From IMG/VR virus record IMGVR_UViG_3300042298_000794, positions 1 through 43,957 of that record: DNA of 43,957 nucleotides; one strand, given 5' to 3'. The notes below the pieces were generated by a model that ran no database searches, was not told the DNA's origin, and worked only from the letters and a program-made list of their open reading frames with translations. Position 1 is the first letter of the stretch, and every line of letters starts with the position of its first letter. Origin of the DNA: a virus. Made by a program: the position numbers and the translations under genes. Below, piece after piece: positions 1 to 43,957 of this stretch.

Positions 1-117
1 CGGATGCCAGCCCTGCCGGCTTTGCCCGTAGCGTGGCTACCTTCCGCTACCATGTGCAAGCGAGCCACTACCTAGCCGGCTTGCACGGTGCTGAGCGGTT
101 TGTGTTCATTGCCGTTG
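1..117. repeat. Terminal direct repeat, left copy (circular overlap)
   Basis: Bases 1-117 are identical to 43841-43957. The exonuclease gene starting at 43372 continues in frame into base 3 of the window, so the repeat joins the two ends into a circle of 43,840 bp. An assembler overlap on a circular or circularly permuted genome explains this best. A genuine 117-bp physical terminal repeat is possible but less likely, because the repeat lies inside a gene. Confidence 0.95.
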
Positions 118-326
118 AGAAGACTGCCCCGTACGCGGTTGCGGTCTATGAGCTTGACGCCGCGGCCATGGCTGCTGGTGATGAGCTGCGGCAACGCGAC
201 ATGCGCGTGATTGCCGACTGCCAAGCCACCAAGGAGTGGCCGGGTTACGGCGATCACTGCCAAACGCTCAGCCTGCCTTCATGGGCATTGCGCAACGAGT
301 CCGTACTAACATCACATGACTTCTGA
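1..326 (+). CDS. RecE-like PD-(D/E)XK exonuclease, C-terminal part (continues from 43372)
   Basis: This is the 3' end of the gene that begins at 43372; the codon frame starts at base 3. The part here carries the QASHY motif (Q-x-x-x-Y, residues 176-180 of the joined 264-residue protein), which follows the nuclease core in RecE/YqaJ-type exonucleases. The GTG at 33 could be mistaken for a start, but the upstream sequence stays open and coding across the circle join. It is followed 2 nt later by the DGQHR-type gene and then by the Bet annealase, its expected functional partner. Confidence 0.9.
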   Translation, partial: DASPAGFARSVATFRYHVQASHYLAGLHGAERFVFIAVEKTAPYAVAVYELDAAAMAAGDELRQRDMRVIADCQATKEWPGYGDHCQTLSLPSWALRNESVLTSHDF

Positions 327-328
327 CC

Positions 329-1153
329 ATGGAAACCTCAATAGTTACAATGACGCCCGAATGGGCGCAAGACATACTAAAAAACCAAAACAAGAGTAAT
401 CGCCCGGTCAAAAACACAGCCGTAGCCAAGTTGATTAAGGCCATTCAGAATAACGAATGGAAACTTACGCATCAAGGCATTGCTTTTGATTGGCACGGCA
501 ATCTTGTAGATGGTCAGCACCGTTTGATTGCTATTGCCCGGTCTGGTGCGTCTGTTCAAATAGCGCTGACGACCGGTTGCGATCCCTCTATTTTTATAGC
601 TTGCGATATTGGCACGGCCCGCACTAGTGGCGATGTCCTTAGCGTTAATGGCGCAACCAAAAACGACGCCACAACCATTGGCGCAGCCATTGGCATTGTC
701 ATTAGATATATAAAATATCCTAACCTTGTATGGGTTGGCAAAGTTGCTCAAGTTTCCCATACGGAAATACTTGATTATTACAACCTATGGACAGACTGGG
801 AGCTGCCTATGCTATTGGTTGGCAAAGCCTACAGAGGGTGCAGGTTTGCAACTCCGTCCAACGTTTTAGCTTTGATTCTTCTCGCAAAAACTGCTGGCTA
901 CGATTGGGGCACGCTTGAGGGTTTTGCGTCAGGCCTTGGAACTGGCGCAAACTTGTGCGAGGATTCCGCCTTGTTAACTTATCGGAATTATCTACAGTTC
1001 CCTGGCGCACGGCCACCAGGCGTTGCCAGTATTCAGCAACACAGATTTGCTTGCATAATTAAGGCTTTTAACTATCACGTTCAGCGATTGCCGTTGAAAA
1101 TGTTCAAACAGCCTAACTACCCACCAATGCCTTCTATTTGCGAACCACAATGA
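329..1153 (+). CDS. DGQHR/ParB-like domain protein
   Basis: A 274-residue protein with a DGQHRL signature at about residues 61-66, preceded by a region rich in the 'NRP...K..A' pattern typical of ParB/Srx-like N-terminal domains on phages and mobile elements. Members of this fold bind DNA or, in relatives, nucleotides; the activity of this subgroup is unknown to me. It sits between exonuclease and Bet, which are normally adjacent, and its DNA is visibly richer in A+T than its neighbours (for example 661-780), hinting at separate acquisition. Its stop overlaps the Bet start (ATGA), so translation is probably coupled. Confidence 0.7.
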   Translation: METSIVTMTPEWAQDILKNQNKSNRPVKNTAVAKLIKAIQNNEWKLTHQGIAFDWHGNLVDGQHRLIAIARSGASVQIALTTGCDPSIFIACDIGTARTSGDVLSVNGATKNDATTIGAAIGIVIRYIKYPNLVWVGKVAQVSHTEILDYYNLWTDWELPMLLVGKAYRGCRFATPSNVLALILLAKTAGYDWGTLEGFASGLGTGANLCEDSALLTYRNYLQFPGARPPGVASIQQHRFACIIKAFNYHVQRLPLKMFKQPNYPPMPSICEPQ

Positions 1154-1905
1154 CCACCACTCTCACGCTCTGGACACCAGAGCAAACGCAGCTGATCTCA
1201 ACCACCATTGCGCCTGGCTGCAGCAATGACGAGTTGCGCCTGTTTGCCTACGCCTGCCAGCGCACTGGGCTGGATCCATTCAGCAAGCAGATATACGCCA
1301 TCAAGCGGGCTGGAAAGATGACCATCCAAGCCGGCATCGACGGCTTGCGTGCCATTGCCGAGCGCACCGGTCAGCTTGACGGCAGCGAAACCTACTGGTG
1401 TGGTGAAGACGGCGTATGGGCTGACGTATGGCTTGGCAGCAAGCCACCTGCCGCGGCCAAGACCATCATCCATCGCAAGGGCAGCCAGCATCCATTTGTT
1501 GGCGTTGCACGCTTTGCTGACTACAACGCCGGCCAAGGCTTGTGGTCCAAGATGCCTGCCGCGATGATCGCCAAATGCTCTGAGGCATTGGCACTGCGCA
1601 AGGCGTTTCCTGCTGACATGTCTGGTGTCTACAGCACCGATGAGATGCAGCAGGCAGAGGTGGAGCCGGTGACCGTGACCGCTGCGCCCGCGCTACCAGC
1701 AGGCGATGCCAAGCTGTTCCAAGCGGGTAAGGCTGCGATTGCCAAGGCCGACACGCTGGACAAGCTGCAGGAGGTGGTAGCGCGCATGGATAAGCGCAAG
1801 CCTGATCTCAGCGATGAGCAAAACGATGAGTTGCTGCGCCTTGCTGTAGAGCGCGAAGCGGTGCTATCCGACACGCCATCGGAGGATCCCTTCGCTGATG
1901 ACTGA
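1150..1905 (+). CDS. bet: Phage recombination protein Bet (RecT/Redbeta-type annealase)
   Basis: A 251-residue single-strand annealing protein that pairs complementary strands made by the exonuclease. Family-typical features are the N-terminal 'DELRLFAYACQRTGLDPFS' stretch, 'KQIYAIKR', 'MTIQAGIDGLRAIAERTG' and 'MIAKCSEALALRKAFP'. The ATG at 1150 overlaps the previous stop (ATGA); upstream in-frame TTG at 1138 is less likely. The C-terminal third (after about residue 180) is variable and charged, as is usual for the family, and probably contacts SSB or other partners. With the exonuclease and SSB it forms a two-component recombination system. Confidence 0.9.
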   Translation: MTTTLTLWTPEQTQLISTTIAPGCSNDELRLFAYACQRTGLDPFSKQIYAIKRAGKMTIQAGIDGLRAIAERTGQLDGSETYWCGEDGVWADVWLGSKPPAAAKTIIHRKGSQHPFVGVARFADYNAGQGLWSKMPAAMIAKCSEALALRKAFPADMSGVYSTDEMQQAEVEPVTVTAAPALPAGDAKLFQAGKAAIAKADTLDKLQEVVARMDKRKPDLSDEQNDELLRLAVEREAVLSDTPSEDPFADD

Positions 1906-2107
1906 ACCATTCCTCACTACTGATGAGCTGGCAGCACGTTGGGGCCTGAAGCCAGCTGCCATCAAAAACCAACGTGCACGCGGTATTGGCCCTGCCTACG
2001 TCACTGCGCCACGCATTGGCTTGCCAGCAGGCACGCCGCGCGTCCGCTATTCCCTCGCACAAGTCTTGGCTTTTGAAGAAGCCAATGGCATCACACCACT
2101 GAACTGA
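1898..2107 (+). CDS. Small helix-turn-helix protein, MerR/excisionase type
   Basis: A 69-residue protein with a winged-helix pattern: 'TTDELAARWGLKPAAIKNQRARG' for the helix-turn-helix, then 'RVRYSLAQVLAFEEA' for the following strand and helix. Such domains bind DNA in excisionases and small phage regulators. There is no integrase in the genome, so a role in excision is unlikely; control of the recombination operon is an inference. It overlaps the end of bet by 8 nt. Confidence 0.7.
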   Translation: MTEPFLTTDELAARWGLKPAAIKNQRARGIGPAYVTAPRIGLPAGTPRVRYSLAQVLAFEEANGITPLN

Positions 2108-2108
2108 C

Positions 2109-2459
2109 ATGAGCCTCTACGCAACCGGCATCGTTCGCATCATCACCGACCCGCAACTGCGTGCTTTTGAATCTGGCACCATGGTTGCCAACTTCGCTGG
2201 TGGCATCCAAGAGGGTAAAGACAAAGACGGCAACTGGATCAATAACGCAATCGACTGCGAGATCTGGGGCAAGTCTGCTGAGCTGATCGTTGATAAACTC
2301 AAAAAAGGCGACAGCATCCTTGTGACCGGTGCCGTACGCCGGCAAGAGTGGAACGACAAGGAAACCGGCGCCAAGCGCAGCAAGCATGTGCTCAGCATCC
2401 AGCGCTTTGAATTCATGCCACGCGGCGCAGCAACCACCAGCGAGGAGCCTGTGTTCTGA
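2109..2459 (+). CDS. ssb: Single-stranded DNA-binding protein
   Basis: A 116-residue OB-fold SSB. Visible family features are the N-terminal strand 'GIVRIITDPQLRAFESG', the central 'IDCEIWGKSAELI', and 'LKKGDSILVTGAVRRQEW'. It protects single strands during replication and recombination. The usual long Gly/Pro tail is nearly absent, and the acidic tip is reduced to 'EEPVF', loosely like the bacterial DDIPF tip that recruits partners. The stop overlaps the next ATG. Confidence 0.9.
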   Translation: MSLYATGIVRIITDPQLRAFESGTMVANFAGGIQEGKDKDGNWINNAIDCEIWGKSAELIVDKLKKGDSILVTGAVRRQEWNDKETGAKRSKHVLSIQRFEFMPRGAATTSEEPVF

Positions 2460-2614
2460 TGAACGAAACCACACTTGATATTGCATTCAAGGAGTGGTGG
2501 GAGGCGTCCTACGGGCGCCCTCCCGGCACCCATGCAGTGATGACACACGTGGCATTTGCCGCGCATATTCTTGATCTCCTGGAGCTGATGCAAGATGATC
2601 AACCACAAAACTGA
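2459..2614 (+). CDS. 51-residue hypothetical protein
   Basis: A short open frame starting at an ATG that overlaps the SSB stop (TGATG). It begins MNETTLDIAFKEWW and contains an alpha-helical C-terminal half (AAHILDLLELMQDD). I do not recognise a function. Tight coupling to ssb, and an overlap of 20 nt with the next small gene, are the evidence that it is translated. Confidence 0.65.
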   Translation: MNETTLDIAFKEWWEASYGRPPGTHAVMTHVAFAAHILDLLELMQDDQPQN

Positions 2615-2750
2615 GCAGCGCCGTGATGACTACTTGCAGTGGCTGTATGAGCAAAGCGGCCGAACCTGCTGCACCTACACCGGTCTGCATCAACAGCGCA
2701 TTGCTGATCTGATCCGCCGCGACATGGCAGAGGCTTTAGGTGATGAGTGA
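2595..2750 (+). CDS. 51-residue hypothetical protein
   Basis: A small frame beginning MINHKTEQRRDDYL and ending ADLIRRDMAEALGDE, mostly helical and charged, with a CC pair in the middle (about residues 25-26). It overlaps both neighbours (20 nt with the previous gene, 8 nt with the DUF3310 gene), in keeping with the compact operon. Function unknown. Confidence 0.65.
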   Translation: MINHKTEQRRDDYLQWLYEQSGRTCCTYTGLHQQRIADLIRRDMAEALGDE

Positions 2751-2961
2751 TCTTGTCAACCATCCGCCGCATTACAAGCACGGTGACATTGAGTGCATCC
2801 AGGCCATTAAGGCAGCTCTCGGTGATGACGGCTTTCGCGCTTACTGCAAAGGCAACGTCATCAAATACCTATGGCGCGCTGAGCACAAGGGCAATGCCGA
2901 TCAGGATTACGGCAAAGCCGACTGGTACATGCGCAGGTTGCTGCTGCATGTAGATGAGTGA
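2743..2961 (+). CDS. DUF3310 family protein
   Basis: A 72-residue protein matching the DUF3310 pattern: 'VNHPPHYKHGDIECIQAIKAALG', then 'YCKGNVIKYLWRAEHKGN' and 'DYGKADWYMRRLL'. The family is very common in phages, often next to replication and nucleotide-metabolism genes, and is sometimes labelled a nucleotide kinase, although I know of no firm function. The ATG at 2743 overlaps the previous gene; a GTG one codon upstream is an alternative start. Confidence 0.85.
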   Translation: MSDLVNHPPHYKHGDIECIQAIKAALGDDGFRAYCKGNVIKYLWRAEHKGNADQDYGKADWYMRRLLLHVDE

Positions 2962-3139
2962 TCCGTTTAAGCGCGGCGAGGCAAACTACGCCGCGTTTCT
3001 TACAGAAGATCACGTACGTGAACTGCGCCAGTTGCGTGTTGCTGGTAACAGCTACAGACAACTAGCAGAACGCTACGGCATTGACAAAAAACACGCATGG
3101 CGCATCTGCCAACGCATCGCATGGAGCTGGCTTGAATGA
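2954..3139 (+). CDS. Small DNA-binding-like protein (HTH)
   Basis: A 61-residue basic protein. The segment 'LTEDHVRELRQLRVAGNSYRQLAERYGIDKKHAWRICQR' has the spacing of a resolvase/homeodomain-like helix-turn-helix. A role as an operon regulator is inference. It overlaps both flanking genes by a few bases. Confidence 0.65.
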   Translation: MSDPFKRGEANYAAFLTEDHVRELRQLRVAGNSYRQLAERYGIDKKHAWRICQRIAWSWLE

Positions 3140-3474
3140 CACAACAACATCCCATCACCCCACCGCCGGAGCTAGTACAGCAGTGGGAAGACAAATATTC
3201 CCTACACATGCCTGAGTGGGTGTTGCGCCACGTGGCCGCTGAGGCCGCCCAATGGGGCGCCGACCAAGAGCTGGAGGCGTGTTGTGAGTGGCTAGAGGAA
3301 GAAACCCCGGAGCCATATATCAACGCACTCCGTGCTGCCCGCCGCCCATCTCTGAAGCCGCCGAGCTTTAAGGAGCAGGCGCTGGACGAGCTGCACATCA
3401 GTTTCGACAGGGGCTACCTCAAGGAAGGAGCTGCCGACACCATCCGCCGCGCCCTGGAGCAACTCGATGACTGA
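3136..3474 (+). CDS. Hypothetical cyanophage-type protein
   Basis: A 112-residue, acidic, helical protein. It begins MTQQHPITPPPELVQQWE, an opening I associate with small proteins in cyanophages and Synechococcus phages. No catalytic motif is visible. ATGA overlap with the upstream gene and an 8-nt overlap with the downstream gene support translation. Function unknown. Confidence 0.75.
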   Translation: MTQQHPITPPPELVQQWEDKYSLHMPEWVLRHVAAEAAQWGADQELEACCEWLEEETPEPYINALRAARRPSLKPPSFKEQALDELHISFDRGYLKEGAADTIRRALEQLDD

Positions 3475-3685
3475 CCGCACCCTTTCTCCCGCCGCGCAGG
3501 AGGTGCTGGATGCGTTCCACAGAGAGTTGCCACCGGACAATGAGCCCCGAGGTCTCGCCGCCGCCCTGCGAACTGCTGCTCAAACACTCGCCTACGAGAT
3601 TCACTGCCCTGGCGAGGGCTGGTACGAGTTAGTCATTGACGCGAATGACTTGTACGCCATCGCCGCCGAGCTTGAAGCCCAGTAG
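3467..3685 (+). CDS. Hypothetical cyanophage-type protein
   Basis: A 72-residue acidic protein beginning MTDRTLSPAAQEVLDAFH with a C-terminal helix 'ANDLYAIAAELEAQ'. It resembles small proteins found repeatedly in cyanophage early regions, but no function is known to me. It overlaps the preceding gene and lies 24 nt upstream of the deaminase gene. Confidence 0.7.
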   Translation: MTDRTLSPAAQEVLDAFHRELPPDNEPRGLAAALRTAAQTLAYEIHCPGEGWYELVIDANDLYAIAAELEAQ

Positions 3686-3709
3686 CCAAGATCACTACCC
3701 ACTCAACCA

Positions 3710-4240
3710 ATGACAATCCTCTGCGACTACGAGATCAAAGCGCTGTGCACCGACGGCATGGTGCCGAACTACGACGAGGCATTGATCAATCCTGCCAGCC
3801 TTGACCTACGGCTTGGTGACACGATCATGATCGAGTCTGCCGAAAACCTCAACATGCGGCCGCTCAGCATTGCAGGACGCACGGCGGAAAATCCGTACGA
3901 ACTCAAGCCAGGGCAATTCATCCTTGCGCAGACGATTGAAGTGTTCAACATGCCGGAAAACATTGCCGGCCTGTTCTTCCTTAAGTCAAGCCGCGCACGT
4001 GAAGGCTACGAAAATCTGCACGCCGGTTACGCCGATCCCGGCTGGCATGACAGCGTGCTGACCTTGGAACTGAAGAACTCACGCCAGATCCTGCCGCTGC
4101 CGCTTTGGCCTGGCTTAAAGATCGGGCAGATGGTGTTCTTCCGCATGAGCCAGCAGCCGGTGACCAGCTACAGCGTCACTGGCCATTACAACTCAGATCT
4201 CACGACGACGGCCTCGAAGCAGTTCTTCAGCGGCATCTAG
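3710..4240 (+). CDS. dcd: dCTP deaminase / dUTPase family protein
   Basis: A 176-residue trimeric-dUTPase-fold protein. Visible motifs are 'NPASLDLRLGDTI' (motif 1 region), 'FFLKSSRAREG' (motif 2, Ser-Arg) and 'HAGYADPGWHDSVLTLELKN' (motif 3 with Asp and the family Glu). The arrangement resembles dCTP deaminases, which turn dCTP into dUTP for dTMP synthesis; a bifunctional deaminase-diphosphatase cannot be excluded. The cytosolic enzyme would adjust the nucleotide pool for phage DNA synthesis. Confidence 0.8.
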   Translation: MTILCDYEIKALCTDGMVPNYDEALINPASLDLRLGDTIMIESAENLNMRPLSIAGRTAENPYELKPGQFILAQTIEVFNMPENIAGLFFLKSSRAREGYENLHAGYADPGWHDSVLTLELKNSRQILPLPLWPGLKIGQMVFFRMSQQPVTSYSVTGHYNSDLTTTASKQFFSGI

Positions 4241-4453
4241 GTGCCACTGCTCTAGGCCAGTCCGCAACGCTGCCGACGCTTCTTGCGCAAGCCAGTGGAT
4301 TTGAGACCGCTGGCTTGCTTCTTGCTCGGCTATCAACAGCGCATATTCCAGCAGTCCGCCCCAATCTGCTGCAGCATGTAACGCACGTAGCTGCGCAGCA
4401 TTGGCAGCGCCGTGGAATTGTGCTTCCATTGTATGCACTAACGGATTTTCCAT
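4193..4453 (-). CDS. Antisense hypothetical protein, 86 residues
   Basis: This reading frame on the minus strand fills the gap between the deaminase and the sigma factor. It overlaps the deaminase end by 48 nt. Its ATG shares a CATG palindrome with the sigma ATG, so the two genes start back to back. The product is helix-rich (for example 'AAQLRALHAAADWGGLLEYALL' then 'QIHWLAQEASAALRTGLEQWH'), with a protein-like composition. A plus-strand frame also spans much of the gap but looks less protein-like. No function recognised; coding status moderately supported. Confidence 0.5.
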   Translation of the reverse strand: MENPLVHTMEAQFHGAANAAQLRALHAAADWGGLLEYALLIAEQEASQRSQIHWLAQEASAALRTGLEQWHLDAAEELLRGRRREI

Positions 4454-5378
4454 GTCTGACGCTATTGGCGACTACTTAAACAGTATCGCGCGGTATCCAT
4501 TACTCACGCCGCAACAAGAGATACAACTTGGCCGCCGCGTCGCAAAGTGGAGAGAATTAAAGGATCTTGAAAGACCTTTAACGACACAAGAACGCCGCGA
4601 ACTACGCAGCGGTGAGCGCGCGCGGCAAAAGTTCATGCAATCCAACCTGCAGCTTGTAGTGCATGTTGCACGCAAGTACAGCAGGCGCAACACGCAAACG
4701 CTTGACATGCTGGATCTGATCCAAGAGGGCAACATCGGTCTTGCACGCGCCGTGGAGCTGTTTGACTACACCCGCGGTTACAAGTTTTCCACCTACGCCT
4801 ACTGGTGGATCCGTCAATCCATCGGGCGTGCATTGATTCAATACGACCCAATCATCAGGCTGCCGCTTGGCGTGCATGAAATGCTGATCAAGCTGAACAA
4901 GACAGCGCAAGCATTTGCACAAGAGCATGGACGCACAGCGACCATGGCGGAGCTTGCTGCAGTGCTTGATGTGACCCCTAAGGTGATATCTGACACATTG
5001 CAGCAGTCGTATCGAGTCACAAGCCTTGATAAGCCTGCGCAAGATGAATCATCTAACATTCTTGACATCATTGCCGATAAAAGACAATACGACGTTGAAT
5101 ACGATTGGCAGCTTGAAACGGTGCGTGATTACTGCGATGAACATTTAGATGATCGCACACGTGAAATCATCTACGCACGCAACAGTCGCAATCCAGTGCC
5201 ATGGAATGACCTAGAAAAGCGCATGGGCCTGTCACGTGCACGCATGTGCGAAATACAAAGGCGCGGCATCAGCCGCCTTCGTATGCTGATAGGCAACCCG
5301 CTGGCAGGCACCCCACTTGGCGCCAACAATACAGAAGGTCGGGAACGTCTGGAGGGTCTGCCTAGCTGGAATGTGTAA
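4452..5378 (+). CDS. Sigma-70 family factor, cyanobacterial group 2-like
   Basis: A 308-residue RNA polymerase sigma factor. Region 1.2 lies at residues 3-30 (DAIGDYLNSIARYPLLT), region 2 at about 55-130 with the core 'DLIQEGNIGLARAVELFDY' and 'FSTYAYWWIRQSIGRAL', region 3 at about 137-210, and region 4 at about 215-285. Regions 1.2-2.4 look like cyanobacterial primary/group 2 factors. Region 4.2 is much less typical ('GLSRARMCEIQRRGISRLRM' in place of the usual T-R-E-R-I-R-Q-I-E-type helix), so -35 recognition may be altered. It would direct host RNA polymerase to phage promoters. It is the last gene of the plus arm. Confidence 0.9.
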   Translation: MSDAIGDYLNSIARYPLLTPQQEIQLGRRVAKWRELKDLERPLTTQERRELRSGERARQKFMQSNLQLVVHVARKYSRRNTQTLDMLDLIQEGNIGLARAVELFDYTRGYKFSTYAYWWIRQSIGRALIQYDPIIRLPLGVHEMLIKLNKTAQAFAQEHGRTATMAELAAVLDVTPKVISDTLQQSYRVTSLDKPAQDESSNILDIIADKRQYDVEYDWQLETVRDYCDEHLDDRTREIIYARNSRNPVPWNDLEKRMGLSRARMCEIQRRGISRLRMLIGNPLAGTPLGANNTEGRERLEGLPSWNV

Positions 5379-5401
5379 AGATCACCAGCAAGAATGGCAG
5401 G

Positions 5402-5719
5402 CTAGGGTGTTCTATCATCAGATGCTTGAATCCAATGCAGCACAGCAAGCTCACGATCTAGCAGATAAGTTTCCTGCTGATTGAACCACTGCTGCCATTC
5501 TTCGCTGCCCTTCTTTCGATTACATGGCCTGCAAGCTGGCACAAGATTAGTCGTTACAGTAGCGCCGCCTTTATGGCGTGGCTTGACGTGATCTAACGTG
5601 TCAGCTGCATCTCCGCAGTAGGCACATTGATGCTGCCATGCATCAAAGATTTGCTGCCTGAATCTATGTTTTGCACTGCGTTTCGGGATGAGGTTTGCGC
5701 CATCAATGCAGTGATCCAC
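5402..5719 (-). CDS. HNH endonuclease
   Basis: A 105-residue HNH nuclease with two zinc-binding pairs, CAYCG and CRPCN, flanking the catalytic 'DHVKPRHKGGATVTTNLVPAC' region. It starts from GTG at 5719, 9 nt downstream of the endolysin stop, and is the last gene of the minus arm. HNH proteins act as homing or packaging-associated nucleases in phages. The position away from terminase favours a free-standing homing-type or DNA-degrading enzyme, which is inference. Confidence 0.85.
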   Translation of the reverse strand: MDHCIDGANLIPKRSAKHRFRQQIFDAWQHQCAYCGDAADTLDHVKPRHKGGATVTTNLVPACRPCNRKKGSEEWQQWFNQQETYLLDRELAVLHWIQASDDRTP

Positions 5720-5728
5720 GCAGTGGCT

Positions 5729-6787
5729 TCAATAATCCCATCGTACCTTTGGCTTGCCGCGACGCATTCCTAAATGCACAAATCCTTTAGGTGCGCCGTA
5801 GCCGAGTGAATACGGCCAGTTCCGATCGCACCACTCTTGCACGTGGTTAATGTTGACCTCGCGGATATAGAAATCAACAGCACCGACGTCAGGCGCATCG
5901 TATAGGTGCTCGCTGCCGCTGGAGCCACCTACCGCTGCATTGATGGCACGCGGGCGATAGCCGCTGGTGATGACCACAGGCTTGCCGCCAAACTTGACGC
6001 GTGCACGCTCAAGGAATGCCGCTAGCTCTGCTGCCGTGTCGAGCTGATATTGATGGTCAAAGCGCCGTGCTTCTTGAAATAGCGCAAACTCACCAAGCTG
6101 CACGTGCGGCGTAATGCGAGCTGTAAATGCGCTATTGGGTGACAGCTTGGATGGATCCTGCTGCTGCTCACCAGCCCATAGCCTGCCTTCTGCGCGGCGA
6201 CGACGCAGCAAACCTGCCTCTACGGCACTGCCTGGGTTGCGGTACAACTCCATTGCTGCTGGCACTGCCTGCCAGTCCTTGCCGACAAGGCATTTGCTGA
6301 TGGTCTCAAAACCAGTGCTGCCGTAGAAGCCGGCGCCAAGGTTGTAAGCGAAGGAGATCAACGCGCATTGCTTGTTGCCCGTCATCTCATTCCAAAACGG
6401 CACGCTGTTGCGCAGTTTTGCTGCGATGCGTTCCACCTCAAGCGCCAGCAACTGATCGGCATCAATCACGGTGATCTTGTCGCCGCGTTGCACCTTGCGG
6501 TTATCTGGGTAGCGCGTGGTGCCGTAGCCAATCGTTGCCACATCCCATCCGTGCAGCGGATCTGGATAAGCGCTGAGATGCACACCCTCAAACTCTTTAA
6601 TGAGTTTTATGGCTGGGTCATAATTATGCAACTTGCCGCCAGCCTGCCAGGTCTTGTACCACGGCTGATCCCTATTAAAGACTTCAGGCGCAACCTTTAA
6701 TAGCTCAGCTTCTAATTCAGACACGGCTGCCATTTGATGTGGCGTGCCGTGTTTGTAGTACTTGAATAGGTCGGTCAGTTTGATCAT
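5729..6787 (-). CDS. Bifunctional endolysin: GH24 lysozyme plus M15 peptidase
   Basis: A 352-residue peptidoglycan hydrolase with two catalytic domains. Residues about 58-205 form a T4-type GH24 muramidase: 'KEFEGVHLSAYPDP...ATIGYGTT' carries the Glu, Asp and Thr catalytic spacing. Residues about 260-350 form an M15 D-Ala-D-Ala-type peptidase: 'VVITSGYRPRAINAAVGG', 'SEHLYDAPDVGAVDF' and 'FVHLG' provide the zinc ligands. The protein has no signal peptide, so it should depend on a holin; two small membrane proteins sit directly upstream. A two-domain arrangement cutting both glycan and peptide bonds is well supported by the motifs. Confidence 0.9.
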   Translation of the reverse strand: MIKLTDLFKYYKHGTPHQMAAVSELEAELLKVAPEVFNRDQPWYKTWQAGGKLHNYDPAIKLIKEFEGVHLSAYPDPLHGWDVATIGYGTTRYPDNRKVQRGDKITVIDADQLLALEVERIAAKLRNSVPFWNEMTGNKQCALISFAYNLGAGFYGSTGFETISKCLVGKDWQAVPAAMELYRNPGSAVEAGLLRRRRAEGRLWAGEQQQDPSKLSPNSAFTARITPHVQLGEFALFQEARRFDHQYQLDTAAELAAFLERARVKFGGKPVVITSGYRPRAINAAVGGSSGSEHLYDAPDVGAVDFYIREVNINHVQEWCDRNWPYSLGYGAPKGFVHLGMRRGKPKVRWDY

Positions 6788-6969
6788 CGCTTAACAAACG
6801 GAGTGATCACACCAGCAAGGATCTCAATGGCTCTATACATCTTGACTGCTGCTTTAGCGGTGGCGCCAAGTGCTGCGTTGTCTTTGGGTGTAGGAGTCAA
6901 GTTAACCACAATCAAGGCAACGCCGTGAATGGCAACTATCAAAGCAATGTAGTCAGCAAAGCGATCCAT
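6784..6969 (-). CDS. Small membrane protein, holin candidate
   Basis: A 61-residue protein with one clear hydrophobic segment (about residues 5-24, 'ADYIALIVAIHGVALIVV') and a second weaker one near the C-terminus ('AIEILAGVITPF'). It overlaps the endolysin start by 4 nt (ATGA). Position and topology suit a holin or antiholin; no family match is recognised. Confidence 0.6.
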   Translation of the reverse strand: MDRFADYIALIVAIHGVALIVVNLTPTPKDNAALGATAKAAVKMYRAIEILAGVITPFVKR

Positions 6970-6971
6970 GG

Positions 6972-7223
6972 CTAACGCGTCCGCGGCTGTGCTTCCAGCT
7001 TAGATACCCTTTGCTCAACCGTATTCAGCCGCGTAAAGGTCTCCTTGCGGTCTTCTTTGATGTCGCTGCCGAGCACTTCAAGTTGGGTGGCTATGTGCTC
7101 CACTGCGCTGGTCAGCCGAATGACCGCATCACGCGCTTCATCATTGCGGCGGCTAAAGCCCATCGCGGCCATCGCGGCAACGGAGATCGACGCCCCGGCG
7201 ATAGCAGCGATCAGCTCGATCAT
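6972..7223 (-). CDS. Small membrane protein with coiled coil, holin-like
   Basis: An 83-residue protein with an N-terminal membrane segment (residues 1-22, 'MIELIAAIAGASISVAAMAA') followed by a charged heptad-like helix ('SAVEHIATQLEVLGSDIKED' to 'LNTVEQRVSKLEAQ'). This layout is common in phage lysis cassettes. A strong palindrome lies a few bases before its ATG. It may be the holin with the neighbouring 61-residue protein as a modulator, or the reverse. Confidence 0.6.
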   Translation of the reverse strand: MIELIAAIAGASISVAAMAAMGFSRRNDEARDAVIRLTSAVEHIATQLEVLGSDIKEDRKETFTRLNTVEQRVSKLEAQPRTR

Positions 7224-7229
7224 GCAATT

Positions 7230-7250
7230 AGCTTAGCTACCTGCTAAGCT
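7230..7250. repeat. Perfect 8-bp inverted repeat before the lysis cassette
   Basis: AGCTTAGC and GCTAAGCT are separated by five bases, ending 6 nt before the start of the 83-residue holin-like gene. As RNA it forms an 8-bp hairpin over the ribosome-binding region; as DNA it could be an operator. Together with the stem-loops at 7256-7280 and 7291-7339 it fills the only non-coding gap before the lysis genes. Confidence 0.6.
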
Positions 7251-7255
7251 TGACA

Positions 7256-7280
7256 CCTAAACCCTTTTGAGGCGTTTAGG
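7256..7280 (-). other. Stem-loop, possible transcript end or processing site
   Basis: CCTAAAC and GTTTAGG form a 7-bp stem around an 11-base loop. No U-run follows on the minus strand, so a factor-independent terminator is not well supported; it could stabilise or attenuate the mRNA upstream of the lysis genes. Confidence 0.4.
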
Positions 7281-7290
7281 CGATCCGCAG

Positions 7291-7339
7291 TGGCAGGCTG
7301 CGGCGAGGCCGGCACCGCGTGAGGACCGGCCACCTGCCA
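7291..7339 (-). terminator. GC-rich nested stem-loop after the tail/fibre operon
   Basis: An outer stem TGGCAGG/CCTGCCA and an inner stem GGCCGG/CCGGCC lie a few bases after the stop of the DUF7936 gene. The structure could slow or end transcription between structural and lysis genes. It lacks a downstream U-tract on the minus strand, so it is called with modest confidence. Confidence 0.45.
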
Positions 7340-7344
7340 CCCTT

Positions 7345-7650
7345 TTACCATGGCACACCTGCAGCCTTGCTAGGGCTGCGCTGCTCGTCGATTTGAGCTT
7401 GCAGTGCAGCTTCGATCTCGGCAATTTTTTCGTCACCGCCTAGGGCTTCCTTGACCCAGCCGATCACAGTTGGCTCGTCGAGTTGGTTGTACGGGATCAG
7501 GTTGTCGGGGCGCTGAAAGCCGATGCTGCCATATGCGCCAGAGGAATATGCCTCATCTGAGGCATTGACGGTGTAGTGGGCCGTAAACACGAAGCCGTCG
7601 TCGGTTTCGCGTTCAAGGGTGTTGATACCCCACGTAAAGGTGGTGGCCAT
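7345..7650 (-). CDS. DUF7936-type phage protein
   Basis: A 101-residue protein beginning MATTFTWGINTLERE, with 'DGFVFTAHYTVNASDEAYS' and 'LIPYNQLDEPTVIGWVKEALG' and ending 'SKAAGVPW'. I recognise this as a widespread marine and cyanophage family found near tail-fibre genes; a DUF7936 label is from memory. The function is not known to me; a structural or fibre-associated role is inferred from position between fibre genes and lysis. Confidence 0.75.
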   Translation of the reverse strand: MATTFTWGINTLERETDDGFVFTAHYTVNASDEAYSSGAYGSIGFQRPDNLIPYNQLDEPTVIGWVKEALGGDEKIAEIEAALQAQIDEQRSPSKAAGVPW

Positions 7651-7686
7651 GGTAAAAACCGTGTTCAGTAGCAGGTTAGTAGGAGT

Positions 7687-7756
7687 GCAACCAGTTGAGT
7701 AGGCCGGTTGCCCGCCTAGCGACGTGGACTGGCCAACTTCAAATTTGAGTCAAATT
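7687..7756. repeat. Two inverted repeats upstream of the DUF7936 gene
   Basis: GCAACC (7687-7692) pairs with GGTTGC (7706-7711), and AATTTGA-G-TCAAATT (7742-7756) is a perfect 15-base palindrome. Both lie in the 131-base gap 7651-7781, which otherwise holds no gene I can support. They may mark a promoter/operator for the last tail-associated gene; no clear -35/-10 pair was identified. Confidence 0.45.
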
Positions 7757-7781
7757 AGAAGGTGACTAGTGAAGGTGATTA

Positions 7782-8063
7782 CTAGCGCTGGGAAGCGCGA
7801 CGAAACTCTTCTAAGAAGTCCTCTCCCATCAGTTCCACTAGGTTTTCATGGGTGGTGTTTTGAATAATACGAAGGCATTCCCTGAATCGCCGCTCGTTTT
7901 CTTCTTCACTGATCTGAGGCTCAGTGGTAGCAGCAAGGTAGGCGCGAGCTTCGTCAGCCATAGCGTGAATCCGAGCAACGTTGCCGGGAAGATCATGTTT
8001 TTCCTGAAAATAACTGGATGCATAATTCCCCCAGCCTTCAACATCATCGGCGGCATCGTGCAA
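7782..8063 (-). CDS. Hypothetical protein, probably the C-terminal part of a frameshifted gene
   Basis: A 93-residue acidic protein starting at a TTG ('HDAADDVEGWGNYASSYF', later 'LVELMGEDFLEEFRR'). The same frame is open and protein-like about 15 codons upstream but has no start codon there, while the frame-zero sequence upstream (from 8167) encodes a zinc-finger-like segment. This suggests the two are parts of one protein; see the 7782-8167 entry. Function unknown. Confidence 0.55.
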   Translation of the reverse strand: MHDAADDVEGWGNYASSYFQEKHDLPGNVARIHAMADEARAYLAATTEPQISEEENERRFRECLRIIQNTTHENLVELMGEDFLEEFRRASQR

Positions 8064-8167
8064 CGCAGAATGTCCTTCTTTGCCCGCTTGACTTTGTAGA
8101 AGTCAGTCTGCGGTTTGTGCTCTTTGCAGATGTTGCACTGACGCAGCGCGGGGCATGTCGTCACCAT
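7782..8167 (-). pseudogene. Possible interrupted zinc-finger gene (frameshift near 8064-8090)
   Basis: An ATG at 8167 overlaps the stop of the fibre gene (ATGGTGA) and opens 'MVTTCPALRQCNICKEHK' followed by 'TDFYKVKRAKKDILRC', a CxxC zinc-finger opening seen in small phage proteins. Continuing in this frame (to 7838) gives a sequence that looks like a shadow. The shifted frame gives the natural-looking 93-residue C-terminal part. A one-base change in the purine run around 8078-8085, a sequencing error, or recoding could explain it. No canonical slippery heptamer is visible. Confidence 0.4.
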
Positions 8168-9357
8168 GTGCTGATTGCGGTGCGCTTCCATGTGTTCGTG
8201 GCAGTGCAAACGTAAACGTAATTGGCATCCCAACAGATCTCTCCGGTTGTACCAGTATCAGATGCCGATGCAGGTGTTTTTGCCGTGGCAACTCTAACTC
8301 GATTGCCGTTTACCTGCAGGAGTGCGCCACCAGAGTCTGAGGACGTGCCAACTAACAACCTGCCGGAGCTGTCGATTCGGGCGCGTTCACTGCCAGCAGT
8401 CTCAACCGAAACAGTATCCGCAGCGGGGAATCGAATTGCAGTATTAGTGTCGCCGCCGTGGATAATCTTGTCGGCGATGGTTACGTCGCCATTGACATCC
8501 AGAGTTGTGGCAGGGCTTGTAACGCCAATCCCCACTCGGCCTGAGGTGTCAACAGTAAACGCTTGAGTGGAATTAGAGTCAGTGGATATAGAAAACTTAT
8601 TATTTAAACTAATTGCAGCCCCGCCTGTGGCTGATCCGGCAAGAAGGCTAAGGTCAGTACCATTACCTCGTTGAAGCCGCAGTTCACTGGTAGTTGACGC
8701 GCCATACAAATGCAATGTTGCTCCATTTCCGATTGCTGGTGCAGGGCTACTAGTCCCCAGACCTAAGAGGCCACTACTGTCAACAAACAACCGCCCAGTG
8801 CCATTAGTCGAGATGGCTACTTGGTCTGCGCCGGGGGAGTAGATGCCGGTGTTTGTGTCACCGGTGAAGGTAATCGTCGGTGCGCCAGCAGTACCCAACG
8901 GATGCTGCGCAATGCTGTCGAATGTTGCGGTGCTGGTAACGTCCAGCGTGCCGGGCACGTCTACGTTGCTGGTCCACTCAACACCAGTACCAGCAGCATC
9001 AGTTTGGATGAGCTGACGGGCTGCGCCATCTTGTAGCTTCGAGACAGGCAGTTCATCGGCGACGATGCCGACCCAGGTGCTGCCGTTCCAGACTTTCATC
9101 TGAGCAGGAGACACACTTGTGTCCAGCCACTGCTCACCGGTGTAGTTTCCGCTGCTTCCGCCAGAAGCCGGCACGCTGTTTGGTGCCGTGGTGCCGACGT
9201 GTACTGGGCCTACTTTGACGATGCCTGTACCAGCAGAATCCTTGAAAAACAGGCCGGGGCTAGCGGTGTTTGTGTTGATTGCGAGCTGGCCGTCAACAAT
9301 CGTTGTTGTGGGACGCTTATTTGCAGTGCTGCTACGAAGATGCTTGTACGTGGCCAT
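8161..9357 (-). CDS. Tail fibre / structural protein with repeated GDTNT modules
   Basis: A 398-residue protein rich in Gly, Ser and Thr. Modules of about 40 residues recur: 'GDTNTGIYSPGADQVAISTN' then '..LFVDSSGLLGLGTSSP', and 'GDTNTAIRFPAADTVSVETA' then '..ARIDSSGRLLVGTSS', with a third partial copy 'FTVDTSGRVGIGVTSPATTL'. The C-terminal end 'ICWDANYVYVCTATNTWKRT' is common in cyanophage fibres. The N-terminal half carries 'GEQWLDTSVSPAQMKVWNGS'. It probably forms a trimeric fibre that contacts the host surface. Confidence 0.8.
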   Translation of the reverse strand: MATYKHLRSSTANKRPTTTIVDGQLAINTNTASPGLFFKDSAGTGIVKVGPVHVGTTAPNSVPASGGSSGNYTGEQWLDTSVSPAQMKVWNGSTWVGIVADELPVSKLQDGAARQLIQTDAAGTGVEWTSNVDVPGTLDVTSTATFDSIAQHPLGTAGAPTITFTGDTNTGIYSPGADQVAISTNGTGRLFVDSSGLLGLGTSSPAPAIGNGATLHLYGASTTSELRLQRGNGTDLSLLAGSATGGAAISLNNKFSISTDSNSTQAFTVDTSGRVGIGVTSPATTLDVNGDVTIADKIIHGGDTNTAIRFPAADTVSVETAGSERARIDSSGRLLVGTSSDSGGALLQVNGNRVRVATAKTPASASDTGTTGEICWDANYVYVCTATNTWKRTAISTW

Positions 9358-9397
9358 GCCTTAACTCCCTGCGGGACGGCGTTACTCAGGCAGTCTA

Positions 9398-9556
9398 CTA
9401 ATACTCACCCTCGTCAATCACAATGTCGTATTCGTCGAAGATTTCGGGCAGCGTTTTGTACTGCACGTAATAGTCAGCATTGCTGACTTTGATCAGCATT
9501 TCGCCTTCAACGCCGCCGCGAGGGAGGTATTCGCCGTTGTAATTGAAGCTTGACAT
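9398..9556 (-). CDS. 52-residue acidic hypothetical protein
   Basis: A short gene whose ATG overlaps the stop of the large fibre gene (ATGA at 9556). It begins MSSFNYNGEYLPRGG and ends with an acidic, Tyr-rich stretch ('FDEYDIVIDEGEY'). Two stop codons in tandem follow. Position between two fibre genes suggests a fibre-associated or chaperone role, which is inference only. Confidence 0.65.
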   Translation of the reverse strand: MSSFNYNGEYLPRGGVEGEMLIKVSNADYYVQYKTLPEIFDEYDIVIDEGEY

Positions 9557-11229
9557 CAGTAGGTGCCTTCATCTACCACTCCGACTTCCATCAACCCAGT
9601 GCTGTTATTGACCGTGATTTCGGTACTCTCAAGTACTACACCAACGGTTGAGGTGGTTGCGATTTGAACGCGACCCCAAAGTGTTGTTAGTGCAGCTTCG
9701 GCGTCTGCCACGCCGGTCATTGCCGGACTGAGTGCTCCACCGTTGAAAGTAACGTCGCCCGCATCAATGACGCTGATGCCTGCGCCCACGATGTTGACGT
9801 GAGTCCAAGTCGTACCAGAACCTGGGCTCAAGATCCAGTCGCCAACGTCTAGTGCAACGGCTGGTGCCGGAGCCGTGCCAGTACCTGACGTAGTAACCAG
9901 CAAGTAGAGACCAGAACTTGCTCTGGTTGGAGCAACCAGAGCTGAACCAACAGTCAGGCCTGCCGATGCGCCATAGTTATTGAGGCTGGCGATTGTGTTG
10001 GTGTTTGCGTTGTACGTACCACCAAATCGGAGGTTGGCTTGGGCGCCGAACTCGTTGTTGAGGGGGAGGTAATATCCCTGCGCCGGAGAAACCTGGCCAA
10101 CCCACACGTAAGCGGTGCGGTCGGTGGGGTTGATCCAGAGCTGGCCCGCAAATTCGGGGATCGGTTGCGTGCTGCTGACTTGCGCGATGCCGTAGTCGGC
10201 AAGCTGTTGTGCTGTGACGCTATTGGCAGCAAGCCGCGCTGATGCAAACGTACCAGTCGTAATTTTGCTGGCGTCTAGTTCGGGAATATCTGTTGCGGAC
10301 AGTGCCAGTGCAGCAACAATGTGGCCTTGGCTGTCGTAGGTGACCTTGGCGGCACTTGCCGGGGTGATCGAGTTGATGTGATTGAGTGTTCCAGCACCGT
10401 CAACACCAAGGCCGGAGCCGGGTTTGACGACACCGATGCTGCTAGCCGTGGCGACAGGGACGTCTGCCGCGATGATTTGCCGGCCGCCCGTGACCAGACC
10501 CTTGGCGTTGTACTGAACGACGTGATAATTGCTGGCTTCGGCGGTGACCGTGTTGTTGATGACGACGGTGTCGCCGCTCATTGTCAGGCCGTTGCCATTG
10601 ACGACAACCGCACCTTTGGCACCGGTGGTTGCTGTTGGAAGATCGCCCGCAGCAATCGTGCGGTAGGTGACTGCGCCAGCGGCAGAAGTTGGGCCGGCGA
10701 GGAATTCTGCTGCGGCGCTGGTGTTATCCAGCGTGGTGCTGATTGTAACTTCGTCGCCGGAGGTGGTGACAGTAACGTTGACGACTCCGGCCGTACCACC
10801 GATGACAGTGTTAATTGAGCCAGCGGCTTTGATGCTGACCCAAGTGCTGCCGTTCCAGCAGTAGATCTTGCTGTCGGCGGTGTCGAGCGCGATCTGACCG
10901 ACGAAGGCGCCAGAGGCCGGAAGCGTCGTGACGAGATCGACGCTGGATTCGTCAGCGAGTTTGGCGGCTGTTACAGCATCAGCAGCAAGCTGCAACGTGT
11001 CAACAGCGCCATCTTCCAGCGCAGTGCCTGCAATCTCGGCAGTGCCGAACAGAATCTTGGCGCCAGGGATGGTGGCGTCAGCGATCAGCGTGACCGCTTT
11101 GCCGGTAAAGTCAGTAACCGTGATTTTTTTGGTTTCGCTGGCGCTGGTATCAACGACGGCAAGCAGGTCACTTGCCGCGAGATTGGCACCGGCTAATGCC
11201 GCTAGTTCGCTGATACGAAGATCGGCCAT
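9556..11229 (-). CDS. Cyanophage tail fibre protein
   Basis: A 557-residue Ala/Thr/Gly-rich protein. The opening 'MADLRISELAALAGANLAAS' followed by 'VVDTSASETKKITVTDFTG' is a characteristic start of many cyanophage fibres and likely docks the fibre to the tail. Later modules include 'IALDTADSKIYCWNGSTWVS' and 'LWINPTDRTAYVWVG', which recur in such fibres. It probably contributes to host recognition together with the 398-residue fibre downstream. Confidence 0.85.
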   Translation of the reverse strand: MADLRISELAALAGANLAASDLLAVVDTSASETKKITVTDFTGKAVTLIADATIPGAKILFGTAEIAGTALEDGAVDTLQLAADAVTAAKLADESSVDLVTTLPASGAFVGQIALDTADSKIYCWNGSTWVSIKAAGSINTVIGGTAGVVNVTVTTSGDEVTISTTLDNTSAAAEFLAGPTSAAGAVTYRTIAAGDLPTATTGAKGAVVVNGNGLTMSGDTVVINNTVTAEASNYHVVQYNAKGLVTGGRQIIAADVPVATASSIGVVKPGSGLGVDGAGTLNHINSITPASAAKVTYDSQGHIVAALALSATDIPELDASKITTGTFASARLAANSVTAQQLADYGIAQVSSTQPIPEFAGQLWINPTDRTAYVWVGQVSPAQGYYLPLNNEFGAQANLRFGGTYNANTNTIASLNNYGASAGLTVGSALVAPTRASSGLYLLVTTSGTGTAPAPAVALDVGDWILSPGSGTTWTHVNIVGAGISVIDAGDVTFNGGALSPAMTGVADAEAALTTLWGRVQIATTSTVGVVLESTEITVNNSTGLMEVGVVDEGTY

Positions 11230-11274
11230 GCCCCAGTGCCCGCGTGGCGTTTACAGTTACACCAAGTCTACGTC

Positions 11275-12171
11275 TTACTCCAGCTCTTCCAGCAACAGGT
11301 GCGAATTGGCTGGTTTTTCCAGTTTGATCTTGCCGTCGTCCTCTTGCAGGAGGAAACGTTTTTGTTGCGTTTTGGCACGCAGGCGGATGGGACCGGTGGC
11401 AACAAAATCAATCGTGCCAGTGATCATTTCGTCGGCCGCAAAACTTACCGCGCTGCCTGTCACCAGTGCATCGAATTCCCACCACAATGCGTCGTTAATT
11501 TGCGTTGCATCAAAATCGCCGCCTTGTGGAACAGTGTTTTCGTACTTGACGTAAAACTTGCCGTGAAAAGACGATCCGACCTCAGTACGAAGAACTAGCT
11601 GCATTAGGTAATGCACGGGTTCTTCGTTGATTGCGTTTGTGTAGTCCCAGTGAGCGATAAGTCGTCCGCTACCACTAATTAGGCTGCTGTGCTGTTGGCG
11701 GTGTTCATCACTTAACGATGTGATGTCAACGGTTTCGCGGTTTGTGTTTAGTTCGTAGTCCGTAACAGAAGCTAGCAGTCGAGATGTAGTGTCTGCAATT
11801 TTTACGTTAATAGGTATGTTGCGACTAATAGATGCAAGTGGTATAAGTCCGGTGCCACCGCCCTCAAGGCTGTCGTCAAATGTCTCGTAAAGTTTGATGC
11901 CGCCAAGTTCGTCAACAAAAACGTACCAGTTACCGCTGGACTGGACAGTGTTGTTGGCCCAACCACTGGCAGCAATAAAGTCAAGGTTTGTGTTGTCAGT
12001 AGTACTGATTTCGACAAAATCACCACTTGTTAGAAAGCTGGCGTCAAAGTCAAAGCTAAATCGATCGCGTTCGGTATTAACATCTCCAGGGTTAATTACT
12101 GAGGCTTTGCTGCCTTCTAGTGAGATGCGGGTCAGCTCGATATTGCCGACATTGCCGAGGTAGATGCCCAT
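11275..12171 (-). CDS. Tail-tube-fold protein with inserted domain (paralogue 3)
   Basis: A 298-residue protein. The C-terminal part ('VTDYELNTNRETVDITSLS' to 'ISGSGRLIAHWDYT', later 'FAADEMITGTIDFVATGPI') follows the same strand pattern as the neighbouring 141-residue protein and the major tail protein at 21038. The N-terminal part ('SGDFVEIST', 'NWYVFVDELGGIKLYET') resembles the insertion in the major tail protein ('AGDPVKFRV', 'TYYVLSYTAATGALTVST'). It is probably a distal tail component; the exact role is unknown. Confidence 0.6.
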   Translation of the reverse strand: MGIYLGNVGNIELTRISLEGSKASVINPGDVNTERDRFSFDFDASFLTSGDFVEISTTDNTNLDFIAASGWANNTVQSSGNWYVFVDELGGIKLYETFDDSLEGGGTGLIPLASISRNIPINVKIADTTSRLLASVTDYELNTNRETVDITSLSDEHRQQHSSLISGSGRLIAHWDYTNAINEEPVHYLMQLVLRTEVGSSFHGKFYVKYENTVPQGGDFDATQINDALWWEFDALVTGSAVSFAADEMITGTIDFVATGPIRLRAKTQQKRFLLQEDDGKIKLEKPANSHLLLEELE

Positions 12172-12596
12172 CAGATTGTCACCGCTGTAAGTGCACCAGT
12201 GGCTTGGAAGCTGATTTGGGCAGAGCTGACTTCACCCACGCTGGCACCAAACGAGACGTTGGTAATGTAAGCAGTCAGTTGCACGTCGCTGTTTGTGTTG
12301 CCATCCGCCAAACGCAGACGCATTGTGACGGTATCGCTGCTGGATACACCAGCAACACGCAGCACTTTCTTCAACGCAGTGGCAGCGTCGTTGCGGCCTG
12401 TGTCGTCTTTGTAGTACAGCAGTGTGGCGCTGCCGTTGAATTCTTGGACGCCTGGCGCGTAACTGCGTTGTGATTCGCCAAGCGTGGTGGTTTCCAGCGC
12501 TTCAAGAGAGCCGGTCAAAGTCCAGTTACTGACCTTGATCTGTTCGGTGCCGTCGATCAGCAGGCGGCCGTCGCGTCCGGTATAAACCTTGGCCAT
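12171..12596 (-). CDS. Tail-tube-like protein (paralogue 2)
   Basis: A 141-residue protein with a phage tail-tube pattern: 'VSNWTLTGSLEALETTTLGE' then 'YAPGVQEFNGSATLLYY', and 'DVQLTAYITNVSFGASVGE' then 'AQISFQATGALTAV'. The major tail protein at 21038 has the same order ('WSFEISRAEIDVTTIG', 'YAPFRAYIPGFADGNGTATI', 'ITFRPAGAP'). It lies downstream of the J-like tip gene, so it may form a ring or extension at the tail end rather than the main tube. Confidence 0.65.
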   Translation of the reverse strand: MAKVYTGRDGRLLIDGTEQIKVSNWTLTGSLEALETTTLGESQRSYAPGVQEFNGSATLLYYKDDTGRNDAATALKKVLRVAGVSSSDTVTMRLRLADGNTNSDVQLTAYITNVSFGASVGEVSSAQISFQATGALTAVTI

Positions 12597-12970
12597 TAGA
12601 TCACCGCCACTAGATTCACTGTAACGCTGCTACGGCCGGGTCTCACTGAGCGGATTTGCGGCTCGCTTTCGTAGCGCCACTTTGTGCCAGGTGGCGCATC
12701 CAAAGTTGCCGCACTGCCGTTCCAGCCGTTTCGCGTAGCGGAAGGAAGTGTAAAAGTGCGAAGTGTGCCGATGTTTGAGTTGAAGTCGTCGATGAAAAGC
12801 TGGGCGTTTGCGTCAGTTACGTTTTCGTAGCTAAGGCCCAGCTTGGCGTTGGTTCGCTGAGACCCATACAAAATTCGGATCTCGGCGCCGGATTGTGAGT
12901 TGTGGTTTTTGATGGGCCACGCACCAGGGCTGAACTCGCGGCTGGTTGGCGTCAGTGTCGGAAAAGCCAT
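12596..12970 (-). CDS. Tail-associated hypothetical protein
   Basis: A 124-residue protein beginning MAFPTLTPTSREFSPGAW, with 'SGAEIRILYGSQRTNAKLGL' and a C-terminal 'WRYESEPQIRSVRPGRSSVT'. I recognise similar proteins next to J-like genes in cyanophages, where they are annotated as hypothetical or distal tail components. It overlaps both neighbours by one base. Confidence 0.7.
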   Translation of the reverse strand: MAFPTLTPTSREFSPGAWPIKNHNSQSGAEIRILYGSQRTNAKLGLSYENVTDANAQLFIDDFNSNIGTLRTFTLPSATRNGWNGSAATLDAPPGTKWRYESEPQIRSVRPGRSSVTVNLVAVI

Positions 12971-15900
12971 TACTCCAGTACGCGAAAATTTGCTTCAGTA
13001 AGCACGTCCTTAGCCACAATGCTAACGCCGGTGGAATCGACGGGCACTTCTACGGCGCTGATATTCACCAAGCCGTCTTCGTCCAGTGTGAGCTGCTCCA
13101 CTTGATAAACGGATGCGCTGGTCTGAAGGCTGAGCAACGTAAACAGACAGCCGCGCAAAGCGGAATCTGTGACGGCGTTGTTTTGGATCGTAATGCGTTG
13201 CTCGGTTACAGCACTCGTGCTGGGGTTGTAGATCAGGGCGTCGTAGCTGCCGTTGGCGATAGAGGTGACGCTGACGAGGGTGCCGGCGTCCGTGATGCCG
13301 CCGTTGTTGGTGGCGCTGTAGGTGGTGGCTTCGGTGATAACGCGGATGTAGGAACCGGGTTGGATGCCGAGGGCGTCGGGTACGGTTTTGAAGCTGACGG
13401 TGTGAGTGACGCGGCGGCGGATGCTCAACAGGAACCGTGCGGTCTTCAGTGCTTGGGCACGGTTGGTGCAGAAGTCAGTTAGATCGAAAGCTTGCTGGGT
13501 CGTGGAACGGCTGCCTTCCGCGATGTCGGCCCAGTCGACCAAAGCGGAGGCTTGCGTTGGTAGATCGTTTTCGACGGTGACGCGCCAACTAACCAGAGCA
13601 CGGAAGTTTGAACGCTGGGCGGCGTCGATGTACTGGACCTGCAAGCTGTCTTGGATGATGTTGCCCGAGGTGAAAATCTGCTCGATTGCGATGGGCGTGG
13701 TGCTGATCTGGTAGCTGCTGTCGTAAGGCAGTGCCGGCATCATGCCGAAGCGACCGTTTTTGATCGTGAAGTTGCATAGCTGCAGCGCAGCGTTGTCGTA
13801 CAGGAACGAGCGCAGGCTGTCGCTGTCTTCCACCACGCCGTCAAAGAAGATCTTGTTGGCGCGTAAGTACTGGGCGGTTGTGGTGAGTGATTCGACGTCG
13901 ATCAGCTCTGTAGGGACAACATTGCCGACACCTTGGCTCTTGCTGGTCAGGAGGTAGTAGACAAGATCGGCGAAAAGGTTGCTGGGTCTGTTGTCCTGCT
14001 CAATCAAGCGGTAAACGCTGATACCGGTTGGCACCCAAGCGCGTATTTGACCGATGCCGCCAAGTTGACCGCTGGATTTAACAGTAAATCCCAGTGTGGA
14101 CATGCCGTAGTACTCGGCGAGTGTTTCGTTGGAAATGCACTCGTTGACGTAAACGATCTGATGCTCGGGTCCGCTCTCGTTGGACTTGGTCAGCTCCAGA
14201 TAATGGCTGCAGTCTGAGACCTGTGAGTTTTCTTCAAATACGCGCTCGGCGCTGCTGACTGTGGAGCTGTTAACTGTCGATACAGCTTGAACAGCAGTAA
14301 CAGCAAAGGCAACGTTGACCTCCGAGTAGCCGCCTACTTTTGAAAAATCGTTATCAACATTTACAACCACCGTAAATTTGTGCGATGTATTCCATGTTCC
14401 ATTCGCGGACTTTACCGTGAAAGACATGCCGCTCCATATATACGTGCTTCCTTTGTTTGTAGCTAAGTATACATTTCCAATAGTAGAGCCCAGTACGCCG
14501 GCTACGGACGTAGCTTTGACAGTGAACACAATTTGCCCGACGTTGGGCTTGTCGATTGTTATGTCAGCACTGTTTTCGTTACCCGCATTGTCACGTGCAT
14601 AGCCCAGTACAGCAGTGAGCCACGCATTAGTAATCTGTTGTACGCTGCCATTGCTGGATGTGGTGTCGTACTGCGATAGTGCTGATGGAATAGTTGTTTG
14701 AGTGGTGGTTACACTGCTGCCTTCTTGTGGATCTGTTACAAGTTCGTCGTTCAAGCGAATGTCAGCAATAGTTATAGTGTCATCGCCGTTAGTTGTGACT
14801 CTAAAACCGCCATAGTCTGTGTCTAAGTCTATTCCTAAGATGCTGCCAGTATTCGCATTTAATCGGATAACTCTATTTGTATCTATGCTGTTGATTGCAA
14901 TATCCGATCCCGTGCGCGGAATAAATCGGTACTCGTAGTATCCAATTTGCTTAGGACGAATACGGATGTAGTTGTACTGATCGACCGGGGCATTACCAGT
15001 AACGCAGAAAACTTGCGGCATCCTGCGCCAAGGCTGCTGGGCTTGGCCATAAACCTCAACTGGGCGTACCCAAATAGAAAAGCACGATGTGCGCTCGAAG
15101 TACTTATCCATTCGAGGCGTTGTGAGCGTAATGTCCTGTTTATCGAGTTGGTGCAGTTTGAAAGGCGTAGGAATTGCGTTGAAGTTGCACAGGCCGTTGG
15201 CGCGGTTCCAGACTTGGCTACGGAGTCCAATTTCGATGACTTGGGCATCGCGTCGCACGGGACGGATGCTTGCCATATGCAGACGGCAGATGTTGAAGAA
15301 AGCTGCGCCGCAGTGTTTGTTGGGGTTAAAGACACTACCTTCGTAGCCGCCGAGTGGTTCTTCTACTGTTCTTCTGCCAGCCAGCCCGACAGTTGCTACG
15401 CCGGTAATTGCGGTGCATTTAAATGTAATGCGTTGGGTTTGAAACTGTGTCCAAGTGGCGGGGCTTCTGCTTTCAACAACCCACACCGAAGCGCCGATAA
15501 TCCATTTAGAGCCTATGGCCAACAAATCAGAAGCCCTTGCTCTCCAAGAATCAGCAGAAGCCTTCAAGTCTTTGACATTAACCTCTGTGTCCTTGAAATC
15601 ATCTTGATTAAAGTCTTTCCAGTTATTACCATTGATTTCGAATGTTAAGGTATCGTTTTCGGCTACTGATACGATCGTGCGATTTTCTACGTCAGCACCG
15701 CCATTAGTGCCGCTGTGTGCAACAAACCCCATGCGGCGGGAGTAGGCACGTCCCACACCTGGCATACCGACCTGTAGAATGTCTTCTTTGGGTTGATCGG
15801 CGTAGCGATGCAGAACATCAGCATCGGAACCAGCGATCTTGCGGCGGCGGGCTTGAGTTTCTAGGCGTGCGTCTTTATTGTCCGGGCCTTCAGTTGCTGC

Positions 15901-16860
15901 ATAAGGCGCCGAGATGATTTCCCAGTTGAAGCGGAAGGCCGTGCCGTTGTGGATTGGCTCAGCTGTTCCAAACGACGTATCCGCTTGAGGGGTGTAAGCC
16001 ATGGAAAATCCCTGGCTGAACTGTCCGTCCTCGGTTGGAGCGGTAAAAATCTGGCGGCCAACGGTGCCGGTGGTGCCGTCCCCTTCTATGTGGGTGCCAG
16101 CGACTAAGCGTGCTGTCCTTGGTCTATTTTCGCCTAACTGGCTTGACCAGAACACTGCATAGTCGCGGTTGCCGAGGCTGTTCAGCGCTGTGGTGCCAAC
16201 GCGGATGCCGCCAAGTTGGGGGGCCTCACTGCCGTACTCGCCAGCGACGTAGATGCCTTCAAACGCTTGGTAACTGCCGTAGCTGTAGATGCGGCTCCAC
16301 ACCAGTGCAGGCGCAAGAATCAGACCGCCGGTTAAAGCGCCGTCAGCGCCAGTGCCTCGCTTGCCAAACGGGATGGGGATTGGCTGGCCGTATTCGGCGA
16401 GGCTGCTGACGTTATCGAAGCTTGTTGCTTGATTGAAACGAGTGGGGCCAATCTGATCAGCAAGCTTTTTGCCGCGAATTTTGGCGGGTGTTTCAAGAGC
16501 TGGAGCTTTTGGTGCTAGCAAAAGACTTACTGCTGTAAGCGCTAAGCCGATTGCAATGTTAGTTGCAATAATTGCTGCTGCACTTTTGGCTGCTGCACTC
16601 CCGCCAAATACCGCAGCAGCGCCAAAACCTACAGCAGGAAGAATTGCCTGGATATCAGGTATGTGCTCGTATTCAGCAGGGCGCACATATGTGCGCTGTA
16701 CGGCATAACGGACAAAAGTTTTATACTCATATTCGCTGCAACCAAGCGCTTCAATTAGCGCAATTTCATACGGTAGGAGCGGCGGATCATAAGACTGCCC
16801 ACCGGTTTCCAGTCCACTGCGGAAATTAAGGGGTTTATGAATAGGATGCCACTCTGCCAT
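12970..16860 (-). CDS. Tail tip / host-specificity protein J-like
   Basis: A 1296-residue protein, the longest in the genome, located after the NlpC-like gene exactly where lambda-type gpJ sits. An N-terminal hydrophobic, Ala-rich stretch at about residues 75-118 ('AAAIIATNIAIGLALTAVSLL') precedes 'YGQPIPIPFGKR' and other elements of J/phage tail tip proteins. The middle contains long beta-rich Ig-like segments ('NVAFAVTAVQAVSTVNSS'), and the C-terminal part ('TVSFKTVPDALGIQPGSYIRV') matches the conserved hub domain. The start at 16860 lies 106 nt inside the preceding gene. Confidence 0.85.
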   Translation of the reverse strand: MAEWHPIHKPLNFRSGLETGGQSYDPPLLPYEIALIEALGCSEYEYKTFVRYAVQRTYVRPAEYEHIPDIQAILPAVGFGAAAVFGGSAAAKSAAAIIATNIAIGLALTAVSLLLAPKAPALETPAKIRGKKLADQIGPTRFNQATSFDNVSSLAEYGQPIPIPFGKRGTGADGALTGGLILAPALVWSRIYSYGSYQAFEGIYVAGEYGSEAPQLGGIRVGTTALNSLGNRDYAVFWSSQLGENRPRTARLVAGTHIEGDGTTGTVGRQIFTAPTEDGQFSQGFSMAYTPQADTSFGTAEPIHNGTAFRFNWEIISAPYAATEGPDNKDARLETQARRRKIAGSDADVLHRYADQPKEDILQVGMPGVGRAYSRRMGFVAHSGTNGGADVENRTIVSVAENDTLTFEINGNNWKDFNQDDFKDTEVNVKDLKASADSWRARASDLLAIGSKWIIGASVWVVESRSPATWTQFQTQRITFKCTAITGVATVGLAGRRTVEEPLGGYEGSVFNPNKHCGAAFFNICRLHMASIRPVRRDAQVIEIGLRSQVWNRANGLCNFNAIPTPFKLHQLDKQDITLTTPRMDKYFERTSCFSIWVRPVEVYGQAQQPWRRMPQVFCVTGNAPVDQYNYIRIRPKQIGYYEYRFIPRTGSDIAINSIDTNRVIRLNANTGSILGIDLDTDYGGFRVTTNGDDTITIADIRLNDELVTDPQEGSSVTTTQTTIPSALSQYDTTSSNGSVQQITNAWLTAVLGYARDNAGNENSADITIDKPNVGQIVFTVKATSVAGVLGSTIGNVYLATNKGSTYIWSGMSFTVKSANGTWNTSHKFTVVVNVDNDFSKVGGYSEVNVAFAVTAVQAVSTVNSSTVSSAERVFEENSQVSDCSHYLELTKSNESGPEHQIVYVNECISNETLAEYYGMSTLGFTVKSSGQLGGIGQIRAWVPTGISVYRLIEQDNRPSNLFADLVYYLLTSKSQGVGNVVPTELIDVESLTTTAQYLRANKIFFDGVVEDSDSLRSFLYDNAALQLCNFTIKNGRFGMMPALPYDSSYQISTTPIAIEQIFTSGNIIQDSLQVQYIDAAQRSNFRALVSWRVTVENDLPTQASALVDWADIAEGSRSTTQQAFDLTDFCTNRAQALKTARFLLSIRRRVTHTVSFKTVPDALGIQPGSYIRVITEATTYSATNNGGITDAGTLVSVTSIANGSYDALIYNPSTSAVTEQRITIQNNAVTDSALRGCLFTLLSLQTSASVYQVEQLTLDEDGLVNISAVEVPVDSTGVSIVAKDVLTEANFRVLE

Positions 16861-17099
16861 TGGACTCCGAATTCAGGTGGCTTGGCGCCGAACAGAATGA
16901 TGTCACCATCGTAGGCGGGCACGTCTATGGTGTCGCAGTACAACGCCAGTTCACGCAGGATGCCGCGTGGGCTGAGTTTGTACCAGTCGTCGGCAACGTC
17001 TGGCGGGTTTTTGCCTAGTGCTTTGAGGGCGTCGATGACGAGGTGGATGCAGTCGTCGCCGCCGTACTCGTAGCGTCGGCCAATCAGGTGCTCACACAC
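16755..17099 (-). CDS. NlpC/P60-like tail assembly protein
   Basis: A 114-residue protein from GTG at 17099, overlapping the previous stop. The catalytic-Cys motif is 'YGGDDCIHLVIDAL', and the end ('AVDWKPVGSLMIRRSYRMK') fits the family's closing 'W-x-P' and Arg-rich strands. The histidine usually seen before the second strand is not evident in 'FGVQWQSGILFI', so peptidase activity is doubtful. It corresponds to lambda gpK. A longer start at 17180 would overlap the previous gene by 89 nt and is less likely. Its last 106 nt overlap the J-like gene in another frame. Confidence 0.75.
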   Translation of the reverse strand: MCEHLIGRRYEYGGDDCIHLVIDALKALGKNPPDVADDWYKLSPRGILRELALYCDTIDVPAYDGDIILFGAKPPEFGVQWQSGILFINPLISAVDWKPVGSLMIRRSYRMKLR

Positions 17100-17544
17100 T
17101 GATCTGAGCGGTGAACGGGATACTACCCACTTGCCAGCGGTGCAGCCTGCGGCCAGGGATGTTGGCTTGCACAGCGTCAAGCACGGAATTCAGACTGACT
17201 TGGATGTTGACCTCATCCCAGCCGCCACTGGAACAGGTGCCCCAATAGGTGTAAAGGGTGCGCTGGACTGCTCCAGTGGAGGGTTCCCAGAGCACCGTGG
17301 TGACCTTGGCAACCCACAGGTTATCGAGGGCGTCAACAATCCACGCGCTAGCCATTTTTGTGTTTGCAAACTGGAGTGCCGCATCAAGGTTGTCGCCTTG
17401 GAGTGTGGCTACCGCTCCACCAAAGCTGAACGGCAGAAACAAGTACCCGTTTACGTTCTGGTTGATCGCGTAGTTCTGGAAGCGGTATTGGGCTGCTTGG
17501 CCGCTGGGGCCAATATCGAGCAGGTGGCCGTAGGCGTATTCCAT
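17092..17544 (-). CDS. Minor tail protein
   Basis: A 150-residue protein positioned between the tape measure and the NlpC-like gene, the place of lambda gpM/gpL. It begins MEYAYGHLLDIGPSGQ and ends 'PGRRLHRWQVGSIPFTAQI', an ending I know from cyanophage minor tail proteins. It has two cysteines only (one clear at 'GTCSSGG'), so an iron-sulfur cluster as in gpL is not supported. It probably sits at the distal end of the tail tube. Confidence 0.7.
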   Translation of the reverse strand: MEYAYGHLLDIGPSGQAAQYRFQNYAINQNVNGYLFLPFSFGGAVATLQGDNLDAALQFANTKMASAWIVDALDNLWVAKVTTVLWEPSTGAVQRTLYTYWGTCSSGGWDEVNIQVSLNSVLDAVQANIPGRRLHRWQVGSIPFTAQISV

Positions 17545-20468
17545 TAGATGCCGACTCCTCTACGTGTGGCGGCGCTGTTTTTAAGGCTACGCATGGCGCG
17601 GCGTTCGCCTTGGATAGCGCCTTGCTGAGCAGCCTGTGCCATGCCGCGTTGGAACTGATCGGCGGTGACGTAATCCACGTTGTTGATGCGTTCGATGCTG
17701 TATCGCACGTCGATCGGCGCCATTGTGGCAACACCACCGCCTGCTGCAGTAGGCTCGCCGCCGTTGCCGGGAATAACGCTGGAACCACGGGCGCCAGCGG
17801 TGTAGCGACCCATTGCGGTGCGCATCTTGCTGGCGGGGATGACGTACTCGGGCTCGCCGCCTTCGCCGATAAGGGCGTTGGTTGGTCCGGTGACGAAGCC
17901 GCCTTCTGCAAATGCACCTGTCGGGAACAGTTTTGTGGTTGATAACGCGCCAGTACCTGAAAGGTTTTTGTTGGCAGTGCCCATTGCGCTACCACCGCCG
18001 CTCAAAGCATTGAGGATTGTCTGCAAAATGATTAGCGTCATCTGTTTGGCAATGATTTCAAGTGCCATGCTGATGAACGCTTGACCGATACTCTTAAAAG
18101 CATCAGCCAGCGCCTCTTGCGTTGACTTTGCGCCAGTAATGACCTCGCCAAATGCAGTGCTAAATGCCTCTCCGATAGCAGTTGCGCCATTGACGATTGT
18201 GTCGGTTGCAAGCTTAATCGGATTAAGCTCTTCTTTTAGTTTGCTAATAGCATCAGTCAAACCAGATGCAACAGTGCCTTCACCATCAATACCAAACTCG
18301 GCTGCATCAAAAGCTGCTTTGAAAAGTTTTTCGGCTTCCTCTGCCTGTTTCTTCAGCGCTTCGGTTTGCAGATCAATTAGCTCAAGCCGTTGGATTTCTG
18401 TATTAAGTTGATTAAGGTTTGTTTGCTGTTCGGCGTTTTTTAGCTCTGCAATTTGCTTGGCGCGGTCCTGGAAATCAAATTGAATTTGCAGGCGCTTGCG
18501 TTCAATTTCTGATCCCTCAAACAGCAACGCTGCTTGGCGACTAAATTGCGTGCCAAGTTGATCGCCAACTTCCAGCGATCGTTCAAGTTCTTGCCGTAAT
18601 TTTTCCGCTTCACGCGCTGCTTTTTCGGCCGCTTTTTCTGTGTCAGACTCGCCCTTGCGGCCTTTGCCGCCACCACCACCGCCTGTTGTGGGGACAGTGG
18701 GGATAGTAGGGACTGTGGGGGTAGCTGCGGCACGCTGAATTGGCGCTGTTTGTATTGCTTTAATTCTTGCTTGGTTTGTATTAATTCGCGCTTGAATTTC
18801 GGTAAGCCTTGACCTGTCCGACGGCAGCGCACGCTCGTTAGATGACAATGCTGCATTGTCTTGCATTTGTATTTGCAAGGCCAACGCGCTGGCAAGTTTT
18901 TTATCATTTGCTAGATTCTTTTGTGCTGCCGCTAGCATTTGCTTGCGCTCTGCTGCGGTTTTACCTTTAAGCTGCTGCGCTAAAGATGTTGGAGTTCCCG
19001 CTGCTTCGCTTTTGCCTGCCGATGTGGAGCTTCCTAGTATTGCGCCTGTTTGAGTTATTACATAGTTAATCCCAACTGTAATGATGCCAATGCTGGCAAG
19101 GTTCAGCAAAGCGCCAGCCAGCCCGCCTACGGATGCAGTTGCGGCTACAGATGTAGCTTGCAGTGTTCTTGCGTTGTTGGTATAAAGCGCAAATGCGCTA
19201 GCACTTGCTGTTGCGGCAGTACCACTTGCAACAGTTGCGCCAGTCATGCTAGCCATTGCGCCAATAAATGCAGCGCGCAATGCAATGATTGCTTGAATTG
19301 CTTTTTGCAGCAGTAACATTTGAGCAATTAACTTGACCAATTCCCCCGCCGTGTTCATCACGGGTTGCGGCACTGTTGCCATAAAATCGGCAAAGCCATT
19401 AACCGCTTTGGTTATATCTTGCACAGTAATGACAACCGTTGGTCCAAACGCTGTGCCTAACGCTTCGCTTAGGTTCTTGAATGATGTATCTAATGCCTTG
19501 AGCGTGTTCTCAAGGCTTCCTTTCATTGTTTGAAAGTCTGCATCAGTTTTGCCTGCTGCGCTGCCTATTTGCTCAAGAATATTCTTAAAGTCGGAACCAT
19601 CTTTTGATGCTGCTGCAAATGCACCTCGCATTGCTTCTGTAGGCCCAACCATCCGCGCTGCTGCTTCTTTATCTTTATCTATTGCAGCTGCCAATTCTTC
19701 CATTAAACCGCCAAGACCTTTAGTCTGAAGGCCCATCAAGTTCCATTGAACGCCAAGTTTTGCCGCTGCTTCTTGGCTTTCTTTGGTTGGCTGCAATAAT
19801 TGTGTCAGTACAGCGCTAAGGCCAGTAAATGCCAATTCTGCCGTAGCGCCATTTTTTGTAGCGGATGCAATAAACGCATTGGTCTCATCAAGGCTGACAC
19901 CAGCCAATGCCGCCATGCTCGCTACACGGCCAAGTTGACTAGTGTAATCAGACCATTCTTGATTGCCTAGCTCGACTGCTTTGGAAATGCTGTCGGTTAC
20001 TTGTATTGCTTGGCTGCCAGACATTCCATAGCTGTTTAAAGTCTTTACCAAGACTTCAGTTACGGCTTGCGTATCAGCCAATCCACCCACGGCGGCTTTT
20101 GTTGCAGCACGTAGAATTTCAACATTGCCAGCAGTATCACTAAAGCCAGCAGATGCCGCTTGATATGAAGCTGCTGATAATTCAGCTTTACTAGCAACGC
20201 CTCCGAGTTCTTTACTTAAAGCCGAAAGCGCAGGATTAATTTTGGCTACATCTACGCCAACCGTTGCAAGACGGCGGATATTTGTATCTAGTTCTTTTAC
20301 GTCTTGGATAACCTTGCTGATAGCAAACCCAGCCCCAAACGCAGCAAGGGCTGAAGACAACCCTTCAAACGCCCGCTCGGTAATTTTTGCCTGCGATTCA
20401 ACTTGCCGAAGCTTGCTAACTGCGTCGCGGCTGTCGACGTTAATAGCAACGTTGGCGACAACCGACAC
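17544..20468 (-). CDS. Tail tape measure protein (TP901-type)
   Basis: A 974-residue protein from GTG at 20468. Residues about 30-350 carry the TP901 tape-measure core ('LDTNIRRLATVGVDVAKINP', 'AELSAASYQAASAGFSDT'), followed by a hydrophobic region (about 370-470) and a long charged coiled coil (about 600-720). The C-terminal 'FAEGGFVTGPTNALIGEGG' and 'EPEYVIPASKM' are hallmark motifs. At about 0.15 nm per residue the tail would be near 145 nm long, consistent with a siphovirus. Its start is 3 nt from the frameshifted chaperone end. Confidence 0.95.
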   Translation of the reverse strand: MSVVANVAINVDSRDAVSKLRQVESQAKITERAFEGLSSALAAFGAGFAISKVIQDVKELDTNIRRLATVGVDVAKINPALSALSKELGGVASKAELSAASYQAASAGFSDTAGNVEILRAATKAAVGGLADTQAVTEVLVKTLNSYGMSGSQAIQVTDSISKAVELGNQEWSDYTSQLGRVASMAALAGVSLDETNAFIASATKNGATAELAFTGLSAVLTQLLQPTKESQEAAAKLGVQWNLMGLQTKGLGGLMEELAAAIDKDKEAAARMVGPTEAMRGAFAAASKDGSDFKNILEQIGSAAGKTDADFQTMKGSLENTLKALDTSFKNLSEALGTAFGPTVVITVQDITKAVNGFADFMATVPQPVMNTAGELVKLIAQMLLLQKAIQAIIALRAAFIGAMASMTGATVASGTAATASASAFALYTNNARTLQATSVAATASVGGLAGALLNLASIGIITVGINYVITQTGAILGSSTSAGKSEAAGTPTSLAQQLKGKTAAERKQMLAAAQKNLANDKKLASALALQIQMQDNAALSSNERALPSDRSRLTEIQARINTNQARIKAIQTAPIQRAAATPTVPTIPTVPTTGGGGGGKGRKGESDTEKAAEKAAREAEKLRQELERSLEVGDQLGTQFSRQAALLFEGSEIERKRLQIQFDFQDRAKQIAELKNAEQQTNLNQLNTEIQRLELIDLQTEALKKQAEEAEKLFKAAFDAAEFGIDGEGTVASGLTDAISKLKEELNPIKLATDTIVNGATAIGEAFSTAFGEVITGAKSTQEALADAFKSIGQAFISMALEIIAKQMTLIILQTILNALSGGGSAMGTANKNLSGTGALSTTKLFPTGAFAEGGFVTGPTNALIGEGGEPEYVIPASKMRTAMGRYTAGARGSSVIPGNGGEPTAAGGGVATMAPIDVRYSIERINNVDYVTADQFQRGMAQAAQQGAIQGERRAMRSLKNSAATRRGVGI

Positions 20469-20471
20469 GAC

Positions 20472-20648
20472 TTACCTACGGCGTTGCTTCATTCTACGAT
20501 CCTGCTCTTCATTTTGAAGCTCAAAATAGCTAGACCAAAGCAGCAGCTCTTCAAGTGTTACCTCACGGTTGAGCCGGGCTAGCGTGTAACCCAGCTCTTT
20601 TGCAACCCCAAGTTGCAGCAGCAGCAGGTTGTCTTTACTTAGCTCCTT
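20472..20648 (-). CDS. Tail assembly chaperone, frameshifted extension (GT-like)
   Basis: This frame is open from just after a TGA (at 20651-20653) to TAA at 20472-20474, encoding 58 residues ('KELSKDNLLLLQLG', 'LNREVTLEELLLWSSYFELQ'). It contains no usable start codon until near its end, so it must be reached from the upstream frame. The sequence has the typical T-domain features: helix-rich, acidic, with a W-S-S-Y-F core. It fuses to the gene at 20991 through a shift of +1 or -2. Confidence 0.8.
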   Translation of the reverse strand, partial: KELSKDNLLLLQLGVAKELGYTLARLNREVTLEELLLWSSYFELQNEEQDRRMKQRRR

Positions 20649-20991
20649 TTTCAGTGCTTTTCATATCGGTTTCAGCTTCCTCTGGGTTGGTGATGATGGC
20701 GAGCATCATGGCTTGCAGGTCACTGTCAAGCACATCGTTTTTCAACTCAGCAATTTCACCAGCCTGAAACAACCGCTGGCCGGCATCGTCGGCCGCTTTG
20801 GTTACCAGCAGGTTCAACGCAAAGCCATTGGGATCATCGCCACCGGGCATCTTTTGTGCACGCTCGCGTTCTGCCATGGTCAGCGCCGTAGCGTAAAACT
20901 CAAACGTAGATCCATCGTTGAGTGTTACAACGCGCTTAATTGGCTGAAGATTGGCTGCTTTTTTCAGCCGCGCCAGTGCAGATGATGCCAT
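20635..20991 (-). CDS. Tail assembly chaperone (G-like)
   Basis: A 118-residue protein between the major tail protein and the tape measure. It contains 'VVTLNDGSTFEFYATALTMA' and an acidic C-terminal half, typical for G-type chaperones that hold the tape measure during tail assembly. The frame-zero stop TAA is at 20635-20637. Near its end the ribosome can shift into the 20472-20648 frame to make the longer form of about 173 residues. Confidence 0.85.
   Translation of the reverse strand: MASSALARLKKAANLQPIKRVVTLNDGSTFEFYATALTMAERERAQKMPGGDDPNGFALNLLVTKAADDAGQRLFQAGEIAELKNDVLDSDLQAMMLAIITNPEEAETDMKSTEKGAK
20646..20652 (-). other. Programmed frameshift site GAAAAAG (+1 or -2)
   Basis: The frame-zero codons read GAA-AAA-GGA. 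Slipping the AAA codon back by two bases lets the tRNA pair again with AAA and continues with AAG in the open downstream frame. A +1 shift after GAA reaches the same frame. A -1 shift would hit TAA two codons later and is excluded. The shift window is bounded by TGA in the new frame and TAA in the old one. Confidence 0.7.
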
Positions 20992-21006
20992 GCAATAAAT
21001 GTGGGT

Positions 21007-21028
21007 GGCCCCAGCATAAGCCGGGGCC
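21007..21028 (-). other. GC-rich stem-loop between major tail protein and chaperone
   Basis: GGCCCC and GGGGCC form a 6-bp stem, extended by a GC/GC pair inside, in the 46-base gap between the major tail gene and the chaperone. It may attenuate transcription so that tail tube is made in excess over downstream proteins. There is no strong U-run. Confidence 0.45.
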
Positions 21029-21037
21029 GTTCAACTA

Positions 21038-21796
21038 TCAAGCAGAAGTGCTGAAGTCAAAAGTAGGTGCACCGGCCGGGCGGAAAGTGATCTCCACTTG
21101 CTGAGCATCATCAGGATTGATGTTCAGGCTGGCGGTCAGCAGCACGGCATCCATGGCAATGCTGCGGCTAAGCGCCTCGGTGCCTTGCTTGTCGGTGTAC
21201 AGCTTGAAGCCGCAGCCAACCTGCTGACGTTGCAGCACGTCTTCCACCATGCGATTGGACAGCGCAGCGTCCTCGTTGGTGACGTAGATCGTTGCGGTGC
21301 CGTTGCCGTCGGCGAAGCCAGGAATGTAAGCGCGGAAGGGCGCATACTGCCCAGCAGCTTGGCCGATGGTGGTCACGTCGATCTCAGCGCGGCTGATCTC
21401 AAACGACCATGACTGCACTTGGCCAACGGCGGCATAGTCGGCGTAGTACACCTCGAACTCGTTGGGGGCAGCTGCAGTGCCGTCGTCGGTGATGGCAAGG
21501 ATGGTACCGCCAGCAGCGGTGGATACGGTCAGCGCGCCAGTGGCTGCGGTGTAGCTCAGCACGTAGTAGGTGGTAGCCGCCGAGATGGGGGCAGGCAGTG
21601 TGCCGGTACCGGCTTCGCCAGTTTGGCTGTTGATGACGCGGAACTTGACCGGATCGCCAGCTTTGAAGTTCAAGTACGGCTGAACGGTAATGACATCAGT
21701 GCTGGCGTTGACGCCAGTTTCCGGGAAGTTGCCGTTAGTGCCGGCGGGTTTGTAGTAAAGGGCGCCGGACGTACCGGACAAAACAGTGACAGCCAT
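21038..21796 (-). CDS. Major tail (tube) protein
   Basis: A 252-residue protein at the usual position before the tail chaperones. The N-terminal half contains an extra beta domain ('FKAGDPVKFRVINS', 'TTYYVLSYTAATGALTVSTA'). The C-terminal half has the tube pattern 'QSWSFEISRAEIDVTTIGQA', 'AYIPGFADGNGTATIYVT' and 'QQVEITFRPAGAPTFDF'. A 6-bp hairpin (ACGGTA/TACCGT, 21805-21821) precedes its ATG and could affect translation. It is the most likely building block of the tail tube. Confidence 0.85.
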   Translation of the reverse strand: MAVTVLSGTSGALYYKPAGTNGNFPETGVNASTDVITVQPYLNFKAGDPVKFRVINSQTGEAGTGTLPAPISAATTYYVLSYTAATGALTVSTAAGGTILAITDDGTAAAPNEFEVYYADYAAVGQVQSWSFEISRAEIDVTTIGQAAGQYAPFRAYIPGFADGNGTATIYVTNEDAALSNRMVEDVLQRQQVGCGFKLYTDKQGTEALSRSIAMDAVLLTASLNINPDDAQQVEITFRPAGAPTFDFSTSA

Positions 21797-21819
21797 GTTG
21801 TGAACGGTAGTGGCTACCG

Positions 21820-22227
21820 TTAGTCTAGATACGCTTCAAACGTGGCAGTTAGCTGTGTTTGAAAGTAAGGCTCAGGCGCTGCTGGCGTTACTTGCGCTGG
21901 CCCTGAAGCTGCGTCAAAGATAATGCTTGAAAACTTGGCGCGATCAAACAAATCCTTTAGCCGCTCTGCAATCGTGAAATTAGCAGCAGTGCCTTGGCCC
22001 TGTGACGTAAAGACATTAACCACCAGCGTGCCAGTCTGGCGGTTGAAGCTAGTCAGCGTGGCGTAGCTGTTATCGCCAAAGCGGATGAACGCTTGCACCC
22101 ATGGCGTGTTGTTTGGCGGCGTGAACGGTACGTTCTGATAGCTGACCGGATACGCAGGTGACAGCGCCATCTGCGTTGCAATGCGCCCTTCAATGGCGGC
22201 GCGAACGTCGTTGTAGGTGCTGCTCAT
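21820..22227 (-). CDS. Tail terminator / completion protein
   Basis: A 135-residue protein with 'YNDVRAAIEGRIATQMALS' and 'TPWVQAFIRFGDN' features seen in the DUF4128/gpU-like tail terminator group. The order head-closure, HK97-gp10-like, terminator, major tail protein is the usual siphovirus order. It would cap the tail tube and join it to the head. It overlaps the upstream stop by 8 nt. Confidence 0.7.
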   Translation of the reverse strand: MSSTYNDVRAAIEGRIATQMALSPAYPVSYQNVPFTPPNNTPWVQAFIRFGDNSYATLTSFNRQTGTLVVNVFTSQGQGTAANFTIAERLKDLFDRAKFSSIIFDAASGPAQVTPAAPEPYFQTQLTATFEAYLD

Positions 22228-22661
22228 GATTCCCTCCCGATGCGGTCAGCTTTGACGCGCACAAAGCCTTGGATGTCTTTAGCGATGCCTTGCACCCAGC
22301 CTGCCGGCGCCTGCTTGCTGCTGCCATTGGCAAGAGGTTCTGCATACGGCAGGTTGTTGTGCACGCTGTACACGTTGCCGAGCTTTTCTTGCTGGTAGTT
22401 CATCTTGCGCAATGGCACGATTAATCCGCCTGGCGGGGATGTTTTCGAGCGATCCGCATTGGAAGGCTCTTGCTGCGGCCCGCCATCGTAAGAGCCTGCT
22501 GCATTCTCCCCTACCTGCCAGCTAACGCGAAACCTGCCAGTGTCGACAGGGCTTGCCTGTTTAAGCCTGCTGTCAGTTTCAAGCACCGCAACCCGCAGCA
22601 GCTTCTCCATCTGCTGGCTGGCGTAATCACCAATATCACCAACTCGGATCGCGCGCGCCAT
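22224..22661 (-). CDS. HK97 gp10-like neck protein
   Basis: A 145-residue protein with the family pattern 'ASPVDTGRFRVSWQVG' (Asp-Thr-Gly followed by Arg and Trp), then 'VYSVHNNLPYAEPLANGSS' and a C-terminal basic helix. Members act in head-tail joining. It is tightly packed between head closure and tail terminator genes. Confidence 0.8.
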   Translation of the reverse strand: MARAIRVGDIGDYASQQMEKLLRVAVLETDSRLKQASPVDTGRFRVSWQVGENAAGSYDGGPQQEPSNADRSKTSPPGGLIVPLRKMNYQQEKLGNVYSVHNNLPYAEPLANGSSKQAPAGWVQGIAKDIQGFVRVKADRIGRES

Positions 22662-23017
22662 TATGCCCTCAGGATCAGCTCGTAGGTGATGGCAGTGTTG
22701 TCCTGCTCAATCGTACGAACCTCGATCACTTGATGCGTCACGCTGCTAATCAGCACTTCATCGGCCGTAGTAGGTGCGTTGGCAATATCAGCAGCAGCAA
22801 TCAACAGCCGCTTGTCGCCAGCTTGAATCAAATCATTGACCTCACGCAGGTTGACATCTTCCAGCACGCCACGCACTACGGTGTCGGTCGTGGTTTCGCT
22901 AACGGTGCCAGTGCTGGTGTTATAGGCGCCAGTTGTCACGCGGCGGATCGTTGCTTCGCCGCCAAACTTTGCCATCAGCTTGCTGGCAACCTTGCGTAGC
23001 GGACTAGCTAATGCCAT
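22661..23017 (-). CDS. Head closure / head-tail joining protein
   Basis: A 118-residue protein with beta-rich segments ('GEATIRRVTTGAYNTSTGT', 'VVRGVLEDVNLREVNDLIQA', 'HQVIEVRTIEQDNTAITYE') matching stopper-type head closure proteins. Its position directly before the gp10-like gene supports the call. It overlaps the next start by one base. Confidence 0.7.
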   Translation of the reverse strand: MALASPLRKVASKLMAKFGGEATIRRVTTGAYNTSTGTVSETTTDTVVRGVLEDVNLREVNDLIQAGDKRLLIAAADIANAPTTADEVLISSVTHQVIEVRTIEQDNTAITYELILRA

Positions 23018-23550
23018 TAGGCCACCTGCACTGCAGTCAGGATAATGCCAGGGATGGAGGGATGCGCTGGTCCCGATGGCGATGATGGCAATGATTGGAT
23101 GCTAGCGGCTACATTTGTGGTAGACCAAATTAACTCTAGATAGTCGTTAGCGGCAAGTTTTAAAACGTAATTGACGCAACCAATAACGTGGCCATCAACG
23201 CTGCCATGACTTGAAATGATGCTGAACTTACTGTCGCTAGCCGGCACGTCGCCGCTGGCGCCGTTGTCGTTCTTGCGCAGCCAGATATTGATGTCGTGAA
23301 TCGAGTTGCTTGTGTTCACAAACTGGACAGAGTAAGTGACGCTGTAAACGCCTGCCCTAGAAAAGGTGACTCGTGAGCCAGAGGCAATGCTTATCCCACG
23401 GCTATCAGCATCCGTTGAATTAATGCCAATCGAATAGGCAGTGTTAGCAGCCGCTGCAATCTGCTGAGTCGTGTCATAAAACGACCCCCACAACATTTGG
23501 TTGCGGACTGTATCAAGACCACTTGTGAACGGATTGAGCTTAAAGGCCAT
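23017..23550 (-). CDS. Structural protein with C1q/TNF-like jelly-roll domain
   Basis: A 177-residue protein. The pattern 'GISIASGSRVTFSRAGVYSV', 'YSVQFVNTSNSIHDINIWLR', 'KNDNGASGDVPASDSKF' and 'LAANDYLELIWSTTNVAAS' is the trimeric jelly-roll seen in many marine and cyanophage particles. It lies among connector genes, so it may be a head fibre or a neck decoration rather than a tail fibre. Sugar or surface binding is possible but not shown by the sequence. Confidence 0.7.
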   Translation of the reverse strand: MAFKLNPFTSGLDTVRNQMLWGSFYDTTQQIAAAANTAYSIGINSTDADSRGISIASGSRVTFSRAGVYSVTYSVQFVNTSNSIHDINIWLRKNDNGASGDVPASDSKFSIISSHGSVDGHVIGCVNYVLKLAANDYLELIWSTTNVAASIQSLPSSPSGPAHPSIPGIILTAVQVA

Positions 23551-23553
23551 TGC

Positions 23554-23763
23554 TCAGCTCCGAACAACGGTAAGCAGATTATTGTTGCCATCATAGGTCA
23601 TTGTCAGCACTGCTACGGTTTTGCCGCTTGTACCGCCACGTTTGTACGTTGCAGTTAGCAAGTTATTTGCGCCGTCGTATGTATTGACAATGCAATCATG
23701 CGTAGGGATTTCGAGCCCATCGCGTGCTACCGCATCACCACCACCAGGAAGAACGTAAGCCAT
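23554..23763 (-). CDS. 69-residue hypothetical structural-region protein
   Basis: A small protein beginning MAYVLPGGGDAVARDG. Its C-terminal part repeats a short motif, 'YDGANNLLTATYKRGG' and 'YDGNNNLLTVVRS', about 24 residues apart, resembling YD-type strands. It overlaps the previous gene by one base. Probably a small particle protein. Confidence 0.6.
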   Translation of the reverse strand: MAYVLPGGGDAVARDGLEIPTHDCIVNTYDGANNLLTATYKRGGTSGKTVAVLTMTYDGNNNLLTVVRS

Positions 23764-23990
23764 CAGAGCCTGTAAGCAACAACAGTGCCGCTGGTCAATG
23801 TGATGCTGGTAAACACGCCTTCAAGTTCGGTGCTTGCCTTAAACGGGATGGCGCTGAGTGCGTTGCCAGTCCAATCCATTGCAGCCAAGCTAGCGATCAC
23901 CGTGTCTTCAAGGGCAACGATTTTGCCGAAGCGGCCGGTATGCGCTGCAGTGTCGTCGATATATTCGGCGCCGGGATACTTGTAACTCAT
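23763..23990 (-). CDS. 75-residue hypothetical structural-region protein
   Basis: A 75-residue protein: 'MSYKYPGAEYIDDTAAHTG' then 'ALEDTVIASLAAMDWTGNAL' and a beta-rich C-terminus. I recognise similar small proteins in cyanophage head-tail regions. It may be a decoration or connector accessory. It overlaps the preceding gene (ATGA-type). Confidence 0.6.
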   Translation of the reverse strand: MSYKYPGAEYIDDTAAHTGRFGKIVALEDTVIASLAAMDWTGNALSAIPFKASTELEGVFTSITLTSGTVVAYRL

Positions 23991-24550
23991 GACCGCTTGA
24001 TTGCAAAGTTGCCTGGTCCGCTAATTCTAAGCCCGGTCAAGTATCGCTCCATCAGCGGCGGCACCTTGTCAACACCAACAGCGCCGTAACCGAGGTTAGG
24101 AGTCACGTCAATGCTGCCAATCTTGACGTTCTTGTAGTCTTCCAACCCGCTTAGCCCAATGCCATCAGGGTTGTTGTTGAGATAAGTGGCCAGCACAACC
24201 TGTGCATACTGCACCTGTTGCGGAATCTCAGTGTCGGTGTAGTAATCCGTCGTGATGCGAAACGGAAAGCCAACAGCGTACGTATTGATGTAGGTATCAG
24301 GCTTGCGCACGCCAGTACGCGGCCACTGCAGCGCCTGCGTGTCAGTAGCGCGGGCGCCTAGGAACCGCTCACGGTCCAATCGTTGGGTAGCGGTAAACAG
24401 CGCTCGATTCTTTTGGTCAGTAGTAGCTGATGCCCATGCCGTCACATCAGCATCTTGCACAAAGCCATCAATGATCTCCTGCGCTGCTGCCAGCGTCAGG
24501 TAGGAGTTTGCGCTTGCCGACCCTACGGTTGCGTTGATTGCTATTGCCAT
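23987..24550 (-). CDS. Head-tail connector adaptor protein (DnaT-like family)
   Basis: A 187-residue protein starting MAIAINATVGSASANSYLTL, with 'DQKNRALFTATQRLDRERFL' and 'ALQWPRTGVRKPDTYIN'. This resembles the phage family often annotated as DnaT-like single-strand-binding protein, which in the head region acts as the adaptor below the portal. The head-region context favours the connector role over DNA binding. Confidence 0.7.
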   Translation of the reverse strand: MAIAINATVGSASANSYLTLAAAQEIIDGFVQDADVTAWASATTDQKNRALFTATQRLDRERFLGARATDTQALQWPRTGVRKPDTYINTYAVGFPFRITTDYYTDTEIPQQVQYAQVVLATYLNNNPDGIGLSGLEDYKNVKIGSIDVTPNLGYGAVGVDKVPPLMERYLTGLRISGPGNFAIKRS

Positions 24551-24665
24551 CGTTGGGTGGCTCCGTCATCTCAAGTTTAAGTGTGGGCTCTGCAATAGAA
24601 AGAGAGGCTGCCTCGTTAGAAGCAGCCTCCAGTTCACGCAGTCGCCGAAAGGCGAACATGCCCAT
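24468..24665 (-). CDS. 65-residue basic hypothetical protein
   Basis: A small gene whose ATG at 24665 overlaps the preceding stop (TGATG). It opens MGMFAFRRLRELEAASNEAA and has a basic, Asn/Arg-rich end. Its last 83 nt overlap the connector gene in another frame. Comparable 'MFAFRRLRE' starts occur in cyanophage head regions. Function unknown. Confidence 0.6.
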   Translation of the reverse strand: MGMFAFRRLRELEAASNEAASLSIAEPTLKLEMTEPPNDGNSNQRNRRVGKRKLLPDAGSSAGDH

Positions 24666-25063
24666 CAGACGCGCTTCAGCAGCACGGTCAGGATCACACC
24701 AGCCAGAGTGGTGGTGGTGCCGGTGACATCAAGAGCCAGGCGGTTGCCAGCCTCAAGGATGCGATCGCCGTTGGTGGTGGTCAGAGCAGGGGTTTGCTCA
24801 GTAAGAGCAGTGCCTTTGAAGTTGATGGTGGCGCTCAGAAGGTCGTCACCAGCGGTGGCGGCTTCAGTGCCTTGGCAACGACGAACGGTGCCAGTTACGG
24901 CGCCAGCATCGTTGCCGGCAGTGGCGTGAACTTCACGCACTGCAACCACCTCGCACTTCACCGGAGCAGTCCAGAATTGCACGTCGGCAATCGAGGATGC
25001 ACCGTAAAAAGTGGCTTCGAGGTACTGCTCGGTGGACAGTTCAAACTGGGAGGGTTGTGCCAT
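24665..25063 (-). CDS. Head-associated (decoration-like) protein
   Basis: A 132-residue, Thr/Ala-rich beta protein directly downstream of the major capsid gene. 'STEQYLEATFYGASSIADVQ' and 'NRLALDVTGTTTTLAGVILT' suggest a beta-sandwich. Position and length suit a capsid decoration or stabilising protein, but I see no diagnostic motif. Confidence 0.6.
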   Translation of the reverse strand: MAQPSQFELSTEQYLEATFYGASSIADVQFWTAPVKCEVVAVREVHATAGNDAGAVTGTVRRCQGTEAATAGDDLLSATINFKGTALTEQTPALTTTNGDRILEAGNRLALDVTGTTTTLAGVILTVLLKRV

Positions 25064-25074
25064 TGTTAGTTACC

Positions 25075-26106
25075 TCAGTCAAAATTGGAGGTATTCGTCG
25101 AACGTACGACACCTAGGTTTTTCAGCTCGTACACCTTTGACCAGTTAGCAACCGTTTCCAGCTGAGCGCGAGTGGGGTTGGCAGTAGTCACCGCCCACTT
25201 AGCGCCAACGGGGTGGTAGCAGTAGTGCAGGTCGATTGACATGGCATCGCTCTTGGCGAGGATGTCACGATCGGTTTCGGTCTGCATCGCCATCTGTTCA
25301 CCGCTGGCAACAGCGCCTTGGGTGAAGAAATAGGTGGCGTATTCGGTCGAAGAACCGCTGCCATCGGTCTGCACATCGTCAGACACGATCACGCGCAGAC
25401 CCATGTAGGTCGGCACGCTCACGGGACCGTAGGCACCAGCGATGCTGCCGCCAACGAAGTCAGTGACGCTAGAGGTTAGACGTGCGTCTGTCTCGGTCAC
25501 GTAGTCGATGGCCTTGCGCTCAACCAGGTCGTAATAGACCTTGGAGTGCATGGCAACAGCAGCCAGCTTGTCGCCTTGATCGCCCAGCAGGCTGCGGGCT
25601 TCAGCAACGTGACGGGGGCTCAGCGTGGTGGGAGTATCACCAGACTCGCCATCAATGGTCAGGCCAAAGAAGGCAGCAGAGCTGGAGGTGGATCCCAGGC
25701 TGCCGAACACACCGCCAAGGCAGGACAGCAGATCCTTCTGGCGCTGGTTAGCGATGTAATCAGCGATCTTGGCGCCGATGGCGGCCATAGGGTCAGAACC
25801 GGCAGCAAGAGCAGCCAGGTCGCGCGACTCAAAAGCACGGCCACGGTGCAGGATCACGCCAACTTGCTTGTCAGCTTGGATCTTGCCAGGTGTGAGGCTG
25901 GTGCTGTCGGTCAGCACCTCGAAATCGCCGGAAAGGTTTGCTTTCCAGAAGGGAACGTTGATGAAATCACCGCCCTCGGTGGCATTCAGCTCCGCCAGAG
26001 GCTGCACCACACCGGAAGCCAGGAAGGCATCGCGCTGAGTGGTTTGCTCAATGACGTAAGGCGTAAATACCTCGGGGATGATGATGTCAGAGCGAAGAGT
26101 CGCCAT
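25075..26106 (-). CDS. Major capsid protein (HK97 fold)
   Basis: A 343-residue protein after the scaffold gene. It has an N-terminal 'IIPEVFTPYVIEQTTQRDAF', a spine helix region 'SRDLAALAAGSDPMAAIGAK', and P/A-domain features such as 'AVAMHSKVYYDLVERKAID' and 'VSVPTYMGLRVIVSDDVQT'. The C-terminal 'CYHPVGAKWAVTTANPTRAQ' is typical of this group of capsid proteins, which lack a fused protease. It builds the icosahedral shell. Confidence 0.9.
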   Translation of the reverse strand: MATLRSDIIIPEVFTPYVIEQTTQRDAFLASGVVQPLAELNATEGGDFINVPFWKANLSGDFEVLTDSTSLTPGKIQADKQVGVILHRGRAFESRDLAALAAGSDPMAAIGAKIADYIANQRQKDLLSCLGGVFGSLGSTSSSAAFFGLTIDGESGDTPTTLSPRHVAEARSLLGDQGDKLAAVAMHSKVYYDLVERKAIDYVTETDARLTSSVTDFVGGSIAGAYGPVSVPTYMGLRVIVSDDVQTDGSGSSTEYATYFFTQGAVASGEQMAMQTETDRDILAKSDAMSIDLHYCYHPVGAKWAVTTANPTRAQLETVANWSKVYELKNLGVVRSTNTSNFD

Positions 26107-26190
26107 GACTAATCCTCAAAAAGGGTTTACGGATGTGGGCGCAGCCCCAGGCTCTATGTGGCGCAGCCATCACGAGCAGACACTCAAATA

Positions 26191-26859
26191 CTAACGGTTG
26201 GCTGCAGTTTTCATCCGCTCATATAGGTCGCGGTCTGTACGGAATAGCCGCGACTGCTCTGTGAGGTTGAAGCTATCGCGGTTGAATGGATTGCTCATGC
26301 CAGCCGGAATGGTGCCATTGCTGCCGCCGGTTGGTGCGCCGCTGCCTTGTGGCTTGGGTTGCTTCTGCATCCATGCCGGCAGTGTTTTGGCCCATTCAGC
26401 GACAGGCTTGCGCTCGTAGCCGTCCACAACGACCACGGTGCCGTCGGGTTCGCGCTGGATCGCATCAGGCGACAGCTTGGTCTTCAGCACGAGGTCAGGG
26501 TCATGCACGATGTCAGCCAATGCCGTGACTGCTGGTGTGACCAGCTCTAGCTCGCGGACGCGGGCTTCAAGTGTTGCAATGCGCTGGTCCTTTTCAGCCG
26601 TCGCCTCACGGAACTGCTGCTCCAAAGCCTGTCGTGCCTCTTGGTATTTGCCTTGAGATTCGAGTTGTTGCTGCTCGTAGTTGCGCTTGAACTCCAGCAG
26701 TTCATCAACATTGACCCCATCAGGCGTCTTGGATTTCTTTGCTGCACGCAGCTCAGCAATCAGCTCTTGATTCTTGCGTTCTAGGGCTTCAACGCTGCGC
26801 TGCAGCATTTCAGTATCACCAGTTGCCGCAGGCTCCTGGATCTGGTTTTCTTCAGACAT
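26191..26859 (-). CDS. Capsid scaffolding protein
   Basis: A 222-residue protein with a long coiled coil at about residues 17-115 ('LQRSVEALERKNQELIAELR', 'QGKYQEARQALEQQFREAT', 'RIATLEARVRELE'). The C-terminal part is proline/glycine-rich with a terminal helix. It sits directly before the major capsid gene, the classical scaffold position. The 84-base gap to the capsid gene holds a short repeated GGCTGCGCC word and no gene. Confidence 0.85.
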   Translation of the reverse strand: MSEENQIQEPAATGDTEMLQRSVEALERKNQELIAELRAAKKSKTPDGVNVDELLEFKRNYEQQQLESQGKYQEARQALEQQFREATAEKDQRIATLEARVRELELVTPAVTALADIVHDPDLVLKTKLSPDAIQREPDGTVVVVDGYERKPVAEWAKTLPAWMQKQPKPQGSGAPTGGSNGTIPAGMSNPFNRDSFNLTEQSRLFRTDRDLYERMKTAANR

Positions 26860-26908
26860 GAATAACCCGCAGGGTCAGTTACGCTATTAGTTTAGTGAAT
26901 TAACTGGA

Positions 26909-27154
26909 ATGGAAATCATCAAGCACAATCCAGAAGGGATTGGCTCACGCGATATTCGATCTGCATTGTCCCGTGTGATTGACATCGATGAAGACGGCAA
27001 CGAAACAAAGATGTTTGCCGCTGTTGGAAATTTGCACCTATCAAGAGTTGTCGCCATTGCTCGTGACGAGGATGGCGACATACTCCTGATCACTGATCAC
27101 GCGCAAGCTGTCATGGAGCAGCTTGGAAGCTGGGATGACTTTCTTGCGGACTGA
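26909..27154 (+). CDS. 81-residue hypothetical protein on the opposite strand
   Basis: A plus-strand gene inside the minus structural arm. It begins MEIIKHNPEGIGSRDIRSAL and continues 'MFAAVGNLHLSRVVAIARD' and 'LLITDHAQAVMEQLGSW'. The composition looks coding on this strand, and the minus frames here look like shadows. The 49-base gap to the scaffold start must hold two divergent starts. It could be a late acquisition or a regulator; no family is recognised. Confidence 0.6.
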   Translation: MEIIKHNPEGIGSRDIRSALSRVIDIDEDGNETKMFAAVGNLHLSRVVAIARDEDGDILLITDHAQAVMEQLGSWDDFLAD

Positions 27155-27502
<348 letters not shown>

Positions 27503-27542
27503 TGGCTTTTATGAATTCATAATCGCATTCTAGCCGTGCTGA

Positions 27543-27698
27543 TTATTTCTTTTTCTTCGCAGTCTTAGCCGCAGCCTTGAACGCAGCAGCAGTAGGCCTG
27601 CCGGCTTCACCCTTGCGTGCCATGCGCTCGTTACTGCCGGCCGCAATGCGCTTGCGCTTAGCGGCAATGTTGGCGTATAGGCCAGGCTTCTTAGCCAT
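27543..27698 (-). CDS. 51-residue basic protein
   Basis: The protein begins MAKKPGLYANIAAKRKRIAA and ends 'KAAAKTAKKKK'. I recognise the opening 'GLYANI.AKR.RI..GS' as a widespread phage family of small Lys-rich proteins of unknown function. Its ATG overlaps the previous stop by one base. It may accompany DNA in the head. Confidence 0.75.
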   Translation of the reverse strand: MAKKPGLYANIAAKRKRIAAGSNERMARKGEAGRPTAAAFKAAAKTAKKKK

Positions 27699-27835
27699 CA
27701 CTTCTTACCCTTGCGTGACTTGCCGGCTTTTGCGAGCGCGATTGCCACCGCTTGTTTTTGCGGCTTGCCTTTTTTCATCTCGGTTTTGATGTTGGCTGAT
27801 ACTGCAGCCTGCGACTTGCCCCGCTTCAGCGGCAT
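27698..27835 (-). CDS. DUF6496-like 45-residue basic protein
   Basis: A small protein reading 'MPLKRGKSQAAVSANIKTEM' and 'KGKPQKQAVAIALAKAGKSRK', a pattern I associate with the DUF6496 family of phages and bacteria. The ATG lies inside the preceding 102-residue frame, so the two overlap over most of this gene. Function unknown; the composition suggests nucleic acid contact. Confidence 0.75.
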   Translation of the reverse strand: MPLKRGKSQAAVSANIKTEMKKGKPQKQAVAIALAKAGKSRKGKK

Positions 27836-28013
27836 CGCGCCATTCCTCAATACCTGTTAACAGTGTAGAGCCGTCTGCCGTTGCCCAGCCCTTGTCGGTG
27901 TAAATAGCTGGCACCCATGCCTCGCCGTGCAGGGCTTCAACTGGATCAGAGCTAACAAAAAAGATGCCGCGATTCTCAAAATGCCGCAGGCTAGGCAGGT
28001 CCATATCGTGCAC
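27705..28013 (-). CDS. Hypothetical protein overlapping the DUF6496-like gene
   Basis: A 102-residue frame. The first 70 residues ('MHDMDLPSLRHFENRGIFFV', 'EALHGEAWVPAIYTDKGWAT', 'LLTGIEEWRDA') look clearly coding. The remainder overlaps the DUF6496-like gene in another frame and is less protein-like, so the protein may truly end by dual coding or have lost its native end through a frameshift. The start overlaps the head morphogenesis gene by 23 nt; ATG at 28004 is an alternative. Confidence 0.6.
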   Translation of the reverse strand: MHDMDLPSLRHFENRGIFFVSSDPVEALHGEAWVPAIYTDKGWATADGSTLLTGIEEWRDAAEAGQVAGCSISQHQNRDEKRQAAKTSGGNRARKSRQVTQG

Positions 28014-29205
28014 GAAGCTGATCCAAGGTTAGCTCTGAACCGTCATCACGAACTAGCTTGGCGATAGCATCAGTCGGGCCGTATTTGTCGGCAAGCCGGT
28101 TGAAATACGGCACCTTGTTGGCGCCCAATGCCTTGGCCTTGGTTTCAAGGTTCTGCTTTGCCAGCCACTGCCCGTAGGTTTGATCTGCCGGCACTTGGCC
28201 GCCTGCTGATGCACGCTTTGCTGGCGGTGGTGGCGTGAAACCTAGTTCGTCGTAGTCAATCACCGGCACTGTCGTGCTGCGGCAGTTGAAATGCTGCGGC
28301 GGAGTCGGACCCTTGCCGTATTCAAACTCGCGGCCATCCAATGCACGGCAAATGCTGCTGGTGCGGGTATCCAGTGTTGCCACATAGCGATACTTCTTAG
28401 TGATGTCTTGATTGGCTTCATATACTTGCTGACTAGCTGCATTGGCTACTTGGTTGATACTGGTGCGCACAAGGCTAACGATCTGATTGTCGGCAACTGC
28501 TGTTGCTTGGCCGCCTGCTGCAACTAGCTGCTTCACGGTTTTGGCTTCTTCGCCAAATTCAAGGTTTCCGATCAGCCGCTTGGCAATGGCTGGCGTCGGC
28601 TCACCAGTCAGCAAGCCTTGCCGCACGACTTGGCTAAACCGCTCAGCCTGATCAACGGCAATGCCGCGAAATGCTTTGGTGACCACTTCGCCATTGGGCA
28701 GTGTGATTGTGGCGCCTTTGGCAGCGGTGAGGCTGAACGTGCCGGTGCCAGCCTGCTGCGCTAGGGCTTCCGCGCCATAGACAGACTTGAACAAGTCGTC
28801 CGACAACGCCACCACATTGATCTGCGTTGGATCAGTGGTCACCACTGACTGCGCGAACTGCGGGCTGATCTCAACGGTGCGCACCGCATCACGTGCACCT
28901 GCTGGCAATGCACGCCGCAGTTGATCGGTCACAAACTCCGACTGCAGCTCTGCAATGCCTTGCAGCTCTAATGCTGTCAGCTCAGTTGCATCGCCTGCCC
29001 AGGTTGCCAGGCTGTCCTTCAACTGAGCAAGAATTGCACGCAGCCGTGCCGCTTTGACTGGTGCGGACAGCTCGTCAATCGTGCGCAGCTGATTGACCGC
29101 ATCAATGATGATGTCGTTGTAAGCATTGATGACACGCCGCGCAACGCTATTGCTGTAGCGGTTGAGGTCTATTGCATTGCGGTAGAGCGCTTCTGGTGTG
29201 CTCAT
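27991..29205 (-). CDS. Minor head / head morphogenesis protein (Mu F, SPP1 gp7-like)
   Basis: A 404-residue protein. The diagnostic motif 'TLDTRTSSICRALDGREFEY' followed by 'PTPPQHFNCRSTTVPV' (about residues 282-318) with its Cys and His residues identifies the family, which helps head assembly and may be ejected with DNA. The N-terminal 240 residues are helical. It follows the portal region, as expected. Confidence 0.9.
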   Translation of the reverse strand: MSTPEALYRNAIDLNRYSNSVARRVINAYNDIIIDAVNQLRTIDELSAPVKAARLRAILAQLKDSLATWAGDATELTALELQGIAELQSEFVTDQLRRALPAGARDAVRTVEISPQFAQSVVTTDPTQINVVALSDDLFKSVYGAEALAQQAGTGTFSLTAAKGATITLPNGEVVTKAFRGIAVDQAERFSQVVRQGLLTGEPTPAIAKRLIGNLEFGEEAKTVKQLVAAGGQATAVADNQIVSLVRTSINQVANAASQQVYEANQDITKKYRYVATLDTRTSSICRALDGREFEYGKGPTPPQHFNCRSTTVPVIDYDELGFTPPPPAKRASAGGQVPADQTYGQWLAKQNLETKAKALGANKVPYFNRLADKYGPTDAIAKLVRDDGSELTLDQLRARYGPA

Positions 29206-29456
29206 CGTTCAATGCCAAGATCTTCCGGTTGATAGCCGCTGCGGATGCTGACATTAGCGCCGCGGTTCAATGCAGTAGTGACCAATGCAGCGAATGCGTC
29301 GTAACCATTTTGCCCGTCTTCGTACAAGATCGTTTCGTCAATCTCATCTGGCCTGCCTTCCTTGTACCAGCTGATGCGCACGATGGCTAAGACCTGTTCC
29401 GGCAGAGCGCTGACGTGATAATCAAGCTCTTGCCTCCTCGGTTTCCTCGGTTCCAT
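29202..29456 (-). CDS. 84-residue hypothetical protein downstream of portal
   Basis: Starting at ATG 29456 the product opens MEPRKPRRQELDYHVSALPE and continues 'QVLAIVRISWYKEGRPDEID' and 'AFAALVTTALNRGANVSIRS'. A longer start at 29546 would lie deep within the portal gene and is less protein-like. It overlaps the portal end by 35 nt and the head gene start by 4 nt. It may be a small head-neck protein; no family recognised. Confidence 0.65.
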   Translation of the reverse strand: MEPRKPRRQELDYHVSALPEQVLAIVRISWYKEGRPDEIDETILYEDGQNGYDAFAALVTTALNRGANVSIRSGYQPEDLGIER

Positions 29457-30867
29457 CCAGATCATCAGGTCCACTAAGCGGTCGGTCACCCAATCCAGCA
29501 GGTTGTAGATCAAGCCCCGCATTGGCCGTAGCTTCAAGCTCCTCATCCACGTTAAAGTCGTCGCCTAGTACATCGCCTTCGGCAAGCTCACGCAGTAAGG
29601 TTTCTTGCGTGATGGTGCCTGCGGTGTAAAGCTGCAGCAGCGCTTGAATCTCCTGCGGTTCAAGGCGTGTGCCAAGGAAGTCACGGTTGACGTAGCTGCT
29701 GCCAGGGGATGTGTTGTTGCCGATGTACTGCGCATGAAACTGCAGGCAGTTGTCGATCATGTCCTGCACATTCTGCGCAATCACCATCATGGTGCTGTCG
29801 CCTTGGCTGCGATCAATGCGCTTTGCCTCAGCAGTTTCAGCAGATAGCTTCTGGCCCAGTACTGCCGACAGACCTAGCTCATTGATCTGCAGTGCAAGCT
29901 GCTCAAGCCTGCGAAACTGATAATCAAAACTGCGGCCGGCTGGCTCGATATATTCAGCGCGGCCATCAGCAGGGAATGCGATCGCCTCGCCAGGCCCAGC
30001 GCTGACTTCCTCTGCTGCAGATGGGAAGCCATAAAACGCCAGCATCGGCACAGCGCTGATGTGAAGCTGGTTATCGAGATCGCTTTGGATTTGATAAGCC
30101 TTGAGGTTCAGCTCAGCGATATCCTCCAGCGGCGGCCGTGACTCCATAAAGCCATGGCGCTGCGCATAGGCAACTGAGAAAGGAATCTCAGAAAGGCTTG
30201 TGCGGCCCTCGTCGACAACCTTAAAGTCGCCGTTGTCTTGCTTCTGATGCAGTTGGAATTCACCTGGCGTCAGCACACGGATTTGCTCCACTGCCTTCTC
30301 GCCAAACTCACCATCAGGCACGGTGACCGTCTCGGCTAGTCGCAACTGCGTTAACACCTGCCGGCCTTCCTGCTGCTCAGCACGCCAACCAAGGATCTGC
30401 CGTGGCGTGTAGGTCACCCAGTAGGGTCTACCCCCATCAGCAGGTGCATCCACCAGTACACCAATGTGGCCATAACGGACCATCTTGCGGGTGGTTTCGT
30501 AGGTCCAGACGTTGAGGTCATTGCCTTGTAGGTCAACATCAAACAACTGTTCGCTGATCACATCTGCTGTGTCATCAAGCCGCACTGGTTTGCGCGTCAA
30601 CATGCCAGCCAGCATCCGCTCTAGACGCTGATAGAACGGCGGGCAAACTGATCGCGCCAGTCGATTGTCATAGCTTTCATCTAACTCCCTTGGCTCCTGC
30701 GGCAGGTAACGCCGATGCTTGCGGCGCATCCCATAGGTGCCGCCCAGTAGATCCTCGATGAGAACCCAATGCGGCTCCATTGCATACCACGATGAGTTGG
30801 CATCCTGTACGCGAGTAACGCGGCGCTGCGCAATCGGCCGGTCGTAGTTGTTAAAGCCGGTGTACAT
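29422..30867 (-). CDS. Portal protein (DUF4055 family)
   Basis: A 481-residue protein with the DUF4055 portal pattern: 'YDNRLARSVCPPFYQRLER', 'MVRYGHIGVLVDAPADGGRP', 'YWVTYTPRQILGWR', 'AQRHGFMESRPPLEDIAELN' and 'FDYQFRRLEQLALQINELGL'. The C-terminal 60 residues are acidic. The dodecameric portal would sit at one capsid vertex and admit DNA. It lies between the cyAbrB gene and the head morphogenesis gene. Confidence 0.9.
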   Translation of the reverse strand: MYTGFNNYDRPIAQRRVTRVQDANSSWYAMEPHWVLIEDLLGGTYGMRRKHRRYLPQEPRELDESYDNRLARSVCPPFYQRLERMLAGMLTRKPVRLDDTADVISEQLFDVDLQGNDLNVWTYETTRKMVRYGHIGVLVDAPADGGRPYWVTYTPRQILGWRAEQQEGRQVLTQLRLAETVTVPDGEFGEKAVEQIRVLTPGEFQLHQKQDNGDFKVVDEGRTSLSEIPFSVAYAQRHGFMESRPPLEDIAELNLKAYQIQSDLDNQLHISAVPMLAFYGFPSAAEEVSAGPGEAIAFPADGRAEYIEPAGRSFDYQFRRLEQLALQINELGLSAVLGQKLSAETAEAKRIDRSQGDSTMMVIAQNVQDMIDNCLQFHAQYIGNNTSPGSSYVNRDFLGTRLEPQEIQALLQLYTAGTITQETLLRELAEGDVLGDDFNVDEELEATANAGLDLQPAGLGDRPLSGPDDLDGTEETEEARA

Positions 30868-30893
30868 TACAGCGCCGCAGTCATAGGTGCAGT

Positions 30894-31214
30894 TTAGGCA
30901 GCAATCAGCGTGATGCTATTGCGGCCAATCTTGATGTCAAACTCAGCGCCGGGCTCGTAACCCATCTCGCGCAGGTAGCCATCACCGATTTGCAGCTTGC
31001 CATTGAATTGCACCTTGGCCTTATAGGTCAGGCCGCGGCCACGCTTTGCTGTCTTGCTGCCTAGGTCAACGCCTTTGGCTTCCAGCAGCGCCTCATAGAA
31101 CTGCGTGAATGCCACGCGATCCTTGATCACGTAGCCGCAAGCGCGCACCAGTTCGGACTTAGGCGCATTGCCCAGTTCTTTGACCTTAGCGAGTAGTTCG
31201 ACGCCCTTGAGCAT
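30894..31214 (-). CDS. cyAbrB-type transcriptional regulator
   Basis: A 106-residue protein resembling cyanobacterial AbrB-like regulators: 'MLKGVELLAKVKELGNAPKS', 'ELVRACGYVIKD', 'FTQFYEALLEAKGVDLGSK' and 'VQFNGKLQIGDGYLREMGYE' then 'PGAEFDIKIGRNSITLI'. In cyanobacteria these proteins act broadly on nitrogen, carbon and stress genes. A phage copy could alter host regulation or control late genes. The start is uncertain: TTG at 31253 overlaps the previous stop and would add 13 residues; ATG at 31214 is preferred because it is a standard start. Confidence 0.85.
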   Translation of the reverse strand: MLKGVELLAKVKELGNAPKSELVRACGYVIKDRVAFTQFYEALLEAKGVDLGSKTAKRGRGLTYKAKVQFNGKLQIGDGYLREMGYEPGAEFDIKIGRNSITLIAA

Positions 31215-31249
31215 GGGTAGAGTTAATGGTTGGACTGATGGAGTGTAGC

Positions 31250-31456
31250 TCAATCAACGTCCGCTGCAACCATCAAGCCGCCCAGAAATACCGCAATGAA
31301 GAATAGGTAAACAGCAAGCGCCAGTAGTGGTCCGCCTAGCGCAAAGCCTGCGGCGGCAATGAAATGCACTGCCATGACCCCAATGAAAAACCAAATGACT
31401 AGCGCTGCGCTGCGGATGAAAGCTCTTAAAAATCTCATAGTGTTATTTGAACTCAT
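31250..31456 (-). CDS. Small two-helix membrane protein
   Basis: A 68-residue protein with two hydrophobic segments (about residues 16-34 and 41-64, 'LVIWFFIGVMAVHFIAAAGF', 'PLLALAVYLFFIAVFLGGL'). It overlaps the zinc-ribbon gene upstream by 14 nt. It is far from the lysis cassette and no function is known; superinfection exclusion or an extra holin are guesses. Confidence 0.7.
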   Translation of the reverse strand: MSSNNTMRFLRAFIRSAALVIWFFIGVMAVHFIAAAGFALGGPLLALAVYLFFIAVFLGGLMVAADVD

Positions 31457-31607
31457 CGCTTAACAAAAGTGCAATATCGACCAGTTTGCAAAAGTCCGCG
31501 ACGCAGCAGGAGTGGCATACAGTTCTGTCGTTTTCAAGTTGCCATCCATCTGGCGGTCCTTTGTCTTGGCCGATAGGACCGCCGCAATCAGCGCAGATCA
31601 CACCCAT
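31443..31607 (-). CDS. 54-residue zinc-ribbon protein
   Basis: The gene starts at ATG 31607, inside the end of the preceding gene, and ends inside the next. It reads 'MGVICADCGGPIGQDKGPPD' and 'TVCHSCCVADFCKL', with two CxxC-type pairs at about residues 5-8 and 34-37, so a zinc knuckle is likely. Partner unknown. Confidence 0.7.
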   Translation of the reverse strand: MGVICADCGGPIGQDKGPPDGWQLENDRTVCHSCCVADFCKLVDIALLLSDEFK

Positions 31608-31924
31608 TGCTGGATCAGCAGATTTGCATCAGCGCGGAACGTGGCCGCCACTTCGCGGATCAGGTCACGGGTGATCTGGGTGTTGGCGCGGCGCAGGCTT
31701 ATCAGTCGGTTGCTGGCGCGACCAAAAGCGGCATCGCGCTCAACACGGATCTCCTTGGTGATCTGCTGGCTGCTTTTGCCGGTGTTGCGCGCGGCGCAAG
31801 TGCGGCCGAAGTGGACCATCTCGCCGAGATCAGACTGCATCAGCACTGTGGCTTTCAGGTTGGTGCGCCCGCAGCAGTCGCAAGTGGTGATGCTGTCGTC
31901 GGTGCAGATTGCGGTGTAGCCCAT
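31598..31924 (-). CDS. Small zinc-finger-like phage protein
   Basis: A 108-residue protein from ATG 31924. It opens 'MGYTAICTDDSITTCDCCGR' and continues 'GEMVHFGRTCAARNTG', giving a four-ligand zinc site, followed by a charged helical half ('ITKEIRVERDAAFGRASNRL'). An ATG-less longer frame reaches 31975 but runs through the promoter at 31948-31975. It is the first gene of the short cluster leading to cyAbrB. The family is familiar from phages but has no known role. Confidence 0.7.
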   Translation of the reverse strand: MGYTAICTDDSITTCDCCGRTNLKATVLMQSDLGEMVHFGRTCAARNTGKSSQQITKEIRVERDAAFGRASNRLISLRRANTQITRDLIREVAATFRADANLLIQQWV

Positions 31925-31947
31925 GTCTCTTGGTTTGGAGTTCCCAT

Positions 31948-31975
31948 ACTGTACACCATTTGCAGCCCTTGGCAA
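31948..31975 (-). promoter_or_regulatory. Promoter P3, TTGCCA-N16-TACAGT
   Basis: The -35 TTGCCA is at 31970-31975 and the -10 TACAGT at 31948-31953 on the minus strand, with the spacer AGGGCTGCAAATGGTG. The spacer is nearly the same as in the promoters at 41715 and 42572. It sits 6 nt after the terminase stop and about 24 nt before the ATG at 31924, and would start a transcript through cyAbrB into the portal and head genes. Confidence 0.7.
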
Positions 31976-31981
31976 CCTTGC

Positions 31982-33331
31982 TCAGTAAATCCGCACGCCG
32001 GTCGTGCGCCCAGCACCTGCGTGCAATGGGTTGAATTCACGCCAGACCAGGTAGCCCAGTGCGTCATTCATGTGGTCATGGCCGGCATCCTTGTCCGGGT
32101 CGCCCTTGTCGGTGTAGCACTGCAGCTCTAAGCATTCGATCAGCCGCTTGCAGCGCTGGTGGATGGTGAGCCTGACCTGACCCTTGCCGTTTTCCAGCAA
32201 AGCCTGAACAGCAGCCACGCGATCACGGACGGGAGGATTTGCACGTGGCGACTGGTTTGACATGCCGTAGGACTCCAGGATCTGGATGTCGGTCTGGCTT
32301 GCGTTGGTGCTGCGGTTGCCGCCGCTGGCATCTGGGTAGATGTAGATGCGCCGCTGCGGGTAACGCGCTTGGATCTCTTGCGCCAATGCGTCGGTGTCAT
32401 GAGCGCCGCTGATCTCATCAATCACTAGCAGGCTGCTGCCAGTGCGGATGCCGATCACGGCGGACATGTTGCCAACGTTGAAATCAACGCCAATGCGCAG
32501 CGGCTCGCGATCTAGGCCTGGCAGCTCAGCCACCACGTGCTTGTCGCGGCTGAAGCGGTCGTAGATGGTGCCAGTGGTGAGGTTGACGAACTCTCCATCC
32601 AAGTACGCCCGCAGCAGGTTTGGGTCGTAGTTGGCCTCTAGCCGCTCAATGAAGTCCGGCGGCAGGTGCGGGTTATCTGCTGACCGCATCTTGATGAGCT
32701 TGCGATCCGCACGCCCTTTGGCGTCCTCGCTGCCGAATGTGTTCCACATCCAGCGGAAACCCTCCGGCGTGGATGCAGCGCCAAACTGCCGCACGTTGCC
32801 GGAGCGCAAGCGGCCAAGGATCTTGGGGAATGCCTTGTTGGCGATAGATGGCGTCACTGTGTCAATCTCATCGGCCAGCACCCATGCAAGGTTCAAGCCG
32901 ATGATGCGGCTCCAGTTCTCAAAACTGCGGCACAGAATCTTGGTATCACCGCCTGGGAGGTGCAGCATGTATTCAGGCAACGGGCTCGCCCTGAATGTGT
33001 AGGGGATCTCATACGCCTCCAAGAACTGCTCAAAGTCGTTCTGCCAGATGTCGCGGATCAGCGGGCCAGTCGGCTCCATCACTGCACCGATGAAGCCTTG
33101 ATTGGCCGCGGCCAGCATCACCGCCTTAGCGCACAGCGCACGTGTTTTACCGGCGCCATAACCAGCTGAGATGCCAATGATCTGCGTGTCGCTGTCGTCT
33201 ACAAACGCAAGCTGGCCAGGGTGCAGATCAGCGCGGATGCGTTGCAGCAGATCGCCCGTGTCCTCTTGCGTTGCAACATCCATAAACCCAAGCAAGCTGC
33301 CGGGTTGGCAGATGCCGGCGAGCAAGCTCAT
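31982..33331 (-). CDS. terL: Terminase large subunit
   Basis: A 449-residue packaging motor. The ATPase carries Walker A 'GISAGYGAGKTRAL' (about residues 53-66) and Walker B 'WVLADEID' (about 155-162), with the coupling motif 'FGAASTPEG'. The C-terminal nuclease has 'RIGVDFNVG' (RNase H-like Asp) and later 'DHMNDALGYLVW'. It cuts concatemeric DNA and drives it into the head. The start overlaps the small-subunit stop (ATGA). Confidence 0.93.
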   Translation of the reverse strand: MSLLAGICQPGSLLGFMDVATQEDTGDLLQRIRADLHPGQLAFVDDSDTQIIGISAGYGAGKTRALCAKAVMLAAANQGFIGAVMEPTGPLIRDIWQNDFEQFLEAYEIPYTFRASPLPEYMLHLPGGDTKILCRSFENWSRIIGLNLAWVLADEIDTVTPSIANKAFPKILGRLRSGNVRQFGAASTPEGFRWMWNTFGSEDAKGRADRKLIKMRSADNPHLPPDFIERLEANYDPNLLRAYLDGEFVNLTTGTIYDRFSRDKHVVAELPGLDREPLRIGVDFNVGNMSAVIGIRTGSSLLVIDEISGAHDTDALAQEIQARYPQRRIYIYPDASGGNRSTNASQTDIQILESYGMSNQSPRANPPVRDRVAAVQALLENGKGQVRLTIHQRCKRLIECLELQCYTDKGDPDKDAGHDHMNDALGYLVWREFNPLHAGAGRTTGVRIY

Positions 33332-33651
33332 GACATCTCAAACCGCAACAGCTTGGCCTGATCTTCTAGCGCTTTGATTGCAATGCTGAGATTGCCTTTA
33401 GCGCGTGCTTCACGCTCATAATCCTGCAACCTTGCTAGTGCGGCTTGCAGCCATTGCGGACGCTCCAGCTCTGAGTCAAGGGCAATCAGCTTGCGCGCTT
33501 CCGCCATGTAATCGCGCACTTGGCGCTCGCTAACTCCCCACAGCTCGGAACCGTGTTGAACGATCTGATGGTGGCTGTGAGCACGCAGGATGAGGTCATA
33601 AACCACGTTGACGCGGTTCTGAATCTCATCCTTGGTGCTCTTCTTTGCCAC
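33328..33651 (-). CDS. terS: Terminase small subunit
   Basis: A 107-residue protein just upstream of the large subunit. 'VYDLILRAHSHHQIVQHGSE' and 'LWGVSERQVRDYMAEARKL' form the DNA-binding helix-turn-helix, followed by an oligomerisation helix pair ('LARLQDYEREARAKGNLSI', 'ALEDQAKLLRF'). It would select the packaging site. It lies 3 nt after the sliding clamp stop. Confidence 0.85.
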   Translation of the reverse strand: MAKKSTKDEIQNRVNVVYDLILRAHSHHQIVQHGSELWGVSERQVRDYMAEARKLIALDSELERPQWLQAALARLQDYEREARAKGNLSIAIKALEDQAKLLRFEMS

Positions 33652-33654
33652 GTA

Positions 33655-34695
33655 TTAGTTGCGGACTTGCACAGGCATTACCAGATAAGTTACACCGTCC
33701 ACGCCACTAGGTGTCAACACGACGGGTGTGGTTGCCGTATTGGCGTGCAGCGTGATGGCTTCTGCGGGCTTGAACGCCTTGATGCCATCTAGCAGGTAGT
33801 GGACGTTAAACGCCCACGCGCCATTGGCGGTGCCTTCCACCTTGAGCAACTCCTTGCCATTGTTGGCATCGGCTTCAGCAGTGATGGCGATGGTGCCACC
33901 TGCGGCTTCCAGCTTCACCACGGAGTTGTGCGCATCGGCAATGATGGCGACACGCTCCAGTGCACGGGTCAGACGGCGGCGGTCGGCGGTGATGGTGCTT
34001 TTGAACTCAGCGGGTACCAGCTTGGCCACGTCTGGGTAAGTGCCATCCATGATGCGGCTGTAGATGGTGATGCCGTCACCTGCGTCAATCACGGCTTGCC
34101 CTTTGGCAACGGCGATGGTCACCACGCGATCCTGCAGCAGGCGCATGGTGCTGGCGGGCAGCACGAGGTCTAGGCCATCTGGCAGATCAATGGCATAACG
34201 CATCAAGCGATGCCCGTCAGTGGCCTCCATGTGGCCGCTGCCGAGGTGAATGCCTTGGAGCATCTGCTTGCTGGCGTCGGTGCTGGCAGCTGCCATGCAG
34301 GCACGGATTCCAGCGGATAGGTGCAGCTCGCTCGTAGCAGCGTCCACAACCGGCAGCGCGGGGTAATCCGCCGCATCAGCCGCTGCAAGCCCGTAGGAGC
34401 CCGCAGAAGCGGTCAGAGCGCCATCTGCAAGGGTCAGAGCCTCATCGCCGTCAAAGCGGCTCACAAGGCCAGCCAGCAGCCGATACGGCAGCGCTACAGC
34501 GCCATCGGTGTCCACTGCGGCTGGAATGGTGACGGTAATGCCGAGGTCAAGGTTGAAGCCGGTGACGGTCATGGCGCCACCAGCGGCTTGGATCAGGCAG
34601 CAATCAAGGATCGGATGGCTGCTGCGATGACCAACGGCTGGCGCGATGGTGCGCAGCGCGTGATCGAGATCAGCTTGGCAGGTGACGGCTTTCAT
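33655..34695 (-). CDS. dnaN: DNA polymerase III beta subunit-like sliding clamp
   Basis: A 346-residue protein with the three-domain clamp pattern: 'LRTIAPAVGHRSSHPILDCC' in domain 1, 'MLQGIHLGSGHMEATDGHRL' in domain 2 (the ATDGHRL signature) and the C-terminal 'DGVTYLVMPVQVRN', which corresponds to the bacterial 'YLVMPMRL' end that binds clamp partners. It would ring DNA and tether polymerase. It is slightly shorter than bacterial clamps (about 366-380 residues). No phage replicative polymerase is visible, so it probably serves host polymerase or other clamp users. Confidence 0.9.
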   Translation of the reverse strand: MKAVTCQADLDHALRTIAPAVGHRSSHPILDCCLIQAAGGAMTVTGFNLDLGITVTIPAAVDTDGAVALPYRLLAGLVSRFDGDEALTLADGALTASAGSYGLAAADAADYPALPVVDAATSELHLSAGIRACMAAASTDASKQMLQGIHLGSGHMEATDGHRLMRYAIDLPDGLDLVLPASTMRLLQDRVVTIAVAKGQAVIDAGDGITIYSRIMDGTYPDVAKLVPAEFKSTITADRRRLTRALERVAIIADAHNSVVKLEAAGGTIAITAEADANNGKELLKVEGTANGAWAFNVHYLLDGIKAFKPAEAITLHANTATTPVVLTPSGVDGVTYLVMPVQVRN

Positions 34696-34901
34696 TTGAC
34701 GGTGGCGGCAGTGACGAGGCTGGTGATGATGCGTTCGTAATCAGCGGCGAAGCTATCCACAAGCTCCATGGGTAGCGGTACGCCGTCATCAATGGCGTTG
34801 TCGGCAATGGCTGCGGCGTACGCCACTGCTTGGGTCATGGTCTCATGCAGCCGATTGATCACCGGTTGCTGCTTGGCTGGAATGTGAATGAGCGATGACA
34901 T
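34692..34901 (-). CDS. 69-residue helical hypothetical protein
   Basis: A small acidic-helical protein from ATG 34901 ('MSSLIHIPAKQQPVINRLHE', 'MELVDSFAADYERIITSLVT'). It overlaps the RHH-like gene upstream (59 nt) and the clamp start by 4 nt. A longer start at 34919 is possible. Function unknown; association with the clamp is suggested only by adjacency. Confidence 0.6.
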   Translation of the reverse strand: MSSLIHIPAKQQPVINRLHETMTQAVAYAAAIADNAIDDGVPLPMELVDSFAADYERIITSLVTAATVK

Positions 34902-35124
34902 ATGCAACGAGAGTTTCAACGTGACGGCGGTTCAGGTCACCACGCATGAAGGCGCAGGCGTCCGCCACCAGCGCATGGTAAGCCGCCGTGGTCAATCCTG
35001 CAACAACCCCACCGCTCAAAGCACGCTGCCGGATCAGGTGCGCGCGCGGGATGCCATGTGCTGCTGCTTCAGCGTTCAACCGCGCCAGGTCGTCAGCGGT
35101 GACATTGATCTTGATTTCGGGCAT
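34843..35124 (-). CDS. RHH-like small DNA-binding protein
   Basis: A 93-residue protein. The N-terminal 'MPEIKINVTADDLARLNAEA' and 'HGIPRAHLIRQRAL' fit a ribbon-helix-helix fold: one strand followed by two helices. The C-terminal part is helical with two His-rich spots. It lies next to the repeat-rich gap 35165-35386, making it a candidate binder of those repeats (inference). Confidence 0.65.
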   Translation of the reverse strand: MPEIKINVTADDLARLNAEAAAHGIPRAHLIRQRALSGGVVAGLTTAAYHALVADACAFMRGDLNRRHVETLVAYVIAHSHSSQAATGDQSAA

Positions 35125-35164
35125 TCAGTGGTTCCAATCGAGGCGGAGCATAGGCAAAAAGCGG

Positions 35165-35386
35165 CGTCCTAACGCAGTTTGCGGGGTTCGGACGGTGAGA
35201 CGCCTTGCGGCCACTGGGCTTGTCCTACCGTCCTACCGTCCTAACCTCTTAATAAAATGGGATAAAGAGGGGGAGGGGGAGGGGGATTAGGAAACTCTTA
35301 AACCCTATGTAGGACCAGACGGGGATAGGACGGCTCAAAACCCAGTCACCGCAATGGATCTCGCCGTCCGCACCCACTTAGGACGG
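35165..35386. other. Candidate replication origin: TAGGA(C) repeats and AT-rich core
   Basis: The 253-base gap 35125-35377 has no gene. The word TAGGA(C) appears four times on the minus strand (35167-35171, 35223-35227, 35231-35235, 35239-35243; the last two are exact 8-base tandem units CCGTCCTA) and four times on the plus strand (35288, 35310, 35326, 35379). Between them is an A/T-rich segment inside a CCTCTT/AAGAGG inverted repeat and a purine run with three G5 tracts plus a GGG, able to form a quadruplex. It lies between PrimPol and an RHH gene. Confidence 0.55.
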
Positions 35387-37444
35387 GGCGTAGTGCCAGC
35401 GTCTCTTGCCTGTCGCCTCTCGTTTGCGGACCAACCCGAGATCCTTGAGAATCGCGGCCACCTGCATCTGATCCGACCGGTTCTGGCGCTCCAGTGGCTT
35501 TTTGATTCCGTTAGTAAGAACGTCCTCAATCGTGAGCACATCACTAGAACGCCTGCGGGCAAGGTATTCCTCAATGGCACTACGCCATGGCGAGTCAATC
35601 ACGTAGTTATCATTCTCTTCGGTCACCTTGACTTCCATCTCAACAGGTAGCCGGTTAGTCTCACCTGCCCTGCAGGCATGTACAACGGCGGACCAAATCG
35701 CATCGCGTTCAAGCATTAGCGAAGCGGTATCAATTTGGTCCTGCTGCGTCTTAGTGGTCGGGATGACCCAGAAGCGGCGGTTGCCGGTTTCATCCACTAG
35801 AAACCCAGTGGTTTTATTAGTTGTGCCAACGATGATGCCACGCCTTGGGAATGACTCAACTTCCTTGCCATAGGGCACGCGCATTAGATCAATAGCCTGC
35901 GAAAGAAAGGCTTTTACCTGTCCGGCATGACGCCTACCTGTGATGTGGTCAAGCTCCGCCCATTCCATCATCCACGACCGATGGAGCACCATCACGTCGT
36001 CTTTGGTTGAGATGTCACCGAGTGCATCCGAGAAGAACGGGCCACCTAGGCAACCCCAAAAGCTGGACTTGTAGGCACCTTGATCGCCCATCAATACGCA
36101 GGCGGTGTCGTGCTTGCAGCCAGGATTGAAGGCACGCGCCACAGCACCGATCAGCGTGCGCTTGAGCATCTCGTCATAGATGGTCGGCTCTGGCAGCGCG
36201 GCATCACACGGCCGTAGGTAAGCGGTGGCCAGCCTGTCGATGTAGGTCGGCGCAACATGGTCAGCGCAGTGTTCCAAGTAAAGGCGCACCGGGTCGTATG
36301 GCTTCTCGCTTGCCACTTGGACCAAGCAATCAATGGCAAGCTCCTTGCCGACCTTGTAGCCCTGCTCTGCCAGCTTGAGGTAATAGCGGTCGACGCCTTC
36401 GATCACTTGGTTATCGACCTCGATCTGCTGCGTAAAGATGTTGAGCCTGATGTCGCCGGCATTGCGACGCAGGTACTCCAGCAACTCGGCGGCCTCTAGC
36501 TTTTGCGGGCTGCCGCCTACTGGCGCACGTCCACCAGGCCGTGGTTCGGGTTCAGCGGTGCGGCCACCAGCCTCACGCCGTATCGGGTTGGCGCTACGCC
36601 ATCCGTCTTTCTTGGCCATGTCGCCAAGGGTGCCGAGCGTGATGCCGGATTTCTTAAAGCTCCGCCATTTGCGTTGGCAGTCGCTGGGTTTGTGCTTAGC
36701 GGACTGCGCCGACCACTGCTCCCATTGATCGAGCAGGCTGTCATCACCGACGCTGTGAAGCGACATGCCAACCGCAAGCCAGTCGTCGTAGTCGTCAGCG
36801 CGGTTGGCATCCAATGCGGCGAGGTATGACCGCGCGCGATCTGCATCGCCCTGCGGGTCAGGCAGCTGGACTAGCTCGGCGCGCACCGGCTGCGGCTGCG
36901 GTCTGAGCATCCGCTCAATCAATCCAAGCGGCGCTTCTGCTATGTCGCGGTCGCCTGGCCCATGACCTGGCACCCAGTAGTAGCCGGTGGTTTGCGGGTG
37001 CGCACCGGCTACGACGGACTGGCAGCCGTTCCAGCGCAACTCCACTTGCTCGGCCTTGCCGTCGTCATCAATGACGCCGGTCTTGTATTTGCGCGTGGCG
37101 ATCGCATCCCAGTACTGCTCAGGCACGCGGTAGATGATTTGCATCCGGCCATCGCGGCCTGATTTGACCACCCAGCTGCGCGGCAGGGATGACAGCGGCA
37201 GATCCCACTCGGCTAGGAGCGTGCTGGCTGACTTGCCGTCGTGGTCCAAAAACAACAGACCACCAGACGGCACGCCGCAGCAAACACCAATGGCACGCGC
37301 GCGACCGCTGCTCAGTTCGGCCAGCAGCGCATCCTTATCAAGTGGGTTGTCTTGCCATGCCGGCTGATACGGGCGCTTTTGGCCATCAACAGCGACATAA
37401 CCCCAGTCGTCGGGCAGGCGGGCCAATTCTTGCTGCAGGCTCAC
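35378..37444 (-). CDS. PrimPol-VapE replicase (primase-polymerase with VirE/D5-like helicase)
   Basis: A 688-residue replication protein from GTG 37444. The N-terminal bifunctional primase-polymerase domain (residues about 5-175) has the metal motif 'GGLLFLDHDG' (DhD at 67-69), 'WVVKSGRDGRMQIIYR' and 'VELRWNGCQSVVAGAHPQTT'. The C-terminal VapE/VirE ATPase has Walker A 'LMGDQGAYKSSFWG', 'WMMEWAELDHITG' and 'VGTTNKTTGFLVDETGNRRF'. It likely primes and unwinds phage DNA. The start overlaps the RHH stop (GTGA). Confidence 0.9.
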   Translation of the reverse strand: MSLQQELARLPDDWGYVAVDGQKRPYQPAWQDNPLDKDALLAELSSGRARAIGVCCGVPSGGLLFLDHDGKSASTLLAEWDLPLSSLPRSWVVKSGRDGRMQIIYRVPEQYWDAIATRKYKTGVIDDDGKAEQVELRWNGCQSVVAGAHPQTTGYYWVPGHGPGDRDIAEAPLGLIERMLRPQPQPVRAELVQLPDPQGDADRARSYLAALDANRADDYDDWLAVGMSLHSVGDDSLLDQWEQWSAQSAKHKPSDCQRKWRSFKKSGITLGTLGDMAKKDGWRSANPIRREAGGRTAEPEPRPGGRAPVGGSPQKLEAAELLEYLRRNAGDIRLNIFTQQIEVDNQVIEGVDRYYLKLAEQGYKVGKELAIDCLVQVASEKPYDPVRLYLEHCADHVAPTYIDRLATAYLRPCDAALPEPTIYDEMLKRTLIGAVARAFNPGCKHDTACVLMGDQGAYKSSFWGCLGGPFFSDALGDISTKDDVMVLHRSWMMEWAELDHITGRRHAGQVKAFLSQAIDLMRVPYGKEVESFPRRGIIVGTTNKTTGFLVDETGNRRFWVIPTTKTQQDQIDTASLMLERDAIWSAVVHACRAGETNRLPVEMEVKVTEENDNYVIDSPWRSAIEEYLARRRSSDVLTIEDVLTNGIKKPLERQNRSDQMQVAAILKDLGLVRKREATGKRRWHYAPS

Positions 37445-37578
37445 TTGGACTCCTTGAGTGCCTGCTCCAGCAGCAGTCGGATGGCGGTGGCGCGGTTCAT
37501 GCGATCACCACGCCAATAATCCAGTTGCCGCAATAGGTCTGGAGTCAGGCGTATATGCGTTGGATGGCTAAGGCGCAC
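37441..37578 (-). CDS. 45-residue ribbon-helix-helix regulator
   Basis: A tiny gene from GTG 37578. It reads 'MRLSHPTHIRLTPDLLRQLD' and 'NRATAIRLLLEQALKESK', the strand-helix-helix pattern of CopG/Arc-type repressors. A stop lies one codon upstream of the chosen region, fixing the start. It is first in the PrimPol operon and sits beside a 36-bp palindrome (37595-37630), its likely operator. Such proteins bind palindromes as dimers and repress their own promoter. Confidence 0.75.
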   Translation of the reverse strand: MRLSHPTHIRLTPDLLRQLDYWRGDRMNRATAIRLLLEQALKESK

Positions 37579-37594
37579 TGGTTTCGACTACAGG

Positions 37595-37630
37595 CTTGCA
37601 AAGCGTAGCAACAGCTGCTACGGTTGCAAG
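37595..37630. promoter_or_regulatory. Palindromic bidirectional promoter/operator at the genome pivot
   Basis: CTTGCAA-N3-GTAGCA-N5-TGCTAC-N2-TTGCAAG is an almost perfect inverted repeat. It gives a plus promoter TTGCAA (37596-37601)-N17-TACGGT (37619-37624) towards the helicase-methyltransferase, and a minus promoter TTGCAA (37629-37624)-N16-TACGCT (37607-37602) towards the RHH-PrimPol operon. The untranslated leaders would be only about 15 bases each. The palindrome can also serve as the operator of the RHH protein. Confidence 0.7.
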
Positions 37631-37645
37631 TGGCTGCACACTGCC

Positions 37646-39904
37646 ATGACCTACCAAGACTTCCTAGCTTCCAAATCCACTGCAGCACCTGTTGCCGGCT
37701 TTGACCCGCAGCAGTTCACCGCGCCGCTGTTCCCGTTTCAGCGGGACATCGTGACCATGGCTTGCCGCGTTGGCAAGTTCTGTATCTGGGCCGACTGCGG
37801 CATGGGCAAAACCGCCATGCAGCTTGAGTGGGCGCATCAGGTGCATCAGCACACTGGCGCCAACGTGCTAGTGCTGGCACCGCTTGCCGTTGCACATCAG
37901 ACCGTGCGCGAGGGCAGCAAGTTCGGCATCCCATGCGCGTTCGCTGCCACGCAGGCCGAGGTCAAGCCCGGCATCACGATCACCAACTACGAGAAGCTGA
38001 GCCACTTCGACCCATCCGCCTTCGATGGCGTGGTGCTGGATGAGAGCAGCATCCTCAAGGCATACACCGGCAAGATCCGCAACCAGATCATCGAGTCATT
38101 CAGCCTCACTCCATTCCGCCTGGCCTGCTCCGCCACGCCAGCACCCAATGACCACATGGAGCTTGGTAACCATGCCGAGTTCATCGGCGTGATGACCCGC
38201 ACTGAGATGCTGGCCATGTTCTTTGTGCATGACGGCGGCGACACTGCTAAGTGGCGGCTCAAGGGTCACGCGCGGGACAAGTTCTGGGAGTGGGTCTGCA
38301 GCTGGGCAGTCACGATCCGCAAGCCATCAGACCTTGGCTACGACGATGGCAGCTTCATCCTGCCGGCACTGCAGATCCAAGACTGCACGGTCGAGACACC
38401 ACGCGAGGCAACAGCAGGTGATGACGGCCAGATGGCGCTATTTGCCATGGAGGCCCGCACGCTTAACGATCAACGCAAGGTGCGCAAGGCATCACTCAGC
38501 CTCCGCGTTGCAGCCGCTGCCAAGCTCGCCAACAGCAACACCGAGCAGTGGTTGATCTGGTGTGACCTGAACGATGAATCAAAGGCGCTTACTGCTGCCA
38601 TTGATGGCGCGGTTGAGGTGTCAGGCAGCGACAGCGACGACCACAAGCGGCAGGCCGCCATTGACTTCCAAGACGGCAAGATTCGCGTACTGGTCAGCAA
38701 GCCGAGCATCTTTGGCTTTGGCCTCAACTTCCAGCGCTGCCACAACGTCGCATTTGTTGGCTTGAGTCACAGCTATGAGGCTTTTTATCAAGCCATCCGT
38801 AGGTGCTGGCGGTTTGGGCAAGAGCAACCCGTCAACGCTCACATCATCTACGACGTGGCTGAAGGTCGCGTGATCGACAACATCCGCCGCAAGGAAGCGG
38901 ACAGCATCCAAATGGCTCAATCAATGGTTGAAATCATGAAGCAACAAACAATGGAGCAACTCAAAAAGATCCAACGCCAAGTGGCGCCGCACATCACTGA
39001 GCACAAGTCCGGTGATGGATGGGATATGTATATGGGCGATTGCGTGGAGAGCATCAAGCAGCTCGACAGTAACTCCATCCACTACAGCATTTTCAGCCCG
39101 CCGTTTGCGTCGCTCTACACCTACAGCAACAGCGACCGCGATATGGGCAACAGCCGCACTGAGCAGGAGTTCTTTGATCACTTTGGATTCCTTGCCAGCG
39201 AGCTGCATCGCGTGATGATGCCTGGCCGGTTGATCAGCTTCCACTGCATGAACCTGCCCAGCAGCAAAGAACGCGATGGTTTCATCGGTGTGAAGGATTT
39301 CCGCGGCGATATGCTGCGCATCTTCCAGGCTGCTGGTTTTGTCTTTCATAGCGAGGTGTGCATCTGGAAGGATCCCGTCACCGCAATGCAGCGCACCAAG
39401 GCAATCGGCCTGCTGCATAAGCAAGTGCGTAAGGATTCAGCACTCAGCCGCCAGGGCATCCCTGACTACCTCGTGACCGTGCGCAAGCTGGGCGACAACC
39501 CAGAGCCGGTGGCTGGCCCGTTCACGGAGTTTGCTGGTGAGAACCCGCCAGCCAAAAGCGGCGACCCGATTAAGGACTCGATCAACATCTGGCAGCGTTA
39601 CGCCAGCCCGGTGTGGATGGACATCAACCCATCCGACACGCTGCAATACCGCAGCGCACGCGCCAATGAGGATGAGCGTCACATCTGCCCGCTGCAACTT
39701 GAGGTGATCCGCCGCGGCCTACAGCTATGGAGCAACCCTGGCGACGTGGTGCTCAGCCCATTCGCCGGCATCGGCAGCGAGGGTTACTGCAGCATCCAAG
39801 CCGGGCGCCAATTTGTCGGCTTTGAGCTGAAGCCTTCGTATTTCAACTGCGCGGTCAAGAACCTGGTTGAGGTGGCCAGCAACCGTCAGGGGGAGCTGGT
39901 GTGA
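37646..39904 (+). CDS. SNF2-like helicase fused to DNA methyltransferase
   Basis: A 752-residue fusion. The helicase half (residues 1-450) has Walker A 'DCGMGKTAMQ' (51-57), a DESS box (132-135) in place of DEAH, 'SATP' (162-165) and motif VI 'QAIRRCWRFGQ' (382-392). The methyltransferase half has the catalytic SPPF (484-487) and the AdoMet motif 'LSPFAGIGSEGY' (703-714), with SPPF before the AdoMet motif as in the beta group. It would methylate an amino group on adenine or cytosine; the target site is unknown. No nuclease domain is visible. It is the first gene of the plus arm. Confidence 0.88.
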   Translation: MTYQDFLASKSTAAPVAGFDPQQFTAPLFPFQRDIVTMACRVGKFCIWADCGMGKTAMQLEWAHQVHQHTGANVLVLAPLAVAHQTVREGSKFGIPCAFAATQAEVKPGITITNYEKLSHFDPSAFDGVVLDESSILKAYTGKIRNQIIESFSLTPFRLACSATPAPNDHMELGNHAEFIGVMTRTEMLAMFFVHDGGDTAKWRLKGHARDKFWEWVCSWAVTIRKPSDLGYDDGSFILPALQIQDCTVETPREATAGDDGQMALFAMEARTLNDQRKVRKASLSLRVAAAAKLANSNTEQWLIWCDLNDESKALTAAIDGAVEVSGSDSDDHKRQAAIDFQDGKIRVLVSKPSIFGFGLNFQRCHNVAFVGLSHSYEAFYQAIRRCWRFGQEQPVNAHIIYDVAEGRVIDNIRRKEADSIQMAQSMVEIMKQQTMEQLKKIQRQVAPHITEHKSGDGWDMYMGDCVESIKQLDSNSIHYSIFSPPFASLYTYSNSDRDMGNSRTEQEFFDHFGFLASELHRVMMPGRLISFHCMNLPSSKERDGFIGVKDFRGDMLRIFQAAGFVFHSEVCIWKDPVTAMQRTKAIGLLHKQVRKDSALSRQGIPDYLVTVRKLGDNPEPVAGPFTEFAGENPPAKSGDPIKDSINIWQRYASPVWMDINPSDTLQYRSARANEDERHICPLQLEVIRRGLQLWSNPGDVVLSPFAGIGSEGYCSIQAGRQFVGFELKPSYFNCAVKNLVEVASNRQGELV

Positions 39905-40020
39905 GCAATCAATCGTTGACGCAAAACTGCTCAGAAGCAAAGATCAACATGATGCACAGATGGCTTTCAATGTGGCGGCGTTGTTATTTGCCAGATGAAC
40001 CGAATTACGAAAGTCATTGA
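39901..40020 (+). CDS. 39-residue hypothetical protein
   Basis: A short frame from GTG 39901 that overlaps the preceding stop (GTGA) and ends just before the RadD-like start. It contains 'MMHRWLSMWRRCYLPDEPN', a Trp/Arg-rich helix. It is plausible because of the tight coupling on both sides, but the short length makes it uncertain. Confidence 0.4.
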   Translation: MSNQSLTQNCSEAKINMMHRWLSMWRRCYLPDEPNYESH

Positions 40021-40025
40021 ATCCA

Positions 40026-41372
40026 ATGATGAACCTCCGCCCTTACCAACAACAACTGATCAACGACATCCGCCTGCAGTATCAGCTAGGGCATAAATCT
40101 GTGCTTGCGGTGCTGCCGACCGGCGGCGGCAAGACAGTGTGCTTCAGCTACATCGCAGAGCAAGCCAGCATCAAGGGCAACCGCGTGCTGGTGCTTGTGC
40201 ACCGGCAAGAGCTGCTGGATCAGGCCAGCCGCGCTATGCCCATGCCGCATGGCCGTATCAGCGCTGGCCGCAGCATGGATCTCAGCCATGCCGTGCAGAT
40301 TGCCAGCGTGCAAACCGTTGCTCGCCGGCTGCACCTGCTGCCGCGTGATTTCTTCCAGCTCCTAGTGGTGGATGAGGCACACCACACCACGGCTGGCACG
40401 TGGGCCAAGGTGGTTCAGCACTTTGCAGCCGCCAAGCTGCTCGGCGTCACCGCAACACCGATCCGCTCGGATGGCCGCGGCCTTGGCGAGCACTATCAAT
40501 CCATGGTGCAAGGCCCAACGGCACAGCAGCTCACAGATGCCGGATTCCTTGCGGCTGCCAAGGTGCTGGCACCGCCGGGATTCGATAGCACCGGCTTGCG
40601 TAAGCGGATGGGTGATTTCGACCCCAAGGAGGCTGAGCAGCGCGTCGGCACGATCATGGGCGACTGCCTTGGCCACTACCGCAAGCACCTGCCAGGTCAG
40701 ACGGCGATCGCGTTTTGCTGCTCAGTGGCGCACGCGGAGGCAGTGGCAGCACTCTTCCAGTCAGCAGGCATCTCAGCTGCAAGTATTGACGGCAGCATGG
40801 ATGCAGCCAATAGAAGGCAGCTATTGGCTGATCTGGCAATAGGTCGAATCAAAGTGCTCACCAGTTGCGCGCTGATCGGGGAAGGCGTGGACGTGCCAAG
40901 CGTCGGCGGCTGCATCCTGCTGCGCCCCACGGCATCCACCAGCCTCCACCTACAGATGATCGGCCGATGTCTGCGCCCGCAACCCGGCAAGCGCGCCGTG
41001 GTGCTCGATCATGTCGGCAACACGCTCAGGATGGGACACCACTTAGAACCACGAGACTGGACCCTAGACGGCATCAAAAAACGCGACCGCGAGGTAGCGC
41101 CATCGGTCAAGGTCTGCCCGCAGTGCTTCGCCACCAGCGCCAGTGCTGCGCAGGTATGCCGCGAGTGCGGCCATGTGTTTGCGCCGCAGGAACGCCGCGA
41201 GCTGCAGCAGGTGGATGGTGAGTTGGTGGAGATGGCAGTGGCTAAGCGGCGTGAGCAATCCTCAGCCCGCGACCTGGATGCACTCCGCGAGCTAGCGCAG
41301 CAACGCGGCTACAAGCGAGGATGGGCGGAACGTGTCTACCAGGCGCGACTGGCTAAGAGGCATGGCATCTGA
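40026..41372 (+). CDS. RadD-like superfamily 2 helicase with zinc ribbon
   Basis: A 448-residue helicase. Visible motifs: N-terminal Q-like 'LRPYQQQLINDIR', Walker A 'PTGGGKT', motif II 'VVDEAHH', motif III 'GVTATP', motif V 'LTSCALIGEGVDVP' and motif VI 'QMIGRCLRP'. A zinc ribbon follows ('CPQCFA', 'CRECGH', about residues 362-384). RadD/YejH-type proteins act in DNA repair and fork processing. The start is one of two consecutive ATGs (40026 or 40029); TTG at 40017 is less likely. Confidence 0.88.
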   Translation: MMNLRPYQQQLINDIRLQYQLGHKSVLAVLPTGGGKTVCFSYIAEQASIKGNRVLVLVHRQELLDQASRAMPMPHGRISAGRSMDLSHAVQIASVQTVARRLHLLPRDFFQLLVVDEAHHTTAGTWAKVVQHFAAAKLLGVTATPIRSDGRGLGEHYQSMVQGPTAQQLTDAGFLAAAKVLAPPGFDSTGLRKRMGDFDPKEAEQRVGTIMGDCLGHYRKHLPGQTAIAFCCSVAHAEAVAALFQSAGISAASIDGSMDAANRRQLLADLAIGRIKVLTSCALIGEGVDVPSVGGCILLRPTASTSLHLQMIGRCLRPQPGKRAVVLDHVGNTLRMGHHLEPRDWTLDGIKKRDREVAPSVKVCPQCFATSASAAQVCRECGHVFAPQERRELQQVDGELVEMAVAKRREQSSARDLDALRELAQQRGYKRGWAERVYQARLAKRHGI

Positions 41373-41718
41373 GCAAACCATCCAGCAAGAGATCCGCATC
41401 GCCTGCAGCAACGGTGACACGCGCCTGTTCCGCAACAACACCGGCACGCTGCGTGATGCCAATGGCCGCCCGGTTCAGTTCGGCCTGTGCAAGGGCAGCG
41501 CTGACCTGATCGGCTGGAAGCGCGTCACCATTACGCCCGAGATGGTCGGCAGCACCGTGGCGGTATTCCTATCCATAGAGGTCAAGACCGCAACCGGCAG
41601 GCTGCGCCCTGAGCAGCAGCAGTGGATGGATGCAGTCCAGGCGGCTGGCGGCATTGCGGGCGTGGCGCGCTCGGTCAGTGATGCGGAGACATTGTTAAGA
41701 GATGTTGCACAGGGTTGA
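41362..41718 (+). CDS. VRR-NUC nuclease domain protein
   Basis: A 118-residue stand-alone nuclease. 'QQEIRIACSNGDTRLFRNNT' carries the first acidic residue, 'FGLCKGSADLIGWKRV' the central Asp, and 'FLSIEVKTATGRLRPEQQQW' the E-x-K motif, the usual VRR-NUC pattern. Stand-alone versions resolve DNA structures in phages. It overlaps the RadD-like gene by 11 nt, so they are translationally coupled and probably act on the same substrates. Confidence 0.88.
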   Translation: MASEQTIQQEIRIACSNGDTRLFRNNTGTLRDANGRPVQFGLCKGSADLIGWKRVTITPEMVGSTVAVFLSIEVKTATGRLRPEQQQWMDAVQAAGGIAGVARSVSDAETLLRDVAQG

Positions 41719-41742
41719 TCAGGGCGGTGCATGGTGTACAGT
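41715..41742 (+). promoter_or_regulatory. Promoter P1, TTGATC-N16-TACAGT
   Basis: TTGATC (41715-41720) and TACAGT (41737-41742) flank the spacer AGGGCGGTGCATGGTG. The same layout and spacer ending (ATGGTG) occur at 42572 and, on the other strand, at 31948. It starts just at the end of the VRR-NUC gene and drives the structured leader and the 65-residue protein gene. Confidence 0.75.
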
Positions 41743-41749
41743 GGTATCA

Positions 41750-41967
41750 CGAGGGGAGAGGATCCCTCGGTAAACCGAACCTCCGCGGAACCGGGTACAC
41801 GACGCGTCACCACGAGCCCAACACGCCCTAAGTAAGGCTGCACTGCCGGTTGGCCCGGCACACCATTGATCCTTGAAAACCGAATACTCGCGGGAGTCGT
41901 CCCGCTCCGGTGGTGGCCTTCACCCGGCACCCATGAGTCCCGCCGGGGGCTCACCCACCAACCGGAG
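41750..41967 (+). promoter_or_regulatory. Long structured 5' leader with sequestered ribosome-binding site
   Basis: About 225 bases lie between the P1 -10 box and the ATG at 41973 with no convincing gene. Hairpins: CGAGGG/CCCTCG (41750-41769) and GCGGGA-GTCG-TCCCGC (41890-41905). A long stem pairs CTCCGGTGGTGG (41905-41916) with CCACCAACCGGAG (41955-41967), one bulge, and encloses CCCGGC/GCCGGG (41923-41947). The right arm contains the Shine-Dalgarno GGAG (41964-41967), 5 nt before the ATG, so translation should depend on opening this stem. It resembles a riboswitch, thermosensor or protein-binding leader; no known class is recognised. Confidence 0.6.
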
Positions 41968-41972
41968 ATCCC

Positions 41973-42170
41973 ATGGACGACATCACCCGCAACGCCCTCG
42001 CCCGCGAGGCCGAAACCGCAGCGTTAATCGCTGAGGTGGACGCGGCCTTCGAGGCGTGGAGCCGCTCCACCGAGCAGCTGCTCACGGTGGCCCAAGAGGC
42101 CATCGCGCTGGCTGACTCAATCGAGCACGATCTGGGCAACGCCCAGGCCGCGCTTGAGGAGTGGTTCTAA
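41973..42170 (+). CDS. 65-residue strongly acidic helical protein
   Basis: The protein has 14 Asp/Glu against 3 Arg and no Lys, beginning MDDITRNALAREAETAALIA and ending 'NAQAALEEWF'. It is predicted fully helical. It has its own promoter, leader and terminator-like hairpin. Small acidic phage proteins often mimic DNA or bind host factors; that role here is inference. Function unknown. Confidence 0.8.
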   Translation: MDDITRNALAREAETAALIAEVDAAFEAWSRSTEQLLTVAQEAIALADSIEHDLGNAQAALEEWF

Positions 42171-42176
42171 GGGCAC

Positions 42177-42192
42177 CGCCCCTTCGGGGGCG
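42177..42192 (+). terminator. Hairpin with UUCG loop after the 65-residue gene
   Basis: CGCCCC-TTCG-GGGGCG is a perfect 6-bp stem with a stable tetraloop, 7 nt after the stop. Only a weak U-stretch (AATTT) follows, so termination may be partial. It closes the P1 cassette. The 58 bases up to the next gene hold no clear element. Confidence 0.55.
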
Positions 42193-42250
42193 CAAGAATT
42201 TAGGCCATAAGCCGGATAGCGCGCCCCGGATCCTCATCACCTCAAGCATC

Positions 42251-42565
42251 ATGCGTGCACTGATTACTGCAGCAATCCTGCTGCTGTCGCCTGCTCAAGC
42301 CCGGCAGGTGACTGCCACCGTCTACGACGGCTGGTATCACGGGCGCACCACGTACTGCGGCGGCACCTACCGCCACTGGGACGTGTCGGCCGCCCATCCA
42401 TGGTTGCCATGCGGCACGCGCGTCACGGTGCAACATCGCGGGCGCCTGCTCACCGTGCCCGTCACTGACCGCTGCGACTGCGGGTCGCTGGATCTCAGCG
42501 GCGGCGCCGCCTACCGCCTAGGCGTGCCGCTAGATGGCACAGCAATTGTGTCGATTCGTTACTAG
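42251..42565 (+). CDS. Secreted RlpA-like double-psi beta-barrel protein
   Basis: A 104-residue protein with a signal peptide ('MRALITAAILLLSPAQA', cleavage near residue 17-18) and an RlpA/expansin-like domain: 'TVYDGWYHGRTTYCGG', 'WLPCGTRVTVQH', 'PVTDRCDCGSLDLSGGAAY'. The Asp in 'DLS' and four Cys match the family. RlpA relatives are lytic transglycosylases that cleave bare glycan strands, so the protein may act on the cell wall. It is outside the lysis cassette, next to early genes. Confidence 0.8.
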   Translation: MRALITAAILLLSPAQARQVTATVYDGWYHGRTTYCGGTYRHWDVSAAHPWLPCGTRVTVQHRGRLLTVPVTDRCDCGSLDLSGGAAYRLGVPLDGTAIVSIRY

Positions 42566-42571
42566 GCAGGG

Positions 42572-42599
42572 TTGACCACGGCTGCACATGGTGTAGGAT
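42572..42599 (+). promoter_or_regulatory. Promoter P2, TTGACC-N16-TAGGAT
   Basis: TTGACC (42572-42577) and TAGGAT (42594-42599) flank ACGGCTGCACATGGTG, the same 16-base spacer type as P1 and P3. A hairpin follows in the leader (TGGGG/CCCCA around GCAGG/CCTGC). It drives the small genes from 42644 into the recombination operon. Confidence 0.75.
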
Positions 42600-42643
42600 A
42601 TGGGGACAGCAGGCAACCAGTCCTGCACCCCACCCCGAGAACC

Positions 42644-42802
42644 ATGGCCAAGAAACAACCCCGCCTCACCGAAGCCGAGCAGCTGGCTCGCGCAATCCGC
42701 CTCCGCGAGCGTGACCGCGCTGAGCGCGCTGCGGAGGAGGCCCGCACCAACGCCTTCCTCAAAACCTGCTGGTGGTTTGACCAGACTCTGCTCGACGACT
42801 GA
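42644..42802 (+). CDS. 52-residue basic/acidic hypothetical protein
   Basis: From ATG 42644 the product begins MAKKQPRLTEAEQLARAIRL, with a highly charged helix and a Trp-rich end ('TCWWFDQTLLDD'). It is the first gene after P2. A longer frame from 42572 would run through the promoter and is rejected. Function unknown. Confidence 0.7.
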   Translation: MAKKQPRLTEAEQLARAIRLRERDRAERAAEEARTNAFLKTCWWFDQTLLDD

Positions 42803-42861
42803 GCCCACGCGGCCCGCCGGAGCCGCTCCCAATCCGGCAACCACACATTGCGACCCCAACC

Positions 42862-43056
42862 ATGCTCACAACCGCACTGCTGATCATCTGGAAACTGCTG
42901 CTGCCACTGCTGGTAGTAGTCGCCGTGATCGACTGGCTCACCGCCTCTGACGACCGCCGCATCCGCGTACTGCGCCGCACTGGCCTGAGCCAGAAGCGCA
43001 TTGCCGACCGCCTCAACCTGTCCACCTATCGCGTCCGTAAGGCGCTGATGGCATGA
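42862..43056 (+). CDS. Membrane-anchored helix-turn-helix protein
   Basis: A 64-residue protein. Residues 2-26 form a membrane segment ('LTTALLIIWKLLLPLLVVVA'), followed by a basic linker and an HTH ('TGLSQKRIADRLNLSTYRVR'). The combination suggests a DNA-binding domain tethered to the membrane or inserted near it. It may be a regulator or may have lost DNA binding; small relatives occur in cyanophages. ATGA overlap with the next gene. Confidence 0.65.
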   Translation: MLTTALLIIWKLLLPLLVVVAVIDWLTASDDRRIRVLRRTGLSQKRIADRLNLSTYRVRKALMA

Positions 43057-43178
43057 ACAATCTGAACCGCTTTGCCGTGCTGGCAATCATCTTCGGTGTC
43101 TGGGCAATGGCCTACGACACCGGCCGCCAGCAGCCCGCCTACAGCCATCACGCCTGCCAAGAGCAACTCAAGCCATGA
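43053..43178 (+). CDS. 41-residue membrane/secreted small protein
   Basis: The protein begins MNNLNRFAVLAIIFGVWAMA, a single hydrophobic segment, and ends with a polar His-rich tail. It overlaps both neighbours by 4 nt (ATGA). It could be a small membrane protein or an exported peptide; no function known. Confidence 0.55.
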   Translation: MNNLNRFAVLAIIFGVWAMAYDTGRQQPAYSHHACQEQLKP

Positions 43179-43375
43179 CTGAAGCAGACATCTACTGGAC
43201 ATTCGCCACCGCCTACCAGCACGGCGGTGGATTCTTCCAAGCGCTAGCTGCCGCTGGCATGAAAGCCGACCCCGGCAACAAGCGCCGTTTGCTGGATGCG
43301 TTCCCCGAGCTGGTCGCCACCTATGGCACCGCCAGCCGGATGCATCGCCAACTGCGCAGTGGGGCAGCGGTATGA
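43175..43375 (+). CDS. 66-residue hypothetical protein
   Basis: A small protein beginning MTEADIYWTFATAYQHGGGF with a basic helix and 'FPELVATYGTASRMHRQL'. It overlaps the preceding and following genes by 4 nt (ATGA). I do not recognise it; its position directly before the exonuclease gene suggests an early or recombination-associated role. Confidence 0.65.
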   Translation: MTEADIYWTFATAYQHGGGFFQALAAAGMKADPGNKRRLLDAFPELVATYGTASRMHRQLRSGAAV

Positions 43376-43957
43376 CCATCAGCAACGAGCAGTACCACGC
43401 TGACCCTGCCGTCAGCGCCAGTCACCTGCACGCAGTGGCCAAGTCTCCCTACCACTACTGGAGCCGCTACCTCGACCCCAAGCGCATCGCACCCGAGCCG
43501 ACTGCCGCTATGCGGCTTGGCTCACTGGTGCATTGCGCAGTGCTCGAACCGGGGGAGCTAGCAGGCCGCTACGGCGTGTGCGCCCCACGCAATACCAAGG
43601 CAGGCAAGGAGCAAGCAGAGCGCATGGCCGCTGCTGGCATTGAGGCGGTTGCCGCTGGCGACATGATGGCCGCCAACTGCATGGCAGACAGCGTGCGTCT
43701 GCATCCTGCTGCTGCCTCATTGCTTACCCATGGCAAGGCTGAGCAGTCCTTCTGGTGGGATGACGCTGCTACTGGGCTGCGCTGCAAATGCCGCCCTGAC
43801 TGGTACGACGGTGCCACGGTGGTGGATCTCAAGACCACCACGGATGCCAGCCCTGCCGGCTTTGCCCGTAGCGTGGCTACCTTCCGCTACCATGTGCAAG
43901 CGAGCCACTACCTAGCCGGCTTGCACGGTGCTGAGCGGTTTGTGTTCATTGCCGTTG
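43372..43957 (+). CDS. RecE-like PD-(D/E)XK exonuclease, N-terminal part (continues at base 3)
   Basis: The full protein is 264 residues when joined to 1-326. It starts MTISNEQYHADPAVSASHLH and has 'MRLGSLVHCAVLEP' (family motif), 'CRPDWYDGATVVDLKTTT' with Asp143 and Asp152-x-Lys154 as metal ligands, and the Q-x-x-x-Y motif near residues 176-180. This is the RecE/DUF3799-type 5'-3' exonuclease that makes 3' tails for Bet. ATGA overlap with the preceding gene. Confidence 0.9.
   Translation, partial: MTISNEQYHADPAVSASHLHAVAKSPYHYWSRYLDPKRIAPEPTAAMRLGSLVHCAVLEPGELAGRYGVCAPRNTKAGKEQAERMAAAGIEAVAAGDMMAANCMADSVRLHPAAASLLTHGKAEQSFWWDDAATGLRCKCRPDWYDGATVVDLKTTTDASPAGFARSVATFRYHVQASHYLAGLHGAERFVFIAV
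43841..43957. repeat. Terminal direct repeat, right copy (circular overlap)
   Basis: This segment is identical to bases 1-117 and lies inside the exonuclease gene. It should be removed once to obtain the circular sequence. Confidence 0.95.

Follow-up and report, generated by a model that had tools for sequence, protein, structure and literature searches.

A palindrome in a cyanophage-like genome as a probable early promoter in both directions that contains the operator of a small ribbon-helix-helix protein

Divergent genes around a 36-bp palindrome

The IMG/VR record IMGVR_UViG_3300042298_000794 is 43,957 bp long, and we analyzed all of it (positions 1-43,957; hereafter, the window). The window has an exact 117-bp terminal direct repeat (1-117 = 43841-43957), so the contig either is a closed circle or carries direct repeats at its termini. 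One gene, for a helicase-methyltransferase (MTase) fusion, is 80% identical in nucleotide sequence to gp40 of Synechococcus phage S-CBS3 over 2.2 kb, and the nearest PrimPol among isolated phages is that of Synechococcus phage S-LBS1. Given these two matches, a picocyanobacterial host is likely for this cyanophage-like virus.

From 5.7 to 37.6 kb, nearly all of the genes are on the - strand, whose ORFs there sum to 28.1 kb against 1.2 kb for the + strand; + ORFs predominate in the other arm. The annotated leftward genes are a ribbon-helix-helix (RHH) protein, PrimPol, clamp, terminase, portal, capsid, tail/tape measure, and endolysin; the annotated rightward genes are the helicase-MTase, a helicase, an exonuclease, RecT, SSB, dCTP deaminase, and a sigma factor. 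The main outward turn of gene direction is a 67-bp gap between the start of the RHH gene (37578) and the start of the helicase-MTase gene (37646). A previous sequence-only reading of this DNA had genes transcribing away from a palindrome in this gap, and both the ORF orientations and the annotated arms agree with that picture. The features of the junction are:

35378..37444, - strand: PrimPol-PriCT2-VapE replication protein; its start overlaps the RHH stop (GTGA)
37441..37578, - strand: RHH-like 45-amino-acid ORF of class R (strand THIRLT) with a GTG start; proposed autorepressor
37595..37630, no strand: palindrome, conserved in relatives, with two predicted interlocked promoters and a central operator dyad
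37596..37601, + strand: predicted forward -35 box, TTGCAA
37602..37607, - strand: predicted reverse -10 box, TACGCT (predicted start near 37595)
37605..37621, no strand: inner operator dyad GTAGC-N7-GCTAC, the proposed RHH binding site (from its dependence on the RHH gene and the match of classes)
37619..37624, + strand: predicted forward -10 box, TACGGT (predicted start near 37631)
37624..37629, - strand: predicted reverse -35 box, TTGCAA
37646..39904, + strand: helicase-DNA methyltransferase fusion (Pfam; S-CBS3 gp40 match), the first rightward gene

The overlap between the RHH and PrimPol genes is preserved in most relatives.

The 36-base element reads CTTGCAA-AG-CGTAGCA-ACAGC-TGCTACG-G-TTGCAAG, which is two nested 7-bp stems (14 bp of dyad) with one 2x1 internal asymmetry. 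No other nested 7+7-bp hairpin of this kind occurs in the 44-kb window, and this one lies inside the divergent gap; 3 of 60 Markov-shuffled genomes had such a hairpin anywhere. The near-perfect palindrome that had been reported at 37595-37630 is real. The inner dyad, GTAGC-N7-GCTAC, has a single perfect copy in the window.

The 45-residue product of the first leftward gene is a putative ribbon-helix-helix-like (CopG/Arc-like) repressor, although the fold call is indirect. It matches a PHROG family of transcriptional repressors (E = 2.5e-7). The window's own protein had no match in Pfam, and Pfam's RHH_1 was detected in 11 of 56 members of its family. In an AlphaFold2 model (mean pLDDT 82.5), an extended segment leads into two helices, residues 13-26 and 29-44. 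The Foldseek matches of this model were weak and were mostly RHH antitoxins, and a sequence search of the PDB gave no convincing RHH match.

Two predicted interlocked promoters

We collected homologues of the helicase and of PrimPol from IMG/VR and compared 109 distinct palindrome segments; other relatives were located by DNA-pattern searches of IMG/VR. The segments were aligned on the TA steps, so the invariance of TA is uninformative, and the informative positions are the last T of each -10 box and the flanking GC. A forward TTG at 17-nt spacing occurs in 97 of the 109 segments; for the reverse promoter, 93 of them have a TTG spaced by 16 or 17 nt. TAnnnT is present in 105/109 (forward) and 108/109 (reverse), which are the segments that retain the last T. 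Since TTG is conserved at promoter spacing, we take the outer arms of the palindrome to be two -35 boxes; the inner arms would hold the two -10 boxes, of the sigma70 type. A generic sigma70 consensus scan of the window listed neither promoter, because their -10 boxes match TATAAT poorly, so the case for the promoters rests on conservation. According to the sequence-only reading, the palindrome carries one promoter per direction. Its hexamers and spacings (TTGCAA-N17-TACGGT forward and TTGCAA-N16-TACGCT reverse) are exact, and conservation across the 109 distinct relatives strongly supports the two predicted promoters.

The predicted starts are about 36 bp apart on opposite strands. With so much DNA in common, both promoters should not be usable simultaneously. 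Bacterial bidirectional promoters are also symmetric DNA that RNA polymerase can engage in two orientations, one at a time (PMC12825309). Those promoters share one -10 element, and their starts are typically 10, 18 or 23 bp apart (PMC12825309). The window's palindrome differs in having two separate -10 boxes that are interlocked with both -35 boxes, and in the wider predicted separation of the starts.

The putative operator dyad follows the RHH gene

In relatives, the inner dyad has the form xTAGC-N7-GCTAx'. Counting a dyad if it was at least 4/5 symmetric, we found it in 68 of 74 distinct PrimPol upstreams with the RHH family (searched over 120 bp) vs. 1 of 59 without it (searched over 420 bp). 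The upstream of the S-LBS1 PrimPol lacks the dyad. Three close relatives (L156, L157, and L239) keep the RHH before PrimPol and have no dyad upstream; a rearrangement may have uncoupled the two.

Searches of IMG/VR with the DNA pattern only led back to the same protein family. The GTAGC pattern identified 78 contigs, and in 75 of them an RHH gene directly adjoins the site; the TTAGC pattern identified 24 contigs, 22 of which have a directly adjoining RHH gene. All 73 of the typed RHH proteins beside GTAGC sites are of class R ([IV]RL[ST]), and all 22 beside TTAGC sites are of class L (VLFT), so the class of the site matches the class of the protein in 95 of 95 typed pairs. The contigs without a detectable RHH are L436, which is cut by the contig end, L388, and L400 for the GTAGC pattern (3/78) and L460 and L462 for the TTAGC pattern (2/24).

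We also made some observations at the edges of this family. At the look-alike sites in L388 (1119-1152) and L400, which have no RHH, there are helix-turn-helix-like regulators around repeated CGCTAC motifs, and these sites look like the regulator operators or immunity region of another phage type. Upstream of the S-LBS1-type PrimPols (L163:2620-2840, which is S-LBS1; L294-L310; and L314) lie another RHH-like protein and, in place of the dyad, a repeated AGGGGGT/AGGGGTA element that resembles a direct repeat. These are possibly a parallel repressor-site pair. A scan of genome contigs found only distant PrimPols, and one contig (L473) also has the RHH and the dyad. This is a metagenome-assembled contig with a related PrimPol that is labelled as an uncultured beta-proteobacterium (CAIMHL010000448.1); it is perhaps a misbinned cyanophage contig. 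Finally, one relative has a second full site (L047:7290-7320; GGTAGC-N7-GCTACC, with a forward promoter) just past the helicase-MTase gene and upstream of a 369-amino-acid gene, which suggests a small RHH regulon in that phage.

The palindrome is very probably the binding site of the adjacent RHH repressor, as judged from these comparisons. That the RHH protein is the likely reader of the palindrome had been suggested from the sequence. Conservation, the dependence of the dyad on the RHH gene, and symmetric changes that accompany a residue of the protein's strand (described below) all argue strongly for this.

A strand residue and a half-site base change together

One position of the predicted DNA-reading strand aligns (by eye) with Thr8 of CopG. 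Across 72 distinct combinations of protein and dyad, its residue goes with the left half-site base x: arginine with G, leucine with T, and glutamine with C, with one exception (A). The right half-site follows well for the arginine and leucine classes (with a few TTAGC-ATAGC sites) and poorly for the glutamine class. Comparing related phages for compensatory changes, as had been proposed, showed that the dyad bases change symmetrically with the RHH class.

We mapped the RHH classes on a PrimPol tree of 58 rows, which came from a quick search and has L343 on a very long branch. The tree shows 20 class changes, no fewer than the mean of 19.5 for shuffled labels. Among independent pairs on well-supported branches, the left operator base changed together with the RHH class in 12 of 12 (sign test, p = 0.0005), and the right half did so in about 11 of 12. 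By class, the left half on this tree gave leucine-T in 7/7 and glutamine-C in 6/7; the right half gave glutamine-C in 3/7.

The RHH gene and its operator are exchanged as a unit between near-identical flanks. For example, when the window is compared with L014 in 40-bp blocks, PrimPol and the helicase are about 93-100% identical and the RHH gene and the left part of the palindrome are 38-57% identical. The identity resumes at the right half-site, where GCTAC is replaced by GCTAA. Six pairs combine an identity of at least 88% in both flanks with different RHH classes. The operator differs in every one of them, but these pairs are not independent, as all include the record L469. In the 33 same-class pairs, the left base is identical. 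Because the cassette moves whole, the two parts could hitch-hike, so the co-changes indicate linkage of protein and site and do not by themselves establish the residue-base rule, which rests on a few separate origins of the classes.

A further indication comes from a cultured phage. The RHH family is found directly upstream of three unrelated groups of replication genes (123 distinct RHH-upstream pairs): PrimPol-VapE (82 of 123), a family of about 792 amino acids (20), and a Zn-ribbon/Toprim primase-helicase-like family (15). The last group includes Synechococcus phage S-H1 (MK105819.1), whose host is Synechococcus WH 7803. S-H1 has an unannotated 45-amino-acid RHH gene (MK105819.1 14943-15077; L472:6001-6135), which is preceded by the palindrome CTTGCCCACCGTAGCCGCAGCGGCTACAGTAAGCAAGC, the sole such site in that genome. 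As in the window, the site contains GTAGC-N7-GCTAC and both predicted promoters, and the same RHH family lies directly upstream of a replication gene. Unlike in the window, that replication gene is of the unrelated Zn-ribbon/Toprim type and the divergent gene encodes an HNH protein. The S-H1 protein is chimeric: it combines a class-R strand with a C-terminal half like those of classes L and Q, and its operator is GTAGC. Thus, it is the strand and not the remainder of the protein that goes with the site. Together with the co-change of residue and base, this chimera suggests that the strand residues of the RHH protein read the DNA half-site.

Proposed mechanism and alternatives

We consider it highly probable that the palindrome serves as an early promoter in both directions and contains an operator, at which a CopG/Arc-like autorepressor shuts both of the overlapping promoters. 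Host RNA polymerase would occupy a single stretch of ~35 bp, facing left or right at any one time, and would produce either a leftward RHH-PrimPol transcript or a rightward transcript of the helicase-MTase operon. The RHH protein, encoded first in the leftward operon, would accumulate and then occupy GTAGC-N7-GCTAC, probably in the form of two dimers. This dyad takes in the TA of each -10 box, so the protein on it would cover these boxes and shut both promoters. The supply of replication proteins would be capped, since PrimPol and the helicase-MTase operon would both be under negative feedback. We infer the direct binding, the number of dimers, the repression in both directions, the early timing, and the capping of replication from sequence comparisons. 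Three observations weigh against this reading: L156, L157, and close kin have the RHH but no dyad, the glutamine class fits poorly on the right half-site, and the window's own RHH protein has no Pfam match. The RHH gene and its site resemble an exchangeable switch that controls viral DNA replication and regulates itself.

The sequence-only reading went further and had the repressor set the balance between the two halves of the infection. This part is not supported, since a symmetric operator that includes the TA of both -10 boxes should block both directions and a central, symmetric operator cannot by itself favor one of them. If one direction is favored, the cause would have to be competition between RNA polymerases, which is known at bacterial bidirectional promoters (PMC12825309). 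A single leftward transcript from the palindrome to the lysis genes, 32 kb away, is likewise conjectural.

Could the palindrome be only a divergent promoter pair, with the symmetry arising from two face-to-face promoters for one sigma factor and the RHH protein acting elsewhere? The conserved -35 and -10 boxes do explain the outer arms and, overall, most of the symmetry. However, a promoter has no need of the flanking GC or of the base before TA, yet the relatives either keep these positions or vary them symmetrically in step with the RHH class, and the dyad is nearly always missing from PrimPol upstreams without the RHH family. Also, in L161 and L143, the forward -10 box is damaged (TACGGA; another sigma70-like promoter lies just downstream) but the operator half-site is kept. 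We therefore view the promoter-only explanation as improbable. A replication origin or a binding site for PrimPol would account for why the palindrome always adjoins a replication gene, but not for its absence from most PrimPol upstreams that lack the RHH family (including that of S-LBS1) or for its presence before two unrelated replicase families. As the dyad tracks the RHH gene across replicase families, we rejected this idea, which seems very improbable. The idea of an RNA hairpin that separates the operons as a terminator or attenuator has almost no chance of being correct: a 14-bp stem-loop can form, but there is no run of T, an Rfam search of the window gave no match, both predicted starts lie downstream of the palindrome, and the palindrome changes in step with a protein residue.

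Another explanation shares the binding mechanism of the two-way repressed promoter and differs in the role that is selected. In an immunity or incompatibility cassette, the RHH protein of one phage would repress a later phage of the same class. The RHH class is scattered across the PrimPol tree as if shuffled, and always with its own operator, which fits this role. So does the behavior of CopG, as a cell with excess CopG does not let CopG's own plasmid become established but does admit unrelated plasmids (PMC5717011); class exchange in these phages resembles immunity or incompatibility types. On the other hand, general mosaicism at the junction could scatter the cassettes without such selection, and there is no sign of a standing prophage: we found no match to a tyrosine integrase in the window and 19 large relatives, some of which may be incomplete records. 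Overall, immunity as the selected role is rather unlikely. A more specific suggestion, also rather unlikely, is that selection to escape same-class repression of both early promoters drives the exchange of classes (GTAGC, TTAGC, CTAG, and GTATC) in these apparently non-integrating phages, between otherwise near-identical genomes and across the three replicase families. Given that no tyrosine integrase was found in the 20 records, we rejected site-specific integration, and a role for the RHH protein as a lysogeny repressor is unlikely.

Relation to known systems

The two-way promoter with a built-in operator that we propose is like the CopG-RepB operon of pMV158/pLS1 (PMC5717011), in which the gene for a very small RHH autorepressor that acts at the operon promoter is followed by the gene for the replication protein. 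In the window, too, the repressor gene is directly before a replication gene (with the GTGA overlap, from which we infer co-transcription), and the proposed operator overlaps the operon's promoter, as the TA of the reverse -10 box falls within the dyad. In pMV158, a single promoter is regulated and an antisense RNA is also involved (PMC5717011), whereas the operator proposed here lies in a two-way promoter that would also serve the helicase-MTase operon.

The immI region of phage P22 encodes Arc and Mnt, which are phage RHH repressors that act at closely packed divergent promoters and whose specificity is set by strand residues. immI controls an antirepressor, and P22 is temperate. The arrangement proposed here is similar in combining an RHH repressor with divergent promoters, but it would control a replication operon, and no integrase was found in the window or the 19 relatives. 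This also sets it apart from the lysogeny switch of lambdoid phages (the cI/cro operator). We found no description of a cyanophage RHH-palindrome module in the literature that we searched.

Our proposal amounts to a short rule by which a large, little-studied group of PrimPol phages would control its early genes. It also offers a natural code for RHH proteins and operators, in which a single strand residue tracks a single half-site base in over 100 pairs from the wild. The unannotated 45-amino-acid regulator of the cultured phage S-H1 makes a case of this module accessible at the bench. How one repressor controls a fully overlapping two-way promoter is one question that this raises; another is whether RHH-operator cassettes decide which related phages share a cell. 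If the immunity interpretation is true, then the RHH protein of the first phage would repress both early promoters of a later phage of the same class.
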